Assembly (NCBI RefSeq): GCF_001424755.1
Contig: NZ_LMRF01000001.1
Location: 919,967-983,966, forward strand
Source of the DNA: Marmoricola sp. Leaf446
GTDB lineage: Bacteria; Actinomycetota; Actinomycetes; Propionibacteriales; Nocardioidaceae
Length of the DNA stretch: 64,000 nucleotides
Direction of reading: 5' to 3'
How positions within the stretch are numbered: position 1 is the stretch's first letter; each line of letters begins with the position of its first letter. Below, in pieces: positions 1-64,000 of the stretch. Below the pieces are notes generated by a model that was not told where the DNA came from, searched no databases, and worked only from the letters and a program-made list of their open reading frames with translations. The translations under genes and the position numbers were made by a program.

Positions 1-140
1 GCCCTCCGTCACTGGGCCGCCCACTGTTTTCGGAGAACGTCTGCGGCCCTGACCTGCGGTAACGGCGCGGCCGACGAGGGTCCGAAGGATCGATCGGCCC
101 GCCTGGTTGCACGTCGTCCGCAGCCGGGTCTACGGTTCCC

Positions 141-185
141 CTACATCTAGTAGTTACACGGATGTAGTTATCCACATCTAGTCCC
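141..185 (+). promoter_or_regulatory. Tandem NrdR boxes upstream of nrdR-nrdJ
   Basis: Two related AT-richer motifs, CTACATCTAGTAG at 141-153 and CCACATCTAG at 172-181, lie 31 bp apart, about three helical turns. Each contains ACATCTAG and the first is an imperfect palindrome. Paired boxes at this spacing upstream of ribonucleotide reductase genes are the known target of the NrdR repressor, so nrdR and nrdJ are probably autoregulated here. Positions 1-140 show nothing I can assign. The assignment rests on motif form, spacing and context. Confidence 0.75.
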
Positions 186-279
186 ACAGGACAGGTCGGG
201 TTACGCACAGCGAACCCCCGTCGTCCACACGGAATCCACAGCCCAGCACACAGGTTGAACACCTAGAGGGAGGTCCGCC

Positions 280-795
280 ATGCACTGCCCCTTCTGCCGC
301 AGCACCGACACGCGGGTCCTCGACTCCCGGGTCGCCGAGGACGGTTCGTCCGTACGCCGCCGCCGCACCTGCCCCACCTGCGAGCGCCGGTTCTCGACCG
401 TCGAGCTGATGCAGCTGATGGTCGCCAAGCGCAGTGGCGCCACCGAGCCCTTCACCCGCGACAAGGCCGTCGCCGGCGTCCGCAAGGCCTGCAAGGGCCG
501 GCCGGTCTCCGAGGACGACCTGGCCCGCCTGGGGCAGCTGGTGGAGAACGACCTGCGCGCCGCCGGCTGGGCCGAGGTCCCCGCCCACGAGGTGGGGCTC
601 GCCATCCTGGCGCCCCTCAAGGCGCTCGACGCGGTGGCCTACCTCCGCTTCGCCAGCGTCTACAAGTCCTTCACCTGCGCGGACGACTTCGAGAGCGAGA
701 TCGCGCTGCTGCGCGCCGCCTCGGTTGTCGGTGGTGACGGCTTGACTGGGTCCGACCCCGCCTCACGGGTCGCGACCCCTCAGCCCACGGGCTGA
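280..795 (+). CDS. nrdR: Transcriptional repressor NrdR
   Basis: NrdR represses ribonucleotide reductase genes in response to ATP/dATP. The 171-aa protein opens with the family's zinc ribbon (Cys3, Cys6, Cys31, Cys34, around an Arg-rich stretch), followed from about residue 49 by an ATP-cone domain (typical segments [11 protein letters not shown] and [13 protein letters not shown]). A strong AGGGAGG ribosome site precedes the ATG. It is followed 88 bp later by nrdJ and preceded by tandem NrdR boxes, so repressor, operator and target sit together. The roughly 25-residue Thr/Pro-rich tail after the ATP-cone is variable in the family. The identity is secure. Confidence 0.97.
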
Positions 796-883
796 CCCGA
801 TCAGCCCCGTGCGCTGTGGGGAAGCAGCGCGCGGGGCCACCACGTAAGACCAGATGAGCACCACCAACCAGGGAGCACGGGAC

Positions 884-3808
884 ATGACCGAAACGGTGAG
901 CAGCACCGGCACAGCACGGGGACGTCGCAAGGGCGGCCTGAAGATCGAGCAGACCTTCTCGACGCCCGGGGTCCACCCCTACGACGAGCTCACCTGGGAG
1001 CGACGCGACGTCGTCCAGACCAACTGGAAGACCGGCGCCACCGTCTTCGAGCAGCGCGGCGTGGAGTACCCCACGACGTGGAGCGTCAACGCCTCCACGA
1101 TCGTCACGACCAAGTACTTCCGCGGCGCTGTCGGCACCGACGCGCGCGAGTGGAGCCTCAAGCAGCTCGTCGACCGCGTCGTGAAGACCTACACCGCCGC
1201 GGGCCGCGACCACGGCTACTTCGCCAGCGAGAAGGACGCCGAGGTCTTCGAGCACGAGCTGACCTGGCTGCTCGTGCACCAGTACTTCTCCTTCAACTCC
1301 CCGGTCTGGTTCAACGTGGGCACCCCCAGCCCGCAGCAGGTCTCGGCGTGCTTCATCCTCTCCGTCGACGACTCGATGGACTCGATCCTCAACTGGTACA
1401 AGGAGGAGGGGTTCATTTTCAAGGGCGGCTCCGGCGCCGGCCTCAACCTCTCCCGCATCCGCTCCTCCAAGGAGCTGCTCTCCTCCGGCGGCACCGCCTC
1501 GGGCCCGGTCTCGTTCATGCGTGGCGCCGACGCCTCCGCGGGCACCATCAAGTCCGGTGGCGCCACGCGTCGCGCGGCCAAGATGGTCGTCCTCGACGTC
1601 GACCACCCCGACATCGTCGAGTTCGTCGAGACCAAGATGAAGGAGGAGGACAAGATCCGGGCGCTGCGCGACGCCGGGTTCGACATGGACCTCGGCGGCG
1701 CCGACATCACCTCCGTCCAGTACCAGAACGCCAACAACTCGGTCCGCGTCAGCGACGAGTTCATGCGTGCGGTCGAGGACGGCACCACCTTCGGCCTGCG
1801 TGCCCGCGACACCGGCGAGGTCATCGAGAGCGTCGACGCCCGCGAGCTGTTCACCAAGATCAGCGAGGCCGCCTGGGCCTGCGCCGACCCCGGCCTGCAG
1901 TACGACGACACGATCAACGACTGGCACACCAACCCCGAGACCGGCCGCATCACCGCGTCCAACCCCTGCTCGGAGTACATGTCGCTCGACAACTCCTCGT
2001 GCAACCTGGCCTCGCTCAACCTGCTCAAGTTCCTCAAGGACGACGACACCTTCGACGCCCCGCTGTTCGCCAAGGCCGTCGAGCTGATCATCACCGCGAT
2101 GGACATCTCGATCTGCTTCGCCGACTTCCCGACGGAGCCCATCGGCGAGACCACCCGCAACTACCGCCAGCTCGGCATCGGCTACGCCAACCTCGGCGCC
2201 CTGCTGATGGCGATGGGTCTGGGCTACGACTCCGACGGCGGCCGCGCGATGGCCGCGACCATCACCTCGCTGATGACCGGCCAGTCCTACAAGCGCTCGG
2301 CCGAGCTCGCCGCCGTGGTCGGCCCCTACGCCGGCTACGCCCGCAACGCCGACGCCCACAAGCGCGTCATGCGCAAGCACCAGGCCGCCAACGACGTCGT
2401 GCGCACCCTCGGGGTCCACGACGCCGGCGTCCACAAGCTGGCCACCAAGGTCTGGGACGACGTCCAGAAGCTCGGCGAGAAGAACGGCTTCCGCAACGCG
2501 CAGGCCTCCGTGCTCGCGCCCACCGGCACCATCGGCTTCATGATGGACTGCGACACGACCGGCATCGAGCCGGACTTCTCGCTGGTCAAGTTCAAGAAGC
2601 TGGTCGGCGGCGGCTCGATGCAGATCGTCAACCAGACGATCCCGCGGGCGCTGAAGAAGATGGGCTACCAGACCGAGTCGATCGAGGCGATCGTCGAGTT
2701 CATCGCCGAGAACGGTCACGTCATCGACGCGCCCGGCCTCAAGACCGAGCACTACGAGGTCTTCGACACCGCGATGGGCGCCCGCGCGCTCAAGCCCATG
2801 GGCCACGTGCGGATGATGGCGGCCTGCCAGCCGTTCCTGTCCGGCGCGATCTCCAAGACGGTCAACCTGCCCGAGTCGGCCACGGTCGAGGAGATCGAGG
2901 ACGTCTACCTGCAGAGCTGGAAGCTCGGCCTCAAGGCGACCGCGATCTACCGCGACAACTGCAAGGTCGGTCAGCCGCTGTCCGACGGCAAGTCCGAGTC
3001 CTCCAAGAAGGACCAGGGCCTGTCCACCGCGACGGTCGCTCCCGAGGTCGTCGAGAAGGTCGTCGAGGTCCACAAGCCGTTCCGCAAGCGCCTCCCCAAG
3101 AGCCGCGCGTCGCGGACCACCAGCTTCACGGTGGGTGGCGCCGAGGGCTACATGACCTCCGGTGCCCACGACGACGGCGAGCTCGGCGAGGTCTTCCTCA
3201 AGCTCGGCAAGCAGGGCTCGACCCTGGCCGGCGTGATGGACGCGTTCTCGATCGCGGTCTCGATCGGCCTGCAGTACGGCGTCCCGCTGGAGACCTACGT
3301 CTCGAAGTTCACCAACCTGCGCTTCGAGCCCTCCGGCCTCACCGACGACCCCGACATCCGGATGTCGCAGTCGCTGATGGACTACGTCTTCCGCCGGTTG
3401 GCGCTGGACTACCTGTCCTTCGAGGACCGCTCGATGCTCGGCATCTACTCCGCCGAGGAGCGGCAGCGTCACCTCGAGACCGGCTCCTACGAGCCGCTCG
3501 AGGAGACCGGTGGGTCGGGCGAGCTGCTCGCCGAGCCGACCGTCGCCGTCGTGGAGGCCAAGGCGACCGGGCGTGACCACGACGACCGTGCCGACGACCT
3601 CGAGACCAAGGACACCCACGGTGCCGAGGCTCGTCAGGTCCCCGCCCAGGTGACGACGCAGGAGGCCCGCACCTCGGCCGAGCTCCTGGAGAAGATCACC
3701 GGCACGGCCGTCGACTCGCCGCTGTGCATGACCTGCGGCACGAAGATGCGCCCGGCCGGCTCCTGCTACGTCTGCGAGGGCTGCGGCTCCACCAGCGGCT
3801 GCAGCTGA
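884..3808 (+). CDS. nrdJ: Vitamin B12-dependent (class II) ribonucleotide reductase
   Basis: NrdJ reduces ribonucleotides to deoxyribonucleotides using adenosylcobalamin to start the radical, so it needs no oxygen and no separate radical subunit. With the start at 884 it is 974 aa. The ATG at 884 has an AGGGAG ribosome site 8 bp upstream; an in-frame ATG at 854 has none. Conserved cysteines are Cys156 in SACFILS, the radical-site Cys362 in NPCSEY, and Cys373 in SSCNLAS. The C-terminal 25 residues carry a zinc-ribbon-like CxxC pair (CMTCG and CYVCEGCG), usual in actinobacterial NrdJ. It probably shares the NrdR-controlled promoter with nrdR. The enzyme implies cobalamin uptake or synthesis elsewhere in the genome. 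Confidence 0.97.
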   Translation: MTETVSSTGTARGRRKGGLKIEQTFSTPGVHPYDELTWERRDVVQTNWKTGATVFEQRGVEYPTTWSVNASTIVTTKYFRGAVGTDAREWSLKQLVDRVVKTYTAAGRDHGYFASEKDAEVFEHELTWLLVHQYFSFNSPVWFNVGTPSPQQVSACFILSVDDSMDSILNWYKEEGFIFKGGSGAGLNLSRIRSSKELLSSGGTASGPVSFMRGADASAGTIKSGGATRRAAKMVVLDVDHPDIVEFVETKMKEEDKIRALRDAGFDMDLGGADITSVQYQNANNSVRVSDEFMRAVEDGTTFGLRARDTGEVIESVDARELFTKISEAAWACADPGLQYDDTINDWHTNPETGRITASNPCSEYMSLDNSSCNLASLNLLKFLKDDDTFDAPLFAKAVELIITAMDISICFADFPTEPIGETTRNYRQLGIGYANLGALLMAMGLGYDSDGGRAMAATITSLMTGQSYKRSAELAAVVGPYAGYARNADAHKRVMRKHQAANDVVRTLGVHDAGVHKLATKVWDDVQKLGEKNGFRNAQASVLAPTGTIGFMMDCDTTGIEPDFSLVKFKKLVGGGSMQIVNQTIPRALKKMGYQTESIEAIVEFIAENGHVIDAPGLKTEHYEVFDTAMGARALKPMGHVRMMAACQPFLSGAISKTVNLPESATVEEIEDVYLQSWKLGLKATAIYRDNCKVGQPLSDGKSESSKKDQGLSTATVAPEVVEKVVEVHKPFRKRLPKSRASRTTSFTVGGAEGYMTSGAHDDGELGEVFLKLGKQGSTLAGVMDAFSIAVSIGLQYGVPLETYVSKFTNLRFEPSGLTDDPDIRMSQSLMDYVFRRLALDYLSFEDRSMLGIYSAEERQRHLETGSYEPLEETGGSGELLAEPTVAVVEAKATGRDHDDRADDLETKDTHGAEARQVPAQVTTQEARTSAELLEKITGTAVDSPLCMTCGTKMRPAGSCYVCEGCGSTSGCS

Positions 3809-3919
3809 TGTCGAGTTGCACGAGAATGGCACGTGTGAGTTGCGTCTGATGGCAGCGATTGCGCTTGTGCCAGAAGGTATGAGTATCACCTTCCGAGGTG
3901 ATACCCCGACCTGATGATG

Positions 3920-3952
3920 CCGACCCGGCTCCCGACATGGGGGCCGGGTCGG
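3920..3952. terminator. Hairpin downstream of nrdJ
   Basis: A perfect 10-bp stem (CCGACCCGGC with GCCGGGTCGG) closes a 13-base loop, followed by TGTGCTTC. It is the first strong hairpin after nrdJ and probably ends the nrdR-nrdJ transcript. There is no true T-tract, as is common in actinobacteria. Confidence 0.6.
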
Positions 3953-4030
3953 TGTGCTTCAAGCTCAGGCCCTGAGATGTCAGAGGGGCGTGATCGAGTA
4001 GGACTTCGGGCCAACCGGTCCGGGAAAAGC

Positions 4031-4059
4031 ACGAAGGCCCGGCAGGGCCGGGCCTTCGT
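4031..4059. terminator. Perfect 13-bp stem-loop
   Basis: ACGAAGGCCCGGC pairs perfectly with its complement across a 3-base AGG loop. The run of A just before it (GGGAAAAGC) means that, read on the minus strand, the stem is followed by GCTTTTCC, the classical terminator shape. It would stop antisense transcription entering from the accessory segment, and the stem alone could also act on the plus strand. Confidence 0.55.
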
Positions 4060-4156
4060 GGGCACAGACGGTGATCGTCCGTACGCGGTGTAGGAACCCG
4101 TATGACACCACCCTCCGTGCCACCAACGCAAGACGGCACGGAGGGAGGTGGAGCAG

Positions 4157-4297
4157 ATGCCGAAGAACCCCAAGCAGACCAGTGCGAAGGCCGCCAAGGC
4201 GGCCAGCAAGGTGCTGCGCGACGGGCGTACCAGCAAGGCCAGCAAGACGGCCGCTGGGAGCGCCTTGGCGCAGTCGCCCAAGCGCCGCGGTCGCTGA
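4157..4297 (+). CDS. Small basic Lys/Ala/Ser-rich protein
   Basis: This 46-aa ORF was found by reading the sequence. It has a good ribosome site (GGAGGGAGGTGG) just before the ATG. The product is strongly basic, with about eight lysines and a KRRGR tail, and low in complexity, with recurring K-A-[SA]-K steps such as KAASKVLRDGR and TSKASKTAAGSAL. No signal peptide or membrane segment is visible. I do not assign it to a named family. It sits 98 bp upstream of the His-Pro-Glu peptide gene but is separated from it by a strong hairpin, so it may be its own transcript. Being short and lysine-rich, it could be a nucleic-acid-associated protein or an acceptor for the neighbouring conjugation enzymes; both are speculation. 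Confidence 0.6.
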   Translation: MPKNPKQTSAKAAKAASKVLRDGRTSKASKTAAGSALAQSPKRRGR

Positions 4298-4303
4298 CGA
4301 GGT

Positions 4304-4328
4304 CGGCCCCGCCGCAGCGGCGGGGCCG
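4304..4328. terminator. 12-bp GC stem-loop after the small basic ORF
   Basis: CGGCCCCGCCGC at 4304-4315 pairs perfectly with 4317-4328 around a single unpaired A. It begins six bases after the stop codon of the 46-aa ORF, so it probably terminates or attenuates that transcript before the E2-E1 operon. No T-tract follows. Confidence 0.55.
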
Positions 4329-4342
4329 GCCCTCGGTTCAAC

Positions 4343-4368
4343 CACCTGGCACCAACCGGTGGCAGGTG
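4343..4368. promoter_or_regulatory. Inverted repeat upstream of the conjugation operon
   Basis: CACCTGGCACC and GGTGGCAGGTG form an 11-bp inverted repeat with one mismatch and a 4-base centre (AACC). It lies 27 bp upstream of the His-Pro-Glu peptide start, in the only space available for a promoter, so it is a candidate operator. It could instead be a transcript hairpin. No regulator gene is adjacent. Confidence 0.4.
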
Positions 4369-4395
4369 CATCGCTCACAGTACGGAGATCCGAAC

Positions 4396-4527
4396 ATGGC
4401 TAAGCCCGAGCACCCCCAGCACCCGGAGCACCCGGAGCACCCGGAGCACCCGGAGCACCCGCCCAAGCCCCCGACCCCGGGGCCGGCCGACCCGCCCGAC
4501 ACTCCCGGCGACCGCCCGGTCGCCTAG
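4396..4527 (+). CDS. His-Pro-Glu repeat peptide of the E2-E1 operon
   Basis: A 43-aa ORF with an ACGGAG ribosome site 8 bp before its ATG. After MAKPE come one HPQ and four HPE triplets, then a Pro/Asp-rich tail ending TPGDRPVA. The DNA repeat is nine bases (CACCCGGAG), spanning 4411-4461. About 40 percent of residues are proline, so a folded beta-grasp domain is not possible; it should be disordered or polyproline-like, and the histidines could bind metal. The stop codon is only 3 bp before the E2-E1 gene, implying translational coupling. By position it occupies the slot of a modifier or substrate. Whether its C-terminal Ala is activated or its Lys3/Lys24 are acceptors is unknown. I recognise no named family. 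Confidence 0.7.
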   Translation: MAKPEHPQHPEHPEHPEHPEHPPKPPTPGPADPPDTPGDRPVA

Positions 4528-4530
4528 GCA

Positions 4531-6261
4531 GTGGCCTGGTTCGAGGAGAACCCTGACCTCCTCCAGCGCGAACTCCACGCGCTGGAGGCGGCGGGCCTCT
4601 CCTGCACCGTCGACGAGAGCGCGCGTCAGGACGAGCACCTGCTGAGGCTGGAGGTGTCCGGCACGATCGAGGGCGACACCCACACCTGGATGTGCGCGTT
4701 CCCCGACGCCTACCCCTACTTCCCGCCGTTCGTCACCGGCCCTGACCGCGGCTACCGCTACCACCATCACCCGGACACCGGCCAGTACTGCCTCCTGCGA
4801 GACGGGGACGGCGGTTGGAAGCCGAGCATGACCCTGGCTCAGCTCCTGCGCGAGCAGTGGCCGAAGTTCCTGGCGGCACAGCGGGCTTCGTCCTCCTCGG
4901 AAGCGACCCCGGCGCTGGAGGTGCAGCAGGCCGAACCCTGGACCCAGTACCTGCAGTACGAGGATTCGAGGCAGTCCGTGTTGTGGGATGCCACGCTCGA
5001 GCCGCCGGAGTCGGAGTCCGCCGGGTTCATCGAGGGCGTGCCGTTGGGCAAGTACAACGGCTTCAAGTGGTTGGCGCTGGTCAGGTCCGACCTTGGTGGC
5101 CAGCACGTGGCAGGTCGCGACCTTGGCGAGGTTGCTCGAGAGATCTACGCCGCCGGGCGGGAGGAAACCATCCCGTGGGTCAGGCTGGCGTCTGCCCCCG
5201 GTGGGACCGATCCTGCCGCCTGGTGGGAGGAGGCCGCCAGAGCGTGGGAGGTGGTCCGGCCCGCGGTGATGGCAGGGAAGAAGAAGAGCGGCGGGGCGGT
5301 CACGCAGCTCCTGGTCACCTTCCCCGAGGAGGTCGGTCATCGCGAGCTGGGATGGGGTTGGGTCCTTGTCCGCGCCCAACGACGGGGGAAACCCAAAACG
5401 ATCCCGCCCACATTCCAGCGCGTCGTTCGCGTCGGCCCAGACGACCTCGCGCGGCGCGCGCCTGCGTTGGCGCCCATACAAGATAGACGTGTCCTGGTCG
5501 CAGGGCTCGGAGGCCTGGGTTCACAGATCGTTCGGCTGCTAGCCCAGACTTCCCCGGCAGAGCTGGTCCTGTGGGACCCCGACGTGGTCGAGGCCGACAC
5601 CGCGGTGCGGTGGGCGGGAGCATTGGCCATGGACGGCGTCCCGAAGGCCGTGGCGCTCGCCCACGATGTCCTCGACACCCAGGCTCACACCAGGCTTGAG
5701 CTGCTCGGTGCCCGCGTCGGTCACACCCGCGGCAGCATGGGCCAGCAAGCGAACAGTGTTGGCGACCAGCATGGGGACCTGGTGAGGCGGCTGCCTGACC
5801 TCGACCTGGTCGTAGACGCCACCGCCAACCGATCGGTGCAGCACTACCTCTCGGTTCAAGCTCGGGACCACGGGGTCGCCTACATGCGCGCCGACGCGCA
5901 GTACGGCGTGTGGTCGGGCCTGGTCGGCCTCCAGCGACCGGGCGGCGAGGTCTGCTGGATGTGCTGGATGCATCACGTCAACGACCAGACCATCCCCACG
6001 CTGCTCAGCGACCCCGACGGCGAGATCCAGCCGCCCGGGTGCGGTGCGCCGACGTACGTCGGCACGGCTTTCGACCTGGCCCCGATCGCGGCGGAGTCCG
6101 TCCGGATGGCGACGTCGTACCTCACGGAGACGGGGGAGGCGGACCGCCACCCCTTCGACGTCATGACGCTGCGGCTACGTGATCACGACGGAAGGCTGAC
6201 GGTCCCCACCTGGGAAGGACACGAGCTCGAAAGGCACCCGGCGTGCCCCAACCACGGGTGA
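4531..6261 (+). CDS. E2-E1 fusion, Cap2-like ubiquitin-type conjugating protein
   Basis: A 576-aa protein joining a ubiquitin-conjugating (E2) domain to a ThiF/E1 adenylation domain. The E2 part (about 1-115) has the proline-rich YPYFPPF segment, then HHHPDTGQYCLL with the presumed catalytic Cys87. Residues about 125-315 form a linker domain. The E1 part has the nucleotide loop GLGGLGS (325-331), Asp349/Asp351, Arg360, Lys372, then CWMC (475-478), PPGCGAPT with presumed catalytic Cys504, and a terminal CPNH that with CWMC could bind zinc. This is the arrangement of Cap2 in type II CBASS, where the enzyme conjugates the C-terminus of the cGAS-like synthase. No such synthase is present here. 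The GTG start follows the repeat-peptide stop by 3 bp and lacks a clear ribosome site. Confidence 0.9.
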   Translation: MAWFEENPDLLQRELHALEAAGLSCTVDESARQDEHLLRLEVSGTIEGDTHTWMCAFPDAYPYFPPFVTGPDRGYRYHHHPDTGQYCLLRDGDGGWKPSMTLAQLLREQWPKFLAAQRASSSSEATPALEVQQAEPWTQYLQYEDSRQSVLWDATLEPPESESAGFIEGVPLGKYNGFKWLALVRSDLGGQHVAGRDLGEVAREIYAAGREETIPWVRLASAPGGTDPAAWWEEAARAWEVVRPAVMAGKKKSGGAVTQLLVTFPEEVGHRELGWGWVLVRAQRRGKPKTIPPTFQRVVRVGPDDLARRAPALAPIQDRRVLVAGLGGLGSQIVRLLAQTSPAELVLWDPDVVEADTAVRWAGALAMDGVPKAVALAHDVLDTQAHTRLELLGARVGHTRGSMGQQANSVGDQHGDLVRRLPDLDLVVDATANRSVQHYLSVQARDHGVAYMRADAQYGVWSGLVGLQRPGGEVCWMCWMHHVNDQTIPTLLSDPDGEIQPPGCGAPTYVGTAFDLAPIAAESVRMATSYLTETGEADRHPFDVMTLRLRDHDGRLTVPTWEGHELERHPACPNHG

Positions 6262-6725
6262 CGACCGCCTGGCTGGAGCCGGCGGGTCTCGTCGAGCTGG
6301 TGGGTGAGGCTGCCCGGCATCGTGACGAGGAGACAGGCGGGATGCTCCTGGGGTACCGCAACGACGGCGCCATCGTGATCACCGATGTCGTGGGTCCGGG
6401 ACCCGCCGCCCGCCACGGACGGTTCACCTTCCGCCCCGATGCCCAGTGGCAACAGGGTCAGGTCGCGAAGACCTACGCGGCCAGCGGTCGGACGACGACC
6501 TACCTCGGCGACTGGCACACCCATCCTGGCGGGAGCACCACGCTGAGCCGTCGCGACATTCGAACGCTGCGTGGCATCTCGCGGGCCAAGGGTGCCCGCC
6601 AGCCGCAGCCGCTGATGGCCGTACTCGCCTTCGATGACGACCCCCAGGACGGCCGCCTGGTGGTGTGGGAGCTACCGGGCCGCTACCGACGCCCCGTGCC
6701 GTGCCGCCTTCAGGTCATGCACTAG
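6243..6725 (+). CDS. JAB/JAMM (MPN) metallo-isopeptidase, Cap3-like
   Basis: A 160-aa zinc peptidase of the JAB1/MPN/Mov34 (prokaryotic JAB) family. All JAMM ligands are visible: the glutamate in EETGG (about residue 30), His92 and His94 in HTHP, and Asp105 after the spacing H-x7-S-x2-D (Ser102). Such enzymes cleave the bond made by E1/E2 systems or trim a modifier C-terminus; Cap3 of type II CBASS is the close analogue. The gene overlaps the E2-E1 gene. The GTG at 6243 has GAAAGG 8 bp upstream, while the in-frame GTG at 6258 would give a 4-bp GTGA overlap and may be the true start. It ends the operon. No effector gene follows. Confidence 0.88.
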   Translation: MPQPRVTTAWLEPAGLVELVGEAARHRDEETGGMLLGYRNDGAIVITDVVGPGPAARHGRFTFRPDAQWQQGQVAKTYAASGRTTTYLGDWHTHPGGSTTLSRRDIRTLRGISRAKGARQPQPLMAVLAFDDDPQDGRLVVWELPGRYRRPVPCRLQVMH

Positions 6726-6769
6726 GCCGAGCGCCGACTACTCCGCGTCAGCGGTAGCTGTCCGCGTCG

Positions 6770-7045
6770 TCAGACGAGCAGCAACGAGTAGCGCACCTCG
6801 TCGGACAGGGTCGTCCCGCCCGACGGCGTGCGCACGAGAAGACCCGCGTTGACCAGCTCGGCGGCGGTGACCTGCTGATCGTTGGTCAACGACTTCGAGC
6901 GCCGGCGGCACGGCGCCTGCTGCAAGAGTCGGACCTGGCCGAGTTCGAGACCACGCCGAGCCAGGTGAGCACGCCATGTGGAGCGCAGGACGTCGTGGGG
7001 GACGGCGCCCAGACGAGTGAGCGCTCGCAGACGTCCGTGTGCCAC
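6770..7045 (-). pseudogene. Possible remnant ORF of the accessory segment
   Basis: A 91-aa minus-strand frame whose last 40 residues (QQVTAAELVNAGLLVRTPSG and following) look more like real protein than the arginine/proline-rich noise typical of wrong frames here. There is no good ribosome site and no recognised family. The rest of 6726-7308 shows no gene. I list it as a possible decayed fragment; it may be nothing. Confidence 0.2.
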
Positions 7046-7102
7046 ACCCTCGTTGCTGGAGCGTCACGAAAGCCCAGTTCAGAGACCTGTAGGACCGCCA
7101 GG

Positions 7103-7136
7103 TGACATTTGGAGTGACGTTTGGATGACATCTGAC
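7103..7136 (+). repeat. Three tandem 11-12 bp repeats
   Basis: TGACATTTGGAG, TGACGTTTGGA and TGACATCTGAC follow one another head to tail. The first two differ at one position over 11 bases; the third is more diverged. They lie in the gene-poor 6726-7308 gap and stand out by lower GC. Tandem sites of this size can be binding sites for a regulator or a replication or recombination protein; no partner is apparent. Confidence 0.45.
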
Positions 7137-7308
7137 AGCTGAGGTCCAGCAGCAGGTCCGGCGTTCTCGGCCACCACGTCCGGCTGGTGCGGGAGTCGGG
7201 CCAGCTGGTCCGTGAGGTCGCCTGGACGCGCTTGCCGGGCATCGCGGAGGAAGCCAGGACAGGTCGGGCTCGGCTGTGCCGCCGGTCCGACGCGTTGGTC
7301 GGGTCGGG

Positions 7309-7464
7309 TCAGGCGGGTCGGGGGAGCTGGCGGTCGGCCTGACGACGCTCGGCGCGGACCTCGGCGCGGGCGGTCTGGCGGGCCCGCTCGAAGTAGGCCT
7401 TGGGGTCGCGCAGGATCTGCTCGACCCGCTCGTCGAGGCGCTTGCCCGGGATCTTGATGGCCAC
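7309..7464 (-). CDS. Small charged protein, 51 aa
   Basis: A short minus-strand gene beginning at a GTG with a strong AGAAGGAGGACG ribosome site upstream, which decides this start over the longer frame. The product starts MAIKIPGKRLDERV, contains an ILRDPKAYFERARQ segment and ends in a long charged Arg/Glu/Ala helix-like stretch. It has no signal peptide or membrane segment. I do not recognise a function. It lies downstream of the GAF-like protein gene on the same strand and forms the far edge of the accessory segment. Confidence 0.6.
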   Translation of the reverse strand: MAIKIPGKRLDERVEQILRDPKAYFERARQTARAEVRAERRQADRQLPRPA

Positions 7465-7540
7465 GATCGTCCTCCTTCTCCGTTGTCCAGTGTGCCTCAG
7501 TGACACGTCCGAAACTAGGTCAACCCACCGACATCCCCGC

Positions 7541-8320
7541 TCAGGGGATGCTGAGCGCCACCGCCAGGACGCCGGCCATCAGCCGCAGCAGGGCCTTGTC
7601 CTCGGCGTCCAGGCTGTCCGGCTCGACCGCGTCGAGCGTGAGCATCCCGTACGCCGTGTCGCCGGCGATGACCGAGACCGAGATGAAGCAGCGGTAGTCA
7701 CGGTCCTTGGCCTGGTCCCACCCCGGCGGGGGAGCGGCCTCGAGGTCGACGCACAGGAGGTCCTCGTCGGCCAGGACCAGACCGATGGCGGCGTCGCCGG
7801 CGGGTGTGCCCGCGACGAACGTCGTGGTGGGCGAACCGGCCCGTCCAGCGGCCGAGTCGGGCTCGAGGGTCATCGGGGGGCCGGCCTCGAGCCGGAACCA
7901 GCACGCCCGGGCGCGTTCGGGGCCGATGAACTCCGCCGCGGTCAGCAGCACGAGCGGGATGGCCTGCGCCCGTCGCTGGTCACGCAGGACAGGGTCGTCC
8001 TCGAGGGCCAGCTGGCCGAGCAGCCGCAGCACCGGGTCGAGGGCGTCGTTCATCGCCACCCGCGTCTCCACGCGTACGTCGATCTCGCGCTCCTCCGCCG
8101 TGGCCTCCCGGCGGCTCGCCACCAGCTGTCGCCACTGCGGGATGCCGAAGGCCAACCCCGTCGCCACCGCCTGGGTCACCACCAGGAACGTGAACCAGAG
8201 GTCGGTGGCCGACCGGGAGAGCGCTGCGGTGACGGGCGAGACGACGGCGAACACGAGCGCGACCAGCAGCCAGGCCGTCGCCCGCCCGCGGGTCTCGTCA
8301 CCCTCGTCGCGCTGCGTCAT
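7541..8320 (-). CDS. Membrane protein with GAF-like domain
   Basis: A 259-aa protein starting at the ATG behind a perfect GGAGGACGACG site. Two hydrophobic helices occupy about residues 15-60, followed by a charged, probably coiled linker (SRREATAEEREIDVRVETR) and a C-terminal half resembling a GAF sensory domain (AFIGPERARACWFRLEAG, AYGMLTLDAVEPDSLDAEDKALLRLMAGVLA). GAF domains bind small ligands or cofactors; no kinase, cyclase or HTH output domain is attached, so the signalling partner is unknown. It is divergent from the abgT-type gene across a 192-bp gap that holds a small palindrome, ACTCGTGCGAGT, at 8454-8465. Confidence 0.65.
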   Translation of the reverse strand: MTQRDEGDETRGRATAWLLVALVFAVVSPVTAALSRSATDLWFTFLVVTQAVATGLAFGIPQWRQLVASRREATAEEREIDVRVETRVAMNDALDPVLRLLGQLALEDDPVLRDQRRAQAIPLVLLTAAEFIGPERARACWFRLEAGPPMTLEPDSAAGRAGSPTTTFVAGTPAGDAAIGLVLADEDLLCVDLEAAPPPGWDQAKDRDYRCFISVSVIAGDTAYGMLTLDAVEPDSLDAEDKALLRLMAGVLAVALSIP

Positions 8321-8512
8321 CGTCGTCCTCCTCCCGAGGGCCACATCATCACAGCCGCCTCGGACAGTCGGGGGGGTCGCGCGGGCACCCCGCCGGACGC
8401 GGCCCGTCCCGACCCTCGAACCCCGTCCGACACCCTCGCGCCTGCGGTGGCAAACTCGTGCGAGTCGATCGACGCGGTCGGGTTCGCGTCCACCACCACT
8501 CGGGGAGCGACG

Positions 8513-10039
8513 ATGACCACTGCCACCACGACGCGGCTCGACCGTGTGCTCGGCGCCGTCGAGCGCGTCGGCGACAAGGTGCCCCATCCGTTCGTGCTGT
8601 TCGCCTGGCTGCTCGCGGTCGTGGCGGTGGCCAGCACGGCGCTCGACCTGGTCGGCGTCCGGGTCACCGTGCCGGGCTCCGACGAGGCCACCGCGGTGCA
8701 GGGGCTGCTCACCCCCGACGGCGTGGCCTGGTTCCTGACCAGCTTCGTCGAGAACTTCATGTCCTTCCCGCCGCTCGGCAACGTCCTGGTGATGCTGCTC
8801 GCGGTCGGGGTGGCCGAGCAGAGCGGCCTGCTCAAGGCCGCCGTCCAGGCGGTCTTCGCCCGGGCGCCGCGGTCGGTGCTGCCGTACGTCGTGGCCTTCG
8901 TCGCCGCGCAGGGCCACGTGATGTCCGACCCCTCGATGATCGTGATCCCGCCGCTGGCGGCCCTGGTCTTCCTCGCCGCCGGCCGCCACCCGCTCGCCGG
9001 CATGCTCGGGGCGTTCGCCTGCACCACGGCCGGCTACGCCAGCGGCATCCTGATCGGCTCCCTCGACGCGCTCCTGGCCGGCATCACCACCTCCTCGGCC
9101 GAGATCGTCTCCGACCTCGACACCACCCCGGTCACCATCGCGAGCAACTGGTGGATCTCGATCGCCACCGGCATCCTGCTGCCGCTGGCCGGCGGCTTCC
9201 TGATCGACCGCGTCATCGAGCCGCGGCTGCCGGCGTTCCAGCGGCCCGACGAGGACGAGACGGGGGTGCTCGACGCCCGGGAGCGCCGCGGCCTGGTCGC
9301 CGCCACCGTCGTGGGGGTGCTCCTGCTGGCGGCGGCGTTCGGTGGCTGGCTGGTGCCCGGCAGCCCGTTGCGCGGCGAGGGCGGCGACCTGGTGCCATCC
9401 CCGTTCCTCGACGCCATCGTGCCGATGCTGGCGCTGCTGTTCCTGGCTACCGGCATCACCTACGGGGTCGTCACCCGCGTCGTCGAGCGGGCCTCGGACG
9501 TGCCCGAGATGATGACCGAGGCGATGCGCGGGCTGGCCGGCTACGTCGTCTTCATCTTCATCGCGGCGCAGGTCATCGCGATCTTCACCTGGAGCGGCCT
9601 GGGCACGGTGGTGGCCGTGGAGCTGGCCGAGGGGCTCGACGCGGTCGGCATCACCGGTTTCGGCGCGGTCGTCGGGCTGGTCCTCATCGCCTCGGTGATC
9701 AACCTCTTCATCACCTCCGGATCGGCGATGTGGGCGCTGATGGCGCCGGTCATGGTGCCGACGTTCGCGCTGCTCGGCTTCGAGCCGGGCTTCGTGCAGG
9801 CGGCGTACCGCATCGGTGACTCGGTCACCCAGGTCATCACCCCGCTCAACCCCTACCTGATCGTGCTGCTGGGCTTCGCCCGCCGCTACGAGCCGAGCCT
9901 GACCTTCGGGGCGTTGATCGCCCGGATGGCGGTCTTCGTGCCCGTCTTCCTCGTGGTGTGGCTGGCCGCCCTGGCGGTCTTCTACGTCACCGGCACCGAC
10001 GTCGGCCCCGGCATGCCGATCCGCCTGCCCGACAACTGA
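8513..10039 (+). CDS. AbgT-family transporter
   Basis: A 508-aa integral membrane protein of the AbgT family, named for E. coli p-aminobenzoyl-glutamate uptake; some homologues export sulfonamides. The N-terminus (RLDRVLGAVERVGDKVPHPF) and repeated hydrophobic segments with PPLGN and SGSAMWALMAPV loops are typical. The ATG at 8513 has a GGGGAG site; much longer upstream frames are not supported. A metal-dependent amidohydrolase follows 26 bp later, matching the abg logic in which transporter and peptidase act together on a peptide-like folate breakdown product. Only one hydrolase is present instead of the E. coli pair, so the substrate may differ. Confidence 0.88.
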   Translation: MTTATTTRLDRVLGAVERVGDKVPHPFVLFAWLLAVVAVASTALDLVGVRVTVPGSDEATAVQGLLTPDGVAWFLTSFVENFMSFPPLGNVLVMLLAVGVAEQSGLLKAAVQAVFARAPRSVLPYVVAFVAAQGHVMSDPSMIVIPPLAALVFLAAGRHPLAGMLGAFACTTAGYASGILIGSLDALLAGITTSSAEIVSDLDTTPVTIASNWWISIATGILLPLAGGFLIDRVIEPRLPAFQRPDEDETGVLDARERRGLVAATVVGVLLLAAAFGGWLVPGSPLRGEGGDLVPSPFLDAIVPMLALLFLATGITYGVVTRVVERASDVPEMMTEAMRGLAGYVVFIFIAAQVIAIFTWSGLGTVVAVELAEGLDAVGITGFGAVVGLVLIASVINLFITSGSAMWALMAPVMVPTFALLGFEPGFVQAAYRIGDSVTQVITPLNPYLIVLLGFARRYEPSLTFGALIARMAVFVPVFLVVWLAALAVFYVTGTDVGPGMPIRLPDN

Positions 10040-10065
10040 CCCGTCCCCCCACCCCGAGGAGAACC

Positions 10066-11316
10066 GTGACGCTCGACGTCGTGGCGCTGCGCCGCGAGAT
10101 CCACGCCCACCCCGAGACCGCGTTCCGCGAGGTGCGCACTACGGCCCGCGTCGCCGAGGTCCTCACCGGGCTCGGCCTCGAGCCGCGCACCGGCAGCGGT
10201 GTCCTCGAGCGCGACGGGATCGTGGACTACCCCGACGACGCGACCCTCGACGGCGACGCCGAGCGTGCGGTCGCGACCGGGGCCGACGCCACCTGGGTCG
10301 AGGCCGTACGCCGGGACGGCGCCGCGCTCGTCGTGGACGTCACCGGCAGCCGGCCCGGACCCACCTGGGCGCTCCGCTTCGACACCGACGCGCTGCCCAT
10401 CGTGGAGTCCGAGGAGGCCGGCCACGTCCCGGCCCGCGAGGGCTTCCGCTCCACCTTCGCCCGAGGCATGCACGCCTGCGGCCACGACGGCCACGTCGCG
10501 ATCGGTCTCGGGCTGGCCGAGCGCCTCCGCGACGACCCCGACTTCGCCGGCACCGTGAGGTTCCTGTTCCAGCCCGCCGAGGAGGGTGGCCGCGGCGCCC
10601 GGGCGATGCTGGCCGGCGGGGCGCTCGAGGGCGTCGACCGGTTCGTGGCGCTCCACCTCGGCCTCGACCTGCCGCTGGGGCACGTCGTCGGCGGAGCCGT
10701 GGGCGCGTTCGCGACCACCAAGCTGCGGGCGCGCTTCACCGGCGTCGCCTCGCACGCGGCGGCCGCGCCGCAGGACGGCCGCAACGCGCTCGCCGCCGCG
10801 GCCGCGGGCACGCTCGCCGTGCTCGCGCAGCCGCGCTGGTCGACCACCGACACCCGGGTCAACGTCGGCACCCTGCGCGCCGGCGACGGGGTCAACATCA
10901 TCCCGGCGTGGGCCGAGCTGACCGCAGAGACACGGGCCCTCGACGCCGCGGTGCAGGACGAGATGACCGCACGGGTCACCGCGGCGTTGCAGGGGGCTGC
11001 GGCGTCGTACGGGTGCGAGGTGACGGTGACCCCGACGGGCGGCTCGACCACGATGGAGTCCGACGAGGCGGTCGCCGACGCGCTGCGCGGCCACGCCGCC
11101 GACCTCGGCCTCACCGCGGAGACGTTCGGGCCGATGGGCGGCAGCGACGACGCCAGCCTGTTCCTCGCCGAGGTGCAGCGTCACGGCGGCTCCGGGAGCT
11201 ACGTGATGGTCGGCGCCGACAACCCGGCGCCGCACCACAACCCCGCCTTCGACGTCGACGAGCGGGCGCTGGCCCACGGCCTCGACCTGCTCGAACGGCT
11301 GGTGCGCGCGGGCTGA
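10066..11316 (+). CDS. M20-family amidohydrolase (AbgA/AbgB-like)
   Basis: A 416-aa metal-dependent aminoacylase or carboxypeptidase of the M20 amidohydrolase group. Metal-binding signatures are the HACGHDGH block and PAEEGGRG; the later GASHAA-like region (TGVASHAAAAPQDGRNAL) belongs to the lid or dimerisation domain, and the C-terminal His is in PAPHHNPAFDVDE. The GTG start follows GAGGAG. It immediately follows the AbgT-type transporter and is probably cotranscribed, suggesting hydrolysis of an imported N-acyl or aminobenzoyl-glutamate compound. The N-terminal region has an unusual insertion (about residues 45-85) relative to short family members. Confidence 0.88.
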   Translation: MTLDVVALRREIHAHPETAFREVRTTARVAEVLTGLGLEPRTGSGVLERDGIVDYPDDATLDGDAERAVATGADATWVEAVRRDGAALVVDVTGSRPGPTWALRFDTDALPIVESEEAGHVPAREGFRSTFARGMHACGHDGHVAIGLGLAERLRDDPDFAGTVRFLFQPAEEGGRGARAMLAGGALEGVDRFVALHLGLDLPLGHVVGGAVGAFATTKLRARFTGVASHAAAAPQDGRNALAAAAAGTLAVLAQPRWSTTDTRVNVGTLRAGDGVNIIPAWAELTAETRALDAAVQDEMTARVTAALQGAAASYGCEVTVTPTGGSTTMESDEAVADALRGHAADLGLTAETFGPMGGSDDASLFLAEVQRHGGSGSYVMVGADNPAPHHNPAFDVDERALAHGLDLLERLVRAG

Positions 11317-11321
11317 GCGGC

Positions 11322-11906
11322 TCAGGCGTCGACCCCGGAGAAGGTCGGCGTCTGCTCCTGGCCGTCCCAGCTGATCCGCCAGCTGAACGCCTCGGCGAGC
11401 GCGTCCTCGTAGGCCGCTGCCTGGGTCTCGGTGATGTTCCCGGCCGCCAGCGTGGCGTCCACGGCAGGGCTGTCGAGCTCCACGAGCGCGTCGACCAGCG
11501 TCTGCGGGTCGATGCCGAGGTCCTCGGCCACGGCGGCGAGGTTCTGGCCCTGCTCCTCCATCCGGACGTGGAGCTCGTCGTGGGTGATGCCGAGCACCTC
11601 GTCGAGCACCGACTCGATCGGCTGGTGGCCGCGGTGCAGGCCGAGGGAGGCCTCGCCGTAGGCCTCCTGCACCAGGGCGTCGAGCTGCTCCTGCGTCGTC
11701 ACCGAGCTGACGTCGGTGCCGCCCGGCCCGCCCTGGCCGCCGCCCTGGCCGCGGCCGGAGTCGGTGGCGTCCTGGGCGGTGGTCCCGGAGGCGGTGGTGG
11801 TGCCGGTCGCGGCGGTGTCGCCGTCGGAGGCGGACACGCCGCACGCGGCCGCGGTGGCCAGGAGCGGGGTGATCACGAGGGCGGCGAGGGTGCGTCGGAG
11901 CGTCAT
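11322..11906 (-). CDS. Secreted or lipoprotein-like protein of unknown function
   Basis: A 194-aa protein with an N-terminal secretion signal (MTLRRTLAALVITPLLATAA) followed by AACG, which may be a weak lipobox. A Ser/Thr/Gly linker (about 28-65) leads to a helical acidic domain with repeated ITxxEL/LDAL patterns (LDEVLGITHDELHVRMEEQG, AEDLGIDPQTLVDALVE). The repeated short helical units resemble those of other exported actinobacterial proteins, but I cannot name a family. It converges with the amidohydrolase gene (5 bp apart) and diverges from the HupE-like gene. Confidence 0.65.
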   Translation of the reverse strand: MTLRRTLAALVITPLLATAAACGVSASDGDTAATGTTTASGTTAQDATDSGRGQGGGQGGPGGTDVSSVTTQEQLDALVQEAYGEASLGLHRGHQPIESVLDEVLGITHDELHVRMEEQGQNLAAVAEDLGIDPQTLVDALVELDSPAVDATLAAGNITETQAAAYEDALAEAFSWRISWDGQEQTPTFSGVDA

Positions 11907-12088
11907 GGGGGACTCGTCTCTGGGTCGTGGGAGGCGTACGCCGATCGGTGCCGGCGAGCAGGACGGTGCCGACCCCGCCCACGACCGGGGTGTGCGCCAC
12001 CTGTGCGTCCCGTGTGAGCCCCCGGGCCCTCGACGACCCACAGGGCGGACACACGTGGCGCACAGGCGCGGGCGTCAGGTTCTCCGCC

Positions 12089-13450
12089 ATGACCGACGTA
12101 CGCCGCCGCCCGGGGCTCGCCCGCCTGGCCGGTGCCGCCGGCCTGGCCGCCGCCGGGGTGCTGCTCGTGCCCGCCGCCGCCGAGGCCCACAGCCTGGACA
12201 GCAGCACCGTCTCGGTGCACCTGGGCGAGGACGGCGCCGACGCCACCGTGACCGTCGCGCTGGCCACCCTGGACGCGGCCGTGGACGCCGACCTCGGGGC
12301 CGCCGCCGACGTCGGCACGCATGCCGACGAGGTGGTGGCCTACCTCGCCGAGCACGTCGCGGCCACGGGTGCCGACGGGACGACGTGGGCGGAGTCCTGG
12401 TCGCAGCCCACCGTCGAGACGGTCGAGGGCATCGAGTCGGTGAGCCTCGACGTCGTCTGGGACACCGCCGGGGCCGACCCGTCGTCCTTCGTGCTCGCCT
12501 ACGACGCGGTGGTGGAGTCCGACGCGACCCACGAGGCGGTGGTCGTGCTGACCGACGCCGCCGGTGACATCAGCGCGCCCGGGGTGCTGGACGCGACGCA
12601 CGGCACCCTGCGGATCGGCGAGGCCGCCGAGGTCGGGGTGGCCGACATGGTCCACCTCGGCCTCGAGCACGTGCTGTCCGGGGCCGACCACCTGCTGTTC
12701 CTGGTGACCCTGCTCCTGGTCGCGCCGGCGGCCGCGGTGGCCGGTGGGTGGCGGCCGCGACCCGGCGTACGCCCCAGCCTCCGGTCGGTCCTCGGCGTGG
12801 TCACCGCCTTCACGGTCGGCCACTCGGTGACGCTGCTGGCCTGCGCACTGGGGTGGGTGACGCCGCCCTCCACGCCCGTCGAGGTGCTGATCGCGGTCTC
12901 GGTCGGGGTCTCCGCTGTGCACGCCCTCCGGCCGCTGGTGCGTCGCGGCGAGCAGCTCATCGCGGGCGGGTTCGGGCTGGTGCACGGGCTCGCCTTCGCC
13001 GGCATCCTCACCGACCTCGGCCTGCAGGGCCGCACGTCGGTGCTGGCCCTGCTGGCGTTCAACCTCGGGATCGAGCTGGCGCAGCTGCTGGTCGTGCTGC
13101 TGGTGTTCCCGTCGCTCTACCTGGCCTCCCGGACCCGGTCGTACGCCGCGCTCCGCACCGCCGGCGCCGTCGTCGCCCTGGTCGCCGCCTCGGCGTGGGC
13201 GCTGGACCGGCTCGGGGTGCGGGCCGACCCGTTCGCCGGGGTCGAGGACGCGGTCGTGGCCCACCTGTGGACGGTGCCGGTCGCGCTCGCCGGGGTGGCC
13301 GTGCTGGCGTGGGCGGCCGGGGCCCTCGTTACGGTGACCGGGCCCCTGACGCCGCTTCCCCCGGAGGACCCGTGCCCTACTCCTCGCTGTCCCACCTCGA
13401 GTGCTCCGCCACCGGCGAGCGCCACGACGCCGACCAGGTGCAGGGGGTGA
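12089..13450 (+). CDS. HupE/UreJ-like membrane protein
   Basis: A 453-aa protein with a signal peptide (to about residue 32, AEAHS), a soluble extracytoplasmic domain of about 170 residues, and a C-terminal membrane domain starting with the diagnostic MVHLGLEHVLSGADHLLFL segment. That motif, plus VTAFTVGHSVTLL and GLVHGLAFAGIL, identifies the HupE/UreJ_2 family, linked to nickel or other metal uptake; the substrate is not established. The last about 26 codons overlap the threonine synthase gene in another frame, giving a Pro/Ser-rich tail. The upstream gap contains a nested inverted repeat (GTGCGCCAC at 11992-12000, complement at 12055-12063) that could be a regulator site. Confidence 0.8.
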   Translation: MTDVRRRPGLARLAGAAGLAAAGVLLVPAAAEAHSLDSSTVSVHLGEDGADATVTVALATLDAAVDADLGAAADVGTHADEVVAYLAEHVAATGADGTTWAESWSQPTVETVEGIESVSLDVVWDTAGADPSSFVLAYDAVVESDATHEAVVVLTDAAGDISAPGVLDATHGTLRIGEAAEVGVADMVHLGLEHVLSGADHLLFLVTLLLVAPAAAVAGGWRPRPGVRPSLRSVLGVVTAFTVGHSVTLLACALGWVTPPSTPVEVLIAVSVGVSAVHALRPLVRRGEQLIAGGFGLVHGLAFAGILTDLGLQGRTSVLALLAFNLGIELAQLLVVLLVFPSLYLASRTRSYAALRTAGAVVALVAASAWALDRLGVRADPFAGVEDAVVAHLWTVPVALAGVAVLAWAAGALVTVTGPLTPLPPEDPCPTPRCPTSSAPPPASATTPTRCRG

Positions 13451-14589
13451 GTGCCGCCGGCAAGCCGCTGCTGGCGCGCTACGACCTCGACGAGGTCCGG
13501 GCGGGGCTGACCAAGGAGGAGGTCGCGTCGCGGCCGCACGACCTCTGGCGCTACCACGAGGTGCTGCCGGTGCGGGACCCCGCGCACGTCACCACCCTGG
13601 GCGAGGGGATGACGCCGATGCTGCCGCTGCCGGCGTACGGCGCCTCCATCGGCGTTCCCGGGCTGCTGATGAAGGACGAGGGCCTCGTCCCCACCGGCTC
13701 GTTCAAGGCCCGCGGCGCCGCCGTCGGCGTCTCCCGCGCCCGCGAGCTGGGCGTACGGGCCGTGGCGATGCCGACCAACGGCAACGCCGGCGCCGCGTGG
13801 TCGGTGTACGCCGCCCGCGCCGGCATCGGCTCGCTCATCGTGATGCCGGTCGACGCCCCCGAGATCACCCGGCGCGAGTGCGTGGTCGCGGGTGCCGAGC
13901 TCTACCTCGTCGACGGCCTGATCAACCACGCCGGGGCGCTGGTCAAGGCGGCGGTCGAGCAGCGCCCGGGCTACCAGGAGGTGTCCACGCTCAAGGAGCC
14001 CTACCGCATCGAGGGCAAGAAGACGATGGGCTACGAGATCGCCGAGCAGCTCGGGTGGGAGGTGCCCGACGTGATCCTCTACCCGGCCGGGGGAGGGGTC
14101 GGCCTGATCGGCATCCACAAGGCGATGCGCGAGCTGCAGGAGCTGGGCTGGATCGGCGAGAAGCTGCCGCGGCTGGTGTGCGTGCAGTCCACCGGCTGCG
14201 CCCCGATCGTGGACGCCTTCCACGCCGGCCTCACCGAGAGCACCCTCGTCGAGGGCACCCACACGCTGGCCTTCGGCATCAACGTGCCCAAGGCGCTCGG
14301 CGACTTCCTGGTGCTGGAGGCGGTGCGCGAGTCGGGCGGCACGGCGATCGCGGTCAGCGACGAGACCATCCTCGCCGAGACCACCGCCCTGGCCCACGCC
14401 GAGGGCACCTGGATCTGTCCCGAGGGTGCGGCCTGCATGGCGGCGGCCCGTGAGCTGCGCGAGAGCGGGTGGATCGGCGAGCAGGAGCAGGTCGTCGTGC
14501 TCAACACCGGCACCGGCCTGAAGTACCCCGACACCGTCACTGTCGACGTCCCCACCCTGGCCCGCGACGGGGTGGTCCCCGCCCGCTGA
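13372..14589 (+). CDS. thrC: Threonine synthase
   Basis: A PLP enzyme converting O-phosphohomoserine to threonine; 405 aa from a GTG preceded by GGAGGACC. Family features are the N-terminal SLxCSATGER segment, the PLP lysine in PTGSFKARGA, the substrate loop PTNGNAGAAW, and the glycine-rich phosphate site PAGGGVGLIG. It overlaps the end of the HupE-like gene by 79 bp in a different frame. The fold-type II family also contains cysteate synthase, so a different specificity is possible, but threonine synthase is the usual assignment for this length and N-terminus. A second thrC may exist elsewhere. Confidence 0.85.
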   Translation: MPYSSLSHLECSATGERHDADQVQGVSAAGKPLLARYDLDEVRAGLTKEEVASRPHDLWRYHEVLPVRDPAHVTTLGEGMTPMLPLPAYGASIGVPGLLMKDEGLVPTGSFKARGAAVGVSRARELGVRAVAMPTNGNAGAAWSVYAARAGIGSLIVMPVDAPEITRRECVVAGAELYLVDGLINHAGALVKAAVEQRPGYQEVSTLKEPYRIEGKKTMGYEIAEQLGWEVPDVILYPAGGGVGLIGIHKAMRELQELGWIGEKLPRLVCVQSTGCAPIVDAFHAGLTESTLVEGTHTLAFGINVPKALGDFLVLEAVRESGGTAIAVSDETILAETTALAHAEGTWICPEGAACMAAARELRESGWIGEQEQVVVLNTGTGLKYPDTVTVDVPTLARDGVVPAR

Positions 14590-14621
14590 CCGGGCGGCTC
14601 GGGCAAAGCGCCGGCACCCGG

Positions 14622-14650
14622 CCGTCGGCCTCACTACCCTGGGCCGACGG
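14622..14650 (+). terminator. Hairpin after threonine synthase
   Basis: CCGTCGGCC pairs with GGCCGACGG across an 11-base loop, 32 bp beyond the thrC stop and 23 bp before the next start codon. It probably terminates the thrC transcript, though overlap with the promoter of the next gene is also possible. Confidence 0.45.
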
Positions 14651-14673
14651 GTCAGACGCCGATCGGGGGCAGC

Positions 14674-15471
14674 ATGGCGCAGCAGCAGGGGACACCACCA
14701 CCGCCGTGGGTGCCGGGCGAGGAGCCGCCGCCGGTGCCGCGACGCCGCGCCTCGACCGGGCTCAAGGTGTTCGTCGTGGGCCTCGTCGTGGTGCTGCTCG
14801 CCGGCGTCGTCGGTGTCGGAGTGCTGGTGGTGCGGGTCGTGGGAGACCTGCAGGCCACCGGAGGTGACGACGCCCCCGTCGCCTCGGGCGACCGCGACCC
14901 CGGCTCCGGGTCCGGCGACAACGGCGGTTCCGGGGACGGCGGGTCGACCGCGACGGCCCCACCCGGCGACGTCCCGCTGCTCGCCGAGCAGTGGCAGGAC
15001 GGCGACGACACCTTCGTCTTCGAGCTGGAGGGGCTGGCCGACTCGTTCCGCGGGCCCGACCACTGGGGGTGCGCCCGGATGGACGCGACGGCGACGTCGA
15101 GCCGCTGGGCGTGCACCGACGAGGGCGGTAGCTTCCCGCCGAAGCCGAGGAACGACCCGCCCACGGTCGGCCGGATCGAGACCCACGCCTGCCCGGCGCC
15201 CTGCGCGATCGCCGACGAGGCGTCGCTGGAGAGGTACGCCGGCTCCTTCGCGCCGCTCGTGGGCCGGCTGCGGCAGCTAGACGACCGCACCTGGTGGCTC
15301 GACGCGCCCGCCGACGACCGGGGCCTGACGCCGATGGTCATGGCCCGCAACTACGACAGCGACGACGACCAGCAGCCCGACCAGGTGCTGTTCGCCTTCT
15401 TCTCGGCCTCCGCGCCCGACGTAGAGATGGCCGGCAAGACGATGCGCGACCTCTACGACCGCCAGCGCTGA
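14674..15471 (+). CDS. Single-pass membrane protein of unknown function
   Basis: A 265-aa protein with a proline-rich cytoplasmic start (MAQQQGTPPPPWVPGEEPPP), one membrane helix at about residues 30-55, a Gly/Ser/Asp-rich linker, and an extracytoplasmic domain from about residue 105. That domain has four or five cysteines (WGCARM, RWACTDE, THACPAPCAI), suggesting disulphides. No catalytic motif is visible. This architecture is common among uncharacterised actinobacterial envelope proteins. Confidence 0.6.
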   Translation: MAQQQGTPPPPWVPGEEPPPVPRRRASTGLKVFVVGLVVVLLAGVVGVGVLVVRVVGDLQATGGDDAPVASGDRDPGSGSGDNGGSGDGGSTATAPPGDVPLLAEQWQDGDDTFVFELEGLADSFRGPDHWGCARMDATATSSRWACTDEGGSFPPKPRNDPPTVGRIETHACPAPCAIADEASLERYAGSFAPLVGRLRQLDDRTWWLDAPADDRGLTPMVMARNYDSDDDQQPDQVLFAFFSASAPDVEMAGKTMRDLYDRQR

Positions 15472-15567
15472 CCCCCGACGACCGCGCGGCGTACGCGCAC
15501 GCCGACGGTCACGCCCCGTGTCGGTGCCGCCCCCTACATTGAGGTGGACGACAGAGGGGGTGGTCGG

Positions 15568-16494
15568 GTGAGCCCGAGCTTCGACGACGTGGTCGAGCGG
15601 TCCTGGCAGCAGTTCGAGCGCGACCTCGGCGCCCGGCTGGCGCACCTCGAGGGCGAGCTCGCGGTGGTCTGCCCGGCCGGTCTCGACCAGGACACCGGCC
15701 CGCGCGTGGTGCTGAGCCGTCTCGGCGAGCTGGTCATGGCCGAGGTGCGCGAGCCCGAGAGGTCCCGGTCGGAGACCTCGGGGTCCGCGACGTCCGGGCC
15801 CGAGGGGTGGGGGCCCGCCGGCCGGGTCCCCGCCGACGTCGAGCGCGGGCTGGTCTCGCTGGGCTGGGAGGCGCCCGACCACCTCGCCCACCCGGCCTGG
15901 TGGTGCGGGGCCCTCGTCGACGACCTCTCCGCGCTCTGCACCGTCCTCGCCGACACGCTGCGGATGGCGTTCGGCGTGGTGCACCCCGACTTCCTCGTCG
16001 AGGCGGGCTCCGGGCCGGGGGACGCGGGCTGGCTCGCCGAGGTCGCGCGCGAGGCCGGGTCCCGCGGTGAGCTGCTCGAGCTGGTCGCGCAGGCGCTCGC
16101 CCCGTCCTACGGTCCCGAGGTCAGGCGCGACGACGAGGGCGACTTCCCTGTCTTCACCGGGGTGGTGCCGATCTGGATCCGCGTGCTCGAGGACCGGCCC
16201 ACGCTGCGCTTCTTCAGCCACGTGGTCTGCGAGGTCTCCGACACCAGACGCGCCCGGCTCGAGGTCGAGATCCTCAACCGGCGCACCCCGATGCTGAAGT
16301 TCCAGCTCGCCGACGACCTCGTGCTGGCCTCCTACGAGCTGCCTGCCGACCCGTTCGTGGCCCACCAGGTGCTCGGCGTCCTGGAGTCGCTCTCGGACTC
16401 CCTCAACGAGCTGGCGGTCGACCTCGCCGACCGCGTCGGCGGGTCGCTGTTCTTCGACGCCCTCGAGGAGAGCACCGACGACGACCCGGGCTGA
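15568..16494 (+). CDS. Conserved actinobacterial protein, YbjN/T3SS-chaperone-like
   Basis: A 308-aa soluble acidic protein. The GTG at 15568 follows AGAGGGGG at good spacing; an upstream in-frame GTG at 15544 has no site. Residues about 40-180 form one region and about 180-290 a second (PTLRFFSHVVCEVSDTRRARLEVEILNR, then FQLADDLVLASYELPADPFVAHQVLGVLE). The second half resembles the YbjN or T3SS-chaperone-like fold, which binds peptides, but the resemblance is by pattern only. No catalytic residues or membrane segments stand out. Confidence 0.6.
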   Translation: MSPSFDDVVERSWQQFERDLGARLAHLEGELAVVCPAGLDQDTGPRVVLSRLGELVMAEVREPERSRSETSGSATSGPEGWGPAGRVPADVERGLVSLGWEAPDHLAHPAWWCGALVDDLSALCTVLADTLRMAFGVVHPDFLVEAGSGPGDAGWLAEVAREAGSRGELLELVAQALAPSYGPEVRRDDEGDFPVFTGVVPIWIRVLEDRPTLRFFSHVVCEVSDTRRARLEVEILNRRTPMLKFQLADDLVLASYELPADPFVAHQVLGVLESLSDSLNELAVDLADRVGGSLFFDALEESTDDDPG

Positions 16495-16552
16495 CGCGGG
16501 TCCGCTCCGCGACGGACCGGGACGTCCCACCGGCTGCCGGCGATGGTGCAGG

Positions 16553-18025
16553 ATGATCGACGTGGTGGACGAGCACGGCCTGGTGTTCCCGGCCGACGAC
16601 GAGGGCAGGCGCAGCACGTCACGCACGGGCCGGGGGGTGGTGGCCGACGCGTTGCGCGGGGTCGACCCCACCGGGGCTCGGGCGGCCGAGCAGGAGACCG
16701 CGTGGCGCACCGGCTACCTCCCGCACTTCCGGCGTCTCGTCGAGGCGGGCCTCGACGGGCCCGACGCGGCGGTGACGGTGGCCCGCGACGGCCTGGACTC
16801 GCTCCACCGTCGGATGCGCGTGGTCGACCCCGACGGGCAGGAGCGCACGCTCACCGACTGGCCCGACGACGGTGCGGCGGTGCGCTCGGTCGAGGTCGCC
16901 GGCGAGGGGGAGGCGGTCCGCGAGCTGGTGCTGCCCTACCACGGCGAGCGGCTGCGCGGGCCCGGCATCCGGCGTCGTCTGGGCGGCTGGGTCGAGCGCG
17001 GCGTGGTGGAGCCCAGTGTCGCCGAGGCCGTCGACCGGGTGCTCGACAACCCCGACTGGCTGCGGCTCGAGGGCCACACGGTCGCCGTCCTCGGGGCCGG
17101 CGCCGAGATGGGTCCGCTGCCCTCGCTCGTGCGGTGGGGCGCCCGGGTCGCGGCCGTCGACCTGCCCCGGCCCGACATCTGGCAGCGCGTGCTGACGCTC
17201 GCCCGCAACGGGGCCGGCACCGTCGTCGTCCCCACGCTGCACGACGACGACGGCCGCGCCCTGGACGACGTGGCCGGCCTCGACCTGCTGGCGCAGGTGC
17301 CCGCCATCGAGCGGTGGCTGGCCGAGCAACCGGGCACGCTGGTCGTCGGCAACTACGTCTACGCCGACGGCGCGACCAACACCCGGGTCAGCACCGCCGT
17401 GGACGACCTGAGCCGCCGGCTGATGGCCGACCGTGGCGACACCGCGCTGGGCTTCCTGGCCACGCCCACCGACGTGTTCGTGGTGCCGGGGGAGGCGGTC
17501 GCGCACTCCACGGCGGCCTACGAGAGCCGGTCGGGCCGCTCCAAGACGCTGGGGCGGCCGCTGCGCACCCTCTCGGGCGGGCGCCTGCTCCGCCGGCAGT
17601 ACGTCGCCGGCTCCGACCCCGGCGTCAACGACTCGCTCGTGCCGCAGCAGGGCCCCAACTACGCCCTGGCCAAGCGGGTGCAGCGCTGGCGCGCCACGGT
17701 CGCACGCCACGACGGCGTGACGGTGTCGATGAACGTCGCGCCCCCGACCCGCACCCGTTCGGTCGTGAAGAACCGTGCCCTCGCGGCGGCGTACGCCGGG
17801 GCGCACCGCTTCGGCGTCGAGGTCTTCGAGCCGGCGACGTCCAACGTGCTGATGGCCGCGCTGCTGGTCCACGACCTGCACACCCAGGGCGGCCCGCGTC
17901 ACGAGCAGCCCTGGCAGGACGAGGCGTACGCCGCGTGCCACGGCGGGCTGTGGCGCACCGCCTACGCCCCGCGCAGCGCGCTCGGCCTCGCCGCGCTGCT
18001 GGGGTACGGCGCCGCCCGCGGCTGA
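16553..18025 (+). CDS. Rossmann-like protein of unknown function
   Basis: A 490-aa protein with a dinucleotide-binding-like segment in the middle (VAVLGAGAEMGPLPSLVRWGA, then VAAVDLPRP) and further conserved-looking blocks GNYVYADGATNTRVSTAVDDL, FLATPTDVFVVPG and SMNVAPPTRTRSVVKNR. The GxGAEMG loop and following acidic residue fit an NAD(P)- or SAM-binding fold. No standard dehydrogenase catalytic motif is visible and I cannot place it in a named family. It is on the same strand as the preceding gene, 58 bp apart, and ends at a terminator-like hairpin overlapping its stop codon. Confidence 0.6.
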   Translation: MIDVVDEHGLVFPADDEGRRSTSRTGRGVVADALRGVDPTGARAAEQETAWRTGYLPHFRRLVEAGLDGPDAAVTVARDGLDSLHRRMRVVDPDGQERTLTDWPDDGAAVRSVEVAGEGEAVRELVLPYHGERLRGPGIRRRLGGWVERGVVEPSVAEAVDRVLDNPDWLRLEGHTVAVLGAGAEMGPLPSLVRWGARVAAVDLPRPDIWQRVLTLARNGAGTVVVPTLHDDDGRALDDVAGLDLLAQVPAIERWLAEQPGTLVVGNYVYADGATNTRVSTAVDDLSRRLMADRGDTALGFLATPTDVFVVPGEAVAHSTAAYESRSGRSKTLGRPLRTLSGGRLLRRQYVAGSDPGVNDSLVPQQGPNYALAKRVQRWRATVARHDGVTVSMNVAPPTRTRSVVKNRALAAAYAGAHRFGVEVFEPATSNVLMAALLVHDLHTQGGPRHEQPWQDEAYAACHGGLWRTAYAPRSALGLAALLGYGAARG

Positions 18026-18048
18026 CGCCCGACCGGGGGACGGGCGTC
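18024..18048. terminator. Hairpin between convergent genes
   Basis: GACGCCCG at 18024-18031 pairs with CGGGCGTC at 18041-18048. It starts within the stop codon of the plus-strand gene and lies just beyond the end of the Rpf-like gene on the other strand, so it can serve both. Confidence 0.55.
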
Positions 18049-18066
18049 AGCCGGCGCTGCGTCGGG

Positions 18067-18396
18067 TCAGCGCACGCCGATGGCGCGCGAGCAGTGCGGC
18101 CACGCGCCCCAGCCCTGCGAGCGCTTGATCCGCTCGGCCACGCGGATCTGCTCGGTCTTGGTGGCGCGGTGCGGCAGCGAGGCCAGGCGTGCGCCACCGA
18201 AGGCACGCCAGGTGCGGGGGCTGATCTGCAGACCGCCGTAGTAGCCGTTGCCGGTGTTGACGTGCCACCGGCTCGTCGACTCGCAGTGGGCCATCCGGTT
18301 CCAGGTGCGCGTGGTCGCGGCCTCGGCGGCGGGACCGGTGAGCACCGGGGCCATCAGGACGAGGGCAGCGAGCAGCGACAGGACGAGCTTGCGCAT
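18067..18396 (-). CDS. Rpf/transglycosylase-like secreted protein
   Basis: A 109-aa exported protein: signal peptide (MRKLVLSLLAALVLMAPVLT, cleaved near AEA), then a single resuscitation-promoting-factor type lysozyme-like domain (TWNRMAHCESTSRWHVNTGN, YYGGLQISPRTWRAFGG, KTEQIRVAERI). The catalytic glutamate is expected in HCEST. Such proteins cleave peptidoglycan and promote regrowth from dormancy. It has no LysM or G5 domain, so it is a minimal form. Expression is very likely controlled by the c-di-AMP riboswitch directly upstream, a known partnership in actinobacteria. Confidence 0.88.
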   Translation of the reverse strand: MRKLVLSLLAALVLMAPVLTGPAAEAATTRTWNRMAHCESTSRWHVNTGNGYYGGLQISPRTWRAFGGARLASLPHRATKTEQIRVAERIKRSQGWGAWPHCSRAIGVR

Positions 18397-18402
18397 GAGG
18401 GT

Positions 18403-18560
18403 TCCTCCACGCGCCTGCGAGGTTAGCTGTCGGGTTCGGGCCGGAGAGCCCGGTCACTGTCGTGACTTCACCCCGAGGACCGCGGTGCGGTCCGGGAAAC
18501 CTGGGTTCCCCGCTCCTGCCCGAGCTGTCATCGAGACCCCCCGCGCGGGCAGGACTCGGC
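18403..18560 (-). ncRNA. c-di-AMP riboswitch (ydaO/yuaA type)
   Basis: Read on the minus strand, the leader of the Rpf-like gene has the conserved blocks of the ydaO class in order: a CCTGCCCG/CGGGCAGG stem (18546-18553 with 18515-18522), GAGCGGGGAACCCAGG, GGGGTGAA, then CCCGAACCCGACAGCTAACC (18440-18421), ending at the gene's GGAGGAAC ribosome site. This class binds cyclic di-AMP and usually turns off cell-wall hydrolase genes when ligand is high. The exact 5' end is uncertain; the core motifs are unambiguous. Confidence 0.92.
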
Positions 18561-18695
18561 GGTCGCGGGGGGACGCCCCGCGACGCGGGACGAGACACCC
18601 TAACCCTGCGGGGAGGAGGTTGTCGCTGGCACGAGCGGGTGGTCGGTCACGGCACCGACGTACTACTCCGGTGCGGAGCGAGATCGCGGGTCGAG

Positions 18696-18729
18696 ACTCT
18701 TAACAAGAGTGATTCACTAGAGTTACTCT
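18696..18729. promoter_or_regulatory. Cluster of overlapping palindromes
   Basis: Three palindromes overlap in an AT-rich stretch: ACTCTTAACAAGAGT (18696-18710), AGTGATTCACT (18708-18718) and AGAGTTACTCT (18719-18729). The half-site AGAGT/ACTCT recurs four times. The cluster ends 26 bp before the next start codon, so it is probably an operator array overlapping the promoter of the 103-aa protein gene. The cognate regulator is not identified. Confidence 0.6.
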
Positions 18730-18755
18730 GGAAGCCCGCTCCCCAGGAGGTCCTC

Positions 18756-19067
18756 GTGACGCACACCGCCCTGCTCGACAGCCCGGCCGTCCAGACCCAC
18801 GCCCCGACCCCCGCCCCGACCGACGGCCCGGCTCTCCGGCAGGCGCTCGCCGGGCTGGTCTCCTGGCAGGAGTCCTGGCACCGTCACTGCGCGGCGCGGC
18901 TGGGCGTGCGGGTCGACGGCGTCGAAGTCAGCCCGGTGCTCGGGGTCGACGGCGAGGTGCGGTTCGACGTTCGGCTGAGCGGGCCCGAGCCCAGCGAGCG
19001 GTACGCCGCGGTGCTGGCCGCGGCCCACGAGCACGCCCCCGTGCTCGACCTCGTCACCGGCGGCTGA
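18756..19067 (+). CDS. Small protein of unknown function, 103 aa
   Basis: The GTG follows a good AGGAGG site (18745-18750), which decides this start. The first about 25 residues are Thr/Pro-rich (QTHAPTPAPTDGP); the remainder reads as one small alpha/beta domain (LVSWQESWHRHCAARLGVRV, VLGVDGEVRFDVRLSG). No signal, membrane or catalytic motif is visible. Its most notable trait is the palindrome cluster immediately upstream, suggesting tight regulation. The downstream neighbour is malQ on the same strand, 68 bp away. Confidence 0.6.
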   Translation: MTHTALLDSPAVQTHAPTPAPTDGPALRQALAGLVSWQESWHRHCAARLGVRVDGVEVSPVLGVDGEVRFDVRLSGPEPSERYAAVLAAAHEHAPVLDLVTGG

Positions 19068-19135
19068 GGGTCGCTCCTCGGCCACTAGGCTCGTCGAGCA
19101 CGCGGCCGCCGGGTCGCGCCGTCCCCGGGAGAGCC

Positions 19136-20557
19136 ATGACCGACGCCCAGGAGCTCCACGAGGCGGCTCCGTCCCCGCTCGGGAGCCGTCGCGCGGGCGT
19201 GCTGCTGCACGTCACGTCGCTGCCGGGCGGCGACCTCGGCCGCTCGGCGTACGAGTTCGTGGACTGGCTCGCCGACGCCGGTGCGAGCGTGTGGCAGCTG
19301 CTGCCGCTGGTGCCGGTGCACGAGGACGAGGCCTCGCCCTACAACTCGCTCTCGGCCATGGCCGGCAACCCGCTGCTGATCAGCGCCGAGCTGCGGCGTG
19401 AGCACGGCCTCGGCACCCTCGCCGAGCTGTCCGCCGAGCAGCGCAGCCAGCACGACGCGTGGTGCGAGCAGCAGGCCGCGTGGCTGGAGCCGTACGCCGA
19501 GTTCACGGTGCTGCGCGAGCTGCACGACCGCGCCCCGTGGACGACCTGGGAGCCCGGGCTGCGCGACCGCGAGCCGGCGGCCGTCGCCGAGGCGCTGGCC
19601 CCCCACGCCGACCGTCTCGACGCCGTCCGGCTCGACCAGTGGGTCTTCGACGAGCAGTGGCGCGCGCTGACGACGTACGCCGCGGAGCGCGGGGTGCTGA
19701 CCTTCGGCGACCTCCCGATCTTCGTGGCGCCCGACAGCGCCGACGTGTGGGCCGACCGCGCGATGTTCCGGCTCGACGCCGAGGGGCGCCCGACCACGGT
19801 GACGGGCGTGCCGCCGGACTACTTCGCCGCCGACGGGCAGCGCTGGAACAACCCGCACTACGACTGGGAGGCGATGGCCGCCGACGACTTCGGCTGGTGG
19901 CGTCGCCGGATCGCCCGGCAGCGCGAGCTGTTCGACCTCGTCCGCATCGACCACTTCCGCGGCTTCGAGGCCGCCTGGCACGTGCCGGTCGACGCCCCGA
20001 CCGCTCGCGACGGCGCCTGGGTCGAGGGGCCGGGCCACGAGGTGCTGGCCGCGCTCGTCGAGACCGCGGGCGAGGGCACCCTGGTCGCTGAGGACCTTGG
20101 CGTGATCACGCCGGCCGTCGACGAGCTGCGCACCTCGGCCGGGCTGCCCGGGATGAAGGTGCTGCAGTTCGCCTTCGACGGCGGGCGCGGCAACCCCTAC
20201 CTCCCGCGCTTCCACGGCGAGGACTCCGTCGTCTACACCGGCACCCACGACAACGACACCACCCTCGGTTGGTGGTCGGAGCTCGACCGCAACGCCCGTC
20301 GTCGGGTGCGCCGGCACCTGCCCGCCGGCGAGCCGATGCCGTGGGCCCTGGTGCACCTGGCGCTCACCTCCACGGCCCGCCTGGCCGTCGTACCCGCCCA
20401 GGACCTGCTGTCCCTGGGCTCCGAGGCCCGCATGAACACCCCCGGCACCGCCACCGGCAACTGGGGCTGGCGGGCCGAGCCCGGCTCGTTCACCCCCGAC
20501 CTCGCCGCCCGGCTCCGGTCGGTCGTGGAGGAGACGGACCGGCTCCCCGGCGACTGA
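19136..20557 (+). CDS. malQ: 4-alpha-glucanotransferase (amylomaltase)
   Basis: MalQ transfers alpha-1,4-glucan segments between maltodextrins (GH77). The 473-aa protein has the start signature RRAGVLLHVTSLPGG, DLPIFVAPDSADVWADRAMF, the catalytic region RIDHFRGFEAAWHVP, the VAEDLGVITPAVDELR block, and YTGTHDNDTTLGWW. It lacks the large N-terminal extension found in the roughly 700-aa form of many actinobacteria and is close to the compact type. It could cooperate with the debranching enzyme and sugar importer 26-31 kb downstream in maltodextrin or glycogen use, though it is not in that operon. Confidence 0.95.
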   Translation: MTDAQELHEAAPSPLGSRRAGVLLHVTSLPGGDLGRSAYEFVDWLADAGASVWQLLPLVPVHEDEASPYNSLSAMAGNPLLISAELRREHGLGTLAELSAEQRSQHDAWCEQQAAWLEPYAEFTVLRELHDRAPWTTWEPGLRDREPAAVAEALAPHADRLDAVRLDQWVFDEQWRALTTYAAERGVLTFGDLPIFVAPDSADVWADRAMFRLDAEGRPTTVTGVPPDYFAADGQRWNNPHYDWEAMAADDFGWWRRRIARQRELFDLVRIDHFRGFEAAWHVPVDAPTARDGAWVEGPGHEVLAALVETAGEGTLVAEDLGVITPAVDELRTSAGLPGMKVLQFAFDGGRGNPYLPRFHGEDSVVYTGTHDNDTTLGWWSELDRNARRRVRRHLPAGEPMPWALVHLALTSTARLAVVPAQDLLSLGSEARMNTPGTATGNWGWRAEPGSFTPDLAARLRSVVEETDRLPGD

Positions 20558-20568
20558 CTCGGGCGCCG

Positions 20569-21018
20569 TCAGGCCGCCAGGTCGTCGGGCGTGACCGGCA
20601 GGAGCCGGACGTCGTCGGCGACGTGGACGGGGTGGCAGCGGATCCCGGCCCCGCGCGCGCCGGTGAGCAGCGCCCGGGCGAGCCGGCGGTCGTCGTCGAC
20701 GAGGCCGGCCCGGCCGGGGCGCACCACGAGGAACGCGACCCCGAGGCCGTCGAGGCCCTCGCCCAGCGCGTGCGTGAGGAGCTCGAACAGTCCCTGCACG
20801 CCCTCGTCCGGGGCCTCGTCGGGCAGCTCGCCGATCTCGAGGAGCTGGGGGAGCGGGCGGCCGTCGGGATCGAGGAAGGTCACCCACAGCGATCGGGTCG
20901 CGAAGCCGAGCGGCGCCATGAGCAGCTCCCAGAGCCGCTGCAGGTCCTGCTGCCCGCTCACGACCAGGCGGTCGAGCTCGGCGCGGAGGTGGTCGGGGTC
21001 GGGTGGTCGCGGTGTCAT
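20569..21018 (-). CDS. Hypothetical protein, 149 aa
   Basis: A minus-strand gene converging on malQ. The product starts MTPRPPDPDHLRAELDRLVV and reads as a soluble alpha/beta protein ([59 protein letters not shown]). The alternation of hydrophobic strands with a long helix is consistent with a real domain, but I cannot name it. No membrane or secretion signal. It is divergent from a four-helix membrane protein gene 67 bp away. Confidence 0.55.
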   Translation of the reverse strand: MTPRPPDPDHLRAELDRLVVSGQQDLQRLWELLMAPLGFATRSLWVTFLDPDGRPLPQLLEIGELPDEAPDEGVQGLFELLTHALGEGLDGLGVAFLVVRPGRAGLVDDDRRLARALLTGARGAGIRCHPVHVADDVRLLPVTPDDLAA

Positions 21019-21085
21019 GGGCCCAGGCTGCCCCGCGGGACGGGCCCGTGGGGCGTCGTCCACAGGCCAGTTCCGCATCGGTACG

Positions 21086-21451
21086 GTGCCGCTCGCGGAG
21101 ATCCTGCGACTGGTCCTGCTGTTCGTGCACGTCCTCGGCTTCGTCGCCCTCGTCGGCGGTCTGCTGGCACAGCTGCGCGAGCCCGAGCGCCGCATCACCT
21201 GGCTGGTCCGCGACGGGGCGGGCACCGCCGTCGTCGCCGGCCTGCTCCTGGTGGGGGTGCTCGAGGCGGGCGACGAGCCGGTCGACCACGCCAAGATCGG
21301 CGTCAAGCTGGTGGTCGGCCTGGTGGTGCTCGGGCTCGCGATGGCCCACGTGCGGAGGCCGCGCATCAGCACGGGCGTGTACGCCGCGCTCCTGGGGCTG
21401 AGCGTCCTCGACATCGCGGTCGCCCTGTTCTGGGCGCCCGTGCACACCTGA
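21086..21451 (+). CDS. Small integral membrane protein
   Basis: A 121-aa protein predicted to span the membrane four times (LRLVLLFVHVLGFVALVGGL, AGTAVVAGLLLVGVL, VKLVVGLVVLGLAMAHV, LLGLSVLDIAVALFWA). The GTG at 21086 is the first start in frame near the hydrophobic region; no strong ribosome site is seen, so the start is uncertain. The layout resembles small actinobacterial DoxX-like or copper/heme-related membrane proteins, but no diagnostic residue supports a function. Confidence 0.6.
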   Translation: MPLAEILRLVLLFVHVLGFVALVGGLLAQLREPERRITWLVRDGAGTAVVAGLLLVGVLEAGDEPVDHAKIGVKLVVGLVVLGLAMAHVRRPRISTGVYAALLGLSVLDIAVALFWAPVHT

Positions 21452-21461
21452 GCCCGGGCCG

Positions 21462-22385
21462 CTACCCGCACGCCTCGTCGAGGAACGCGAGCAGGCGGTC
21501 CTGCTGCGCGGGGGTGGGGCTGACCACCCGTGCGCGGGGCTCGGCGTCCCCGACCGCGAGCCACACCCGCCACACGAAGGTCTGGGTGCTCTGGCTGCGG
21601 CCGTGCTCGTCGCAGCGTCCGGGGCGTAGGCGCAGCGGCAGCGCGGCACCATCGGCGTCCGCGGGCAGCGTGGTGGGCCCGGTCAGCGTGAGGTCCATCA
21701 GCACCGAGCCCTGCACCTGGTCGACCCGCACGGGCTGGGTGCCGCCGCGACGGCGCAGCACCAGGGAGCCGTCGAGGGCGGCCGCGAGCCCGTCGCCGGC
21801 CGTGCGGTCGCGGGTCCAGCGGTCGGCGTACGACACGGAGACGGCGCGTCGCAGCGTCCGGGCGTCGCAGTCGGCCCGCCACAGCCGGTCGAGGAAGCGT
21901 CGGCCCTCGGCGTCCACCGGTCGACGCAGCGTGCGGTTCCGGCCGCCCTCGCGGACGACGGCGACGCCGGTCGGCCGGTCGCGGCCTGCCGCAGGGGCGC
22001 AGGCGGCGCGGGGGAGCAGGTAGCGCAGGTCGACCACGCTGCGCCCCGGGACGTCGTAGTCGACGCGGTGCAGCCGGAGCGGGTACGCCGCCCAGTCGAC
22101 GCCCACCGACACCACCCGCATCGCACGGGGCTCCCCGTTGGCCACCCGCACGCCGGCCCGCCGGGTGCCCTCGTCGAAGCGCTGCTGCACGAACGAGAGC
22201 CGCACCCCGGCGGGCAGGGGGTCCGGACGGGCCGTGACGGTGCGGCCGGGAGACGGGCGTCCGGAGGGGGCGGCGGGGTCGGAGGCGTCGGGGGACGACG
22301 ACGCGTCCGGGGAGCCGCCGCACCCGCCCAGCAGCGCGAGCGCCGCGACCAGCGCGACGGCCCGCCGGCGCACGAGGACTCCCAC
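21462..22385 (-). CDS. Lipoprotein of unknown function
   Basis: A 307-aa protein with a clear lipoprotein signal (MGVLVRRRAVALVAALALLG then GC, lipobox LGGC), an Asp/Ser/Pro-rich linker (to about residue 55) and an extracytoplasmic domain with two or three cysteines. No enzyme motif is visible. It is divergent from the ABC-2 exporter operon, and the shared 123-bp upstream region contains the ATGACAGATGTCAT palindrome, so the two may be co-regulated. It could be an envelope-stress component, which is inference from position only. Confidence 0.65.
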   Translation of the reverse strand: MGVLVRRRAVALVAALALLGGCGGSPDASSSPDASDPAAPSGRPSPGRTVTARPDPLPAGVRLSFVQQRFDEGTRRAGVRVANGEPRAMRVVSVGVDWAAYPLRLHRVDYDVPGRSVVDLRYLLPRAACAPAAGRDRPTGVAVVREGGRNRTLRRPVDAEGRRFLDRLWRADCDARTLRRAVSVSYADRWTRDRTAGDGLAAALDGSLVLRRRGGTQPVRVDQVQGSVLMDLTLTGPTTLPADADGAALPLRLRPGRCDEHGRSQSTQTFVWRVWLAVGDAEPRARVVSPTPAQQDRLLAFLDEACG

Positions 22386-22415
22386 CCGCCCACGCTCCCA
22401 CGACGCGACTCCGAC

Positions 22416-22429
22416 ATGACAGATGTCAT
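22416..22429. promoter_or_regulatory. Palindromic operator between lipoprotein and exporter genes
   Basis: ATGACAGATGTCAT has 6-bp arms (ATGACA/TGTCAT) around GA. It lies 31 bp from the lipoprotein start on one side and 80 bp from the ABC ATPase start on the other. A NarL-type response regulator encoded in the same operon is the obvious candidate to bind it, because ABC-2 exporters with their own kinase and regulator are often self-controlled. Confidence 0.55.
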
Positions 22430-22508
22430 CGCGGGTCCGTGATCGACCCCCGTCGACCGGTGACGCCTGGCACTACTGGCCGGGCGCCGCTGCCAGCAGG
22501 GTGGAGCC

Positions 22509-23492
22509 ATGACCACGAGAGCAGACCAGCCCGCCGTCTCGATCCGGGGCCTGCGGCGTCGCTACGGCACCGGCGCGGACGCCTTCGAGGCCGTCCGCGG
22601 CATCGACCTTGACGTCGCCCCCGGCACCATCCACGCCCTGCTCGGCGTCAACGGCGCCGGCAAGACCTCGACGCTCGAGGTCGTCGAGGGGCTGGCGCCC
22701 GCGAGTGCGGGGGAGGTGCGGGTGCTCGGGCTCGACCCGGTGACCGACCGTCCCGCCGTACGCCGCCGCACCGGGGTGCTGCTCCAGCGCAGCGGCTTCG
22801 TGGGCGACCTGACGGTCCGCGAGACCCTGCGGATGTGGGCCGCCACGGTGACCTCGCCGCGACCGGTGGAGGAGTCGCTCGCGCTGCTCGACCTGACCGA
22901 CCGGGCCGACGTGCGGATGCGTGGGCTGTCGGGCGGCGAGCACCGCCGCGTCGACATCGCCTGCGCGCTGATGGGCCGTCCCGAGGTCGTGATGCTCGAC
23001 GAGCCCACCACCGGCCTGGACCCCGAGAGCCGGCGTGCTGTCTGGGCGCTGGTGCGCGACCTGCGCCAGCAGGGCGCCACGGTGCTGCTGACCACGCACT
23101 ACCTCGACGAGGTCGAGGCGCTGGCCGACCGCGTCTCGATCATGCGGGCCGGCGAGATCGTCCGCGAGGGCACGGTCGCGCAGATCGTGGCCGACCACCC
23201 CTCCCAGATCTCCTTCCGTACGCCGGACCACGCACTGCCGCTCCCGGACGGCGACCGCGACCAGGACGGCGAGCTGACCGTGCTGCGGGTCGCCGACCTG
23301 CAGCCGGCGCTGACCGAGCTGCTGGTGACCGCCCGCGACCGGGGGGTGGTGCTCGAGCGGCTCAGCGCCCGCACCGCCAGCCTCGAGTCGGTCTTCCTCG
23401 ACGTCGCCGCCGAGCGCGACCGCGTCGCCGACCACCCCCACCCCGCCCACCCCCACCCCGAGCACGACGCCGTCCTGGAGGACGCCCGATGA
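22509..23492 (+). CDS. ABC-2 type exporter, ATP-binding protein
   Basis: A 327-aa ABC ATPase of the drug/antibiotic export group. Walker A is GVNGAGKTST, the Q-loop region is TGVLLQRSGFVGDLTVRET, the signature is LSGGEHRRV, Walker B is VVMLDEPTTGLDPES and the switch His is in LLTTHYLDE. After about residue 225 there is an extra C-terminal domain ending in a His/Pro-rich tail. Its stop overlaps the permease start (ATGA). The operon continues with a permease, histidine kinase and response regulator, so the exporter is probably induced by a membrane signal such as an antimicrobial compound. Confidence 0.93.
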   Translation: MTTRADQPAVSIRGLRRRYGTGADAFEAVRGIDLDVAPGTIHALLGVNGAGKTSTLEVVEGLAPASAGEVRVLGLDPVTDRPAVRRRTGVLLQRSGFVGDLTVRETLRMWAATVTSPRPVEESLALLDLTDRADVRMRGLSGGEHRRVDIACALMGRPEVVMLDEPTTGLDPESRRAVWALVRDLRQQGATVLLTTHYLDEVEALADRVSIMRAGEIVREGTVAQIVADHPSQISFRTPDHALPLPDGDRDQDGELTVLRVADLQPALTELLVTARDRGVVLERLSARTASLESVFLDVAAERDRVADHPHPAHPHPEHDAVLEDAR

Positions 23493-24289
23493 CGACCACG
23501 ACCGCTCCCGCCGCCAGGCCCCGCCACGCCGGCCTGCGCCGCACGCTCAGCCTCGGCCGCAGCAACTGGACGCTGATGGTCCGCAACCGCACCACGATGC
23601 TCTACGCCTTCGCACTCCCGCTCTTCCCGCTCGTGCTGCTCTTCACCGCCGAGCGCAGCGGCGGCGACGTCAACGCCGGGGTGGCTGCCATCGGCACCAC
23701 GCTGGTGATGGCGCTGACCTTCCCCGGCTACTACAACCTGCTCTCGATGTTCGTCACCCGCCGCGACGAGCTGGTGCTCAAGCGGCTGCGCACCGGGGAG
23801 GTCCGTGACCGCGAGCTGCTCGTCTCGATGGCGCTCCCCGGGGCCGCGATCGTGCTGGCGGTGGCCGTGATCTGCGTCCCGGTCGCGCTCGCCGGCGGGC
23901 TGGAGCTGCCGCTCAACCCGCTGCTGCTGCTCCTCGGGGTGCTGCTCTCGATCGTTACCTTCGCGGCGTTCGCGCTGTGGACCGCCGCCTGGACCCGCAA
24001 CGCCGAGGCCGCCCAGCTCACCAGCGGCCCGATCATCCTGCTCGCCTTCCTGGGCTTCATGCTGCCGGCCTTCCCCGAGGACCTGCACCGGTGGATCGAG
24101 CTCCTCCCCGGCGCGGCCGTCAACGAGCTGCTCCGGGTGGCGTGGTTCGCCCAGGACTCCGGGGGTGCGTCACTGTCGTTCCTGCAGACCTGGGGCGCCG
24201 CCACCCAGCCCGTGCTCGTGCTGGTCGCCTGGACCGCGCTGGCCGTGCTGCTGGCCCGCCGCTCGCTGCGCTGGGAGCCCCGGGCCTGA
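23489..24289 (+). CDS. ABC-2 type exporter, permease
   Basis: A 266-aa membrane protein with about six hydrophobic helices in the ABC-2 layout: RNRTTMLYAFALPLFPLVLL, a long cytoplasmic loop with RRDELVLKRLRTGE, then VLAVAVICVPVALAGG, LLGVLLSIVTFAAFALW, GPIILLAFLGFMLPAF and a last helix. The RRDELVLKRLRT loop is typical of drug-export permeases. Translationally coupled to the ATPase by a 4-bp ATGA overlap. The substrate cannot be read from the sequence. Confidence 0.9.
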   Translation: MTTTTAPAARPRHAGLRRTLSLGRSNWTLMVRNRTTMLYAFALPLFPLVLLFTAERSGGDVNAGVAAIGTTLVMALTFPGYYNLLSMFVTRRDELVLKRLRTGEVRDRELLVSMALPGAAIVLAVAVICVPVALAGGLELPLNPLLLLLGVLLSIVTFAAFALWTAAWTRNAEAAQLTSGPIILLAFLGFMLPAFPEDLHRWIELLPGAAVNELLRVAWFAQDSGGASLSFLQTWGAATQPVLVLVAWTALAVLLARRSLRWEPRA

Positions 24290-24338
24290 GGGCCGTCGGA
24301 CCCCCGCCGCACCCACCCCGACCTGAGAGGATCGCCCC

Positions 24339-25589
24339 GTGAGCCGCACCCTGTCGCTGCGCGTCCCCGGCTGGACCGGCCGGTCCGACGTGGCGCGCGT
24401 CGACCTCTACACCCGCGGCTCGCTGTACGCCGTCGCCTGGTTCCTGCTGGCGATGGGCCTGCTCGCGGCCGGTGCCCGGCTCGGCGACACGCCCCGGGCC
24501 GCCGTCGCCGGGCTGGCGTGCCTCGTCCTGGGGACGCTGGCCACGCTCGTGCTGCGCCACGGGCTCGACGCCCGCCACGCGGGCCACCTCCGCGGGGCGC
24601 CCGACGTGCCGTGGCGGCTCCTCGGCCCGATGGCCGTCGTCTCGGTCGGGCTGTGGGCCTGGGCGCTGGCGCTGCCCGGCGTCGAGTCCGGGCCGCTGGT
24701 GGTGATCGCCTTCGGCAGCCTGGCCTTCGCGGTGGGCGCGCTGGCGACCCCGTGGTTGCACTGGTCCGTGCTCGGCGCGGCCGCCGTCGCGGCGTACGTC
24801 GCCTCGGGCAGCCTGGGCGTCGCGGCGTACGCCGTCGGCATCAGCGCCTTCTTCCTCTTCACCGTGCAGAGCTCGCTCTGGCTGCTCGGCGTGGTCACCG
24901 AGCTCGACCGCGGCCGGCGCCACCAGGCCGCGCTGGCCGTCGCCGAGGAGCGGCTGCGCTTCTCCCGCGACGTGCACGACGTGCTGGGCCGGCGGCTCTC
25001 GACCATCGCCGTGCAGGCCGAGCTGGCGGCCACGCTGGCCCGCCGTGGCGACGACCGTGCGGCCGACCGGATCCTCGAGGTGCGGTCCACAGCGCACGAC
25101 GCGCTGCGCGAGGCCCGTGAGCTGGCCCGGGGCTACCGCCCGCTCGACCTGCGCCAGGAGCTCGACGGCGCGGTCTCGCTGCTCCGCTCCGCCGGCATCG
25201 CCTGCGACGCCGAGCTCGACGACCTGCCCCAGGCCTGGCACGAGCCGGCCGCACGGGTGGTGCGCGAGGCGGTCACCAACGTGCTGCGCCACTCCACCGC
25301 CACCCACGTGCGGATCCGGTGCGACGCCGCCGGCGTCGAGGTCGTCGACGACGGAGGCCCCTCCGCGCCGTCCCCCGGCGACGGCAGCGGCCTGCGGACC
25401 CTCGCCGTCGACCTCGCACCGCTCGGGGCGCGGCTGGAGTCGGGCTCCACCGAGGCGGGCTTCGCGGTGCGGCTCCGGCTGGAGGGCGACGCGCCGGGGG
25501 CGGCCGGGTCCGCGCCCGACGCAGCCACCGACCCTGCCCCGGGCGCTGCCCCGGGCGCAACGCCCGCGCCCGCCGGGGAGGTCCGGTGA
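24339..25589 (+). CDS. Sensor histidine kinase, NarL/DesK type
   Basis: A 416-aa kinase with about five N-terminal membrane helices (residues about 28-185), a dimerisation domain whose phospho-acceptor His213 lies in RDVHDVLGRRL, and a HATPase domain (EAVTNVLRHSTATHV, VVDDGG, DGSGLRTL). The few residues between helices leave almost no extracellular sensor, as in DesK/intramembrane-sensing kinases that watch the membrane or a linked transporter. The C-terminal about 30 residues are Ala/Pro-rich. The stop overlaps the response regulator start (GTGA). Confidence 0.93.
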   Translation: MSRTLSLRVPGWTGRSDVARVDLYTRGSLYAVAWFLLAMGLLAAGARLGDTPRAAVAGLACLVLGTLATLVLRHGLDARHAGHLRGAPDVPWRLLGPMAVVSVGLWAWALALPGVESGPLVVIAFGSLAFAVGALATPWLHWSVLGAAAVAAYVASGSLGVAAYAVGISAFFLFTVQSSLWLLGVVTELDRGRRHQAALAVAEERLRFSRDVHDVLGRRLSTIAVQAELAATLARRGDDRAADRILEVRSTAHDALREARELARGYRPLDLRQELDGAVSLLRSAGIACDAELDDLPQAWHEPAARVVREAVTNVLRHSTATHVRIRCDAAGVEVVDDGGPSAPSPGDGSGLRTLAVDLAPLGARLESGSTEAGFAVRLRLEGDAPGAAGSAPDAATDPAPGAAPGATPAPAGEVR

Positions 25590-26194
25590 TCCGCGTGCTG
25601 CTGGCCGACGACGAGCACCTGATCCGCGGTGCCCTGGCCCAGATGCTCGAGCTGGAGGACGACCTCACGGTGGTGGCGCAGGCCGCGACCGGCGACGAGG
25701 CGCTCGCCGCCTGCCGCCGCGAGGCCCCCGACGTCGCCGTCCTCGACCTGCAGATGCCCGGGCTCGACGGCCTCGAGGTGGCCGAGCGGATCCACCGGGA
25801 GCAGCCCGGGGTCGCCTGCATGATCGTCACCAGCCACGGTCGGCCGGGCCACCTCAAGCGCGCGCTCGCGGTGGGGGTGCGCGGCTTCCTGCCCAAGACG
25901 ACGTCGGCCGTGACCCTGGCCGAGGTGGTGCGCACCGTCCACACCGGCGGACGCCACGTCGACCCCGAGCTGGCCGCGGAGGCGATCGCCGCCGGGGACA
26001 CCCCGCTGACGCCGCGCGAGGCCGACGTGCTGGAGGCCGCGGCCGACGGGGCGCCGGTCGACCGGGTCGCCGGCCGGGTCCACCTCTCGCCCGGGACGGT
26101 CCGCAACTACCTCTCCACGGCCGCCGCCAAGCTCGGCGCGGCCAACCGTCACGAGGCGGTCGCGACCGCCCGTCGGATGGGCTGGATCAGCTGA
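25586..26194 (+). CDS. Response regulator, NarL/LuxR family
   Basis: A 202-aa regulator with a receiver domain (acidic pair DDEH near residue 8-11, phospho-acceptor Asp54 in VLDLQMPGLDG, conserved Thr/Ser and Lys in IVTSHG and FLPKTT) and a LuxR-type HTH (LTPREADVLEAAADGAPVDR, LSPGTVRNYLSTAAAKLGA). Start GTG overlaps the kinase stop, so the pair is made together. The most likely target is the ATGACAGATGTCAT palindrome upstream of the same operon. Probably controls the exporter. Confidence 0.94.
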   Translation: MIRVLLADDEHLIRGALAQMLELEDDLTVVAQAATGDEALAACRREAPDVAVLDLQMPGLDGLEVAERIHREQPGVACMIVTSHGRPGHLKRALAVGVRGFLPKTTSAVTLAEVVRTVHTGGRHVDPELAAEAIAAGDTPLTPREADVLEAAADGAPVDRVAGRVHLSPGTVRNYLSTAAAKLGAANRHEAVATARRMGWIS

Positions 26195-26266
26195 GCTGCC
26201 ACCGCGTGTGAGACCACTCACGGGTGCCGCGTCACGCTTCCGCGGCCCACCCCGGCGGCCCCCACA

Positions 26267-27619
26267 ATGGCGGGCGTGAGTGATGCGCGCGAGACCTACA
26301 AGGTCCTCGACCTGGCGCTCCGGGTCGGGGAGATCCTGCTGTCCTCCGGTGCCGGGGCGGCCGACGTCACGGCGACCATGCTGGGCCTGACGCGGCACTG
26401 CGGCCTGCCCAACGCCGACATCGACGTCACCTTCACGCTGCTGCGGATGAGCTACCAGTCCGACCCCGACGAGCCGCCGGTCCTGCTGACCCGCAACGTC
26501 GCCCAGCGCGACATCGACTACGACGACCTGACGCGGGTGCAGGGCCTGGTCAACGACGTGATGCGCGACCGCGTCGACGTCGCCGAGGCGCGTCGCCGGG
26601 TGGCCTGGATCAACTCCACCGACCACTACCTGCCCGTCTGGTCGGCGGTCGTCGGCAGCGGCGTCGTCGGCGCCGGCATCGCGCTGCTCCTCGACGGCGA
26701 CGCCCTGGTGACCTCGGTGGCGTTCCTCGCCGGCGTTGCCATCACCGTGCTGATGCGGACCCTCAACCGGCAGCGCTGGCCGATGTTCTACCAGCAGGCG
26801 GCCGGCGGCCTGGTCGCCACGGTCCTGGCGCTCGTGGCCGCGGTCCTGGCCGAGCGCGCCGAGATGGGCGTGGACGTGTCCCTGGTCATCACGGCCAACA
26901 TCGTGATGCTGCTGTCCGGGATCGGCTTCATGGGGGCGATCCAGGACGCCCTGAGCGGCTTCTACCTGACCTCCGGGGCCCGGATCATCGAGGCCCTGCT
27001 GGCCACCGCCGGCCTCATCGCCGGCGTCTCCGCCGGGCTGGCGCTCGCGCCCGGGCTCGGCATCAGCACCGTCGGCCTGCGTCCCGGCCTGATCGAGCTG
27101 GCCCCGCCGCCGCTGGTGCTCGTCGGCGCGGTGGTCGCGGCGTGCGCCTTCGCGTTCACCAGCTACGCCCCGCTGCGGGCGCTGCCCGCCATCGCGATGA
27201 GCACCGTCGCCGGCCACCTCGGCTACCTCGCGGTGCTCGACCCCCGGGACGCACGCCCCTGGGCGGCGGCGGTCGCGGCGGTGATCATCGGGCTGCTCAG
27301 CTATGCCGTGGCCGGACGGGTGCGGGTCCCGCCGCTGGTCGTCGTGGTGCCGGCGCTCGTGCCGATGCTGCCGGGCCTGACGATCTACCGCGGCCTGAGC
27401 TACATGTCCGACGGCGACACCCTGGGCATCCTGCAGCTCTCGGCGGCGGCCGCCACGACCATCGCGCTGGCCGCCGGCGTGATCCTGGGGGAGTACGTCG
27501 CCCAGCCGCTGCGCCGCAACGCCCGGCGCATCGAGGACCGGCTCTCCGGGCCGCGCATGGTGGGCGTGATGCACGGCCACCTGGCGCGTCGTACGCGCGG
27601 CACCAGCGCCGGCGCCTGA
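26267..27619 (+). CDS. Threonine/serine exporter family protein (ThrE-like)
   Basis: A 450-aa ThrE-family protein combining an N-terminal soluble ThrE domain (LRVGEILLSSGAGAADVTAT, then LLRMSYQSDPDEPPVLLTRN, residues about 10-125) and about ten membrane helices (residues about 140-430). C. glutamicum ThrE exports threonine and serine, so amino-acid export is the likely role. The ATG at 26267 and in-frame GTG at 26276 are both possible starts. It stands 72 bp after the response regulator and may or may not share its transcript. The C-terminal tail is short and basic. Confidence 0.88.
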   Translation: MAGVSDARETYKVLDLALRVGEILLSSGAGAADVTATMLGLTRHCGLPNADIDVTFTLLRMSYQSDPDEPPVLLTRNVAQRDIDYDDLTRVQGLVNDVMRDRVDVAEARRRVAWINSTDHYLPVWSAVVGSGVVGAGIALLLDGDALVTSVAFLAGVAITVLMRTLNRQRWPMFYQQAAGGLVATVLALVAAVLAERAEMGVDVSLVITANIVMLLSGIGFMGAIQDALSGFYLTSGARIIEALLATAGLIAGVSAGLALAPGLGISTVGLRPGLIELAPPPLVLVGAVVAACAFAFTSYAPLRALPAIAMSTVAGHLGYLAVLDPRDARPWAAAVAAVIIGLLSYAVAGRVRVPPLVVVVPALVPMLPGLTIYRGLSYMSDGDTLGILQLSAAAATTIALAAGVILGEYVAQPLRRNARRIEDRLSGPRMVGVMHGHLARRTRGTSAGA

Positions 27620-27634
27620 GCGCGCCGCGAGGTC

Positions 27635-28459
27635 TCAGGCGCAGCGTCCACGGCCCAGGGCCTGCAGCCCCCGCAGGTCGCCGGGGCCGAGGTCGCGCTG
27701 CGTCGTCGTGGTGGCGTGCATCAGCTCGCGCGGGTCGTCGACGTGGTCGAGACCGACGAGGTGGCCGAACTCGTGCAGCGTGATCGCCGCGGCGACCGCG
27801 TCGCCGTCGGGACGGTCCTCGAGCTCGGCGAAGGCGTCGCGGTCCAGCGTCACCTGACCGGTGAGGTAGCGCCGCCAGCCGCCGCGCTCCACCATCACGC
27901 TCCCGCCGAGGCCGGCGACCCGTCCCTCCAGCGCCGGCACCTCCTCGGCGTCGGCGAAGGTGACCAGCACCGGGTCGGGGTCGCCGAGGTCGGCCGGGCC
28001 GAGCTCGACCCGGCCCTCGCCCCAGCGGGGGCGGGCCGAGGAGCGGCCGGCGTACTCCAGGCGCAGGCCGGTGGCCTCGCTGATCCGGGCCATGGCCCGT
28101 CGCACGTGGTCCAGGCCGACGCGGGCGTCCGGGGCGCCATCGAGGTTGACCTCGACCCGCACCGGGTCGCAGCTGCTGTAGGTCACCGGAACCCGGGGCC
28201 GCCCGCGCTGGGTGGCGGCGAAGGCGAAGCTGCCGGGCCCCGAGGCCGCGGTCCCGGCCGTGCCGGCGTCCTCGCCGCCGACGAGCGGTCGCAGCACGGC
28301 GGGCAGCAGGGTCGGCACCGCGACGGCGAGGCCGCCGACCAGCACCACGGTCAGCAGCGTGACGAGCAGGTTGCGCAGCCCGCCGGATCCGGCCTCGTCC
28401 CGCGGGTGGTGTGCCGTGCCCGACGGTCCGCGGGGCGGCGTACGACGTGGGGCAGGCAC
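27635..28459 (-). CDS. Membrane-anchored zinc protease, matrixin-like
   Basis: A 274-aa protein with one N-terminal membrane helix (about residues 30-55) and an extracytoplasmic metzincin-like domain. The zinc motif HEFGHLVGLDH matches HExxHxxGxxH, and a following Met (ELMHATT) fits the Met-turn of metzincins. Such enzymes in actinobacteria are often annotated as matrixin/M10-type peptidases; the substrate is unknown. The GTG start is chosen because upstream codons in frame are not starts. It is convergent with the ThrE-like gene and divergent from pcrA. Confidence 0.8.
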   Translation of the reverse strand: MPAPRRTPPRGPSGTAHHPRDEAGSGGLRNLLVTLLTVVLVGGLAVAVPTLLPAVLRPLVGGEDAGTAGTAASGPGSFAFAATQRGRPRVPVTYSSCDPVRVEVNLDGAPDARVGLDHVRRAMARISEATGLRLEYAGRSSARPRWGEGRVELGPADLGDPDPVLVTFADAEEVPALEGRVAGLGGSVMVERGGWRRYLTGQVTLDRDAFAELEDRPDGDAVAAAITLHEFGHLVGLDHVDDPRELMHATTTTQRDLGPGDLRGLQALGRGRCA

Positions 28460-28568
28460 CCCCTGATCGTCCCAGACCGGGCCAGACCGTCTCGGTGGGC
28501 GACGACGTCCCGGGACCGTCGAGGCGGCCCACGGCGCTGTCGGAGCGCGGACGTAGTGTGGTCGGGAC

Positions 28569-31010
28569 ATGAGCGCGCAGTTCCCCCTCCCCGGTCTGGC
28601 CCCCGCCCCCGAGACCGCGCCCACCGGCGGCCGACGCGGACGGCCCACCCGTGAGCAGCTGCTCGACGGCCTCAACGACCCGCAGCGCGAGGCGGTCGTC
28701 CACGAGGGCTCGCCGCTGCTGGTGGTCGCCGGTGCCGGGTCGGGCAAGACCCGGGTGCTGACCCGACGGATCGCCTGGCTCATCTCCGAGCGCGGCGCCC
28801 ACCCCGGCTCGATCCTGGCCATCACCTTCACCAACAAGGCCGCCGCCGAGATGCGCGAGCGGGTCGAGGAGCTGGTCGGGGGACGCGCCCGCATCATGTG
28901 GGTCTCGACCTTCCACTCCGCGTGCGTGCGGATCCTGCGCAAGGAGATCGACAAGTTCGGCTTCAAGTCCAACTTCACGATCTACGACGCCGCCGACTCC
29001 AAGCGCCTGATGACGCTGGTGTGCAAGGACCTCGACCTCGACGCCAAGCGGTTCCCGCCGCGCGCGATCCTCAACTGGGTCAGCAACGCCAAGAACGAGC
29101 TGCAGGACCACGAGGACGCCGCCAAGGCGGCCGAGAACACCCAGGAGGAGGTCTACGCCTCGGCCTACGCGGAGTACCAACGACGCCTCACCCAGGCCAA
29201 CGCGCTCGACTTCGACGACCTGCTGATGCTCACCGTCCACCTGTTCCGGGCCTTCCCGGCGGTGCGCGAGGGGTGGCGGCGTCGCTTCCGGCACGTGCTC
29301 GTCGACGAGTACCAGGACACCAACCACGCGCAGTACGCCCTGATCCACGAGCTGTGCGCGCAGCGGCTGGAGGAGCCCACGACCGGACCGACGCCGGGCG
29401 GCGAGGAGGTGCCGGCCGCCGAGCTGATGGTGGTGGGCGACGCCGACCAGTCGATCTACGCGTTCCGCGGGGCCAACATCCGCAACATCATGGACTTCGA
29501 GCAGGACTTCGTCGACGCGCGCACGATCCTGCTCGAGCAGAACTACCGCTCCACCCAGACCATCCTCACCGCGGCCAACGCGGTGATCAGCCGCAACGAG
29601 AGCCGCAAGCCCAAGCAGCTGTGGACCGACGCGGGCCAGGGTAGCGGCATCGTGGGCTACGTCGGCGACGACGAGCACGACGAGGCCCGGTTCGTGGCCG
29701 AGGAGATCGACCGGCTTACCGACGACGGGCACGCCCGGGCCGGCGACGTGGCGGTGTTCTACCGCACCAACGCGCAGTCCCGCGTGTTCGAGGAGGTCTT
29801 CATCCGCGTCGGGCTGCCCTACAAGGTCGTCGGCGGGGTGCGCTTCTACGAGCGGCGCGAGGTCCGCGACGCGCTGGCCTACCTGCGGGTCCTGGCCAAC
29901 CCCGCCGACTCGGTCTCGCTGCGCCGCATCCTGAACACCCCCAAGCGGGGCATCGGCGACCGTGCCGAGGCCTGCGTCGAGGCGCTGGCCCAGCGCGACC
30001 GGCTCACCTTCTGGGAGGCGCTGCAGCGCGCGCAGGACGCCCCGGGCATCGCCACCCGCTCGCTGAAGGCGATCCAGGGGTTCGTCGACGTCGTCGAGCA
30101 GCTGCAGCAGATGGTGGCGGCGGGGGAGCGCGTCGACGTGGTGCTCGAGCAGGCGCTGACCCGCAGCGGCTACCTCAAGGAGCTCGAGGAGTCCGAGGAC
30201 CCCCAGGACGAGACCCGGGTGGAGAACCTCGCCGAGCTGGTGGCCGTGGCCCGGGAGTTCTCCGAGGACCCGGTCGTCGGCCCGTCGGCCGACCCGGCCG
30301 AGGTCGAGGCGGGCGAGGCCGACCCGCCGGGGCTGACCGACTTCCTGGAGCGCGTCGCGCTGGTGGCCGACTCCGACCAGATCCCCGACAACCCGCCCGA
30401 CGGCGAGGGCGACGACGCCCCGGTGCCCGGGGTGGTGACGCTGATGACGCTGCACACCGCCAAGGGCCTGGAGTTCCCGGTCGTCTTCCTCACCGGCCTC
30501 GAGGACGGTGTCTTCCCCCACCTGCGCTCGCTGGGCGACAAGGTCGAGCTCGAGGAGGAGCGGCGACTGGCCTACGTCGGCCTCACCCGCGCCCGCGAGC
30601 GCCTCTACGTCTCCCGGGCCGTCGTCCGCTCGGCGTGGGGCGCCCCGCAGCACAACCCGGCCTCGCGCTTCGTCGACGAGCTGCCGGTCGACCTGGTCGA
30701 CTGGCGCCGCACCGAGGCGGCGATGACGTCGTGGAACCGCCCGCAGCTCGGCTACGGCTCACGCCGGGCGGCGGCGCCCCAGCGGCAGTTCGGCACGGTC
30801 ACGGCCAAGCGCGACGCCGCGCAGAAGGCCAAGGCGAGCCGGCCGGTGCCCTCGCTCGACCCGGGCGACCGGGTGCAGCACGACAGCTTCGGCCTTGGCA
30901 CCGTCATCGCCCTCGAGGGCGCCGGCGACAACGCCGTGGCCTCGGTCGACTTCGGCACCGAGGGCGTCAAGCGGCTGCTGCTGCGCTACGCGCCCGTCGA
31001 GAAGCTCTGA
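28569..31010 (+). CDS. pcrA: ATP-dependent DNA helicase PcrA/UvrD
   Basis: An 813-aa superfamily 1A helicase used in repair and in removing proteins from DNA. Motifs in order: LNDPQREAV, Walker A GAGSGKTRV, Walker B VDEYQDTN, motif III DADQSIYAFRGA, QNYRST, TLHTAKGLEFPVVF and VGLTRARERLYVS. The C-terminal tail (from about residue 745) carries the RNA-polymerase-binding Tudor-like domain of PcrA (DRVQHDSFGLGTVIALEGAG). Length and order are normal. A palindromic repeat element lies 74 bp after the stop. Confidence 0.96.
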   Translation: MSAQFPLPGLAPAPETAPTGGRRGRPTREQLLDGLNDPQREAVVHEGSPLLVVAGAGSGKTRVLTRRIAWLISERGAHPGSILAITFTNKAAAEMRERVEELVGGRARIMWVSTFHSACVRILRKEIDKFGFKSNFTIYDAADSKRLMTLVCKDLDLDAKRFPPRAILNWVSNAKNELQDHEDAAKAAENTQEEVYASAYAEYQRRLTQANALDFDDLLMLTVHLFRAFPAVREGWRRRFRHVLVDEYQDTNHAQYALIHELCAQRLEEPTTGPTPGGEEVPAAELMVVGDADQSIYAFRGANIRNIMDFEQDFVDARTILLEQNYRSTQTILTAANAVISRNESRKPKQLWTDAGQGSGIVGYVGDDEHDEARFVAEEIDRLTDDGHARAGDVAVFYRTNAQSRVFEEVFIRVGLPYKVVGGVRFYERREVRDALAYLRVLANPADSVSLRRILNTPKRGIGDRAEACVEALAQRDRLTFWEALQRAQDAPGIATRSLKAIQGFVDVVEQLQQMVAAGERVDVVLEQALTRSGYLKELEESEDPQDETRVENLAELVAVAREFSEDPVVGPSADPAEVEAGEADPPGLTDFLERVALVADSDQIPDNPPDGEGDDAPVPGVVTLMTLHTAKGLEFPVVFLTGLEDGVFPHLRSLGDKVELEEERRLAYVGLTRARERLYVSRAVVRSAWGAPQHNPASRFVDELPVDLVDWRRTEAAMTSWNRPQLGYGSRRAAAPQRQFGTVTAKRDAAQKAKASRPVPSLDPGDRVQHDSFGLGTVIALEGAGDNAVASVDFGTEGVKRLLLRYAPVEKL

Positions 31011-31083
31011 CCCCTCCGACCCCCGGTCCTGCTTCTCGGCCGTAGGGCTGCGCCCACGTGTCGGACCAGGCCACCGATCGGGC

Positions 31084-31142
31084 TAGTCCGAGACGAACGG
31101 CACCGGCGAGACGGCCCGGACGGTGCTTTTCGTCTCGGACTA
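31084..31142 (+). repeat. Dispersed palindromic element, copy 1
   Basis: A left arm starting TAGTCCGAGACGAA (31084-31105) and a right arm CGGTGCTTTTCGTCTCGGAC plus TA (31121-31142) form a 22-bp inverted repeat with two mismatched positions around a 15-base spacer. The right arm is identical over 22 bases to the right arm of copy 2 at 55.1 kb, and the spacer has the same length. It follows pcrA on the same strand and could form an RNA stem at the transcript's end. The flanking 31143-31212 shows nothing else. Confidence 0.8.
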
Positions 31143-31212
31143 CCTCGTCGGCGGCCTGGCGTCCCGACCACCTGGCCGAGCGGGTGGGGTCGGGGAGGGA
31201 AGAGCTGGGCGG

Positions 31213-32196
31213 TTACGGCTTGAGGCCGTGGAACGTCAGTGCCTGGTAGGGGTCGACCGGGTCGCCGCCGCCGGGGCGGACCTCGAGGTGCAGGTGGGGG
31301 CCGGTGCTGTTGCCGGTGCTGCCGACGGTGCCGATCTGCTGGCCCGCGATGACCTTGTCGCCGGGGGAGACGCCGATCGTGGTCTGGTGGCAGTAGTAGA
31401 CCTCGGTGCCGTCGGCGAGGGTCATGATCGTGCGGTTGCCGTAGGCGCCGGCGTAGCCGGTCTCCTTGATGGTGCCGGTGGCGACGGCGACGATCGGGGT
31501 GCCCGCGGGGGCGGCGAAGTCGAGGCCGGTGTGGTCGGAGGACCAGAGGCCGCCGGCCATGCCGAACCGGGCGGTCAGGCGGTAGCCCGTGGTCGGCAGG
31601 ACCCAGGCGTTCTCGGCCTTCTCGGCGATCTCGCCGGCGCGCGCCTCGGCCGCACGACCGAGCTGCTTGAGCTCGGCGTTGCGCTCGGCGGCCTGCTCCT
31701 CGGCCGCACGCTGCAGCCGGACCTCGGCGGCGTCCTGCAGGGCCTGGCGCTCGGAGTCGCGGCTGATGGCAGCCTCGCGCTCGTCGACCTGGGTGCTGCG
31801 GACGACACCCTGGGCGTCGGTGCCGGCGGAGATGGCACGGGCCTGGGCGGCGGCGGTCACGGCCTGGCGGCCGGGGACCTCCTCGCCGGCCGCGACCGCA
31901 CCGGTGCCGGCCGCGACCAGGGCCACCACGCCGAGAGCGCTCGGCAGCACCGTGAGGCGGTGGCGCCAGCGGGGCCCGGCGGCGGCGCCGACCGAGGTGG
32001 CCAGCGCCGACAGCGACGGCACGGCCCCACGAGCACCGGTCACCACCGAGGAGGACGCCCGCGCCAGCAGCGACGGCGGGGTCTCGGCGCGACGGCGGCC
32101 TCCGGCGACCGGGGCGACCGGAGCCGCGGCACGGGCATCGCGAGCGCGGCGGTCACCGCGGTGCGACGCCCGGTGCTGTCCCCGGTGCTGTGCCAT
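31213..32196 (-). CDS. M23 (LytM-type) peptidase
   Basis: A 327-aa envelope protein: a basic N-terminal region, one membrane helix (RLTVLPSALGVVALVAAG, about residues 80-100), a long coiled-coil (about 130-200, rich in Glu/Ala/Arg) and a C-terminal M23 domain. Zinc ligands are visible in HTGLDFAAP (His, Asp) and HLHLEV (His), with the third in YYCHQTT. It either cuts peptidoglycan cross-links or activates another hydrolase. The GGAGAGG site supports the ATG. A perfect 7-bp inverted repeat (ACGGAGT/ACTCCGT, 32226-32243) lies 30 bp upstream of the start. Confidence 0.9.
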   Translation of the reverse strand: MAQHRGQHRASHRGDRRARDARAAAPVAPVAGGRRRAETPPSLLARASSSVVTGARGAVPSLSALATSVGAAAGPRWRHRLTVLPSALGVVALVAAGTGAVAAGEEVPGRQAVTAAAQARAISAGTDAQGVVRSTQVDEREAAISRDSERQALQDAAEVRLQRAAEEQAAERNAELKQLGRAAEARAGEIAEKAENAWVLPTTGYRLTARFGMAGGLWSSDHTGLDFAAPAGTPIVAVATGTIKETGYAGAYGNRTIMTLADGTEVYYCHQTTIGVSPGDKVIAGQQIGTVGSTGNSTGPHLHLEVRPGGGDPVDPYQALTFHGLKP

Positions 32197-32407
32197 GTGT
32201 CGGCCTCTCCTGCGTGTGGGCGGGAACGGAGTGGGTACTCCGTCCGGTTGGTAGAAGGTCAAACGACCCGCCACGATAGCCAGGAGTCGGCCCGAGACGA
32301 AATCGAGGCGTGGTCAGTGTGGATCAACGGCGCCTCCTCCGCAGGGGAACGCCCGCCTCGCTGTGGGGCGGCTCACAGGACCTTCGACCTCGGCTAGCCT
32401 GCCTGGC

Positions 32408-32848
32408 ATGTTGCGCATCGTGGTGGCCAAGCCCGGACTCGACGGGCACGACCGGGGCGCCAAGGTGGTCGCGAGAGCACTCCGCGACGCGGGCCACGAG
32501 GTCGTCTACACCGGCCTGCACCAGACCCCGGAGCAGATCGTGGAGACCGCCCTGCAGGAGGACGCCGACCTGATCGGCCTCTCCGTGCTGTCGGGGGCCC
32601 ACATGACGCTGTTCCGCCGCATCATCGAGCTGCTCGAGGAGCGCGACGCCCGCGACATCGTCGTCTTCGGCGGCGGCATCGTCCCCGAGGAGGACGTCGC
32701 CCCGCTCCAGGAGCTCGGCGTGGCCAAGATCTTCACCCCGGGTGCGACCACCGGCGAGATCACCGGCTGGGTCTCCGAGCACTTCGCCGAGGAGACCCAG
32801 GAGACCCAGCAGACCGGCCGGACCGGGGGAGACGACACCCCCGCCTGA
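32408..32848 (+). CDS. Cobalamin-binding domain protein (mutase small-subunit type)
   Basis: A 146-aa protein that is essentially one B12-binding domain. The DxHxxG signature is present as DGHDRGAK, followed by the SGAH and [10 protein letters not shown] segments typical of the C-terminal part of methylmalonyl-CoA-type mutases. It starts at the first residue of that domain, so it would need a separate catalytic subunit, as in two-component acyl-CoA mutases; none is adjacent. The C-terminal 20 residues are Glu/Gln/Thr-rich. It could alternatively be a standalone corrinoid carrier or regulator. Confidence 0.88.
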
Positions 32849-32861
32849 GCGGGCCGGCGGA

Positions 32862-33743
32862 TCAGCCGCCGTGCGCGCGGACGTGGTCGGTGACCAGCCC
32901 GGCCAGCCGCTCGGGCTGCGAGCGCGGCACCCAGTGGCCGGTCTCCAGCCGCACCCGCACGACGTCGCTGCAGCGTGCCCCCAGCCCGTCGAGGCTGACC
33001 GGGTGGATGAACGTGTCGTGGCGGCCCAGCACGACGAGGACCGGCACGTCGGTGCGCCACGCAGCAGGACGACGGCGCAGGTTCTGGCGGTAGAGCGACA
33101 GGCCCGGCAGCGCGGCCCGGCCCAGGTCGGGCCCCCACGCCAGCAGGTGGGAGGTCGGGTCGAGCCGCTCGCCCAGCCGTCGCAGCACCGACTGGCCACG
33201 CCCCCACAGCCACTCCGGCACGCGAGGGAGGCAGAAGACGTAGGCGTACCAGCTGTGCAGAAGCTGGGGGAGCAGCGCCAGCCGGTGCGGGCCGTCGGCG
33301 AGCCGGGCGTAGAGGTGGTCGAGCGGGAAGCCGCTGACCGAGGTGAAGGAGACCAGCCGGTCGCGCAGCCGGGGGTCGCGGGTGGCGGCGGCCACGACGT
33401 CCCACCCGATGATCGCGCCCCAGTCGTGGCCCACCAGGTGGAAGGCCTGGCCGTCCGGGACGGTCGCCTCCACGACGGCCACCACGTCCTCGACGAGCAG
33501 CGCCACGTCGTACGCCGCAGGCTCGGTCGGGACGTCGGACCGGCCGGCGCCCCGCATGTCGGGCACCACCAGGTGCCAGTCGGTGGGCAGCCGGGGCACG
33601 ACGTCGTCCCACAGGGTGCGGTCGTCGGGGTAGCCGTGCAGCAGCACCACGTGGGTGCGTGAGGCGCGGTCGCCGTGCTCGGTGAGACGGAGCGTCAGGG
33701 CGGGGGCCGCGGTCGCTGTGACCTCGGTCTCGGTGGGCTGCAC
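32862..33743 (-). CDS. Alpha/beta hydrolase, epoxide hydrolase-like
   Basis: A 293-aa alpha/beta hydrolase. The oxyanion region HGYPDDRTLWDDV and the nucleophile elbow VGHDWGAI with Asp as nucleophile point to the epoxide hydrolase/haloalkane dehalogenase branch rather than a serine esterase. The catalytic His is expected in ETGHWVPRSQPE and the acid in GRHDTFI. A cap domain occupies about residues 135-225. The gene converges with the B12-binding gene and is divergent from sucCD. The natural substrate is unknown. Confidence 0.85.
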   Translation of the reverse strand: MQPTETEVTATAAPALTLRLTEHGDRASRTHVVLLHGYPDDRTLWDDVVPRLPTDWHLVVPDMRGAGRSDVPTEPAAYDVALLVEDVVAVVEATVPDGQAFHLVGHDWGAIIGWDVVAAATRDPRLRDRLVSFTSVSGFPLDHLYARLADGPHRLALLPQLLHSWYAYVFCLPRVPEWLWGRGQSVLRRLGERLDPTSHLLAWGPDLGRAALPGLSLYRQNLRRRPAAWRTDVPVLVVLGRHDTFIHPVSLDGLGARCSDVVRVRLETGHWVPRSQPERLAGLVTDHVRAHGG

Positions 33744-33862
33744 GGGGCGACCCTACGGTGCCACGAGGGCCCGAACCGGTCTAAGGTCGCTCGGAGGTGG
33801 CCGCCGGCTCCGTCCAGCGCGTGCCGCCACAACCGACGAGAACTCGAAGGAGCGGTCGACCC

Positions 33863-35035
33863 GTGGACCTGATGGAGTACCAAGCGAAGGAGCTCTTCGC
33901 CAAGCATGGTGTGCCGACCACACTCGGCACGGTCGTCACGACCGCCGAGGAGGCCAAGGCCGCCGCCGAGGAGATCGGTGGCGTCACCGTGATCAAGGCG
34001 CAGGTCAAGGCCGGCGGTCGCGGCAAGGCCGGTGGCGTCAAGATCGCGAAGACGCCGGAGGAGGCCCAGCAGCACGCCGAGGCGATCCTCGCGCTGACCA
34101 TCAAGGACCTGCCGGTCAACCGCGTCCTGGTGACGCCGGCGACCCCGCCGGTGGAGGAGTACTACTTCTCCTTCCTGCTCGACCGGTCCAACCGGTCCTA
34201 CCTGTGCATCGCCTCGGTCGAGGGCGGCGTGGAGATCGAGGAGGTCGCCAAGACCAACCCCGACGCCGTCAAGCAGATCGCGATCGACGCCGGCACCGGC
34301 GTCGACGAGGCCAAGGCCACCGCGATCGTGGACGAGGTCGGCTTCCCGGCCGAGCTGCGCGACCAGGCCATCGCCATGGTGCAGTCGCTGTGGACGGTCT
34401 TCACCGAGGAGGACGCCACCCTGGTGGAGGTCAACCCGCTGGCCCGCCTCGAGGGCGACAAGCTCGAGGCGCTCGACGGCAAGGTCTCGCTCGACGAGAA
34501 CGCCGACTTCCGCCAGGCCGAGCACGAGCAGTTCGAGGACAAGGACGCGGCCGACCCGCTGGAGGCGAAGGCGAAGGCCAAGGGCCTGAACTACGTCAAG
34601 CTCGACGGCTCCGTCGGCATCATCGGCAACGGCGCCGGGCTGGTCATGTCGACCCTCGACGTCGTGGCGTACGCCGGGGAGGCGCACGGCGGCCAGAAGC
34701 CGGCCAACTTCCTCGACATCGGGGGCGGCGCCTCGGCGCAGGTGATGGCCGACGGCCTCGACGTCATCCTCAACGACGAGCAGGTCAAGAGCGTGTTCGT
34801 CAACGTCTTCGGCGGCATCACCTCCTGCGACGCGGTCGCCAACGGCATCGTGAGCGCGCTCGACATCCTGGGCGACGAGGCCAACAAGCCGCTCGTCGTA
34901 CGCCTCGACGGCAACAACGTCGAGGAGGGCCGCCGCATCCTCGCGGAGGCCGACCACCCGCTGGTGGTCATCGAGCAGACCATGGACGGCGCGGCCGACA
35001 AGGCCGCCGAGCTCGCTGCGAAGGCTGGTGCGTGA
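33863..35035 (+). CDS. sucC: Succinyl-CoA synthetase beta subunit (ADP-forming)
   Basis: The beta subunit, with an ATP-grasp domain, couples succinyl-CoA cleavage to nucleotide triphosphate formation in the TCA cycle. The 390-aa protein starts [17 protein letters not shown] at a GTG 10 bp after GAAGGAG; the ATG three codons later is less well placed. ATP-grasp features include [16 protein letters not shown] and EVNPLA, and the C-terminal domain has [13 protein letters not shown] and [11 protein letters not shown]. It is followed 3 bp later by sucD, so both subunits are made from one message. Confidence 0.96.
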
Positions 35036-35038
35036 GAG

Positions 35039-35935
<897 letters not shown>

Positions 35936-35946
35936 CCCACCTCGAC

Positions 35947-35982
35947 GCGAGCCCCCCTCCGCCCCGGCGGTCGGGGGCTCGC
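35947..35982 (+). terminator. Terminator after sucCD
   Basis: GCGAGCCCCC at 35947-35956 pairs perfectly with GGGGGCTCGC at 35973-35982, loop 16 bases. It is placed directly after sucD. No T-run follows, as usual in this genome. Confidence 0.7.
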
Positions 35983-36018
35983 GCGCGTCCGGGGGGTCGT
36001 GGGGCTGCCGTCGCGCGG

Positions 36019-36110
36019 AGACGCGCGGACACAAGTTCTCAGAGCCGTCCGGATCGTCCCGGTCCGTCCCGCGGGTCGCGCGCGCCTGGCGGACTTGTGT
36101 CCGCGCGTCT
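36019..36110. repeat. 18-bp perfect inverted repeat with 56-bp spacer
   Basis: AGACGCGCGGACACAAGT at 36019-36036 is the exact reverse complement of 36093-36110. The 56-bp spacer is GC-rich with no ORF of note. The element sits between the sucCD terminator and the end of kynU, so no gene needs it. The ends-inverted form suggests a small palindromic or non-autonomous mobile element rather than a simple terminator. Confidence 0.65.
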
Positions 36111-36148
36111 ACGAGGCAGCGCCTCCCGGTCGGCACCCGGCGCCGGGT

Positions 36149-37330
36149 TCAGGTGACGGCGTTGCGGGAGGCGTACGCCGGGTCGAGGTGCTCGTCGTGC
36201 TCCAGCACCAGCACCAGCCGCTCCACGGCCGTCTCGACGTCGGCGAGGGTGTTGTAGAGCGGGGCGAAGCCGAACCGGGCGATGTCGGGGTCGCGGAAGT
36301 CGCCGATGACGTCGCGGGCGATCAACGCCTGCACCACGCCGTACGCCGCGGGGTGGCGCAGCGAGACCTGGCTGCCGCGCCGCTCGTGATCGCGCGGGGT
36401 GACCACCTCGACCCGGTTCTGCAGGTGCTCGTCGACCAGGGCGATGAAGCGGTCGGTGAGGGCCAGCGACTGCGCGCGGAGCTCGGCGACGGTGACGTCG
36501 TCGAAGGCCTCCAGCGAGGCCTCGAGGGCCGACAGCGCCAGCACCGGCGGCGTGCCCGACGCGAACGAGCCGACGCCCTCGCGGGGCTCGAAGTCGCGGG
36601 ACATCGCGAACGGGGTGGCGTGGCCCATCCAGCCGGCGATCGGCTGCCGGGCCGCGGCCTGGTGGCGCGGCGCGACCCACAGCCAGGCGGGGGAGCCGGG
36701 GCCGCCGTTGAGGTACTTGTAGGTGCACCCGACGGCGAGGTCGGCGCCGGCCGCGGTCAGGTCGACGGGCACGGCTCCCGCGGAGTGGCACAGGTCCCAC
36801 AGCACCAGGGCGCCGCGCTCCTGGGCCTGCGCGGTGATGCCGGGCAGGTCGAAGAGCGCGCCGGTGCGGAAGTCGACGTGGGTCAGCGAGAGCAGCGCGG
36901 TGTCCTCGTCGACCGAGGCGAGCGGGTCGGCGGGGTCGCACCAGCGCAGCTCGAGGCCCAGCAGCTCGGCCACCGCCGCGGTGACGTAGCCGTCGGTCGG
37001 GAACGTCGTCGGCTCGAGCACGAGCACGCGGCGGTCGGGACGCAGCCGGGCCGCGGCGACGGTGGTCTTGAACAGGCTCACCGTGGTGCTGTCGCCGAGG
37101 TGGAGGTCGGCGGCGTCGACGCCGAGCAGCGGCGCGAGCCGGGCGGCGACCCGCTCGACCAGCTGCATCCAGCCGGCGTCGTTCCACGACCGGATCAGGC
37201 CGCGGCCCCACTCGGCGCGCACCACCTCCGAGAGCCGGTCGGCGACGCCGTGGGGCAGCGCACCGAGGGAGTTGCCGTCGAGGTAGACCAGCCCCTCGGG
37301 CAGGTCGAAGCGGCCGGGCCCGGGGATCAT
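36149..37330 (-). CDS. kynU: Kynureninase
   Basis: A PLP-dependent enzyme that cleaves kynurenine to anthranilate and alanine. The 393-aa protein has YLDGNSLGALP near the start, RSWNDAGWMQL, the phosphate site LGDSTTVSLFK, the Asp region LSLTHVDFRTGALFD with WDLCHSAGAVP, and the PLP lysine in TYKYLNGGPGSPAW, all typical of KynU. The start overlaps the upstream gene's stop by 4 bp. No tryptophan or indoleamine dioxygenase gene is adjacent, so the pathway is split or the enzyme acts on 3-hydroxykynurenine from elsewhere. Confidence 0.95.
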   Translation of the reverse strand: MIPGPGRFDLPEGLVYLDGNSLGALPHGVADRLSEVVRAEWGRGLIRSWNDAGWMQLVERVAARLAPLLGVDAADLHLGDSTTVSLFKTTVAAARLRPDRRVLVLEPTTFPTDGYVTAAVAELLGLELRWCDPADPLASVDEDTALLSLTHVDFRTGALFDLPGITAQAQERGALVLWDLCHSAGAVPVDLTAAGADLAVGCTYKYLNGGPGSPAWLWVAPRHQAAARQPIAGWMGHATPFAMSRDFEPREGVGSFASGTPPVLALSALEASLEAFDDVTVAELRAQSLALTDRFIALVDEHLQNRVEVVTPRDHERRGSQVSLRHPAAYGVVQALIARDVIGDFRDPDIARFGFAPLYNTLADVETAVERLVLVLEHDEHLDPAYASRNAVT

Positions 37331-38691
37331 CGTCGGGGTCCGGTCAGCCCGAAGAGCCGGTCGCGGGCCCGGACGACGAGCGCCTCGAAGGTGGCGGCGT
37401 CGACGTCGGCGCGGGCCACCGGCGTCAGCAGCACCTGCGTCACCCAGCGGCCCACCCGCGCGACCCCCATCCAGTAGCCGACGCTCGTGTCCTCGCGGAC
37501 CTCGCTGTCCAGGCGCCACGAGGAGGAGACCGAGTCGCGGGGGCCGGGCCGGTCGACCTGCGCCGCGCTGACGGACGCCGACAGGTCGTCCTTCTCGCAC
37601 CGCGCCATCGCCGCCTCGACCCGGTCGACGAGGCGCTGGGCGCGCGCCACGGTCGGGAACCGGCCGTAGGTCTGGCTGACGCCGAACCGCTCGTCGACCC
37701 GCGCGCCGGGCACCAGGAAGGTGCGGGTGCGGGCCCGCGGGGCTCCGGAGCGGACGAAGTCGGCCTGGTCGCAGGTGGTGGCCGAGGGGTTGGGGCGGGC
37801 GGGCACCGGGCGGGTGCCGACCCACGGCCGGTTGATGCTGCCGACCACCGGCAGGTCGGCCGCGGCGAGGGTGCCGAGCGCCTCGCCCGAGCGCGGCGGC
37901 AGCACCGGCGTCGCCCGCACCTCGCCGGGGCAGTCCCCGGCGGGGTCGGTCTCGCACAGCCCGGTGACGGCCGTGGTGAGCACCCGCGCGGCCGCGTCGT
38001 TGGCGACCGCGTCGCCGCCGCGGGTCATGGCGACGGTCGAGACCGTCAGCGCCCCCGTGCGGACCACGCCGACCACGAAGGTCCGGGTCAGCGCCGGGCG
38101 GCGGGCGTCGGGCAGCCGGAGCCGCAGCAGCTGCGCCTCGTCGCCGAGCCCGTCGAGGCGGTAGGTGCCCTGCAGCTGCAGCCGGGCGACCCGGCACCCG
38201 GCGAACCACCCCAGCGTCGTGTTGTACGCCGCCTCGGCGGCCTGCGCGCTCGCGGAGATCTCGACCGTCTGCAGCAGCGTCCGCCGCGGGGCGTTGGTGG
38301 TGGCGAAGCTGCGGACGAAGGTGCCCTCGCCCTCGGGGTCGGCGAAGCGGCTCTCCTGGCACACCGTGTTGATGCCGGTGCCGCCGGTGTTGTCGGTGGT
38401 GCCGACCAGGCGCCAGCGCTGGCGCGGGGCGGCCTGCTGCGCGTCGGTCACCCCGAGCAGCGTGGCCACCGTGACGGGACGGGGTGCGGGCGAGGCGCTC
38501 GGCGACCCGCCCTCCACGGCCTCGACGGCCGCGTCGAGGCCGCCGTCGCGACGCACGAGCAGCGTGACGACCACGGCGAGCACCACCAGCACCACGAGCA
38601 GCGCCACCCAGGCGCGCCGTCCGCCGGGCAGGCGACGACCGCGGGAGGTGCCCGCGGCGTCCTCGCGCGGGGCCTGCGAAGTGGGGCGCAC
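37327..38691 (-). CDS. Membrane-anchored sensor-domain-like protein
   Basis: A 454-aa protein with one N-terminal membrane helix (RRAWVALLVVLVVLAVVVTL, about residues 26-48) and a large extracytoplasmic region made of two similar halves (about 75-255 and 270-450), each with a pair of cysteines and an LVxxV/VARA-type helix. The layout recalls PknH-type extracellular sensor domains of actinobacteria, without the kinase. It overlaps kynU by 4 bp (ATGA), so the two are coupled, an unexpected partnership. The GTG start is weakly supported. Confidence 0.6.
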   Translation of the reverse strand: MRPTSQAPREDAAGTSRGRRLPGGRRAWVALLVVLVVLAVVVTLLVRRDGGLDAAVEAVEGGSPSASPAPRPVTVATLLGVTDAQQAAPRQRWRLVGTTDNTGGTGINTVCQESRFADPEGEGTFVRSFATTNAPRRTLLQTVEISASAQAAEAAYNTTLGWFAGCRVARLQLQGTYRLDGLGDEAQLLRLRLPDARRPALTRTFVVGVVRTGALTVSTVAMTRGGDAVANDAAARVLTTAVTGLCETDPAGDCPGEVRATPVLPPRSGEALGTLAAADLPVVGSINRPWVGTRPVPARPNPSATTCDQADFVRSGAPRARTRTFLVPGARVDERFGVSQTYGRFPTVARAQRLVDRVEAAMARCEKDDLSASVSAAQVDRPGPRDSVSSSWRLDSEVREDTSVGYWMGVARVGRWVTQVLLTPVARADVDAATFEALVVRARDRLFGLTGPRR

Positions 38692-38745
38692 GAGGGAGCA
38701 GGCTACCCGCGTGGCGGGACCACCTCGCGTCCGCTTCGGTTCAAG

Positions 38746-40047
38746 ATGGTGGCGATGACCGACCTGCTGAGCCGCCCGCCCCACCTCGACCCCGACGACC
38801 CCCGTCGTCGGGACGGTCGCGGGCGGCGTCGCGGCGGTGCGGCGTCGCGCGCCGTGGCCTCGGTCCTGGCCGGGCTCCGGGGCGAGCAGGAGCGCACCCT
38901 GGCCGGCGCCGCTGCGCTGGCCGCCGCCGGTGCCGTCGCCGCGGGGCTGCTCGGGCTGATGGCGGTGGCGCTGGTCGGCTGGTACCTCGCCGACGGTGGC
39001 GCCCACGGCTCCACCCGTGACGCGCTGCGCGTCGGCGCCGACCTGTGGCTGGTCGGCCACGGCTCCGGCGTCAGCCTCGGCGGCGTCCCGGTCGGGCTGG
39101 TCCCGCTGGCCCTGCCGGTCGGTCTGGGGTGGCTGGCCCACCGGCTGGCCGTCCGGGCCGGTCGCACCGCCCGGCCCGCCGACGACGACCGCACGGTCGT
39201 GCAGGCGGCCGTCACCTTCACCGGCGTCTACCTCGTGCTCGCCGTGCTGACCTGCGTGCTGGCCGGCACCGACGACGTCAGCCCCGGCCTGGGCCGCACC
39301 GTCCTCGGGGCACTGCTGCTGCCCGGCGTGCTCGGCACCCTCGGCCTGGTCCGGGGGACCGGCCGGCTGGGCGCCTGGCGCGACCTGGTGCCCGGGTGGG
39401 TCCGCTCGGTGGTCCACGGCGCCACGACCGCCGTCGTGCTGCTGCTCGGTGCCGCCGCCGCGCTCGCCCTGGTCGCGGTGCTGCTCGGCACCAACGACGC
39501 GATGGCGGTGCTGGCCGGGCTGCGCCTGTCCGGCGGCGACTACGCGGCGTACGCCGTGGCGACCGCGCTGCTGCTGCCCAACGCGGTGCTGTGGGCGGCC
39601 GCCTACCTCGTCGGCCCCGGCTTCTCGGTCGGCGTCGGCACCACCGTCTCCCCGGGCGTGGTCAGCCTCGGTCCCGTCCCCGCCTTCCCGCTGCTCAGCG
39701 CGCTGCCCGACGCCGGTCCCACCCCGTCGTGGCTGATGGGCGTCCTGGTCGTCCCCGTCGTGGTGGCGGCCGTCGGGGCCCGGCGGGCCCAGCTGGCCTA
39801 CGGCGTCACGGCGTACGACTCCTCGGCGCTGCGCGGCTTCGGCTCCGGCGTGCTCGCGGGCGTGCTGACGGCGCTGCTCACCGGGCTGGCCGGCGGGTCG
39901 CTCGGCACCGGCCGGCTGGCCCACGTCGGACCCTCGGTCCTCGAGGTCGGGGCGGCCGCCGTGGCCGCGATGGGGCTGGCCGGGCTGCTCGCCGGGCTGG
40001 CCACCGCCTGGTGGCAGCGCCGCTCGTCGGAGCCGGTCGAGCACTGA
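38746..40047 (+). CDS. DUF6350 family membrane protein (PerM-like)
   Basis: A 433-aa protein with an Arg-rich cytoplasmic start and about nine to ten membrane helices, ending in a short cytoplasmic tail. Length, helix pattern and position just before purN match the actinobacterial DUF6350 family, named for the mycobacterial cell-division protein PerM. In mycobacteria PerM supports division under low magnesium; the same role here is inference. An in-frame ATG at 38755 is an alternative start. purN begins 7 bp after the stop. Confidence 0.8.
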   Translation: MVAMTDLLSRPPHLDPDDPRRRDGRGRRRGGAASRAVASVLAGLRGEQERTLAGAAALAAAGAVAAGLLGLMAVALVGWYLADGGAHGSTRDALRVGADLWLVGHGSGVSLGGVPVGLVPLALPVGLGWLAHRLAVRAGRTARPADDDRTVVQAAVTFTGVYLVLAVLTCVLAGTDDVSPGLGRTVLGALLLPGVLGTLGLVRGTGRLGAWRDLVPGWVRSVVHGATTAVVLLLGAAAALALVAVLLGTNDAMAVLAGLRLSGGDYAAYAVATALLLPNAVLWAAAYLVGPGFSVGVGTTVSPGVVSLGPVPAFPLLSALPDAGPTPSWLMGVLVVPVVVAAVGARRAQLAYGVTAYDSSALRGFGSGVLAGVLTALLTGLAGGSLGTGRLAHVGPSVLEVGAAAVAAMGLAGLLAGLATAWWQRRSSEPVEH

Positions 40048-40054
40048 GTAGCCT

Positions 40055-40681
40055 GTGGCGGTGCTGCCCGCCGCCGAACGCCGACTCGTCGTGCTCGTCT
40101 CCGGCGGCGGCACCAACCTGCAGGCCCTGATCGACGCCGGCACCGACCCGTCGTACGGCGCCCGCGTGGTCGCCGTCGGGGCCGATCGCGACGACATCGA
40201 GGGACTGGCCCGCGCCGAGCGCCACGGGCTTCCCGGCTTCGTCCACCGGCTGCGCGACGCCCCCACCCGCGAGGCCTGGGACGCCGGCCTGGCCGACGCC
40301 GTCGCCGCCCACGAGCCCGACCTGGTCGTGCTGGCCGGCTTCATGAAGCTCGTCGGCCCGGCCTTCCTGGCCCGCTTCCCCGGCGCCGTGGTCAACACCC
40401 ACCCGGCGCTGTGCCCGAGCTTCCCCGGCACCACCGGACCGGCCGACGCCCTGGCGTACGGCGTCAAGGTCACCGGCGCGACGCTCTTCGTCGTCGACGA
40501 CGGGGTCGACACCGGCCCGATCGTCGCGCAGAGCGTGGTGCCGGTCGAGGACGACGACGACGTCGACTCACTCCACGAACGCATCAAGGTCGCCGAGCGG
40601 GCCATGCTCGTCGACGCCGTGGGCCGCCTGGCCCGCGAGGGCTACACCATCACCGACAGGAAGGTGCGGATCGGCGCATGA
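40055..40681 (+). CDS. purN: Phosphoribosylglycinamide formyltransferase
   Basis: PurN transfers formyl from 10-formyl-tetrahydrofolate to GAR in purine synthesis. The 208-aa protein has [14 protein letters not shown] (substrate phosphate site) and the catalytic triad: Asn114 and His116 in VVNTHPAL and Asp152 in GVDTGPI. The segment [20 protein letters not shown] is the expected folate-loop region. It overlaps purH by 4 bp (ATGA), forming a purN-purH-folD unit. Confidence 0.96.
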
Positions 40682-42252
40682 CCGAGAGCACGCTGCCCCA
40701 GGACCGGATCGCGCTGAAGCGGGCGCTGGTCTCCGTCTACGACAAGTCCGGGCTCGAGGAGCTCGTCCGCGGCCTGCACGACGCCGGCGTCGAGCTGGTC
40801 TCGACCGGCGGCTCGGCCCGGCTGATCTCCGAGCTGGGCCTGCCCGTGACCAAGGTGGAGGACCTCACCGGCTTCCCCGAGTGCCTCGACGGACGCGTCA
40901 AGACGCTGCACCCCAAGGTCCACGCCGGCATCCTGGCCGACCGGCGGCTGCCGGCCCACGTCAGCCAGCTCGACGAGCTGGGCGTGGAGCCGTTCGACCT
41001 CGTCGTGTCCAACCTCTACCCCTTCACCGCGACCGTCGCCTCGGGCGCCTCTCCCGACGAGTGCGTGGAGCAGATCGACATCGGCGGGCCCTCGATGGTG
41101 CGCGCCGCGGCGAAGAACCACCCCTCGGTCGCCATCGTCACCTCGCCCGACCGCTACGCCGACGTGCTCGCGGCCGCGGCCGCCGGCGGGTTCACCTACG
41201 ACGAGCGCAAGCGCCTCGCCGCCGAGGCGTTCGTGCACACCGCCTCCTACGACGTCGCCGTGGCGAGCTGGATGGGCTCGGTGCTCACCGACACCTCCGA
41301 CGGCGCCGGGTTCCCGGCCTGGGTCGGCGGCACCTGGGAGCGCGAGTCGGTCCTGCGGTACGGCGAGAACCCCCACCAGGCGGCGTCGATCTACCGCAAC
41401 GACGTCGCCCCCGGGCTGGCGCAGGCCGAGCAGCTGCACGGCAAGGAGATGTCCTACAACAACTACGTCGACGCCGACGCGGCCCGCCGGGCGGCGTACG
41501 ACTTCGACGAGCCGGCCGTGGCGATCATCAAGCACGCCAACCCCTGCGGCATCGCCGTGGGGGCCGACGTCGCCGAGGCCCACCGCCGCGCCCACGAGTG
41601 CGACCCGGTCTCCGCCTTCGGCGGCGTCATCGCCGTCAACCGGCCGGTCTCGGTCGCGATGGCCGAGCAGGTGGCCGAGGTCTTCACCGAGGTCGTCGTG
41701 GCCCCGGGCTACGACGACGGCGCCGTCGAGGTGCTCACACGCAAGAAGAACGTCCGGCTGCTAGTCGCCGAGCCCGCCGAGCGCGGCGGCGTCGAGATGC
41801 GCCCGATCTCCGGTGGCCTGCTGGTGCAGCAGCGCGACGCGGTCGACGCCGACGGCGACGACCCGGCGTCGTGGACGCTGGCCACGGGAGAGGCCGCCTC
41901 CGAGGCGGTGCTCGCCGACCTCGCCTTCGCCTGGAAGGCGTGCCGCGCGGCCAAGTCCAACGCCATCCTGCTCGCCAAGGACGGCGCCTCGGTCGGCATC
42001 GGCATGGGCCAGGTCAACCGGGTCGACTCCTGCCGGCTGGCCGTGGACCGTGCGGGGGAGCGGGCCGCCGGCTCGGTCGCCGCGTCGGACGCGTTCTTCC
42101 CCTTCGAGGACGGTCCGCAGATCCTCATCGACGCGGGCGTGACCGCGATCGTGCAGCCCGGCGGGTCGATGCGCGACGCGCTGACGATCGAGGCGGCGAA
42201 GGCGGCGGGCGTGACGATGTACTTCACCGGCACCCGTCACTTCGCTCACTGA
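40678..42252 (+). CDS. purH: Bifunctional AICAR formyltransferase/IMP cyclohydrolase
   Basis: PurH catalyses the last two steps of IMP synthesis. The 524-aa protein has an N-terminal MGS-like cyclohydrolase domain ([30 protein letters not shown]) and a C-terminal AICAR transformylase domain ([25 protein letters not shown] with the catalytic Lys-His, [19 protein letters not shown]). Length is normal. Start overlaps the purN stop. folD follows 44 bp later and supplies the formyl-folate cofactor. Confidence 0.97.
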
Positions 42253-42296
42253 GCGCCTGTCACGAGGCCGGCACGACCGATGAAAGGATGCGGCAC

Positions 42297-43154
42297 GTGA
42301 CTGCACAGAAGCTGGACGGCACCGCGACGGCCAAGGCCATCAAGTCCGAGCTCACCGAGCGCGTCGCCGCGCTGCGGGAGCGGGGGGTCGTCCCGGGCCT
42401 CGGCACGGTGCTCGTGGGCGACGACCCCGGGTCGCGGTGGTACGTCAACGGCAAGCACAAGGACTGCGCCGAGGTCGGCATCGCCTCGTTGCGCGAGGAC
42501 CTGCCGGCGACGGCGACGCAGGAGGAGGTGCTGGCCGCCGTACGCCGCCTCAACGAGGACCCCGCCTGCACCGGCTACATCGTGCAGCTGCCGCTGCCGA
42601 GGGGCATCGACGAGAACGCCGTGCTGGGGGCCATCGACCCGGCCAAGGACGCCGACGGCCTGCACCCGACCAGCCTCGGCTGGCTGGTGCTGGGCGAGGA
42701 GGCGCCGCTGCCGTGCACGCCGTACGGCATCGTGGAGCTGCTGCGTCGCCACGGCGTCGACATCGCCGGGGCCGAGGTCGTCGTGGTGGGCCGCGGCGTC
42801 ACCGTCGGACGCCCGCTCGGCCTGCTGCTGACCCGACGCTCGGAGAACGCCACCGTCACGCTGTGCCACACCGGCACCCGCGACCTCGCCGCCCACACCC
42901 GCGACGCCGACATCGTCGTCGCCGCGGCCGGGGTGCCGGGCATCATCACCGCCGACATGGTCCGCGAGGGCGCGGCCGTGCTCGACGTCGGTGTCTCCCG
43001 GGTCGACGGCAAGCTCGCCGGTGACGTGGCCGAGGACGTCTGGGACGTTGCCGGCTGGGTCTCGCCGAACCCCGGGGGAGTGGGCCCGATGACCCGCGCG
43101 ATGCTGCTGTCCAACGTGGTGGGCCTGGCCGAGCAGGCCGCGGCTCCCGCCTGA
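42297..43154 (+). CDS. folD: Methylenetetrahydrofolate dehydrogenase/cyclohydrolase
   Basis: FolD interconverts 5,10-methylene-, methenyl- and 10-formyl-tetrahydrofolate. The 285-aa protein has the catalytic Lys in [34 protein letters not shown] and the Rossmann segment [17 protein letters not shown], plus TPGGVGPMT-like [15 protein letters not shown] at the end. The GTG at 42297 has AAAGGA upstream; an ATG at 42288 is possible but sits too close to that site. It lies in the purN-purH-folD unit, matching its supply role. Confidence 0.96.
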
Positions 43155-43156
43155 CC

Positions 43157-43468
43157 GTGACCGCGCCGACCCCGCCGCCGCCCGCTCCCCGTCGGCGTCC
43201 CTCGACCCTCGGGGGGCTCGTCTACCTGCTGGTGGTGGCGGCCGCCGGGGTCGGGCTGCTGGTGGTGGCGCTGGGACCGTGGCGCCGGGGCGTGACGCTC
43301 ATCGGCGTCGCCCTGCTGGTCGGCGCCGTGATGCGGACCCTGCTGCCGGAGAACGAGGCCGGCATGCTGCGCGTGCGCCGCAGCCGCTGGATCGACCTGG
43401 TGATGCTGGCCGGGGTGGGCGCGGCGCTGATCGTGCTGGCCGTGGTGATCCCCGACCAACCCGGGTGA
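43157..43468 (+). CDS. DUF3017 domain membrane protein
   Basis: A 103-aa protein with a proline-rich start and three predicted membrane helices (LGGLVYLLVVAAAGVGLLVV, VTLIGVALLVGAVMRTLL, IDLVMLAGVGAALIVLAVV). Size, the RTLLPENEAGMLRVR segment and position right after folD match DUF3017, which is regularly adjacent to folD in actinobacteria. Function is unknown. It ends 1 bp before the nucleoside hydrolase gene on the opposite strand. Confidence 0.85.
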   Translation: MTAPTPPPPAPRRRPSTLGGLVYLLVVAAAGVGLLVVALGPWRRGVTLIGVALLVGAVMRTLLPENEAGMLRVRRSRWIDLVMLAGVGAALIVLAVVIPDQPG

Positions 43469-43469
43469 C

Positions 43470-44450
43470 TCAGGACCGGCCCGAGACCGTCCCGTGCCAG
43501 AGCCGGGCGTAGCGCTCGCCGTCGACTCCGAGCGCGACGTCGACGTTCGCCGGCGCCTGTCCGTGCGGGTCGTGGGCGAGGTCGCCCGACCAGTCGCGCC
43601 GGTCCACGATGGTGCGGCCGCGCGACCAGGTGCCGGCCAGCTCGACCCGGATCGGCAACCGCCGGCTCGTCAGGCCCTCGGGGTCGATGACGGCGCACAC
43701 CGCGCCCGCGTCGCCGATCGTGGCCGACGGGCGCTCGAACCGGTCGCACTGGAAGACGACCAGCTCGCCGGCCAGCCCGGCCGGGCCGCCGAGCGCGGCC
43801 AGCGCCTCGCCCTGCTCACGGGTGACCTGGGGGCCGTAGAACACGTCGAGCCCGTACATCGCCACCTCGATGCCGAGGTCGGTCGCGGCGTCGAGCACGA
43901 CGGCCGCCGCCTCGGGGTCGTGGAAGACGTTGAACTCCGCCGACGCGGTCGCGTTGCCGACCTCGGCGGCCCCGCCCATGAACACGATCCGCTCCAGCCC
44001 CGCCGCGACGGCCGGGTGGGTGCGCAGCAGCAGCGCCACGTTGGTCAGCGGTGCCAGTGGGACCAGCGTGACCGGCTCCCCGCGCTCGGCGGCGTCGAGC
44101 AGCACGTCGCGGAGCAGCTCGACCGCGTGCCGGGGGTCCGGCTGCCGGGTCGAGCGAGCGCGCCCGAGGTCGCCCATCCCGTCCTGGCCGTGCACGTGCC
44201 GGGCGTCGCCGGGCGGCTCGAGCAGCGGCAGCGCGGCCCCGGCGGCCACGGGCACGTCCTGGCGTTCGCAGACGTCGAGCACGGTCAGGGTGTTGGCCAC
44301 GACGTCGGCCAGCGGGGCGTTGCCGCCGACGCAGGTGACGGCCCGGAGGTCCAGCGCCGGGTGCAGCGCGGCCAGCAGCAGGGCACAGGCGTCGTCGACC
44401 CCGGTGTCCACGTCGAGAACGACCGGCGTGCGGCGTACGGGCTGGGTCAC
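43470..44450 (-). CDS. Nucleoside hydrolase (IunH/RihC family)
   Basis: A 326-aa nucleoside N-ribohydrolase that releases the base from ribonucleosides. The calcium-binding DVDTGVDDA cluster is at the N-terminus, followed by VGGNAPL, LVPLAPLTNVA, and FMGGAAEVGNATASAEFNV in the active-site region; the DAGAVCAVIDP segment carries the later Asp. Purine salvage is a sensible partner to the adjacent de novo purine genes, though it is on the other strand. Substrate preference cannot be read. Confidence 0.92.
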   Translation of the reverse strand: MTQPVRRTPVVLDVDTGVDDACALLLAALHPALDLRAVTCVGGNAPLADVVANTLTVLDVCERQDVPVAAGAALPLLEPPGDARHVHGQDGMGDLGRARSTRQPDPRHAVELLRDVLLDAAERGEPVTLVPLAPLTNVALLLRTHPAVAAGLERIVFMGGAAEVGNATASAEFNVFHDPEAAAVVLDAATDLGIEVAMYGLDVFYGPQVTREQGEALAALGGPAGLAGELVVFQCDRFERPSATIGDAGAVCAVIDPEGLTSRRLPIRVELAGTWSRGRTIVDRRDWSGDLAHDPHGQAPANVDVALGVDGERYARLWHGTVSGRS

Positions 44451-44618
44451 GGCGTCGCTCGCTTCCCGTGGGTTGCTGGTGCTTCCCGGGTGATGTTCCG
44501 GCCGGGGTGTGTGGGTTTCACAGGGGACCCTGTGGAACTGGCGAGTGGCCGTCGTACGCCCGACCCACCCGCCGGGAGCCAGACCCAGACAGCAGGACCA
44601 CGGCCCCGGAGCAGCGAC

Positions 44619-44644
44619 GGTCCCCCGGGTGGACCCGGGAGACC
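44619..44644 (-). terminator. Hairpin downstream of mdh
   Basis: GGTCCCCCGGGT and ACCCGGGAGACC form a 12-bp stem with one mismatch and a 2-base loop, 19 bp beyond the mdh stop. The remaining gap to the nucleoside hydrolase start (44451-44618) shows only GC-rich sequence with no gene. Confidence 0.5.
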
Positions 44645-44662
44645 GCCGCGACAGGTGGAGGC

Positions 44663-45646
44663 TCAGATCAGCCCGAGCCCCTTGACCGCGTCGCGCTCCT
44701 CGGCGAGCTCGGCGGTGGACTTGTCGATGCGACCGCGGGAGAAGTCGTCGATGTCCAGGCCCTGGACGATCTCCCAGTCGCCGTCCTTGGTGGTGACGGG
44801 GAAGGAGGAGATCAGGCCCTCGGGGACGCCGTAGGAGCCGTCGGAGACGACCGCCATGGAGACCCAGTCGTCCTGGGCGGAGCCGTGCAGCCAGTCGCGG
44901 GCGGCGTCGACGGTGGCGGACGCGGCCGACGCGGCCGAGGAGGAGCCCCGGGCGTCGATGATCGCGGCGCCGCGCTTGGCGACGGTCGGGATGAAGGTGT
45001 TCTCCAGCCAGTCCTGGTCGCCGACGGCCTCGGCGGCGTTCTGACCACGGACCTCGGCATGGAACAGGTCGGGGTACTGCGTGGCGGAGTGGTTGCCCCA
45101 GATCGTCATCTTCTTGATCTCGGTCACCGAGGCGCCGGTCTTGGCGGCCAGCTGCGAGATCGCCCGGTTGTGGTCGAGGCGGGTCAGCGCCGAGAACCGC
45201 GAGGGGTCGATGTCGGGTGCGTTGGTCATGGCGATCAGCGCGTTGGTGTTGGCCGGGTTGCCGGTGACGCCGATGCGGACGTCGTCGGCGGCGACGGCGT
45301 TGAGCGCCTTGCCCTGGGCGGTGAAGATCGCGCCGTTGGCCTCCAGCAGGTCGCCGCGCTCCATGCCCGGGCCGCGGGGACGCGCGCCGACGAGCAGGGC
45401 GAGGTTGACGCCGTCGAACACCTTCTCGGCCTCGTGGCCGATCTCGATGCCGGCCAGGCCGGGGAACGCGCAGTCGTCGAGCTCCATGACCACGCCCTCG
45501 AGGGTCTTGAGCGCGGGCTCGATCTCCAGCAGGCGCAGCTCGATCGGCCGGTCGCCGAGCGCTCCGCTCGCGAGACGGAAGAGCAGGCTGTAGCCGATCT
45601 GGCCGGCGGCACCGGTGACGGCGACCTTCAACGGAGTGGGGCTCAC
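44663..45646 (-). CDS. mdh: Malate dehydrogenase
   Basis: The TCA-cycle NAD-dependent enzyme, 327 aa. Features are the NAD loop [59 protein letters not shown] and the catalytic His in [13 protein letters not shown]. The order and length fit the cytosolic-type group used by most actinobacteria. Start ATG (minus strand) is near a GGAGAAACC site. The sugar transport operon lies directly upstream on the same strand, 73 bp away, but is functionally separate. Confidence 0.97.
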
Positions 45647-45719
45647 GGTTTCTCCTGGTACGACGGGGGCGCGGACCCGTCCGACGCTAGCAGCGCCTCG
45701 CCGGCCTGCGCCCCCGGCC

Positions 45720-46574
45720 TCACTCCTTGACCGCCCCGGTGGTGGTGTTGACGATGCGCTTCTGGAACACGAAGAACACCAGTGCCACCGGCAGCGTCAT
45801 CAGCAGCGCCGCGGCCAGCTTGAGGGGGTACTGCGTGCCCTGGCTGAGCGCGCCCGACGCGAGCTGGGCGACGCCCTTGGTGAGGGTGAACAGTCCCGGG
45901 TCCTGGCTGGCCACGATGAAGTGGTTGAGCTCGTTCCACGACGCCTGGAAGGACAGGATGATCACCGTCATCACCGCCGGCCGCGCCATCGGGAGCACCA
46001 CCGACCAGAAGATCCGGAACGTGCCGGCGCCGTCGATGCGGGCCGCCTCCTCGACGCTGGCCGGGATGGACTCGAAGAAGCCCTTCATGATGAACACCGC
46101 GGACGCGTCGGCCAGCAGCGGGATGATCAGGCCGGCGTAGGAGTCGTAGATGGCCAGCTGGTTGATGACCAGGAACTTCGGGATCAGCAGCACCACGTTG
46201 GGCACCGCCATGATCGCCACCAGCACGGCGAAGGCCAGGGCCCGGCCGCGGAACGGCACCCGCGCGAGCGCGTAGCCCGCCATCGAGCAGAACAGCACCC
46301 GCCCGGTGGTGACGACGAGGGTCACGATCACCGAGTTGGCGAACCACGTCGGCAGCGGCGAGTCGGAGAACAGGGTGCGGTAGGCCTCGGCGGTCGCCGT
46401 CGAGGGCACCAGGGACAGCGGGTTGGCGGCGGCGTCGGCCTCGGTCTTGAACGACGTCGCGACCTGGATCAGGAACGGCATCACGTAGACGACCGCGAGC
46501 AGCGCCAGCACGGCGTACGTCACGTAGGTGCCGGTCGCGCGCGCCCGCGGCGCGGTGGTCGTCGCGGTGCTCAT
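45720..46574 (-). CDS. Carbohydrate ABC transporter permease (MalG type)
   Basis: A 284-aa permease with six helices and the ABC importer coupling loop [21 protein letters not shown] (EAA motif). The N-terminus [15 protein letters not shown] is short and cytoplasmic. The gene overlaps the upstream permease by 4 bp. With the other permease and the substrate-binding protein it makes a sugar importer. No ATPase gene is in the cluster, so a shared multiple-sugar ATPase (MsiK type) encoded elsewhere is likely. Substrate probably an oligosaccharide such as maltodextrin, from the adjacent debranching enzyme. Confidence 0.92.
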
Positions 46575-47680
46575 GCCGCACCCCCGGCGACGCCGCCACC
46601 CTGCTGGCGGGCGGTGACGCCCGCGCGGACGGCGTCGGCCCGGGCGCGCTCGCCCCGGGACCCGCGGTCCTCCGAGAGCACCCACCGCTGCACCAGCGTG
46701 AGCACCACGATGATCGCGAACAGCACGAACGCGATCGCCGCGCCCTGGCCCCACTGCTGGTTGACGAAGGCCGACTGGAAGGAGAGGTACGCCGGGGTGA
46801 GGGTCGTCTTCGCGGGGCCACCCTGGGTGCCGGTGTAGATCTGGTCGAACACCTGCCAGGTGCCGATCAGGCCCAGCGTGAGCACCGTGAACAGGGTGGG
46901 TCGCAGCATCGGCAGCGTCACGAAGCGGAACCGCTGCCAGGCGTTGGCGCCGTCGATGAGGCCCGCCTCCTCGATCTCGTCGCCGATGTTGTTCAGGGCC
47001 GCGATGAACAGCAGCATGAAGGTGCCCGAGGTGGTGAACACCGCCATCAGCACGAACGCGCTCATCGCCACCGAGGGGCCGGCCACCCAGTCCCACCAGG
47101 TGATGCCGAGGAAGCCGTTCTCGCCCAGCGCCGCCGGGGCCCGGTCGACCCCCACCGCCCCGAGCAGCAGGTGCAGCACCCCGCGCGGGTCCTGGAACCA
47201 GGCCGGGCCGTTGAGCCCGAACCAGCCCAGGATCTTGTTGACCACGCCGGTGGTGCTGAACAGGAACAGCCACAGCACCGTGATCGCCACCGAGCTGGTC
47301 ACCGAGGGGAAGTAGAACGCCGTGCGGAAGAAGCCCCGCCCGCGCAGCGACCGGCGCGTCACCAGGACGGCCAGGAGCAGCGCGATCATCGTCTGCAGCG
47401 GCACCACCAGCACGACGTAGAACAGGTTGTTGCGCAGCGAGGTGCCGAAGTCGCGCTCCGCCAGCCCGCCGCCGGCGAGGATCTGGCGGTAGTTCTCCAG
47501 GCCGACGAAGCCGACGTCGCCGCCGAACGGGCTGCCGTTGCCGCGCCAGTCCGAGACCGAGACCCACAGCGCCATCAGCACCGGCGCCACCAGGAACAGC
47601 CCCAGCAGGACGACGACGGGCAGCATCAGGACCCAGCCGTCGCGGCTCTGCCCGCCGCGACGGCTGCGTGGACGCGCCAT
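46571..47680 (-). CDS. Carbohydrate ABC transporter permease (MalF type)
   Basis: A 369-aa permease with six to seven helices and the coupling loop EEAGLIDGANAWQRFRFVTLP. About residues 155-205 form a long periplasmic insertion between helices (NGPAWFQDPRGVLHLLLG and following), longer than in typical family members of about 300 aa, and the C-terminus has an Arg-rich tail. Paired with the MalG-type permease. The stop overlaps the next gene's start. Confidence 0.92.
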   Translation of the reverse strand: MARPRSRRGGQSRDGWVLMLPVVVLLGLFLVAPVLMALWVSVSDWRGNGSPFGGDVGFVGLENYRQILAGGGLAERDFGTSLRNNLFYVVLVVPLQTMIALLLAVLVTRRSLRGRGFFRTAFYFPSVTSSVAITVLWLFLFSTTGVVNKILGWFGLNGPAWFQDPRGVLHLLLGAVGVDRAPAALGENGFLGITWWDWVAGPSVAMSAFVLMAVFTTSGTFMLLFIAALNNIGDEIEEAGLIDGANAWQRFRFVTLPMLRPTLFTVLTLGLIGTWQVFDQIYTGTQGGPAKTTLTPAYLSFQSAFVNQQWGQGAAIAFVLFAIIVVLTLVQRWVLSEDRGSRGERARADAVRAGVTARQQGGGVAGGAA

Positions 47681-47684
47681 CCGG

Positions 47685-48932
47685 CTACTGCCCCACGGTC
47701 GCCTGCAGCGACTGCTGCACCGACTCCAGGATGGCGGCGGGGTCGCCGTCGGCGAGGCCCTCGAGCTGGGAGTTGAAGTCGGTGATGACGTCGGCCGCGC
47801 CCACCGTCGACGGCGGGTTCTGCGCGTAGTCGGCGCCGTCGATGAACGGCGCGACCTCCGGCGACTCCTCCTTGTAGGCCGCGGCAGCGGACTCGACCGA
47901 CGGGATCACGCCGAACGCCTGGGCGAACGCCGCCTGGTCCTCGGCGGAGGTCAGCTTCTCGACGAGGTCGACGGCCTGCTCCTGCTCGGGGCTGGACTCG
48001 GCGATGCCCCAGCAGTTGGTGAACGCCAGGGTGCCCTTGCCCTGCGGGCCCGCGGGCAGCTCCGCGACGGTGTAGTCGACGTCGGGGAAGTCGTTCTGCA
48101 TCGCCCCGACCAGCCAGTTGCCCTCGATCGTCATCGGGGCGAGCTCCTTGCCGAAGGCCTCGCCGCCCCAGCCGGCGCCCAGGGTGGAGGAGTACTGCGC
48201 CGACCCGTCCTGGAGCAGCTGCTGCACGTAGTCGAGCGCCTCCTGGTTCTCCGGGGTGTCGACGGTCGCCTCGGTCTGCTGCTCGTCGGTCATCGCGCCG
48301 CCGGCCTGGGGGAAGAACGCCCCGACCCGCTGGTACTCCGGGCTGAAGGCCAGGCCCGGCTGCTCGCCCTGCTTCAGCTCGGCCGCGACGTCGGCGAGCT
48401 CCTCCCAGGTGGTCGGGACGTCGGCGTCGGTCAGGCCGGCGGCCTCCCACTTCGTGGTGTTGATCCACAGCGCGAGCGTGGAGAAGTCCTTGGGTGCGCA
48501 GTAGAACTCGTCGTCGACGGTGAAGGCCTGACGCAGGTTGGGGTAGAAGTCGTCGGCGTTGCTGAGCTGGTCGCCGTACGCCAGGAGCGAGCCGTTCTCG
48601 ACGTAGCCGCCGAGCTGGTCGGTGCTCATGTAGAACACGTCGGGCGGGTTGTTCGACGCGAAGCCCTGGCTCAGCTGCTGGTTGAGGTCGGAGGCCACGG
48701 TGACCTCGGCGTCGGTGCCGCTCTCCTGCGACCAGTCGGCGACGGCCTTCTCCACGGCCTTGGTCTCGGCGTCGCCGGAGGAGCCGATCAGCACGGTGAT
48801 CTTGCCGTCGCCGCCCTCGCCGGAGGACCCGCCGTCGTCGAAGCCGGACCCGCCGCCGCAGGCGGACAGGGTGAGCAGGCCGGCGCAGGCGGCGGCGGCG
48901 ACCGAGGCGAGGGAGGTGCGGTTGCGGGACAT
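47685..48932 (-). CDS. Extracellular sugar-binding lipoprotein
   Basis: A 415-aa ABC substrate-binding protein. The signal ends at lipobox LSAC, then a Gly/Ser-rich linker, and a two-lobed solute-binding fold of the SBP_bac_1 class (KITVLIGSSGDAETKAVEKA, WINTTKWEAAGLTDADVPTTW, PMTIEGNWLVGAMQNDFPDV). Length is normal for maltose/oligosaccharide binders. First gene of the three-gene importer operon; the LacI regulator follows upstream. It lies 4 bp from the MalF-type permease. Confidence 0.92.
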   Translation of the reverse strand: MSRNRTSLASVAAAACAGLLTLSACGGGSGFDDGGSSGEGGDGKITVLIGSSGDAETKAVEKAVADWSQESGTDAEVTVASDLNQQLSQGFASNNPPDVFYMSTDQLGGYVENGSLLAYGDQLSNADDFYPNLRQAFTVDDEFYCAPKDFSTLALWINTTKWEAAGLTDADVPTTWEELADVAAELKQGEQPGLAFSPEYQRVGAFFPQAGGAMTDEQQTEATVDTPENQEALDYVQQLLQDGSAQYSSTLGAGWGGEAFGKELAPMTIEGNWLVGAMQNDFPDVDYTVAELPAGPQGKGTLAFTNCWGIAESSPEQEQAVDLVEKLTSAEDQAAFAQAFGVIPSVESAAAAYKEESPEVAPFIDGADYAQNPPSTVGAADVITDFNSQLEGLADGDPAAILESVQQSLQATVGQ

Positions 48933-48967
48933 GGGTTCTCCAGGTGGTGGGTGAGGAGGGGGACGGG

Positions 48968-50020
48968 TCAGCGGGCCAGGCTGGAGTCGCGGACCACCAG
49001 CCGGGGTGGGAGCAGGGCGTGCGTGGCCGAGGGGCGTACGCCGCTCAGCTCGGCGTCGATCAGGCGCATCAGCGCCGCCGCCACGTCGGCGAGCGGCTGG
49101 TCGACGCTGGTCAGGCCGGGGGTGGTGAGCGCGGCCGACGGCGAGTTGTCGAAGCCGGTCACGGCGACGTCGCGGCCCGGCCGGAGCCCGCGCTCGGACA
49201 GGGCGCGCAGCACCCCGAGCGCGAGCGTGTCGGAGACGCACACCAGTGCGGTGGGGACCGGGCCCCCGCGGGGGGCGTCCAGCAGCCGGTGCGCGGCGTC
49301 GCGGCCGGCGTCGAACTCGTCGACCACGTGGGCCTGCACCCGGGCGGGCAGGCCGAGGTCGGCGCAGGCCTCGCGCCAGCCCCGCTCCCGGTCACGACCC
49401 AGGTCGGAGTCGGCTGGCCAGCCCACCAGACCGATCTCGCTGTGCCCCTGCCCGGCGAGGTGCTCGACCGCCGCGCGGATGCCGGCGGCGCCGTCGACGT
49501 CGACCCACGGGAAGGCGCCGGGGGATTCGGGATCGGGGTCCCACGAACGGCCGAAGCAGGCGAAGGTGACGCCCTGCTCGCGCATCCAGCGCATCCGCGC
49601 GTCGTCGCGGTGGGCGCCGGTGAGCACGAAGGCGTCGACCGCCGTGGTCTGGCGCAGCTCCTGGTAGGCCGCCAGCTCGGCGGTGTCCCCGGCGGCGTGG
49701 CACACGATGAGGTGGTAGCCCAGTCCCGAGGCCGACTCGGCCAGCGCGTGCAGGAACTGGTCGAGCAGCAGCGCCGCGCGGTCCTGACGCGAGCGCTCGA
49801 CCCGGACCCCCACGAGCCGCGAGGTCTGGCTGCGCAGCGTGCGGGCGGAGCGGTTGGGGCGGTAGTCGAGGTCCTCGATCGCCGACCGGACCCGGGCCAG
49901 GGTCTCGTCGCTGAGGCGGTCGGGGTGGTTGAGCGCGTTGGAGACCGTCATGGCCGAGACCTCGGCCCGGCGCGCGACGTCGTCGAGCGTCGCGCCGCGG
50001 TGGCGGCTCGGTCCTCGCAC
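48968..50020 (-). CDS. LacI-family transcriptional regulator
   Basis: A 350-aa regulator with a LacI HTH at the N-terminus (ATLDDVARRAEVSAMTVSNA, hinge RPNRSARTLRSQ) and a periplasmic-binding-like effector domain. It sits just upstream of the sugar importer, same strand, 35 bp apart, and its start is 37 bp from the TTTTAGCGCTAAAA palindrome. It probably represses both the importer operon and the divergent debranching gene until an inducing sugar binds. Confidence 0.93.
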   Translation of the reverse strand: MRGPSRHRGATLDDVARRAEVSAMTVSNALNHPDRLSDETLARVRSAIEDLDYRPNRSARTLRSQTSRLVGVRVERSRQDRAALLLDQFLHALAESASGLGYHLIVCHAAGDTAELAAYQELRQTTAVDAFVLTGAHRDDARMRWMREQGVTFACFGRSWDPDPESPGAFPWVDVDGAAGIRAAVEHLAGQGHSEIGLVGWPADSDLGRDRERGWREACADLGLPARVQAHVVDEFDAGRDAAHRLLDAPRGGPVPTALVCVSDTLALGVLRALSERGLRPGRDVAVTGFDNSPSAALTTPGLTSVDQPLADVAAALMRLIDAELSGVRPSATHALLPPRLVVRDSSLAR

Positions 50021-50057
50021 GGGCTGACTCCTTCGTCGTGGTTGCGTCGCGGCGGTG

Positions 50058-50071
50058 TTTTAGCGCTAAAA
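50058..50071. promoter_or_regulatory. LacI-type operator
   Basis: TTTTAGCGCTAAAA is a perfect 14-bp palindrome with the central CG typical of LacI-family sites, in an otherwise GC-rich region. It lies between the LacI gene and the divergent glycosidase gene, 6 bp before the latter's GTG, so binding would block that promoter and probably also autoregulate the LacI gene. Confidence 0.9.
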
Positions 50072-50077
50072 TCAAGT

Positions 50078-52165
50078 GTGACCGAACGTACAAAGGCGGG
50101 TGCTCCACCGTCAACCCTGCGTCCGCGGCGGCTGCAGCCGCTGCTCCACGACCTCGCCACCGCCGTGGCCGCGCCGGGCCTGGTGCTGGCCGAGCCGGAC
50201 GGCTGCGTGCGGCCGCGGCCGACCGGGGGCGTGGCGGGCTGGTACGTCGCCGACGTGCGGCTGCTGCGTCGGCTCGAGCTCTCCGTCGACGGCTCCGGCC
50301 TGGAGCTGGTGCGGGCCGACGCGACCGGCACCCGCCACCACGAGTTCGTCCACGTCGCGCGCGGCCTCGGGGACGAGCAGCCCGACCCCACGGTGGTGCT
50401 CCGCCACGTGCGCGACCTCGGCCCCGACACCCTGACCGAGCGGGTGCGCGTGCGCAGCACCGCCCAGGCGCCGGTGCAGGTGGTGCTCCACCTCGACGTC
50501 GAGGCCGACCTCGCGCCGGTGCACGAGGTCAAGCAGGGCGGCCGCCCCGATGCCGTCACCCCGGCGACCGACGGCGACGGCGCCCTGCGCTGGGCCGCCC
50601 GCGGCCGCGACGTGCGGCTGGTCGCCGACGGCGCCACGGTCGAGGTGGCCGAGCGTGGCGCGCGGCTGACCTGGACGCTCGACCTGGCGCCGGGCGAGCA
50701 CGCCGAGGTGGAGGTGCGGGCGCACGCCGAGGGGCCGGTCCGCTTCGCCTCCGGAGCGGCCGAGGAGGGCGGCGCCTGGACCGACCGGGTGGGCGTCGGC
50801 GCCCCCGACCCGCGGCTCGCGCGACTGGTCGGGCGCAGCCTGGGCGACCTCGACGGGCTGCTGCTCCGCGACGCCCCCGACGGGGGCGACCGGTTCCTCG
50901 CCGCCGGCAGCCCGTGGTTCCTCACCCTGTTCGGCCGCGACTCGCTGTGGGCGGCGCGGCTGCTGCTGCCGGTCGACGTCGACCTGGCGCTCTCGACGCT
51001 GCGGGTGCTCGCCCGACGCCAGGGGGAGCGCGAGGACCCCGCCACCGAGGAGCAGCCCGGCAAGATCCTGCACGAGGTCCGCGATCCCGAGCTCGACCAC
51101 CTGCTGCCGCCGCTCTACTACGGCACCGTCGACGCCACCCCGCTGTTCGTGTGCCTGCTCGCCGACGCCGCCCGCTGGGGCGCCGACCCCGACCAGGTCC
51201 GGGCGCTGCTCCCGGCGGCGCGCCGCTGCCTGGAGTGGCAGCTGGAGCAGGCCCGCGAGACCGGCTGGCTGCGCTACGTCGACCACTCCGGGACCGGCCT
51301 GTCCAACCAGGGCTGGAAGGACAGCCACGACTCGGTGCAGTTCGCCGACGGCCGGCTGGCCGACGCGCCGATCGCGCTGTGCGAGGTGCAGGCCTACGCC
51401 TACGAGGCCGCGGTCGCGGGAGCGGCGCTGCTGGCGGCGTACGACGAGCCCCCGGTGCCCGGCCTGACCGGCTGGGCCGAGGACCTGCGCACCCGCTTCC
51501 GTCGCGACTTCTGGGTCGGCACCCCCGAGGGCGGCCACGTCGCCATCGCCCTGGACCGCGACGGCGTCCGGGTCGACTCCGTGACCTCCAACCTCGGCCA
51601 CCTGCTCGGCACCGGCATCCTGAGCGAGGCGCAGTCGGCCCGGGTGGCGGCGCTGCTCGTCGGCGAGCTGCGGTCGGGCTTCGGCGTGCACACCCTGACG
51701 CCGCGCTCGCCGCGGTTCTCCGAGCTGAGCTACCACGGCGGCTCGGTGTGGCCCCACGACACCGCCATCGCGGTGCGCGGCCTGGCCGCCGAGGGCCACC
51801 ACGCCGAGGCGGCCCTGCTCGCCGCCGACCTGGTCGCCGCCGCCGACGGCTTCGGGCACCGCCTGCCCGAGCTGTACGCCGGGGACAGCGCCGACGTCGT
51901 CGCGGCCCCGGCCGCCTACCCCGCAGCCTGCCGGCCCCAGGCCTGGTCGGCCGCCGGTGCGGTCGCCGCCCTCGTCGCCGCCACCGGCGTGCGTCCCGAC
52001 GGGCGCGGGGGCGCCCAGGTGCCCGAGCGGGTGGGCACCGCCCTCGGTCCGTTCCGGCTGACCGGGCTGCGCGTCGCCGGCGGCGACCTCGGGGTCGCGG
52101 TCGACGCCGACGGCCGGGTGGCGCTCGACCCCGTCCCGACGTCCGTGGCCGACGCCGCCGGGTGA
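50078..52165 (+). CDS. Glycogen-debranching-type glycosidase
   Basis: A 695-aa protein of the amylo-alpha-1,6-glucosidase type: an N-terminal glycogen-debranching N domain (about 20-230; GWYVADVRLLRRLELSVDG) and an (alpha/alpha)6 glucosidase domain (SPWFLTLFGRDSLWAARLLL, NQGWKDSHDSVQFADG, YHGGSVWPHDTAIAV). It releases alpha-1,6 branches or short oligosaccharides in the cytoplasm. The GTG at 50078 begins 6 bp after the operator, so either transcription is leaderless or translation starts at a later GTG; the first clear domain residues begin near residue 20. Divergent from LacI and the importer, which probably share its regulation. Confidence 0.85.
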   Translation: MTERTKAGAPPSTLRPRRLQPLLHDLATAVAAPGLVLAEPDGCVRPRPTGGVAGWYVADVRLLRRLELSVDGSGLELVRADATGTRHHEFVHVARGLGDEQPDPTVVLRHVRDLGPDTLTERVRVRSTAQAPVQVVLHLDVEADLAPVHEVKQGGRPDAVTPATDGDGALRWAARGRDVRLVADGATVEVAERGARLTWTLDLAPGEHAEVEVRAHAEGPVRFASGAAEEGGAWTDRVGVGAPDPRLARLVGRSLGDLDGLLLRDAPDGGDRFLAAGSPWFLTLFGRDSLWAARLLLPVDVDLALSTLRVLARRQGEREDPATEEQPGKILHEVRDPELDHLLPPLYYGTVDATPLFVCLLADAARWGADPDQVRALLPAARRCLEWQLEQARETGWLRYVDHSGTGLSNQGWKDSHDSVQFADGRLADAPIALCEVQAYAYEAAVAGAALLAAYDEPPVPGLTGWAEDLRTRFRRDFWVGTPEGGHVAIALDRDGVRVDSVTSNLGHLLGTGILSEAQSARVAALLVGELRSGFGVHTLTPRSPRFSELSYHGGSVWPHDTAIAVRGLAAEGHHAEAALLAADLVAAADGFGHRLPELYAGDSADVVAAPAAYPAACRPQAWSAAGAVAALVAATGVRPDGRGGAQVPERVGTALGPFRLTGLRVAGGDLGVAVDADGRVALDPVPTSVADAAG

Positions 52166-52180
52166 CCTAGGCTGGCCGGC

Positions 52181-52852
52181 ATGGAGCCGGTCGACCCGAG
52201 CAGGTTGCGCATCTCCGACGCCGACCGCCACAAGGTCGCGGAGTTCCTGCGCCAGGCCGCGGGGGAGGGGCGCATCGACCTGGACGAGCTCGACGACCGG
52301 CTCGAGGCGACGTACGCCGCGAAGACCTACGGCGACCTGGTCCCGCTCACCGTGGACCTGCCCGGTCACCAGGGCGCCACCCCCACGGTGCCGCCGCGGC
52401 CGGCGGGGTCACGCCCGCCCGCCCCGCGCACCGGGGGCGTGCCGGCCGGGCTCTCGCTGCCCGTCCACCACGGGTCGTCGGCCGTGCTGGGCGAGGTCAA
52501 GCGGCGCGGCGCGTGGGCGATCGGCGAGAGCCACACCGCCCTGGCCGTGATGGGCAACGTGCTGCTCGACCTGCGTCAGGCCCGCTTCGACGCCCCCGAG
52601 GTCGTCATCACGGCCAACGCGGTCATGGGCGAGGTGCTGGTGGTCGTCGACGCCCGCACCGTCGTGGTGGTCGAGGGCACCGGCGTGATGGGCACCTTCG
52701 AGGAGTCCCGGTCCTCGGTGGCCCCCGACACCGACGCCGACTCGCCCGTGGTGCGGGTGCGCGGGATCGCCCTGATGGGCAGCGTGCGGGTCCGGCGCAA
52801 GGGCCCACCGGGAGAGCTGCGCAAGCGGCTGCTCGGCCACGGCGGTCACTGA
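52181..52852 (+). CDS. DUF1707 and LiaF-like domain protein
   Basis: A 223-aa protein with an N-terminal DUF1707 domain ([20 protein letters not shown], then [20 protein letters not shown]), a Pro-rich linker (about 65-95) and a C-terminal LiaF-like beta domain ([32 protein letters not shown]). DUF1707 proteins are common in actinobacteria; the LiaF-like part is linked to cell-envelope stress responses. No membrane helix is evident, so it is cytoplasmic or peripheral. It lies 15 bp after the debranching gene but is functionally unrelated. Confidence 0.82.
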
Positions 52853-52894
52853 GCACCCCGGGCACGCCGTCGGCGGGCGCGATAGTTTGGCCCG

Positions 52895-55114
<2,220 letters not shown>

Positions 55115-55126
55115 GGCCGCCTCGAC

Positions 55127-55191
55127 GGGTAGTCCGAGACGAGGAGCACCGGATGCCGGCCTCCGGCGGTGCTTTTCGTCTCGGACTACCC
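55127..55191 (+). repeat. Dispersed palindromic element, copy 2
   Basis: The left arm (55127-55151, GGGTAGTCCGAGACGAGGAG and following) and right arm (55167-55191, ending TCGGACTACCC) form a 25-bp inverted repeat around a 15-base spacer. Its right arm is identical over 22 bases to copy 1 near 31.1 kb, and the two stem positions that are imperfect as DNA become G-U pairs in plus-strand RNA. It starts 13 bp after icd, suggesting a transcript-end or 3'-UTR role, or a mobile palindrome. Confidence 0.85.
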
Positions 55192-55280
55192 GGCGTGGGG
55201 CGCGGGCGGACGGTGACGCACGCCACCCACGGGTTTCGGCGGATCGGGAACACGAGGAGAACCTCGTCGTTGTCGCAGGG

Positions 55281-56525
55281 GTGACCACGACGATCGAGGA
55301 CCCCCGCCTGGCGGCCACCGACGCGACTGACGGTGGTGTCGCCGCGCGACGGCGCACGGCCGGGCTCGCGCTGCTGGCGCTGGCCACGGGCGCGTTCGCG
55401 ATCGGCACCACCGAGTTCGTCTCGATGGGGCTGCTGCCGCAGCTGGCCAGCGGCGTCGGCGTCGACATCCCGACCGCCGGCCACGTCATCTCGGCGTACG
55501 CCGTGGGCGTGGTGGTCGGCGCGCCCGTGCTCGCCGTGCTCGGTGCCCGGCTGCCCCGACGCGGGCTGCTGCTGGCGCTGATGGGCGTGATCCTGCTGGG
55601 CAACGCGCTGACCGCGATCGCCCCGAGCTACGGCGCCCTGATGGGGGCGCGGTTCGTCTCCGGCCTCCCGCACGGCGCGTTCTTCGGTGTGGCCGCGCTG
55701 GTGGCGGCCGACCTCGTCGCCCCGCACCGACGCGCGCAGGCCGTCAGCCTGGTGATGACCGGCCTGACCGTCGCCACCCTGCTCGGCGTGCCCGCCGCGA
55801 CCTGGCTGGGCCAGGGCCTGGGCTGGCGCGCGGCGTACGGCCTCGTGGTCGCGCTCGCCGCGCTCACGCTCGTCCTGCTCGCGCTGCTGGTGCCGCGCGT
55901 GCCCGCCGACCGCGGGGCCAGCGGCCGCACCGAGCTGCGCGCGCTCAAGGAGCCGCAGGTCCTGCTCACCGCGCTGGCCGGTGCCATCGGCTTCGGCGGC
56001 ATGTTCGCGATCTACACCTACATCGCGCCCACCGTCACCGAGGTGGCCGGCCAGCGCGAGGGCATGGTGCCGGTCTACCTGCTGGCGTTCGGCGTCGGCT
56101 CGGTGCTGGGCACGCTGGTCGGCGGCCGGCTGGCCGACTGGTCGATCCTGCGCTCCACGGTGCTGGGTGCGGCCGCGATGGGCGTGCTGCTGGCGGCGTA
56201 CGCCGTGACCTCGCAGTGGCTCGTCCCCGGCATGCTGACCGTCTTCCTGATCTCCGCCTCGGGCGGCGTGTTCACGATCGGGCTGCAGATGCGGCTGATC
56301 CAGGTGGCCGGCAAGGCCCGCACCTTCGGCGCGGCGCTCAACCACTCCGCGCTCAACGCCGCCAACGCGCTCGGCGCCTGGCTCGGCGGCGTCACCGTCG
56401 CCGGCGGCCTGGGCTACCCCTCCACCGCATGGGTGGGCGTGGGCCTGTCGCTGCTCGGCCTGCTGGTGCTGGCCGTCTCGGTCACCCTGCAGCGTCGTAC
56501 GACGCTCGCGGCGGCCACCGCTTGA
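55281..56525 (+). CDS. MFS transporter, DHA1 drug/arabinose-efflux type
   Basis: A 414-aa major facilitator protein with 12 predicted helices. The N-terminal half has [20 protein letters not shown] and the motif-A-like loop [13 protein letters not shown], then [20 protein letters not shown], typical of AraJ/CmlA-like DHA1 exporters. It is likely an efflux pump for sugars or drugs. The GTG at 55281 is the chosen start; upstream, a small ACGAGGAGAACCTCGT hairpin may affect translation. Convergent with the GNAT gene (4 bp apart). Confidence 0.88.
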
Positions 56526-56529
56526 CGCG

Positions 56530-57654
56530 TCAGCGCCACTCCTCGACCAGGACGTCGAAGCGGGTGGTGTCGCTCCAGGTGCCGTCGGCCAGCAGCGCGT
56601 CGCTGCGGGTGGTGCCCGTCTCGCGCAGCCCCGCCGCGGCCAGCACCCGGCACGACGCGGCGTTGGCCGAGGCGGCGTGCGCGTGGACGCGGCGCAGCCC
56701 CAGGCCGCCGTCGTCCCACGGCACGAAGGCGTGGCGCAGCGCCACCCGGACGGCGCGCGTGGTCAGGCCGCGACCGCGCGCGTCGGGGTGAGCCCAGAAG
56801 CCCAGCTCGGCCTGACGGCGGTGGTGCAGGTGGTAGAGCTGCACCAGCCCGAGGTGCGCGTCGGTCCCGGGGTCGGCCACGGTCCAGGCGACCGCCTCGC
56901 CGCGGGCGGCCCACTCCCGGCGCTCCTCGACCAGGTCGGGCCAGCGCTCGGCGGTGTGGGGCGCCCGCTCGCGCGGGCCCTCGCTGAAGTGCTGCATCAC
57001 CGGGTCGGCCAGGCACTCCAGCATCCTCGGGAGGTCGGCGTCGGCCGGCGGGCGCAGCACGACGCCCTGGTCGCGCAGCACGGGCACGTCGTACCAGGGG
57101 TGGCGGGGGGCGAGCTCCTCGCCGCGGGCCAGGGTGCCGTGCCAGGCCGGGACGAGCGCGCCCCGCTGCTGCATCCAGTGGCGCTCCTGTCCGACCGCGA
57201 AGCCCAGCCGCCACGCGACGCGGCGCGAGGGCCAGTTCCACTTCTTGGCCGTCCAGTCGACCACCTCGAGCCCGCGCTCCTCGAACCCCCACCGCACCAG
57301 CAGCCGGCACGCCCGCTCGGTCACGCCGCGGCCGCGCGCCCACGGGCTGGTGGCGTAGCCGAGCTCGGCCAGGCCGGCCCCGCGCCGGTTCAGCGCGACG
57401 CCGCCCGCGAACCGCTCCGTGCCGTCGTCGTCGGGCGCGGTGACGGCGAATCCCCACTCGGCGTCGGCCTCCCACCCGCCCGGGACGAGGTGGCGCACGA
57501 ACGTCTTGGCGTCGTCGAGGGTGTAGGGCACCGGGACGGTCGTCCACGCCTGCGTCCCGGCGTCGGTGCACTGCTCCAGGACCGCTGGTACGTCGTCCTC
57601 GGTGTGCCCGCGCAGCGTCACCACGCCGTCGGTCAGCGTGGGGACGCGGGTCAC
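56530..57654 (-). CDS. Tandem-GNAT acetyltransferase
   Basis: A 374-aa protein with two GNAT domains in tandem. The first (about 1-175) has YATSPWARGRGVTERACRLL and GLEVVDWTAKKWNWPSRRVA, the second (about 190-370) has GFWAHPDARGRGLTTRAVRVA and HAHAASANAASCRVLAAAGL; both carry the acetyl-CoA R-G-x-G-type loop. The start GTG overlaps the trpS stop (GTGA). Tandem GNATs of this RimJ/RimL-like style acetylate proteins or small amines; the target is unknown. The coupling to trpS is noteworthy. Confidence 0.87.
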   Translation of the reverse strand: MTRVPTLTDGVVTLRGHTEDDVPAVLEQCTDAGTQAWTTVPVPYTLDDAKTFVRHLVPGGWEADAEWGFAVTAPDDDGTERFAGGVALNRRGAGLAELGYATSPWARGRGVTERACRLLVRWGFEERGLEVVDWTAKKWNWPSRRVAWRLGFAVGQERHWMQQRGALVPAWHGTLARGEELAPRHPWYDVPVLRDQGVVLRPPADADLPRMLECLADPVMQHFSEGPRERAPHTAERWPDLVEERREWAARGEAVAWTVADPGTDAHLGLVQLYHLHHRRQAELGFWAHPDARGRGLTTRAVRVALRHAFVPWDDGGLGLRRVHAHAASANAASCRVLAAAGLRETGTTRSDALLADGTWSDTTRFDVLVEEWR

Positions 57655-58700
57655 GGGTAGGACATCCCCATCGCCTCGCGCACCTCGGCCAGCGTGGCGT
57701 CCGCGATCTCGTTGGCCCGCTCGTTGCCGCGCCGCAGCACGCCGTCGACGAAGCCGAGGTCCTCGGCCAGGGCGGCGCGGCGCTCGCGCAGGGGGGCGAA
57801 GTGGGTGTTGACCGCGTCGGTGACGCGCTTCTTCAGCCCGCCGCCACCGCCGTCGCCGATCTCCTCGGCGATGGTGGCCGGGTCGCCGCCCTCGCACATG
57901 GCGGCGACGGTCAGCAGGTTGGCGACCTCGGGGCGGTGCTCGGGGTCGTAGGTGATGTGGCGGTCGCTGTCGGTCTTGGCGCCCTTGAGCTTCTTGGCCG
58001 TCTCGTCGGCGCTCATCCGCAGCTCGATGACGTTGCCCTTGGACTTGCTCATCTTGGTGCCGTCGGTGCCCAGCACGTTGGTGGCCTCCGAGAGCAGGGC
58101 GCCCGGCTCGGGGAAGGTGACGCCGTACTTGTCGTTGAACCGGCGGGCCACGACGCGGGTCTGCTCGATGTGGGGCAGCTGGTCCTTGCCGACCGGCACC
58201 ACCGTGGCCTTGCAGAACAGGATGTCGGCCGCCTGGTGCACCGGGTAGGTCAGCATCAGCCCGTTGATCGAGGTGATGCCCGCCGTGGCCGCCTCGTCCT
58301 TGACGGTGGGGTTGCGCTGCAGCTCGGCCACGCTGACCAGGCTCAGGAAGGGCAGCAGCAGCTGGTTGAGCGCCGGCACCGCGGAGTGGGTGAAGATCGT
58401 GCATCGCTCGGGGTCCAGGCCCGCAGCGAGGTTGTCGAGCAGCAGGTTGCGGACGTTGCCGCGGATGTCGCCGGCGATCTCGCGGTCGGTGATCACCTGG
58501 TAGTCGGCGATCAGCTGGAGGATCTCGACCCCGGCCTCCTGCAGGCGCAACCGGTTGCGGATCGAGCCGAAGTAGTGGCCGATGTGCAGGGCGCCGGTGG
58601 GGCGGTCGCCGGTGAGCATCCGCAGCTCGCCGGGTGCGTTCTCGATGCGTGCCTCGAGAGCGGCGCTGCGCTCGAGGGCGGCGCTGAAGGAGTCGGTCAT
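57651..58700 (-). CDS. trpS: Tryptophanyl-tRNA synthetase
   Basis: A class I synthetase, 349 aa, that charges tRNA-Trp. Signatures are GALHIGHYFGS (HIGH) and GTKMSKSKGN (KMSKS); also GDRPTG near the N-terminus, YPVHQAADILFCKA and GKDQLPHIEQTR. Length is normal. The ATG is preceded by an AGGAGG site (read on the minus strand). The downstream GNAT gene overlaps its stop codon by 4 bp. A small GC-rich gap separates it from a divergent 2H phosphoesterase gene. Confidence 0.97.
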   Translation of the reverse strand: MTDSFSAALERSAALEARIENAPGELRMLTGDRPTGALHIGHYFGSIRNRLRLQEAGVEILQLIADYQVITDREIAGDIRGNVRNLLLDNLAAGLDPERCTIFTHSAVPALNQLLLPFLSLVSVAELQRNPTVKDEAATAGITSINGLMLTYPVHQAADILFCKATVVPVGKDQLPHIEQTRVVARRFNDKYGVTFPEPGALLSEATNVLGTDGTKMSKSKGNVIELRMSADETAKKLKGAKTDSDRHITYDPEHRPEVANLLTVAAMCEGGDPATIAEEIGDGGGGGLKKRVTDAVNTHFAPLRERRAALAEDLGFVDGVLRRGNERANEIADATLAEVREAMGMSYP

Positions 58701-58791
58701 GAGGTGGGTCCTCCTGGGGGAAGGGGCACAACTCTACAAAGGCCCGGCCGGGCCTGCCGGCGACCCCGTCGGGGTCGCTAGGGTCGTCGTC

Positions 58792-59307
58792 GTGCCCACA
58801 GTCGGAGTCAGCCTCGCCGTGCCGGAGCCGTGGGGGCGCGAGCTTCAGGAGTACCGCGTCTCGCTCGGCGACGCGGCGGCGGTGCACATCCCCACGCACA
58901 TCACGCTGCTGCCCCCGTTGGAGGTCGACGAGGCCGACGTACGCCTGCTGGAGGAGCACCTCGCCGGCGTCGCCGCACGCACCCCGGCCTTCTCGGTCCA
59001 CCTGCGCGGCACCGGCAGCTTCCGCCCCGTCTCGCCGGTCGTGTTCGTCGGCGTCGTCGAGGGCATCAGCGCGTGCGAGCAGCTCGCCGCCGACGTCGTC
59101 TCGGGCCCCCTCGAGGTCGACCGGGGCTTCCCCTACCACCCCCACGTGACGGTGGCCCACCACCTCGGTGACGACCTCCTCGACCGCGCCTTCGCCGAGC
59201 TCGGCGACTTCGACGTGGCCTTCGCGGCCGAGGAGATGTGGATGTACCGCCACGACCCCGACTCCGGCTGGCAGCCCACCCGCGCCTTCGCCCTCACCGG
59301 CGCCTGA
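58792..59307 (+). CDS. 2'-5' RNA ligase/2H phosphoesterase family protein
   Basis: A 171-aa protein with the two HxT motifs of the 2H superfamily: HITL near residue 41 and HVTV near residue 119. Such enzymes open 2',3'-cyclic phosphates or join or cut 2'-5' RNA bonds; the physiological substrate is usually unknown. The GTG at 58792 opens a typical VPTVGVSLAVPEPWG strand. Divergent from trpS. Length and spacing of the two motifs are normal. Confidence 0.88.
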   Translation: MPTVGVSLAVPEPWGRELQEYRVSLGDAAAVHIPTHITLLPPLEVDEADVRLLEEHLAGVAARTPAFSVHLRGTGSFRPVSPVVFVGVVEGISACEQLAADVVSGPLEVDRGFPYHPHVTVAHHLGDDLLDRAFAELGDFDVAFAAEEMWMYRHDPDSGWQPTRAFALTGA

Positions 59308-59374
59308 TCCCTCACCGTCCACAGGGACAGCCGGACCGGTCGCACGTGGCGCCGGGGGGCGACATCCTCCCGGG

Positions 59375-60367
59375 GTGACCGTGCTCCCCGCGCCGCTGCG
59401 CGCCCTGCTGGACGAGCAGGGCGGCGTGGTGGCCCGGTCCCAGGTCCTTACGGTCGGTCACGAGGTGCACGACCTGCGCCGGTGGGTCCGGCGGCGGCTG
59501 CTCGTGCCGGTCCACGAGGGGGTGTACGTCGACCACACCGGTCCGCTGACCTGGCACCAGCGCTCGGTGGCCGCGGTGCTGTACGCCGCCCCGGCAGCGC
59601 TCCACGGCTGCTGCGCGCTCCGGGCGATCCACGGACCCGGGTGGCGGGGCCACGACGACACCGACGCGGTGCACGTGGCCGTCGACGTCTCGCGGCGGGT
59701 CGTAGACCAGCCGGGTGTCGTGGTGCACCGGGTCGCGGGGTTGGCCGAGAGGGCATCGTGGCACCGGTGCCCGCCACGGATGCGTGTCGAGGAGGCGGTG
59801 CTCGACGTGGCCTCGACGGCCGTCGACGACTACGCCGCCGTCCAGGTGGTCGCCGCCGCGGTCGGCGCGCGGACGACGACGGCGGTGCGGCTGGGTGCGG
59901 CGCTGTCCCGCCGCCGCCGCATCGCCCGACGGGCGTTCCTGCAGGGCGTCGTCGACGACGTGGCGCAGGGCGCGTGCTCGGTGCTCGAAGTCGCCTACCT
60001 CCGCGACGTCGAGCGGGCCCACTCGCTGCCGCGGGGGAGGCGTCAGGTGCCCAGACCGGACCGACCCGGCCTTCGCGACGTGCTCTACGCCGAGCAGGAC
60101 ACCGTCGTCGAGCTGGACGGTCGGCTGGACCACACCCGGATGGCCGACCGTGGCGCCGACCTCGACCGCGACCTGCAGGCGCTGACCGACGGCCTGGTCA
60201 CGGCCCGGGTCGGCTGGGGCCAGGCCGTACGCCGCTCCTGCCGCACGGCCCGGGCCGTGGGCAGCCTGTTGCAGGCCCGAGGATGGACGGGCGTCCCCAT
60301 CACCTGTCCACGCTGCCGAGAACGCGGAAGATCCGAGTCACCAGGTGACTCGGATCTTCCGCGTTGA
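59375..60367 (+). CDS. AbiEi-type antitoxin-like/DUF559-like protein
   Basis: A 330-aa protein with an N-terminal winged-helix AbiEi-type domain (LLDEQGGVVARSQVLTVGHE, RRLLVPVHEGVYVDHTGPLT) and a C-terminal region with a vsr/DUF559-like pattern (LYAEQDTVVELDGRLDHTRM, DRGADLDRDLQAL). AbiEi is the repressor half of type IV AbiE toxin-antitoxin pairs, but no AbiEii nucleotidyltransferase toxin is adjacent, a frequent situation in Nocardioides. The last codons run into a perfect 45-bp palindrome, so the protein ends inside a terminator. Confidence 0.78.
   Translation: MTVLPAPLRALLDEQGGVVARSQVLTVGHEVHDLRRWVRRRLLVPVHEGVYVDHTGPLTWHQRSVAAVLYAAPAALHGCCALRAIHGPGWRGHDDTDAVHVAVDVSRRVVDQPGVVVHRVAGLAERASWHRCPPRMRVEEAVLDVASTAVDDYAAVQVVAAAVGARTTTAVRLGAALSRRRRIARRAFLQGVVDDVAQGACSVLEVAYLRDVERAHSLPRGRRQVPRPDRPGLRDVLYAEQDTVVELDGRLDHTRMADRGADLDRDLQALTDGLVTARVGWGQAVRRSCRTARAVGSLLQARGWTGVPITCPRCRERGRSESPGDSDLPR
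60321..60365. terminator. Perfect 22-bp palindromic terminator
   Basis: AACGCGGAAGATCCGAGTCA at 60321 onward continues to 60342 and is exactly complementary to 60344-60365, with one A between. It lies between a plus-strand gene and sdhB (minus), so it can end both transcripts. It is wholly inside the last codons of the plus-strand gene. Confidence 0.85.
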
Positions 60368-60378
60368 TGCGTGGTTAC

Positions 60379-61122
60379 TCAGTGACCGTGGCGGATGGCG
60401 GTCCGGAGGTCCTTGTTGAGCTGGGAGATGACGTCCAGGGGGATGCCCTTGGGGCAGGCCGAAGTGCACTCGCCGATGTTGGTGCAGCCGCCGAAGCCCT
60501 CGTGGTCGTGCTGGGCGACCATGCTGGCGACGCGGGTGTCGCGCTCGGCCTGGCCCTGGGGGAGCTCGCCGAGGTGGGTGATCTTGGCGCCGAGGAACAG
60601 CGAGGCCGAGCCGTTGGGGCAGGCCGCCACGCAGGCGCCGCAGCCGATGCAGGTGGCGACGTCGAACGCGCGGTCGGCGTTCTCCTTCGGCACCGGGGTG
60701 GCGTGGGCGTCGGGGGCCGCGCCGGTGTTGACCGAGACGAAGCCGCCGCGGGCGATGATGCGGTCGAAGGCCGACCGGTCGACCATCAGGTCCTTGATGA
60801 TCGGGAAGGCGGCGGCGCGCCACGGCTCGACGGTGATGGTCTCGCCGTCGCGGAAGGAGCGCATGTGCAGCTGGCAGGTGGTGGTCACCTCGGGGCCGTG
60901 GGCCTCGCCGTTGATCATCAGGTCGCAGCTGCCGCAGATGCCCTCGCGACAGTCGTGGTCGAAGACGATCGGCTCCTCGTCGTCGTTGATGAGCTGCTCG
61001 TTGAGCACGTCGAGCATCTCCAGGAACGACATGTCCTCGGAGATCTCGTCGACGTCGTAGGTGCGGATGCCGCCCTCGGCCTGCGGGCCGGCCTGGCGCC
61101 AGATCTTCAGGGTGAGCTTCAT
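60379..61122 (-). CDS. sdhB: Succinate dehydrogenase iron-sulfur subunit
   Basis: A 247-aa Fe-S subunit of complex II. The 2Fe-2S cysteines are in CREGICGSC and the later TCQLH; the 4Fe-4S and 3Fe-4S cysteines are in [12 protein letters not shown] and [12 protein letters not shown]. The [19 protein letters not shown] insertion before the second set is a feature of this actinobacterial lineage. Last gene of the sdhCAB order, 52 bp after sdhA. The terminator palindrome follows 13 bp after the stop. Confidence 0.96.
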
Positions 61123-61174
61123 GGGGTGGGGATCTCCAGGTGGGTGAACGTCAGGGGGAGGGAGGGGAGGCCGG

Positions 61175-63196
<2,022 letters not shown>

Positions 63197-63208
63197 GGTG
63201 ACTTCGCC

Positions 63209-63922
63209 TTACTTCGAGATGACGCCGGTCAGGACGCCGAGAGGGACGAGGGAGAACCCGCCCGCCACCACCACGGCGACGACGAGCCCGGCGCGCTTCC
63301 AGACCAGCCGCTGGCGCGCGGAGTTGGTGAAGCCGAGGGTCTGGCCGGCGCTCCACACCCCGTGGTGCAGGTGCGTGCCCAGCATGAACATGGCGACCAG
63401 GTAGATCAGGGTCAGCCACCACACCGAGAACGAGTCGACCATCAGGTTGAACGGGTCGTTGGTGGCACCGCCGGTGACGTTGACCTTGCCGACGGTGAAG
63501 TTGAGCAGGTGCCACACGATGAACAGCAGCAGCGTCACGCCGCCCCAGCGCATCAGGTGGGAGGAGAACGAGGAGTGCTTGTTCTTCTTCACGACGTACT
63601 TCGTCCCGCCGCGGGCGGTCTGCGCCCGGCGCCACAGCGTCACGGCCGCGTAGACGTGCAGGGCCAGCGAGACCAGCAGCACCACCCGGATGACCCAGAG
63701 CAGCCCGCTGTAGGGCAGCAGCGGCTCACCGAGGGTGCGCAGGTGCTCGGCGTACTCGTTGAACGAGTCGTGGCCGGCGAACGCCTTGAGGTTGCCGTAC
63801 ATGTGAGCGAGGACGTAGCCGATGAAGACGAGGCCGGTGACGGCCATCAGGAGCTTCAGGGCGATGGTCGAGCGCGTCGACCTGCTGTTCTTCACGAGAG
63901 TCGCGGTTGCCACGCCGACCAC
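63209..63922 (-). CDS. sdhC: Succinate dehydrogenase cytochrome b subunit
   Basis: A 237-aa membrane anchor with five predicted helices and several histidines placed for two hemes (YVLAHMYGNLK, VSLALHVYAAVTLWR, WHLLNFTVGK, GTHLHHGVWS). A single large anchor with no sdhD fits the type-B complex II that uses menaquinone. Two GTG starts, 63922 and 63913, are equally possible; neither has a clear ribosome site. First gene of the sdhCAB operon. The remaining 63923-64000 shows no gene and should carry its promoter. Confidence 0.92.
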   Translation of the reverse strand: MVGVATATLVKNSRSTRSTIALKLLMAVTGLVFIGYVLAHMYGNLKAFAGHDSFNEYAEHLRTLGEPLLPYSGLLWVIRVVLLVSLALHVYAAVTLWRRAQTARGGTKYVVKKNKHSSFSSHLMRWGGVTLLLFIVWHLLNFTVGKVNVTGGATNDPFNLMVDSFSVWWLTLIYLVAMFMLGTHLHHGVWSAGQTLGFTNSARQRLVWKRAGLVVAVVVAGGFSLVPLGVLTGVISK

Positions 63923-64000
63923 GGTATCCCGCGGACGGGCGTGACGGGGCGCACGGGTGTGTGAGACATCCCTCGCGTCGGGCCGCGGTGGTGGTCGCGT

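Follow-up and report, generated by a model that had tools for sequence, protein, structure and literature searches.

A predicted disordered, proline-rich peptide encoded before a bacterial E2-E1 fusion as a proposed free-standing protein modifier

We propose that a 43-residue, proline-rich peptide encoded directly before an E2-E1 fusion gene in Marmoricola sp. Leaf446 is a free-standing disordered modifier, one that would be activated and attached by the E2-E1 protein and trimmed or removed by a JAB isopeptidase encoded next to it. We put the probability of this reading at roughly three in four. The conserved part of the peptide is its C-terminus, not its (E/Q)HP repeat, and the peptide gene is under purifying selection. 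An initial annotation of this DNA had interpreted the peptide as a possible disordered modifier, and that interpretation is supported by our analysis; the chemistry proposed for it would be that expected from the enzyme and from Cap2 of CBASS.

The three-gene module in Marmoricola

The window, i.e., the whole stretch of DNA that was analyzed, comprises 64,000 nucleotides of a 3.8-Mb genome. Downstream of nrdR and of a gene for a class II ribonucleotide reductase, three closely spaced + strand genes encode the peptide (4396-4527), the E2-E1 fusion (4531-6261), and the JAB protein (6243-6725). The peptide stop codon TAG (4525-4527) and the presumed GTG start of E2-E1 at 4531 are separated by 3 bp and lie in the same frame, and the 3' end of E2-E1 overlaps the JAB ORF by 19 bp; the start codon of the JAB gene is presumably also GTG. 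A GGAG site is located 8 bp 5' of the peptide ATG. The features of the module are as follows.

4384..4387, + strand: putative Shine-Dalgarno-like GGAG of the peptide gene, from the sequence
4396..4527, + strand: 43-aa Pro-rich, predicted disordered peptide with C-terminal RPVA, the proposed modifier (conservation, selection)
4408..4461, + strand: tandem array of 6.0 copies of a 9-bp unit that encodes (E/Q)-H-P triplets (TRF)
4513..4524, + strand: conserved C-terminal codons R-P-V-A, R-P-V-G in most relatives (locus survey, alignment)
4531..6261, + strand: E2-E1 fusion, 576 aa, presumed GTG start (Pfam, PADLOC, AF2, Foldseek)
4531..4896, + strand: E2 (UBC) domain, approximately residues 1-122 (profile match to UBE2L3, AF2, Foldseek)
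4789..4791, + strand: Cys87 codon, predicted E2 catalytic cysteine, invariant like His78 (alignment, profile)
5419..6258, + strand: E1 adenylation domain, approximately residues 297-576 (invariant residues, structure matches)
6040..6042, + strand: Cys504 codon, candidate E1 catalytic cysteine, invariant (role suggested by other E1 enzymes)
6243..6725, + strand: JAB/JAMM isopeptidase, 160 aa, presumed GTG start (Pfam Prok-JAB, motif)

Translation of 4396-4527 gives MAKPEHPQHPEHPEHPEHPEHPPKPPTPGPADPPDTPGDRPVA followed by the stop (43 aa), which confirms the ORF that had been reported at this position, 3 bp 5' of E2-E1 and ending in RPVA. The (E/Q)-H-P triplets come first, followed by a Pro-rich tail. 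They are encoded by a 9-bp unit, GAGCACCCG, present in 6.0 copies with 93% matches (TRF), and it scores highest of the 21 tandem arrays that were listed in the window. The open frame extends far 5' of the peptide ATG (141 aa, 4102-4527). On the opposite strand, an ORF at 4338-4502 (-) reads through the repeat as a Cys-Ser-Gly repeat and is most likely the mere complement of the 9-bp unit.

The window peptide had no match in Pfam, PADLOC, or NCBIfam, and none of 35 aligned peptides of its family (described below) matched Pfam or NCBIfam at 0.01. We found no description of the peptide in the literature searched; papers on Bub and later surveys of E1/E2 families might mention one.

Conservation, selection, and variants of the peptide

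The first hints came from plasmid and genome loci in which a Pro-rich ORF ending in RPVG, RQVG, or RPVA stands before E2-E1. An alignment query of the genome contigs yielded 53 loci, and a single-sequence query (P0002) yielded none. Because loci were detected via an E1 motif, E2-E1 groups without this motif fall outside the sample. For a survey of 64 homologous loci, we took from each locus the ORF richest in Pro in the vicinity of the E2-E1 start, whatever its tail. The survey left out L002 (on the contig of L013) and L003 to L007 (a diverged subfamily with no Pro-rich peptide). It included near-identical strains (one peptide is common to L011, L035, L039, L043, and L079), so that independent cases are fewer than 64. 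Distinct peptides number about 48 (49 were listed, one of which is a false frame of L055), in a count whose start filter missed L019, L029, and L053.

By its own terms, the idea of the initial annotation would have been contradicted by an ORF missing beside most E2-E1 homologs or by a C-terminus without conservation. Neither was the case: a Pro-rich ORF lay directly 5' of E2-E1 in 60 of the 64 loci, and all 60 ended in V-G or V-A plus 0 to 3 residues. The same kind of end occurred in 1 of 60 other Pro-rich ORFs of these loci, which is read in a different frame across the L055 peptide, and in 433 of 12,604 other ORFs. The four loci without a Pro-rich ORF are one at a contig edge (L014), two 3' fragments (L054 and L062), and a frameshifted copy (L061), in which the peptide runs into the frameshifted E2-E1. 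Forty-nine of the 53 genome-contig loci were positive; they come from Actinomycetota, Pseudomonadota (alpha and gamma), Bacteroidota, Acidobacteriota, and Planctomycetota and from one record that has no phylum label and is, by elimination, the KSB1 MAG L017. Aligned E2-E1 sequences are 22 to 41% identical to that of the window.

The 35 aligned peptides were chosen and already known to end in V-[G/A]; the unbiased test is the 64-locus survey. They are 39 to 76 aa long and average 37% Pro. Val occupies position -2 in 35/35 rows, and position -1 is Gly in 33 and Ala in 2, the terminal Ala of the window peptide being a variant also found in a Nocardioides locus (L013). Arg is present at -4 in 31/35 rows, and Pro is present at -3 in 25/35 and at -7 in 33/35. 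Among relatives, the tail is mostly R-P-V-G, and the HPE repeat is not conserved. Copy number of the repeat, which the initial annotation had thought able to vary, does so among different species (9 bp by 6.0 in the window, 18 bp by 8.9 in L013, and 9 bp by 7.0 in L056), and not within one species.

Neither Cys, Phe, Trp, nor Tyr occurs in 31 of the 35 rows (the row of L059 starts one codon early and therefore counts a false Tyr); His is absent from 3/35 and Lys from 1/35. The charge-hydropathy line places all 35 rows on its disordered side. The earlier claim that the peptide cannot fold as ubiquitin agrees with these data, in that 37% Pro, few aromatic residues, predicted disorder, and the lack of a family match argue against a beta-grasp fold. 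Five aligned rows extend past V-G (by QQ, GR, R, Q, or QG). Across the loci, QQ, R, Q, QG, or GR is found beyond V-G in six, all six of which have a JAB ORF, and the peptides that end in Gln have only the GQQ and GQ forms (L009, L016, and L022).

In a quick tree of 34 enzymes, the window E2-E1 groups with those of L013 and L002 (RPVA) with a support of 100. Most branches include RPVG tails, and REVG is seen at two unconnected points of the tree, so the tail predates most of the splits. Genes for the peptide are readily overlooked: the peptide is included in the gene table of 1 of 10 fetched plasmid loci that carry the peptide (Hymenobacter), the table itself being incomplete.

Purifying selection was evident in 12 Bradyrhizobium and Mesorhizobium peptide genes, in which pN/pS over the last 24 codons was 0.087 and third positions held 712 of 817 pairwise differences. 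Across 146 genomes of the genus of L026 (Bradyrhizobium by title), a search limited to close relatives of the Bradyrhizobium peptide found it in 13 genomes (14 places), and all 13 fall within the 16 genomes that have E2-E1 or its remains. E2-E1 is a single open frame at least once in 9 of the 13 and is in pieces in 4 (G673, G697, G707, and G771). The other three of the 16 had no peptide match. G687 has a 133-residue E2-E1 fragment, and in G723 the E2-E1 copy is interrupted by two in-frame stops and lacks a nearby Pro-rich frame. G811 encodes a diverged open-frame E2-E1; its Pro-rich frame, which a frameshift has probably split, ends in RRVGCDSADK, six residues past V-G, and escaped the peptide search. 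Decayed Bradyrhizobium copies (L061, L113, L122 to L125, and L128 to L132), in which the peptide is fused to E2-E1 or the genes are in pieces or have internal stops, suggest frequent loss.

The system is rare among relatives of the window. A class-level search (E value of 1e-30, 394 genomes) returned only the genome itself and one partial match, and a family-level search at 1e-10 returned 7 of 294 genomes, its own included. In viral contigs, 12 loci gave distant E1 matches only, the best of them 24% over residues 262 to 576.

One locus carries the tail on a larger protein. In L029, a Hymenobacter MAG in the Bacteroidota branch, the ORF before E2-E1 (1593-2090, 161 aa from ATG) has two DUF1508 stretches (1e-21) and a Pro-rich tail ending in NPPRVPGDRPVG (DRPVG), so that the same tail is carried by a folded protein, as it is in CBASS. 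We take DUF1508 here to be YegP-like. YegP homologs are reported to follow the capK+capS immune regulators in 57 cases (PMC13373217), and a link between these and the DUF1508 protein of L029 is only suggestive. The diverged Nocardioidaceae loci L003 to L007 have no Pro-rich peptide. In the four of them with a readable upstream stretch (L003, L005, L006, and L007), another ORF, acidic and of low complexity, precedes E2-E1 and ends in PVG or AVG. L005 and L006 look identical. The acidic ORFs contain a block like TYERLPGGGHRVTRRTTRR and are perhaps a second class of fold-less tag.

The enzymes, the proposed chemistry, and the alternatives

The E2-E1 protein matches Pfam ThiF (1.4e-12, above the cutoff) and PADLOC E1-E2 (2.4e-21); its match to Pfam Prok-E2_B is below the cutoff (0.0035, 17.8 of 25.4 bits). 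A 26-row N-terminal profile matches the UBC enzyme E2 L3 (UBE2L3) at 4.7e-7 and aligns Cys87 with the UBE2L3 catalytic cysteine, with His78 close to the HPN motif, so that the candidate catalytic Cys lies downstream of a His-Pro-Asn-like motif. With an AF2 model of the E2 domain (pLDDT 84), Foldseek retrieved E2 enzymes, as judged by their titles, including one UEV, with a probability of ~1 and a best E value of 2.1e-3, none being ≤1e-3. The AF2 model of the full E2-E1 protein (pLDDT 75) has Cap2 (7to3) as its top Foldseek match (9.6e-23, TM of 0.54). VIA-align matched the E1 domain to E1 enzymes with Z scores of up to 25.9; Cap2, though first in Foldseek, is not among the 50 matches listed there, an absence that does not speak against it. 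Residues H78, C87, G325, G327, G330, D349, D351, R360, K372, D429, and C504 are invariant in 28 rows (H78 and C87 also in the 26-row E2 alignment), and the ATP-site signature of E1/ThiF proteins, a glycine motif with Asp, Arg, and Lys, is present. The retained catalytic residues and the matches to UBE2L3 and Cap2 point to an intact-looking E2-E1 machine of Cap2 build.

The window JAB protein matches Pfam Prok-JAB (1.1e-12, above the cutoff) and NCBIfam CBASS Cap3 (1.1e-13, below the cutoff), and a match to the NCBIfam 6A-MBL cap2_3 model also fell below the cutoff. It has the E-x-GG and HTHP...S..D elements of a JAB/JAMM zinc site. A JAB ORF was present in 58 of 60 loci (L001, L002, and L008 to L065), 50 of these 58 with the zinc-site motif by pattern; the other 8 are truncated, frameshifted, variant, or wrongly picked frames. 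No JAB ORF was found beside E2-E1 in the Halomonas loci L019 and L053, where the peptide tail HREVG ends at the Gly. A downstream ORF on the opposite strand of L019 resembles a resolvase by eye. When ORFs of at least 70 aa were compared across 58 loci, E2-E1 (58/58) and JAB (56/58) recurred in most of them, and a third gene of this kind was sought and not found.

According to our proposal, the E1 domain would adenylate the C-terminal Ala43 of the peptide (Gly in most relatives), and the peptide would then be transferred to a cysteine of E1 (probably Cys504) and from there to Cys87 of the E2 domain as a thioester. E2 would join it to an amine of the target, most likely a lysine. JAB would take the tag off again and, in relatives with 1 to 3 residues past V-G, would trim the precursors. 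The two Halomonas loci, which have no JAB and no residue past V-G, are what this model would lead one to expect, as two related cases and hence few. The enzymes would read mainly the tail R-P-V-G/A, and the Pro-rich body could serve as a flexible spacer or a recognition surface in which the repeat number can change. All of these chemical steps are our inference, as are the target and the likely involvement in phage defense or stress.

The alternative that survives best, which we nevertheless consider improbable, is that the peptide acts noncovalently on E2-E1, as an activator, an inhibitor, or a scaffold. Its C-terminus would then sit in the adenylation site without being transferred, and the enzyme would use another modifier. 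Binding alone would explain both the linkage and the conservation of the tail, and serving as docking ligands is a common role of Pro-rich peptides. However, the Gly/Ala end, the three or fewer removable residues, and the zinc-site motif of JAB (50/58) form the layout of a processed modifier, and no alternative modifier gene recurs in most of the 58 loci (ORFs of at least 70 aa).

Slightly less probable again is that the peptide is the precursor of a modified product, its C-terminus being adenylated on the way to an antibiotic or signal as in microcin C7. MccB, which has a short peptide as its substrate, is among both the structure matches (Z of ~22 to 23) and the sequence matches (E value of 6e-12) of the enzyme, an indication that E1-like enzymes do act on short peptides. 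In such a route, neither a JAB isopeptidase nor an E2 domain whose His78 and Cys87 are invariant would have an evident place, no third gene of exporter type is common to most loci, and the peptide body is not conserved, unlike what would be expected of a bioactive product.

We regard as very unlikely a role in metal binding, a structural role, or a leader function unconnected with the chemistry of the enzyme, in spite of the His-rich repeat of the window peptide, its low-complexity, Pro-rich composition, and its site just 5' of the enzyme gene. Metal binding had been named at the outset as an alternative and is weakened by the 3/35 rows without His. Conservation resides at the C-terminus, the extra codons past V-G in some loci would be needless for a leader peptide, and co-inheritance with E2-E1 likewise speaks against a metal-binding or leader peptide. 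Finally, a chance open frame in GC-rich repetitive DNA, to which the frame open far 5' of the ATG (4102-4527) might point, has a negligible probability and is refuted by conservation across loci and phyla, by the low pN/pS with mostly third-position substitutions, and by the clean presence/absence pattern with which the peptide is co-inherited with E2-E1.

Genomic neighbors and known conjugation systems

None of the 8 neighbors of the module in the window matched PADLOC at 1e-3; they are housekeeping genes, and a defense role is therefore not supported at the window locus itself. For the other loci, up to 4 neighboring ORFs were taken from each (161 ORFs, 41 loci) and 85 of the 161 were scanned, giving raw counts. 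PADLOC named 7 of these 85 ORFs capP. A CapP-like peptidase is found near the module in 8/58 loci, and neighbors elsewhere also match RmrA models (partly CapP-like proteins again), GajA, PtuA, DRT-associated proteins, and restriction proteins. In three loci, HTH genes on the - strand are divergent from the peptide gene (L025:3308-3736, L033:2446-2820, and L041:3358-3798), next to CapP genes on the + strand (L025:2451-3311, L033:1535-2449, and L041:2459-3361; PADLOC capP, 3.2e-71 to 9.1e-77). By analogy, these HTH genes may be CapH-like. The CapH+CapP pair is reported to control immune operons on DNA damage (PMC13373217), and the divergent HTH genes beside CapP suggest DNA-damage control of the module. 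The neighboring genes named above favor a role in defense or stress, but two plasmid loci are situated among metal-resistance genes, one locus is on a rhizobial plasmid, and the window neighbors include no defense gene.

Just 5' of the module in the window there is also a Lys-rich ORF of 49 aa (P0004, 4148-4297, +), present as a single copy in the genome. We considered it as a conserved target or partner and rejected it: a homolog was found in 1 of 38 other relatives, in a genome without an E2-E1 match, and none was found in plasmids. One two-repeat relative follows JAB in the Colwellia module (L025:6202-6468, E value of 2.4e-8).

Bil and Bub operons are comparable to the module in combining a bacterial E1, an E2, a modifier, and a protease, and they differ from it in that their enzymes are split or otherwise built than the E2-E1 fusion. 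BubA is a folded ubiquitin-like protein. The BilA modifier, too, is a folded ubiquitin-like protein, unlike the peptide (PMC11354881), and 219 of 544 Bub operons are reported to adjoin CapW or CapH+CapP (PMC13373217). Fusions of E2 and E1 accompanied by JAB were predicted as operons 6a to 6c by Iyer, Burroughs, and Aravind in 2006 (PMC1779556). The prototype of 6c is a plasmid neighborhood of NGR234, and the E2 of 6c has Cys replacing His (PMC1779556); L011, on pNGR234a, differs from this description in keeping the His (invariant H78) and hence may not be the 6c gene. The portions of PMC1779556 consulted do not mention a Pro-rich peptide for operons 6a to 6c.

In microcin C7, the E1-like domain of MccB acts on a short unfolded peptide, as that of the module would. 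MccB stands alone, with no E2 and no JAB, and its substrate is a heptapeptide ending in Asn; the module has an E2 fusion and a V-[G/A] tail. The residues past V-G in six loci are comparable to those of ubiquitin precursors. The likeness to Pup drawn by the initial annotation holds for size and disorder and does not extend to family: none of the 35 peptides matched PF05639 or any other Pfam family at 0.01, and the Marmoricola genome has a separate, regular Pup gene (G000:C1:1539169-1539363), so that two unrelated disordered tags may coexist. Pup is ligated via its C-terminal Glu by PafA, which is unrelated to E1/E2, whereas the conserved end of the peptide family is V-G/A.

A closer model than Pup, and one that the initial annotation did not mention, would be the flexible, Gly/Ala-ended tail of the CBASS cyclase, which is conjugated by Cap2. 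Type II CBASS has an E2-E1 fusion and a JAB protein (Cap2 and Cap3), as does the module. In CBASS, the tail is part of a folded cyclase accompanied by an effector gene, whereas the module encodes a separate peptide of 39 to 76 aa with a near-fixed R-P-V-G/A, and no cyclase or effector recurs in most of the 58 loci. For Cap2, the closest relative with a known function, conjugation of cGAS to lysines is reported to proceed via a C-terminal Gly or Ala; a Gly-to-Ala change in cGAS lowers conjugation without abolishing it, and natural cyclases end either way (PMC10097602). In Bacillus cereus CBASS, the conjugated residue is the Ala that ends a 30-residue flexible tail (PMC11153139). By analogy, the peptide could be regarded as such a CBASS tail without the body.

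To our knowledge, E1/E2 modifiers have either a beta-grasp fold or, in CBASS, the form of a folded enzyme with a tail. By the features examined here, we file the module as a variant of bacterial E1/E2/JAB conjugation that would act on a tail, as Cap2 and Cap3 do in CBASS, and that is not CBASS, Bil, Bub, or Pup. We judge it fairly probable that the module represents a mobile family of cascades, spread over multiple phyla, that uses a disordered, Pro-rich R-P-V-G tag and needs no ubiquitin fold, with a tail that is portable (L029) and with related low-complexity V-G tags (L003, L005, and L007). If true, the peptide would supply the missing substrate of an E2-E1 family that has no recurrent ubiquitin-like gene, and it would offer a minimal, transferable conjugation tool. 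A tag that is a free peptide would mean that a tail can suffice as the code, and it would stand beside Pup and the CBASS cyclase tail as another tail-only tag.
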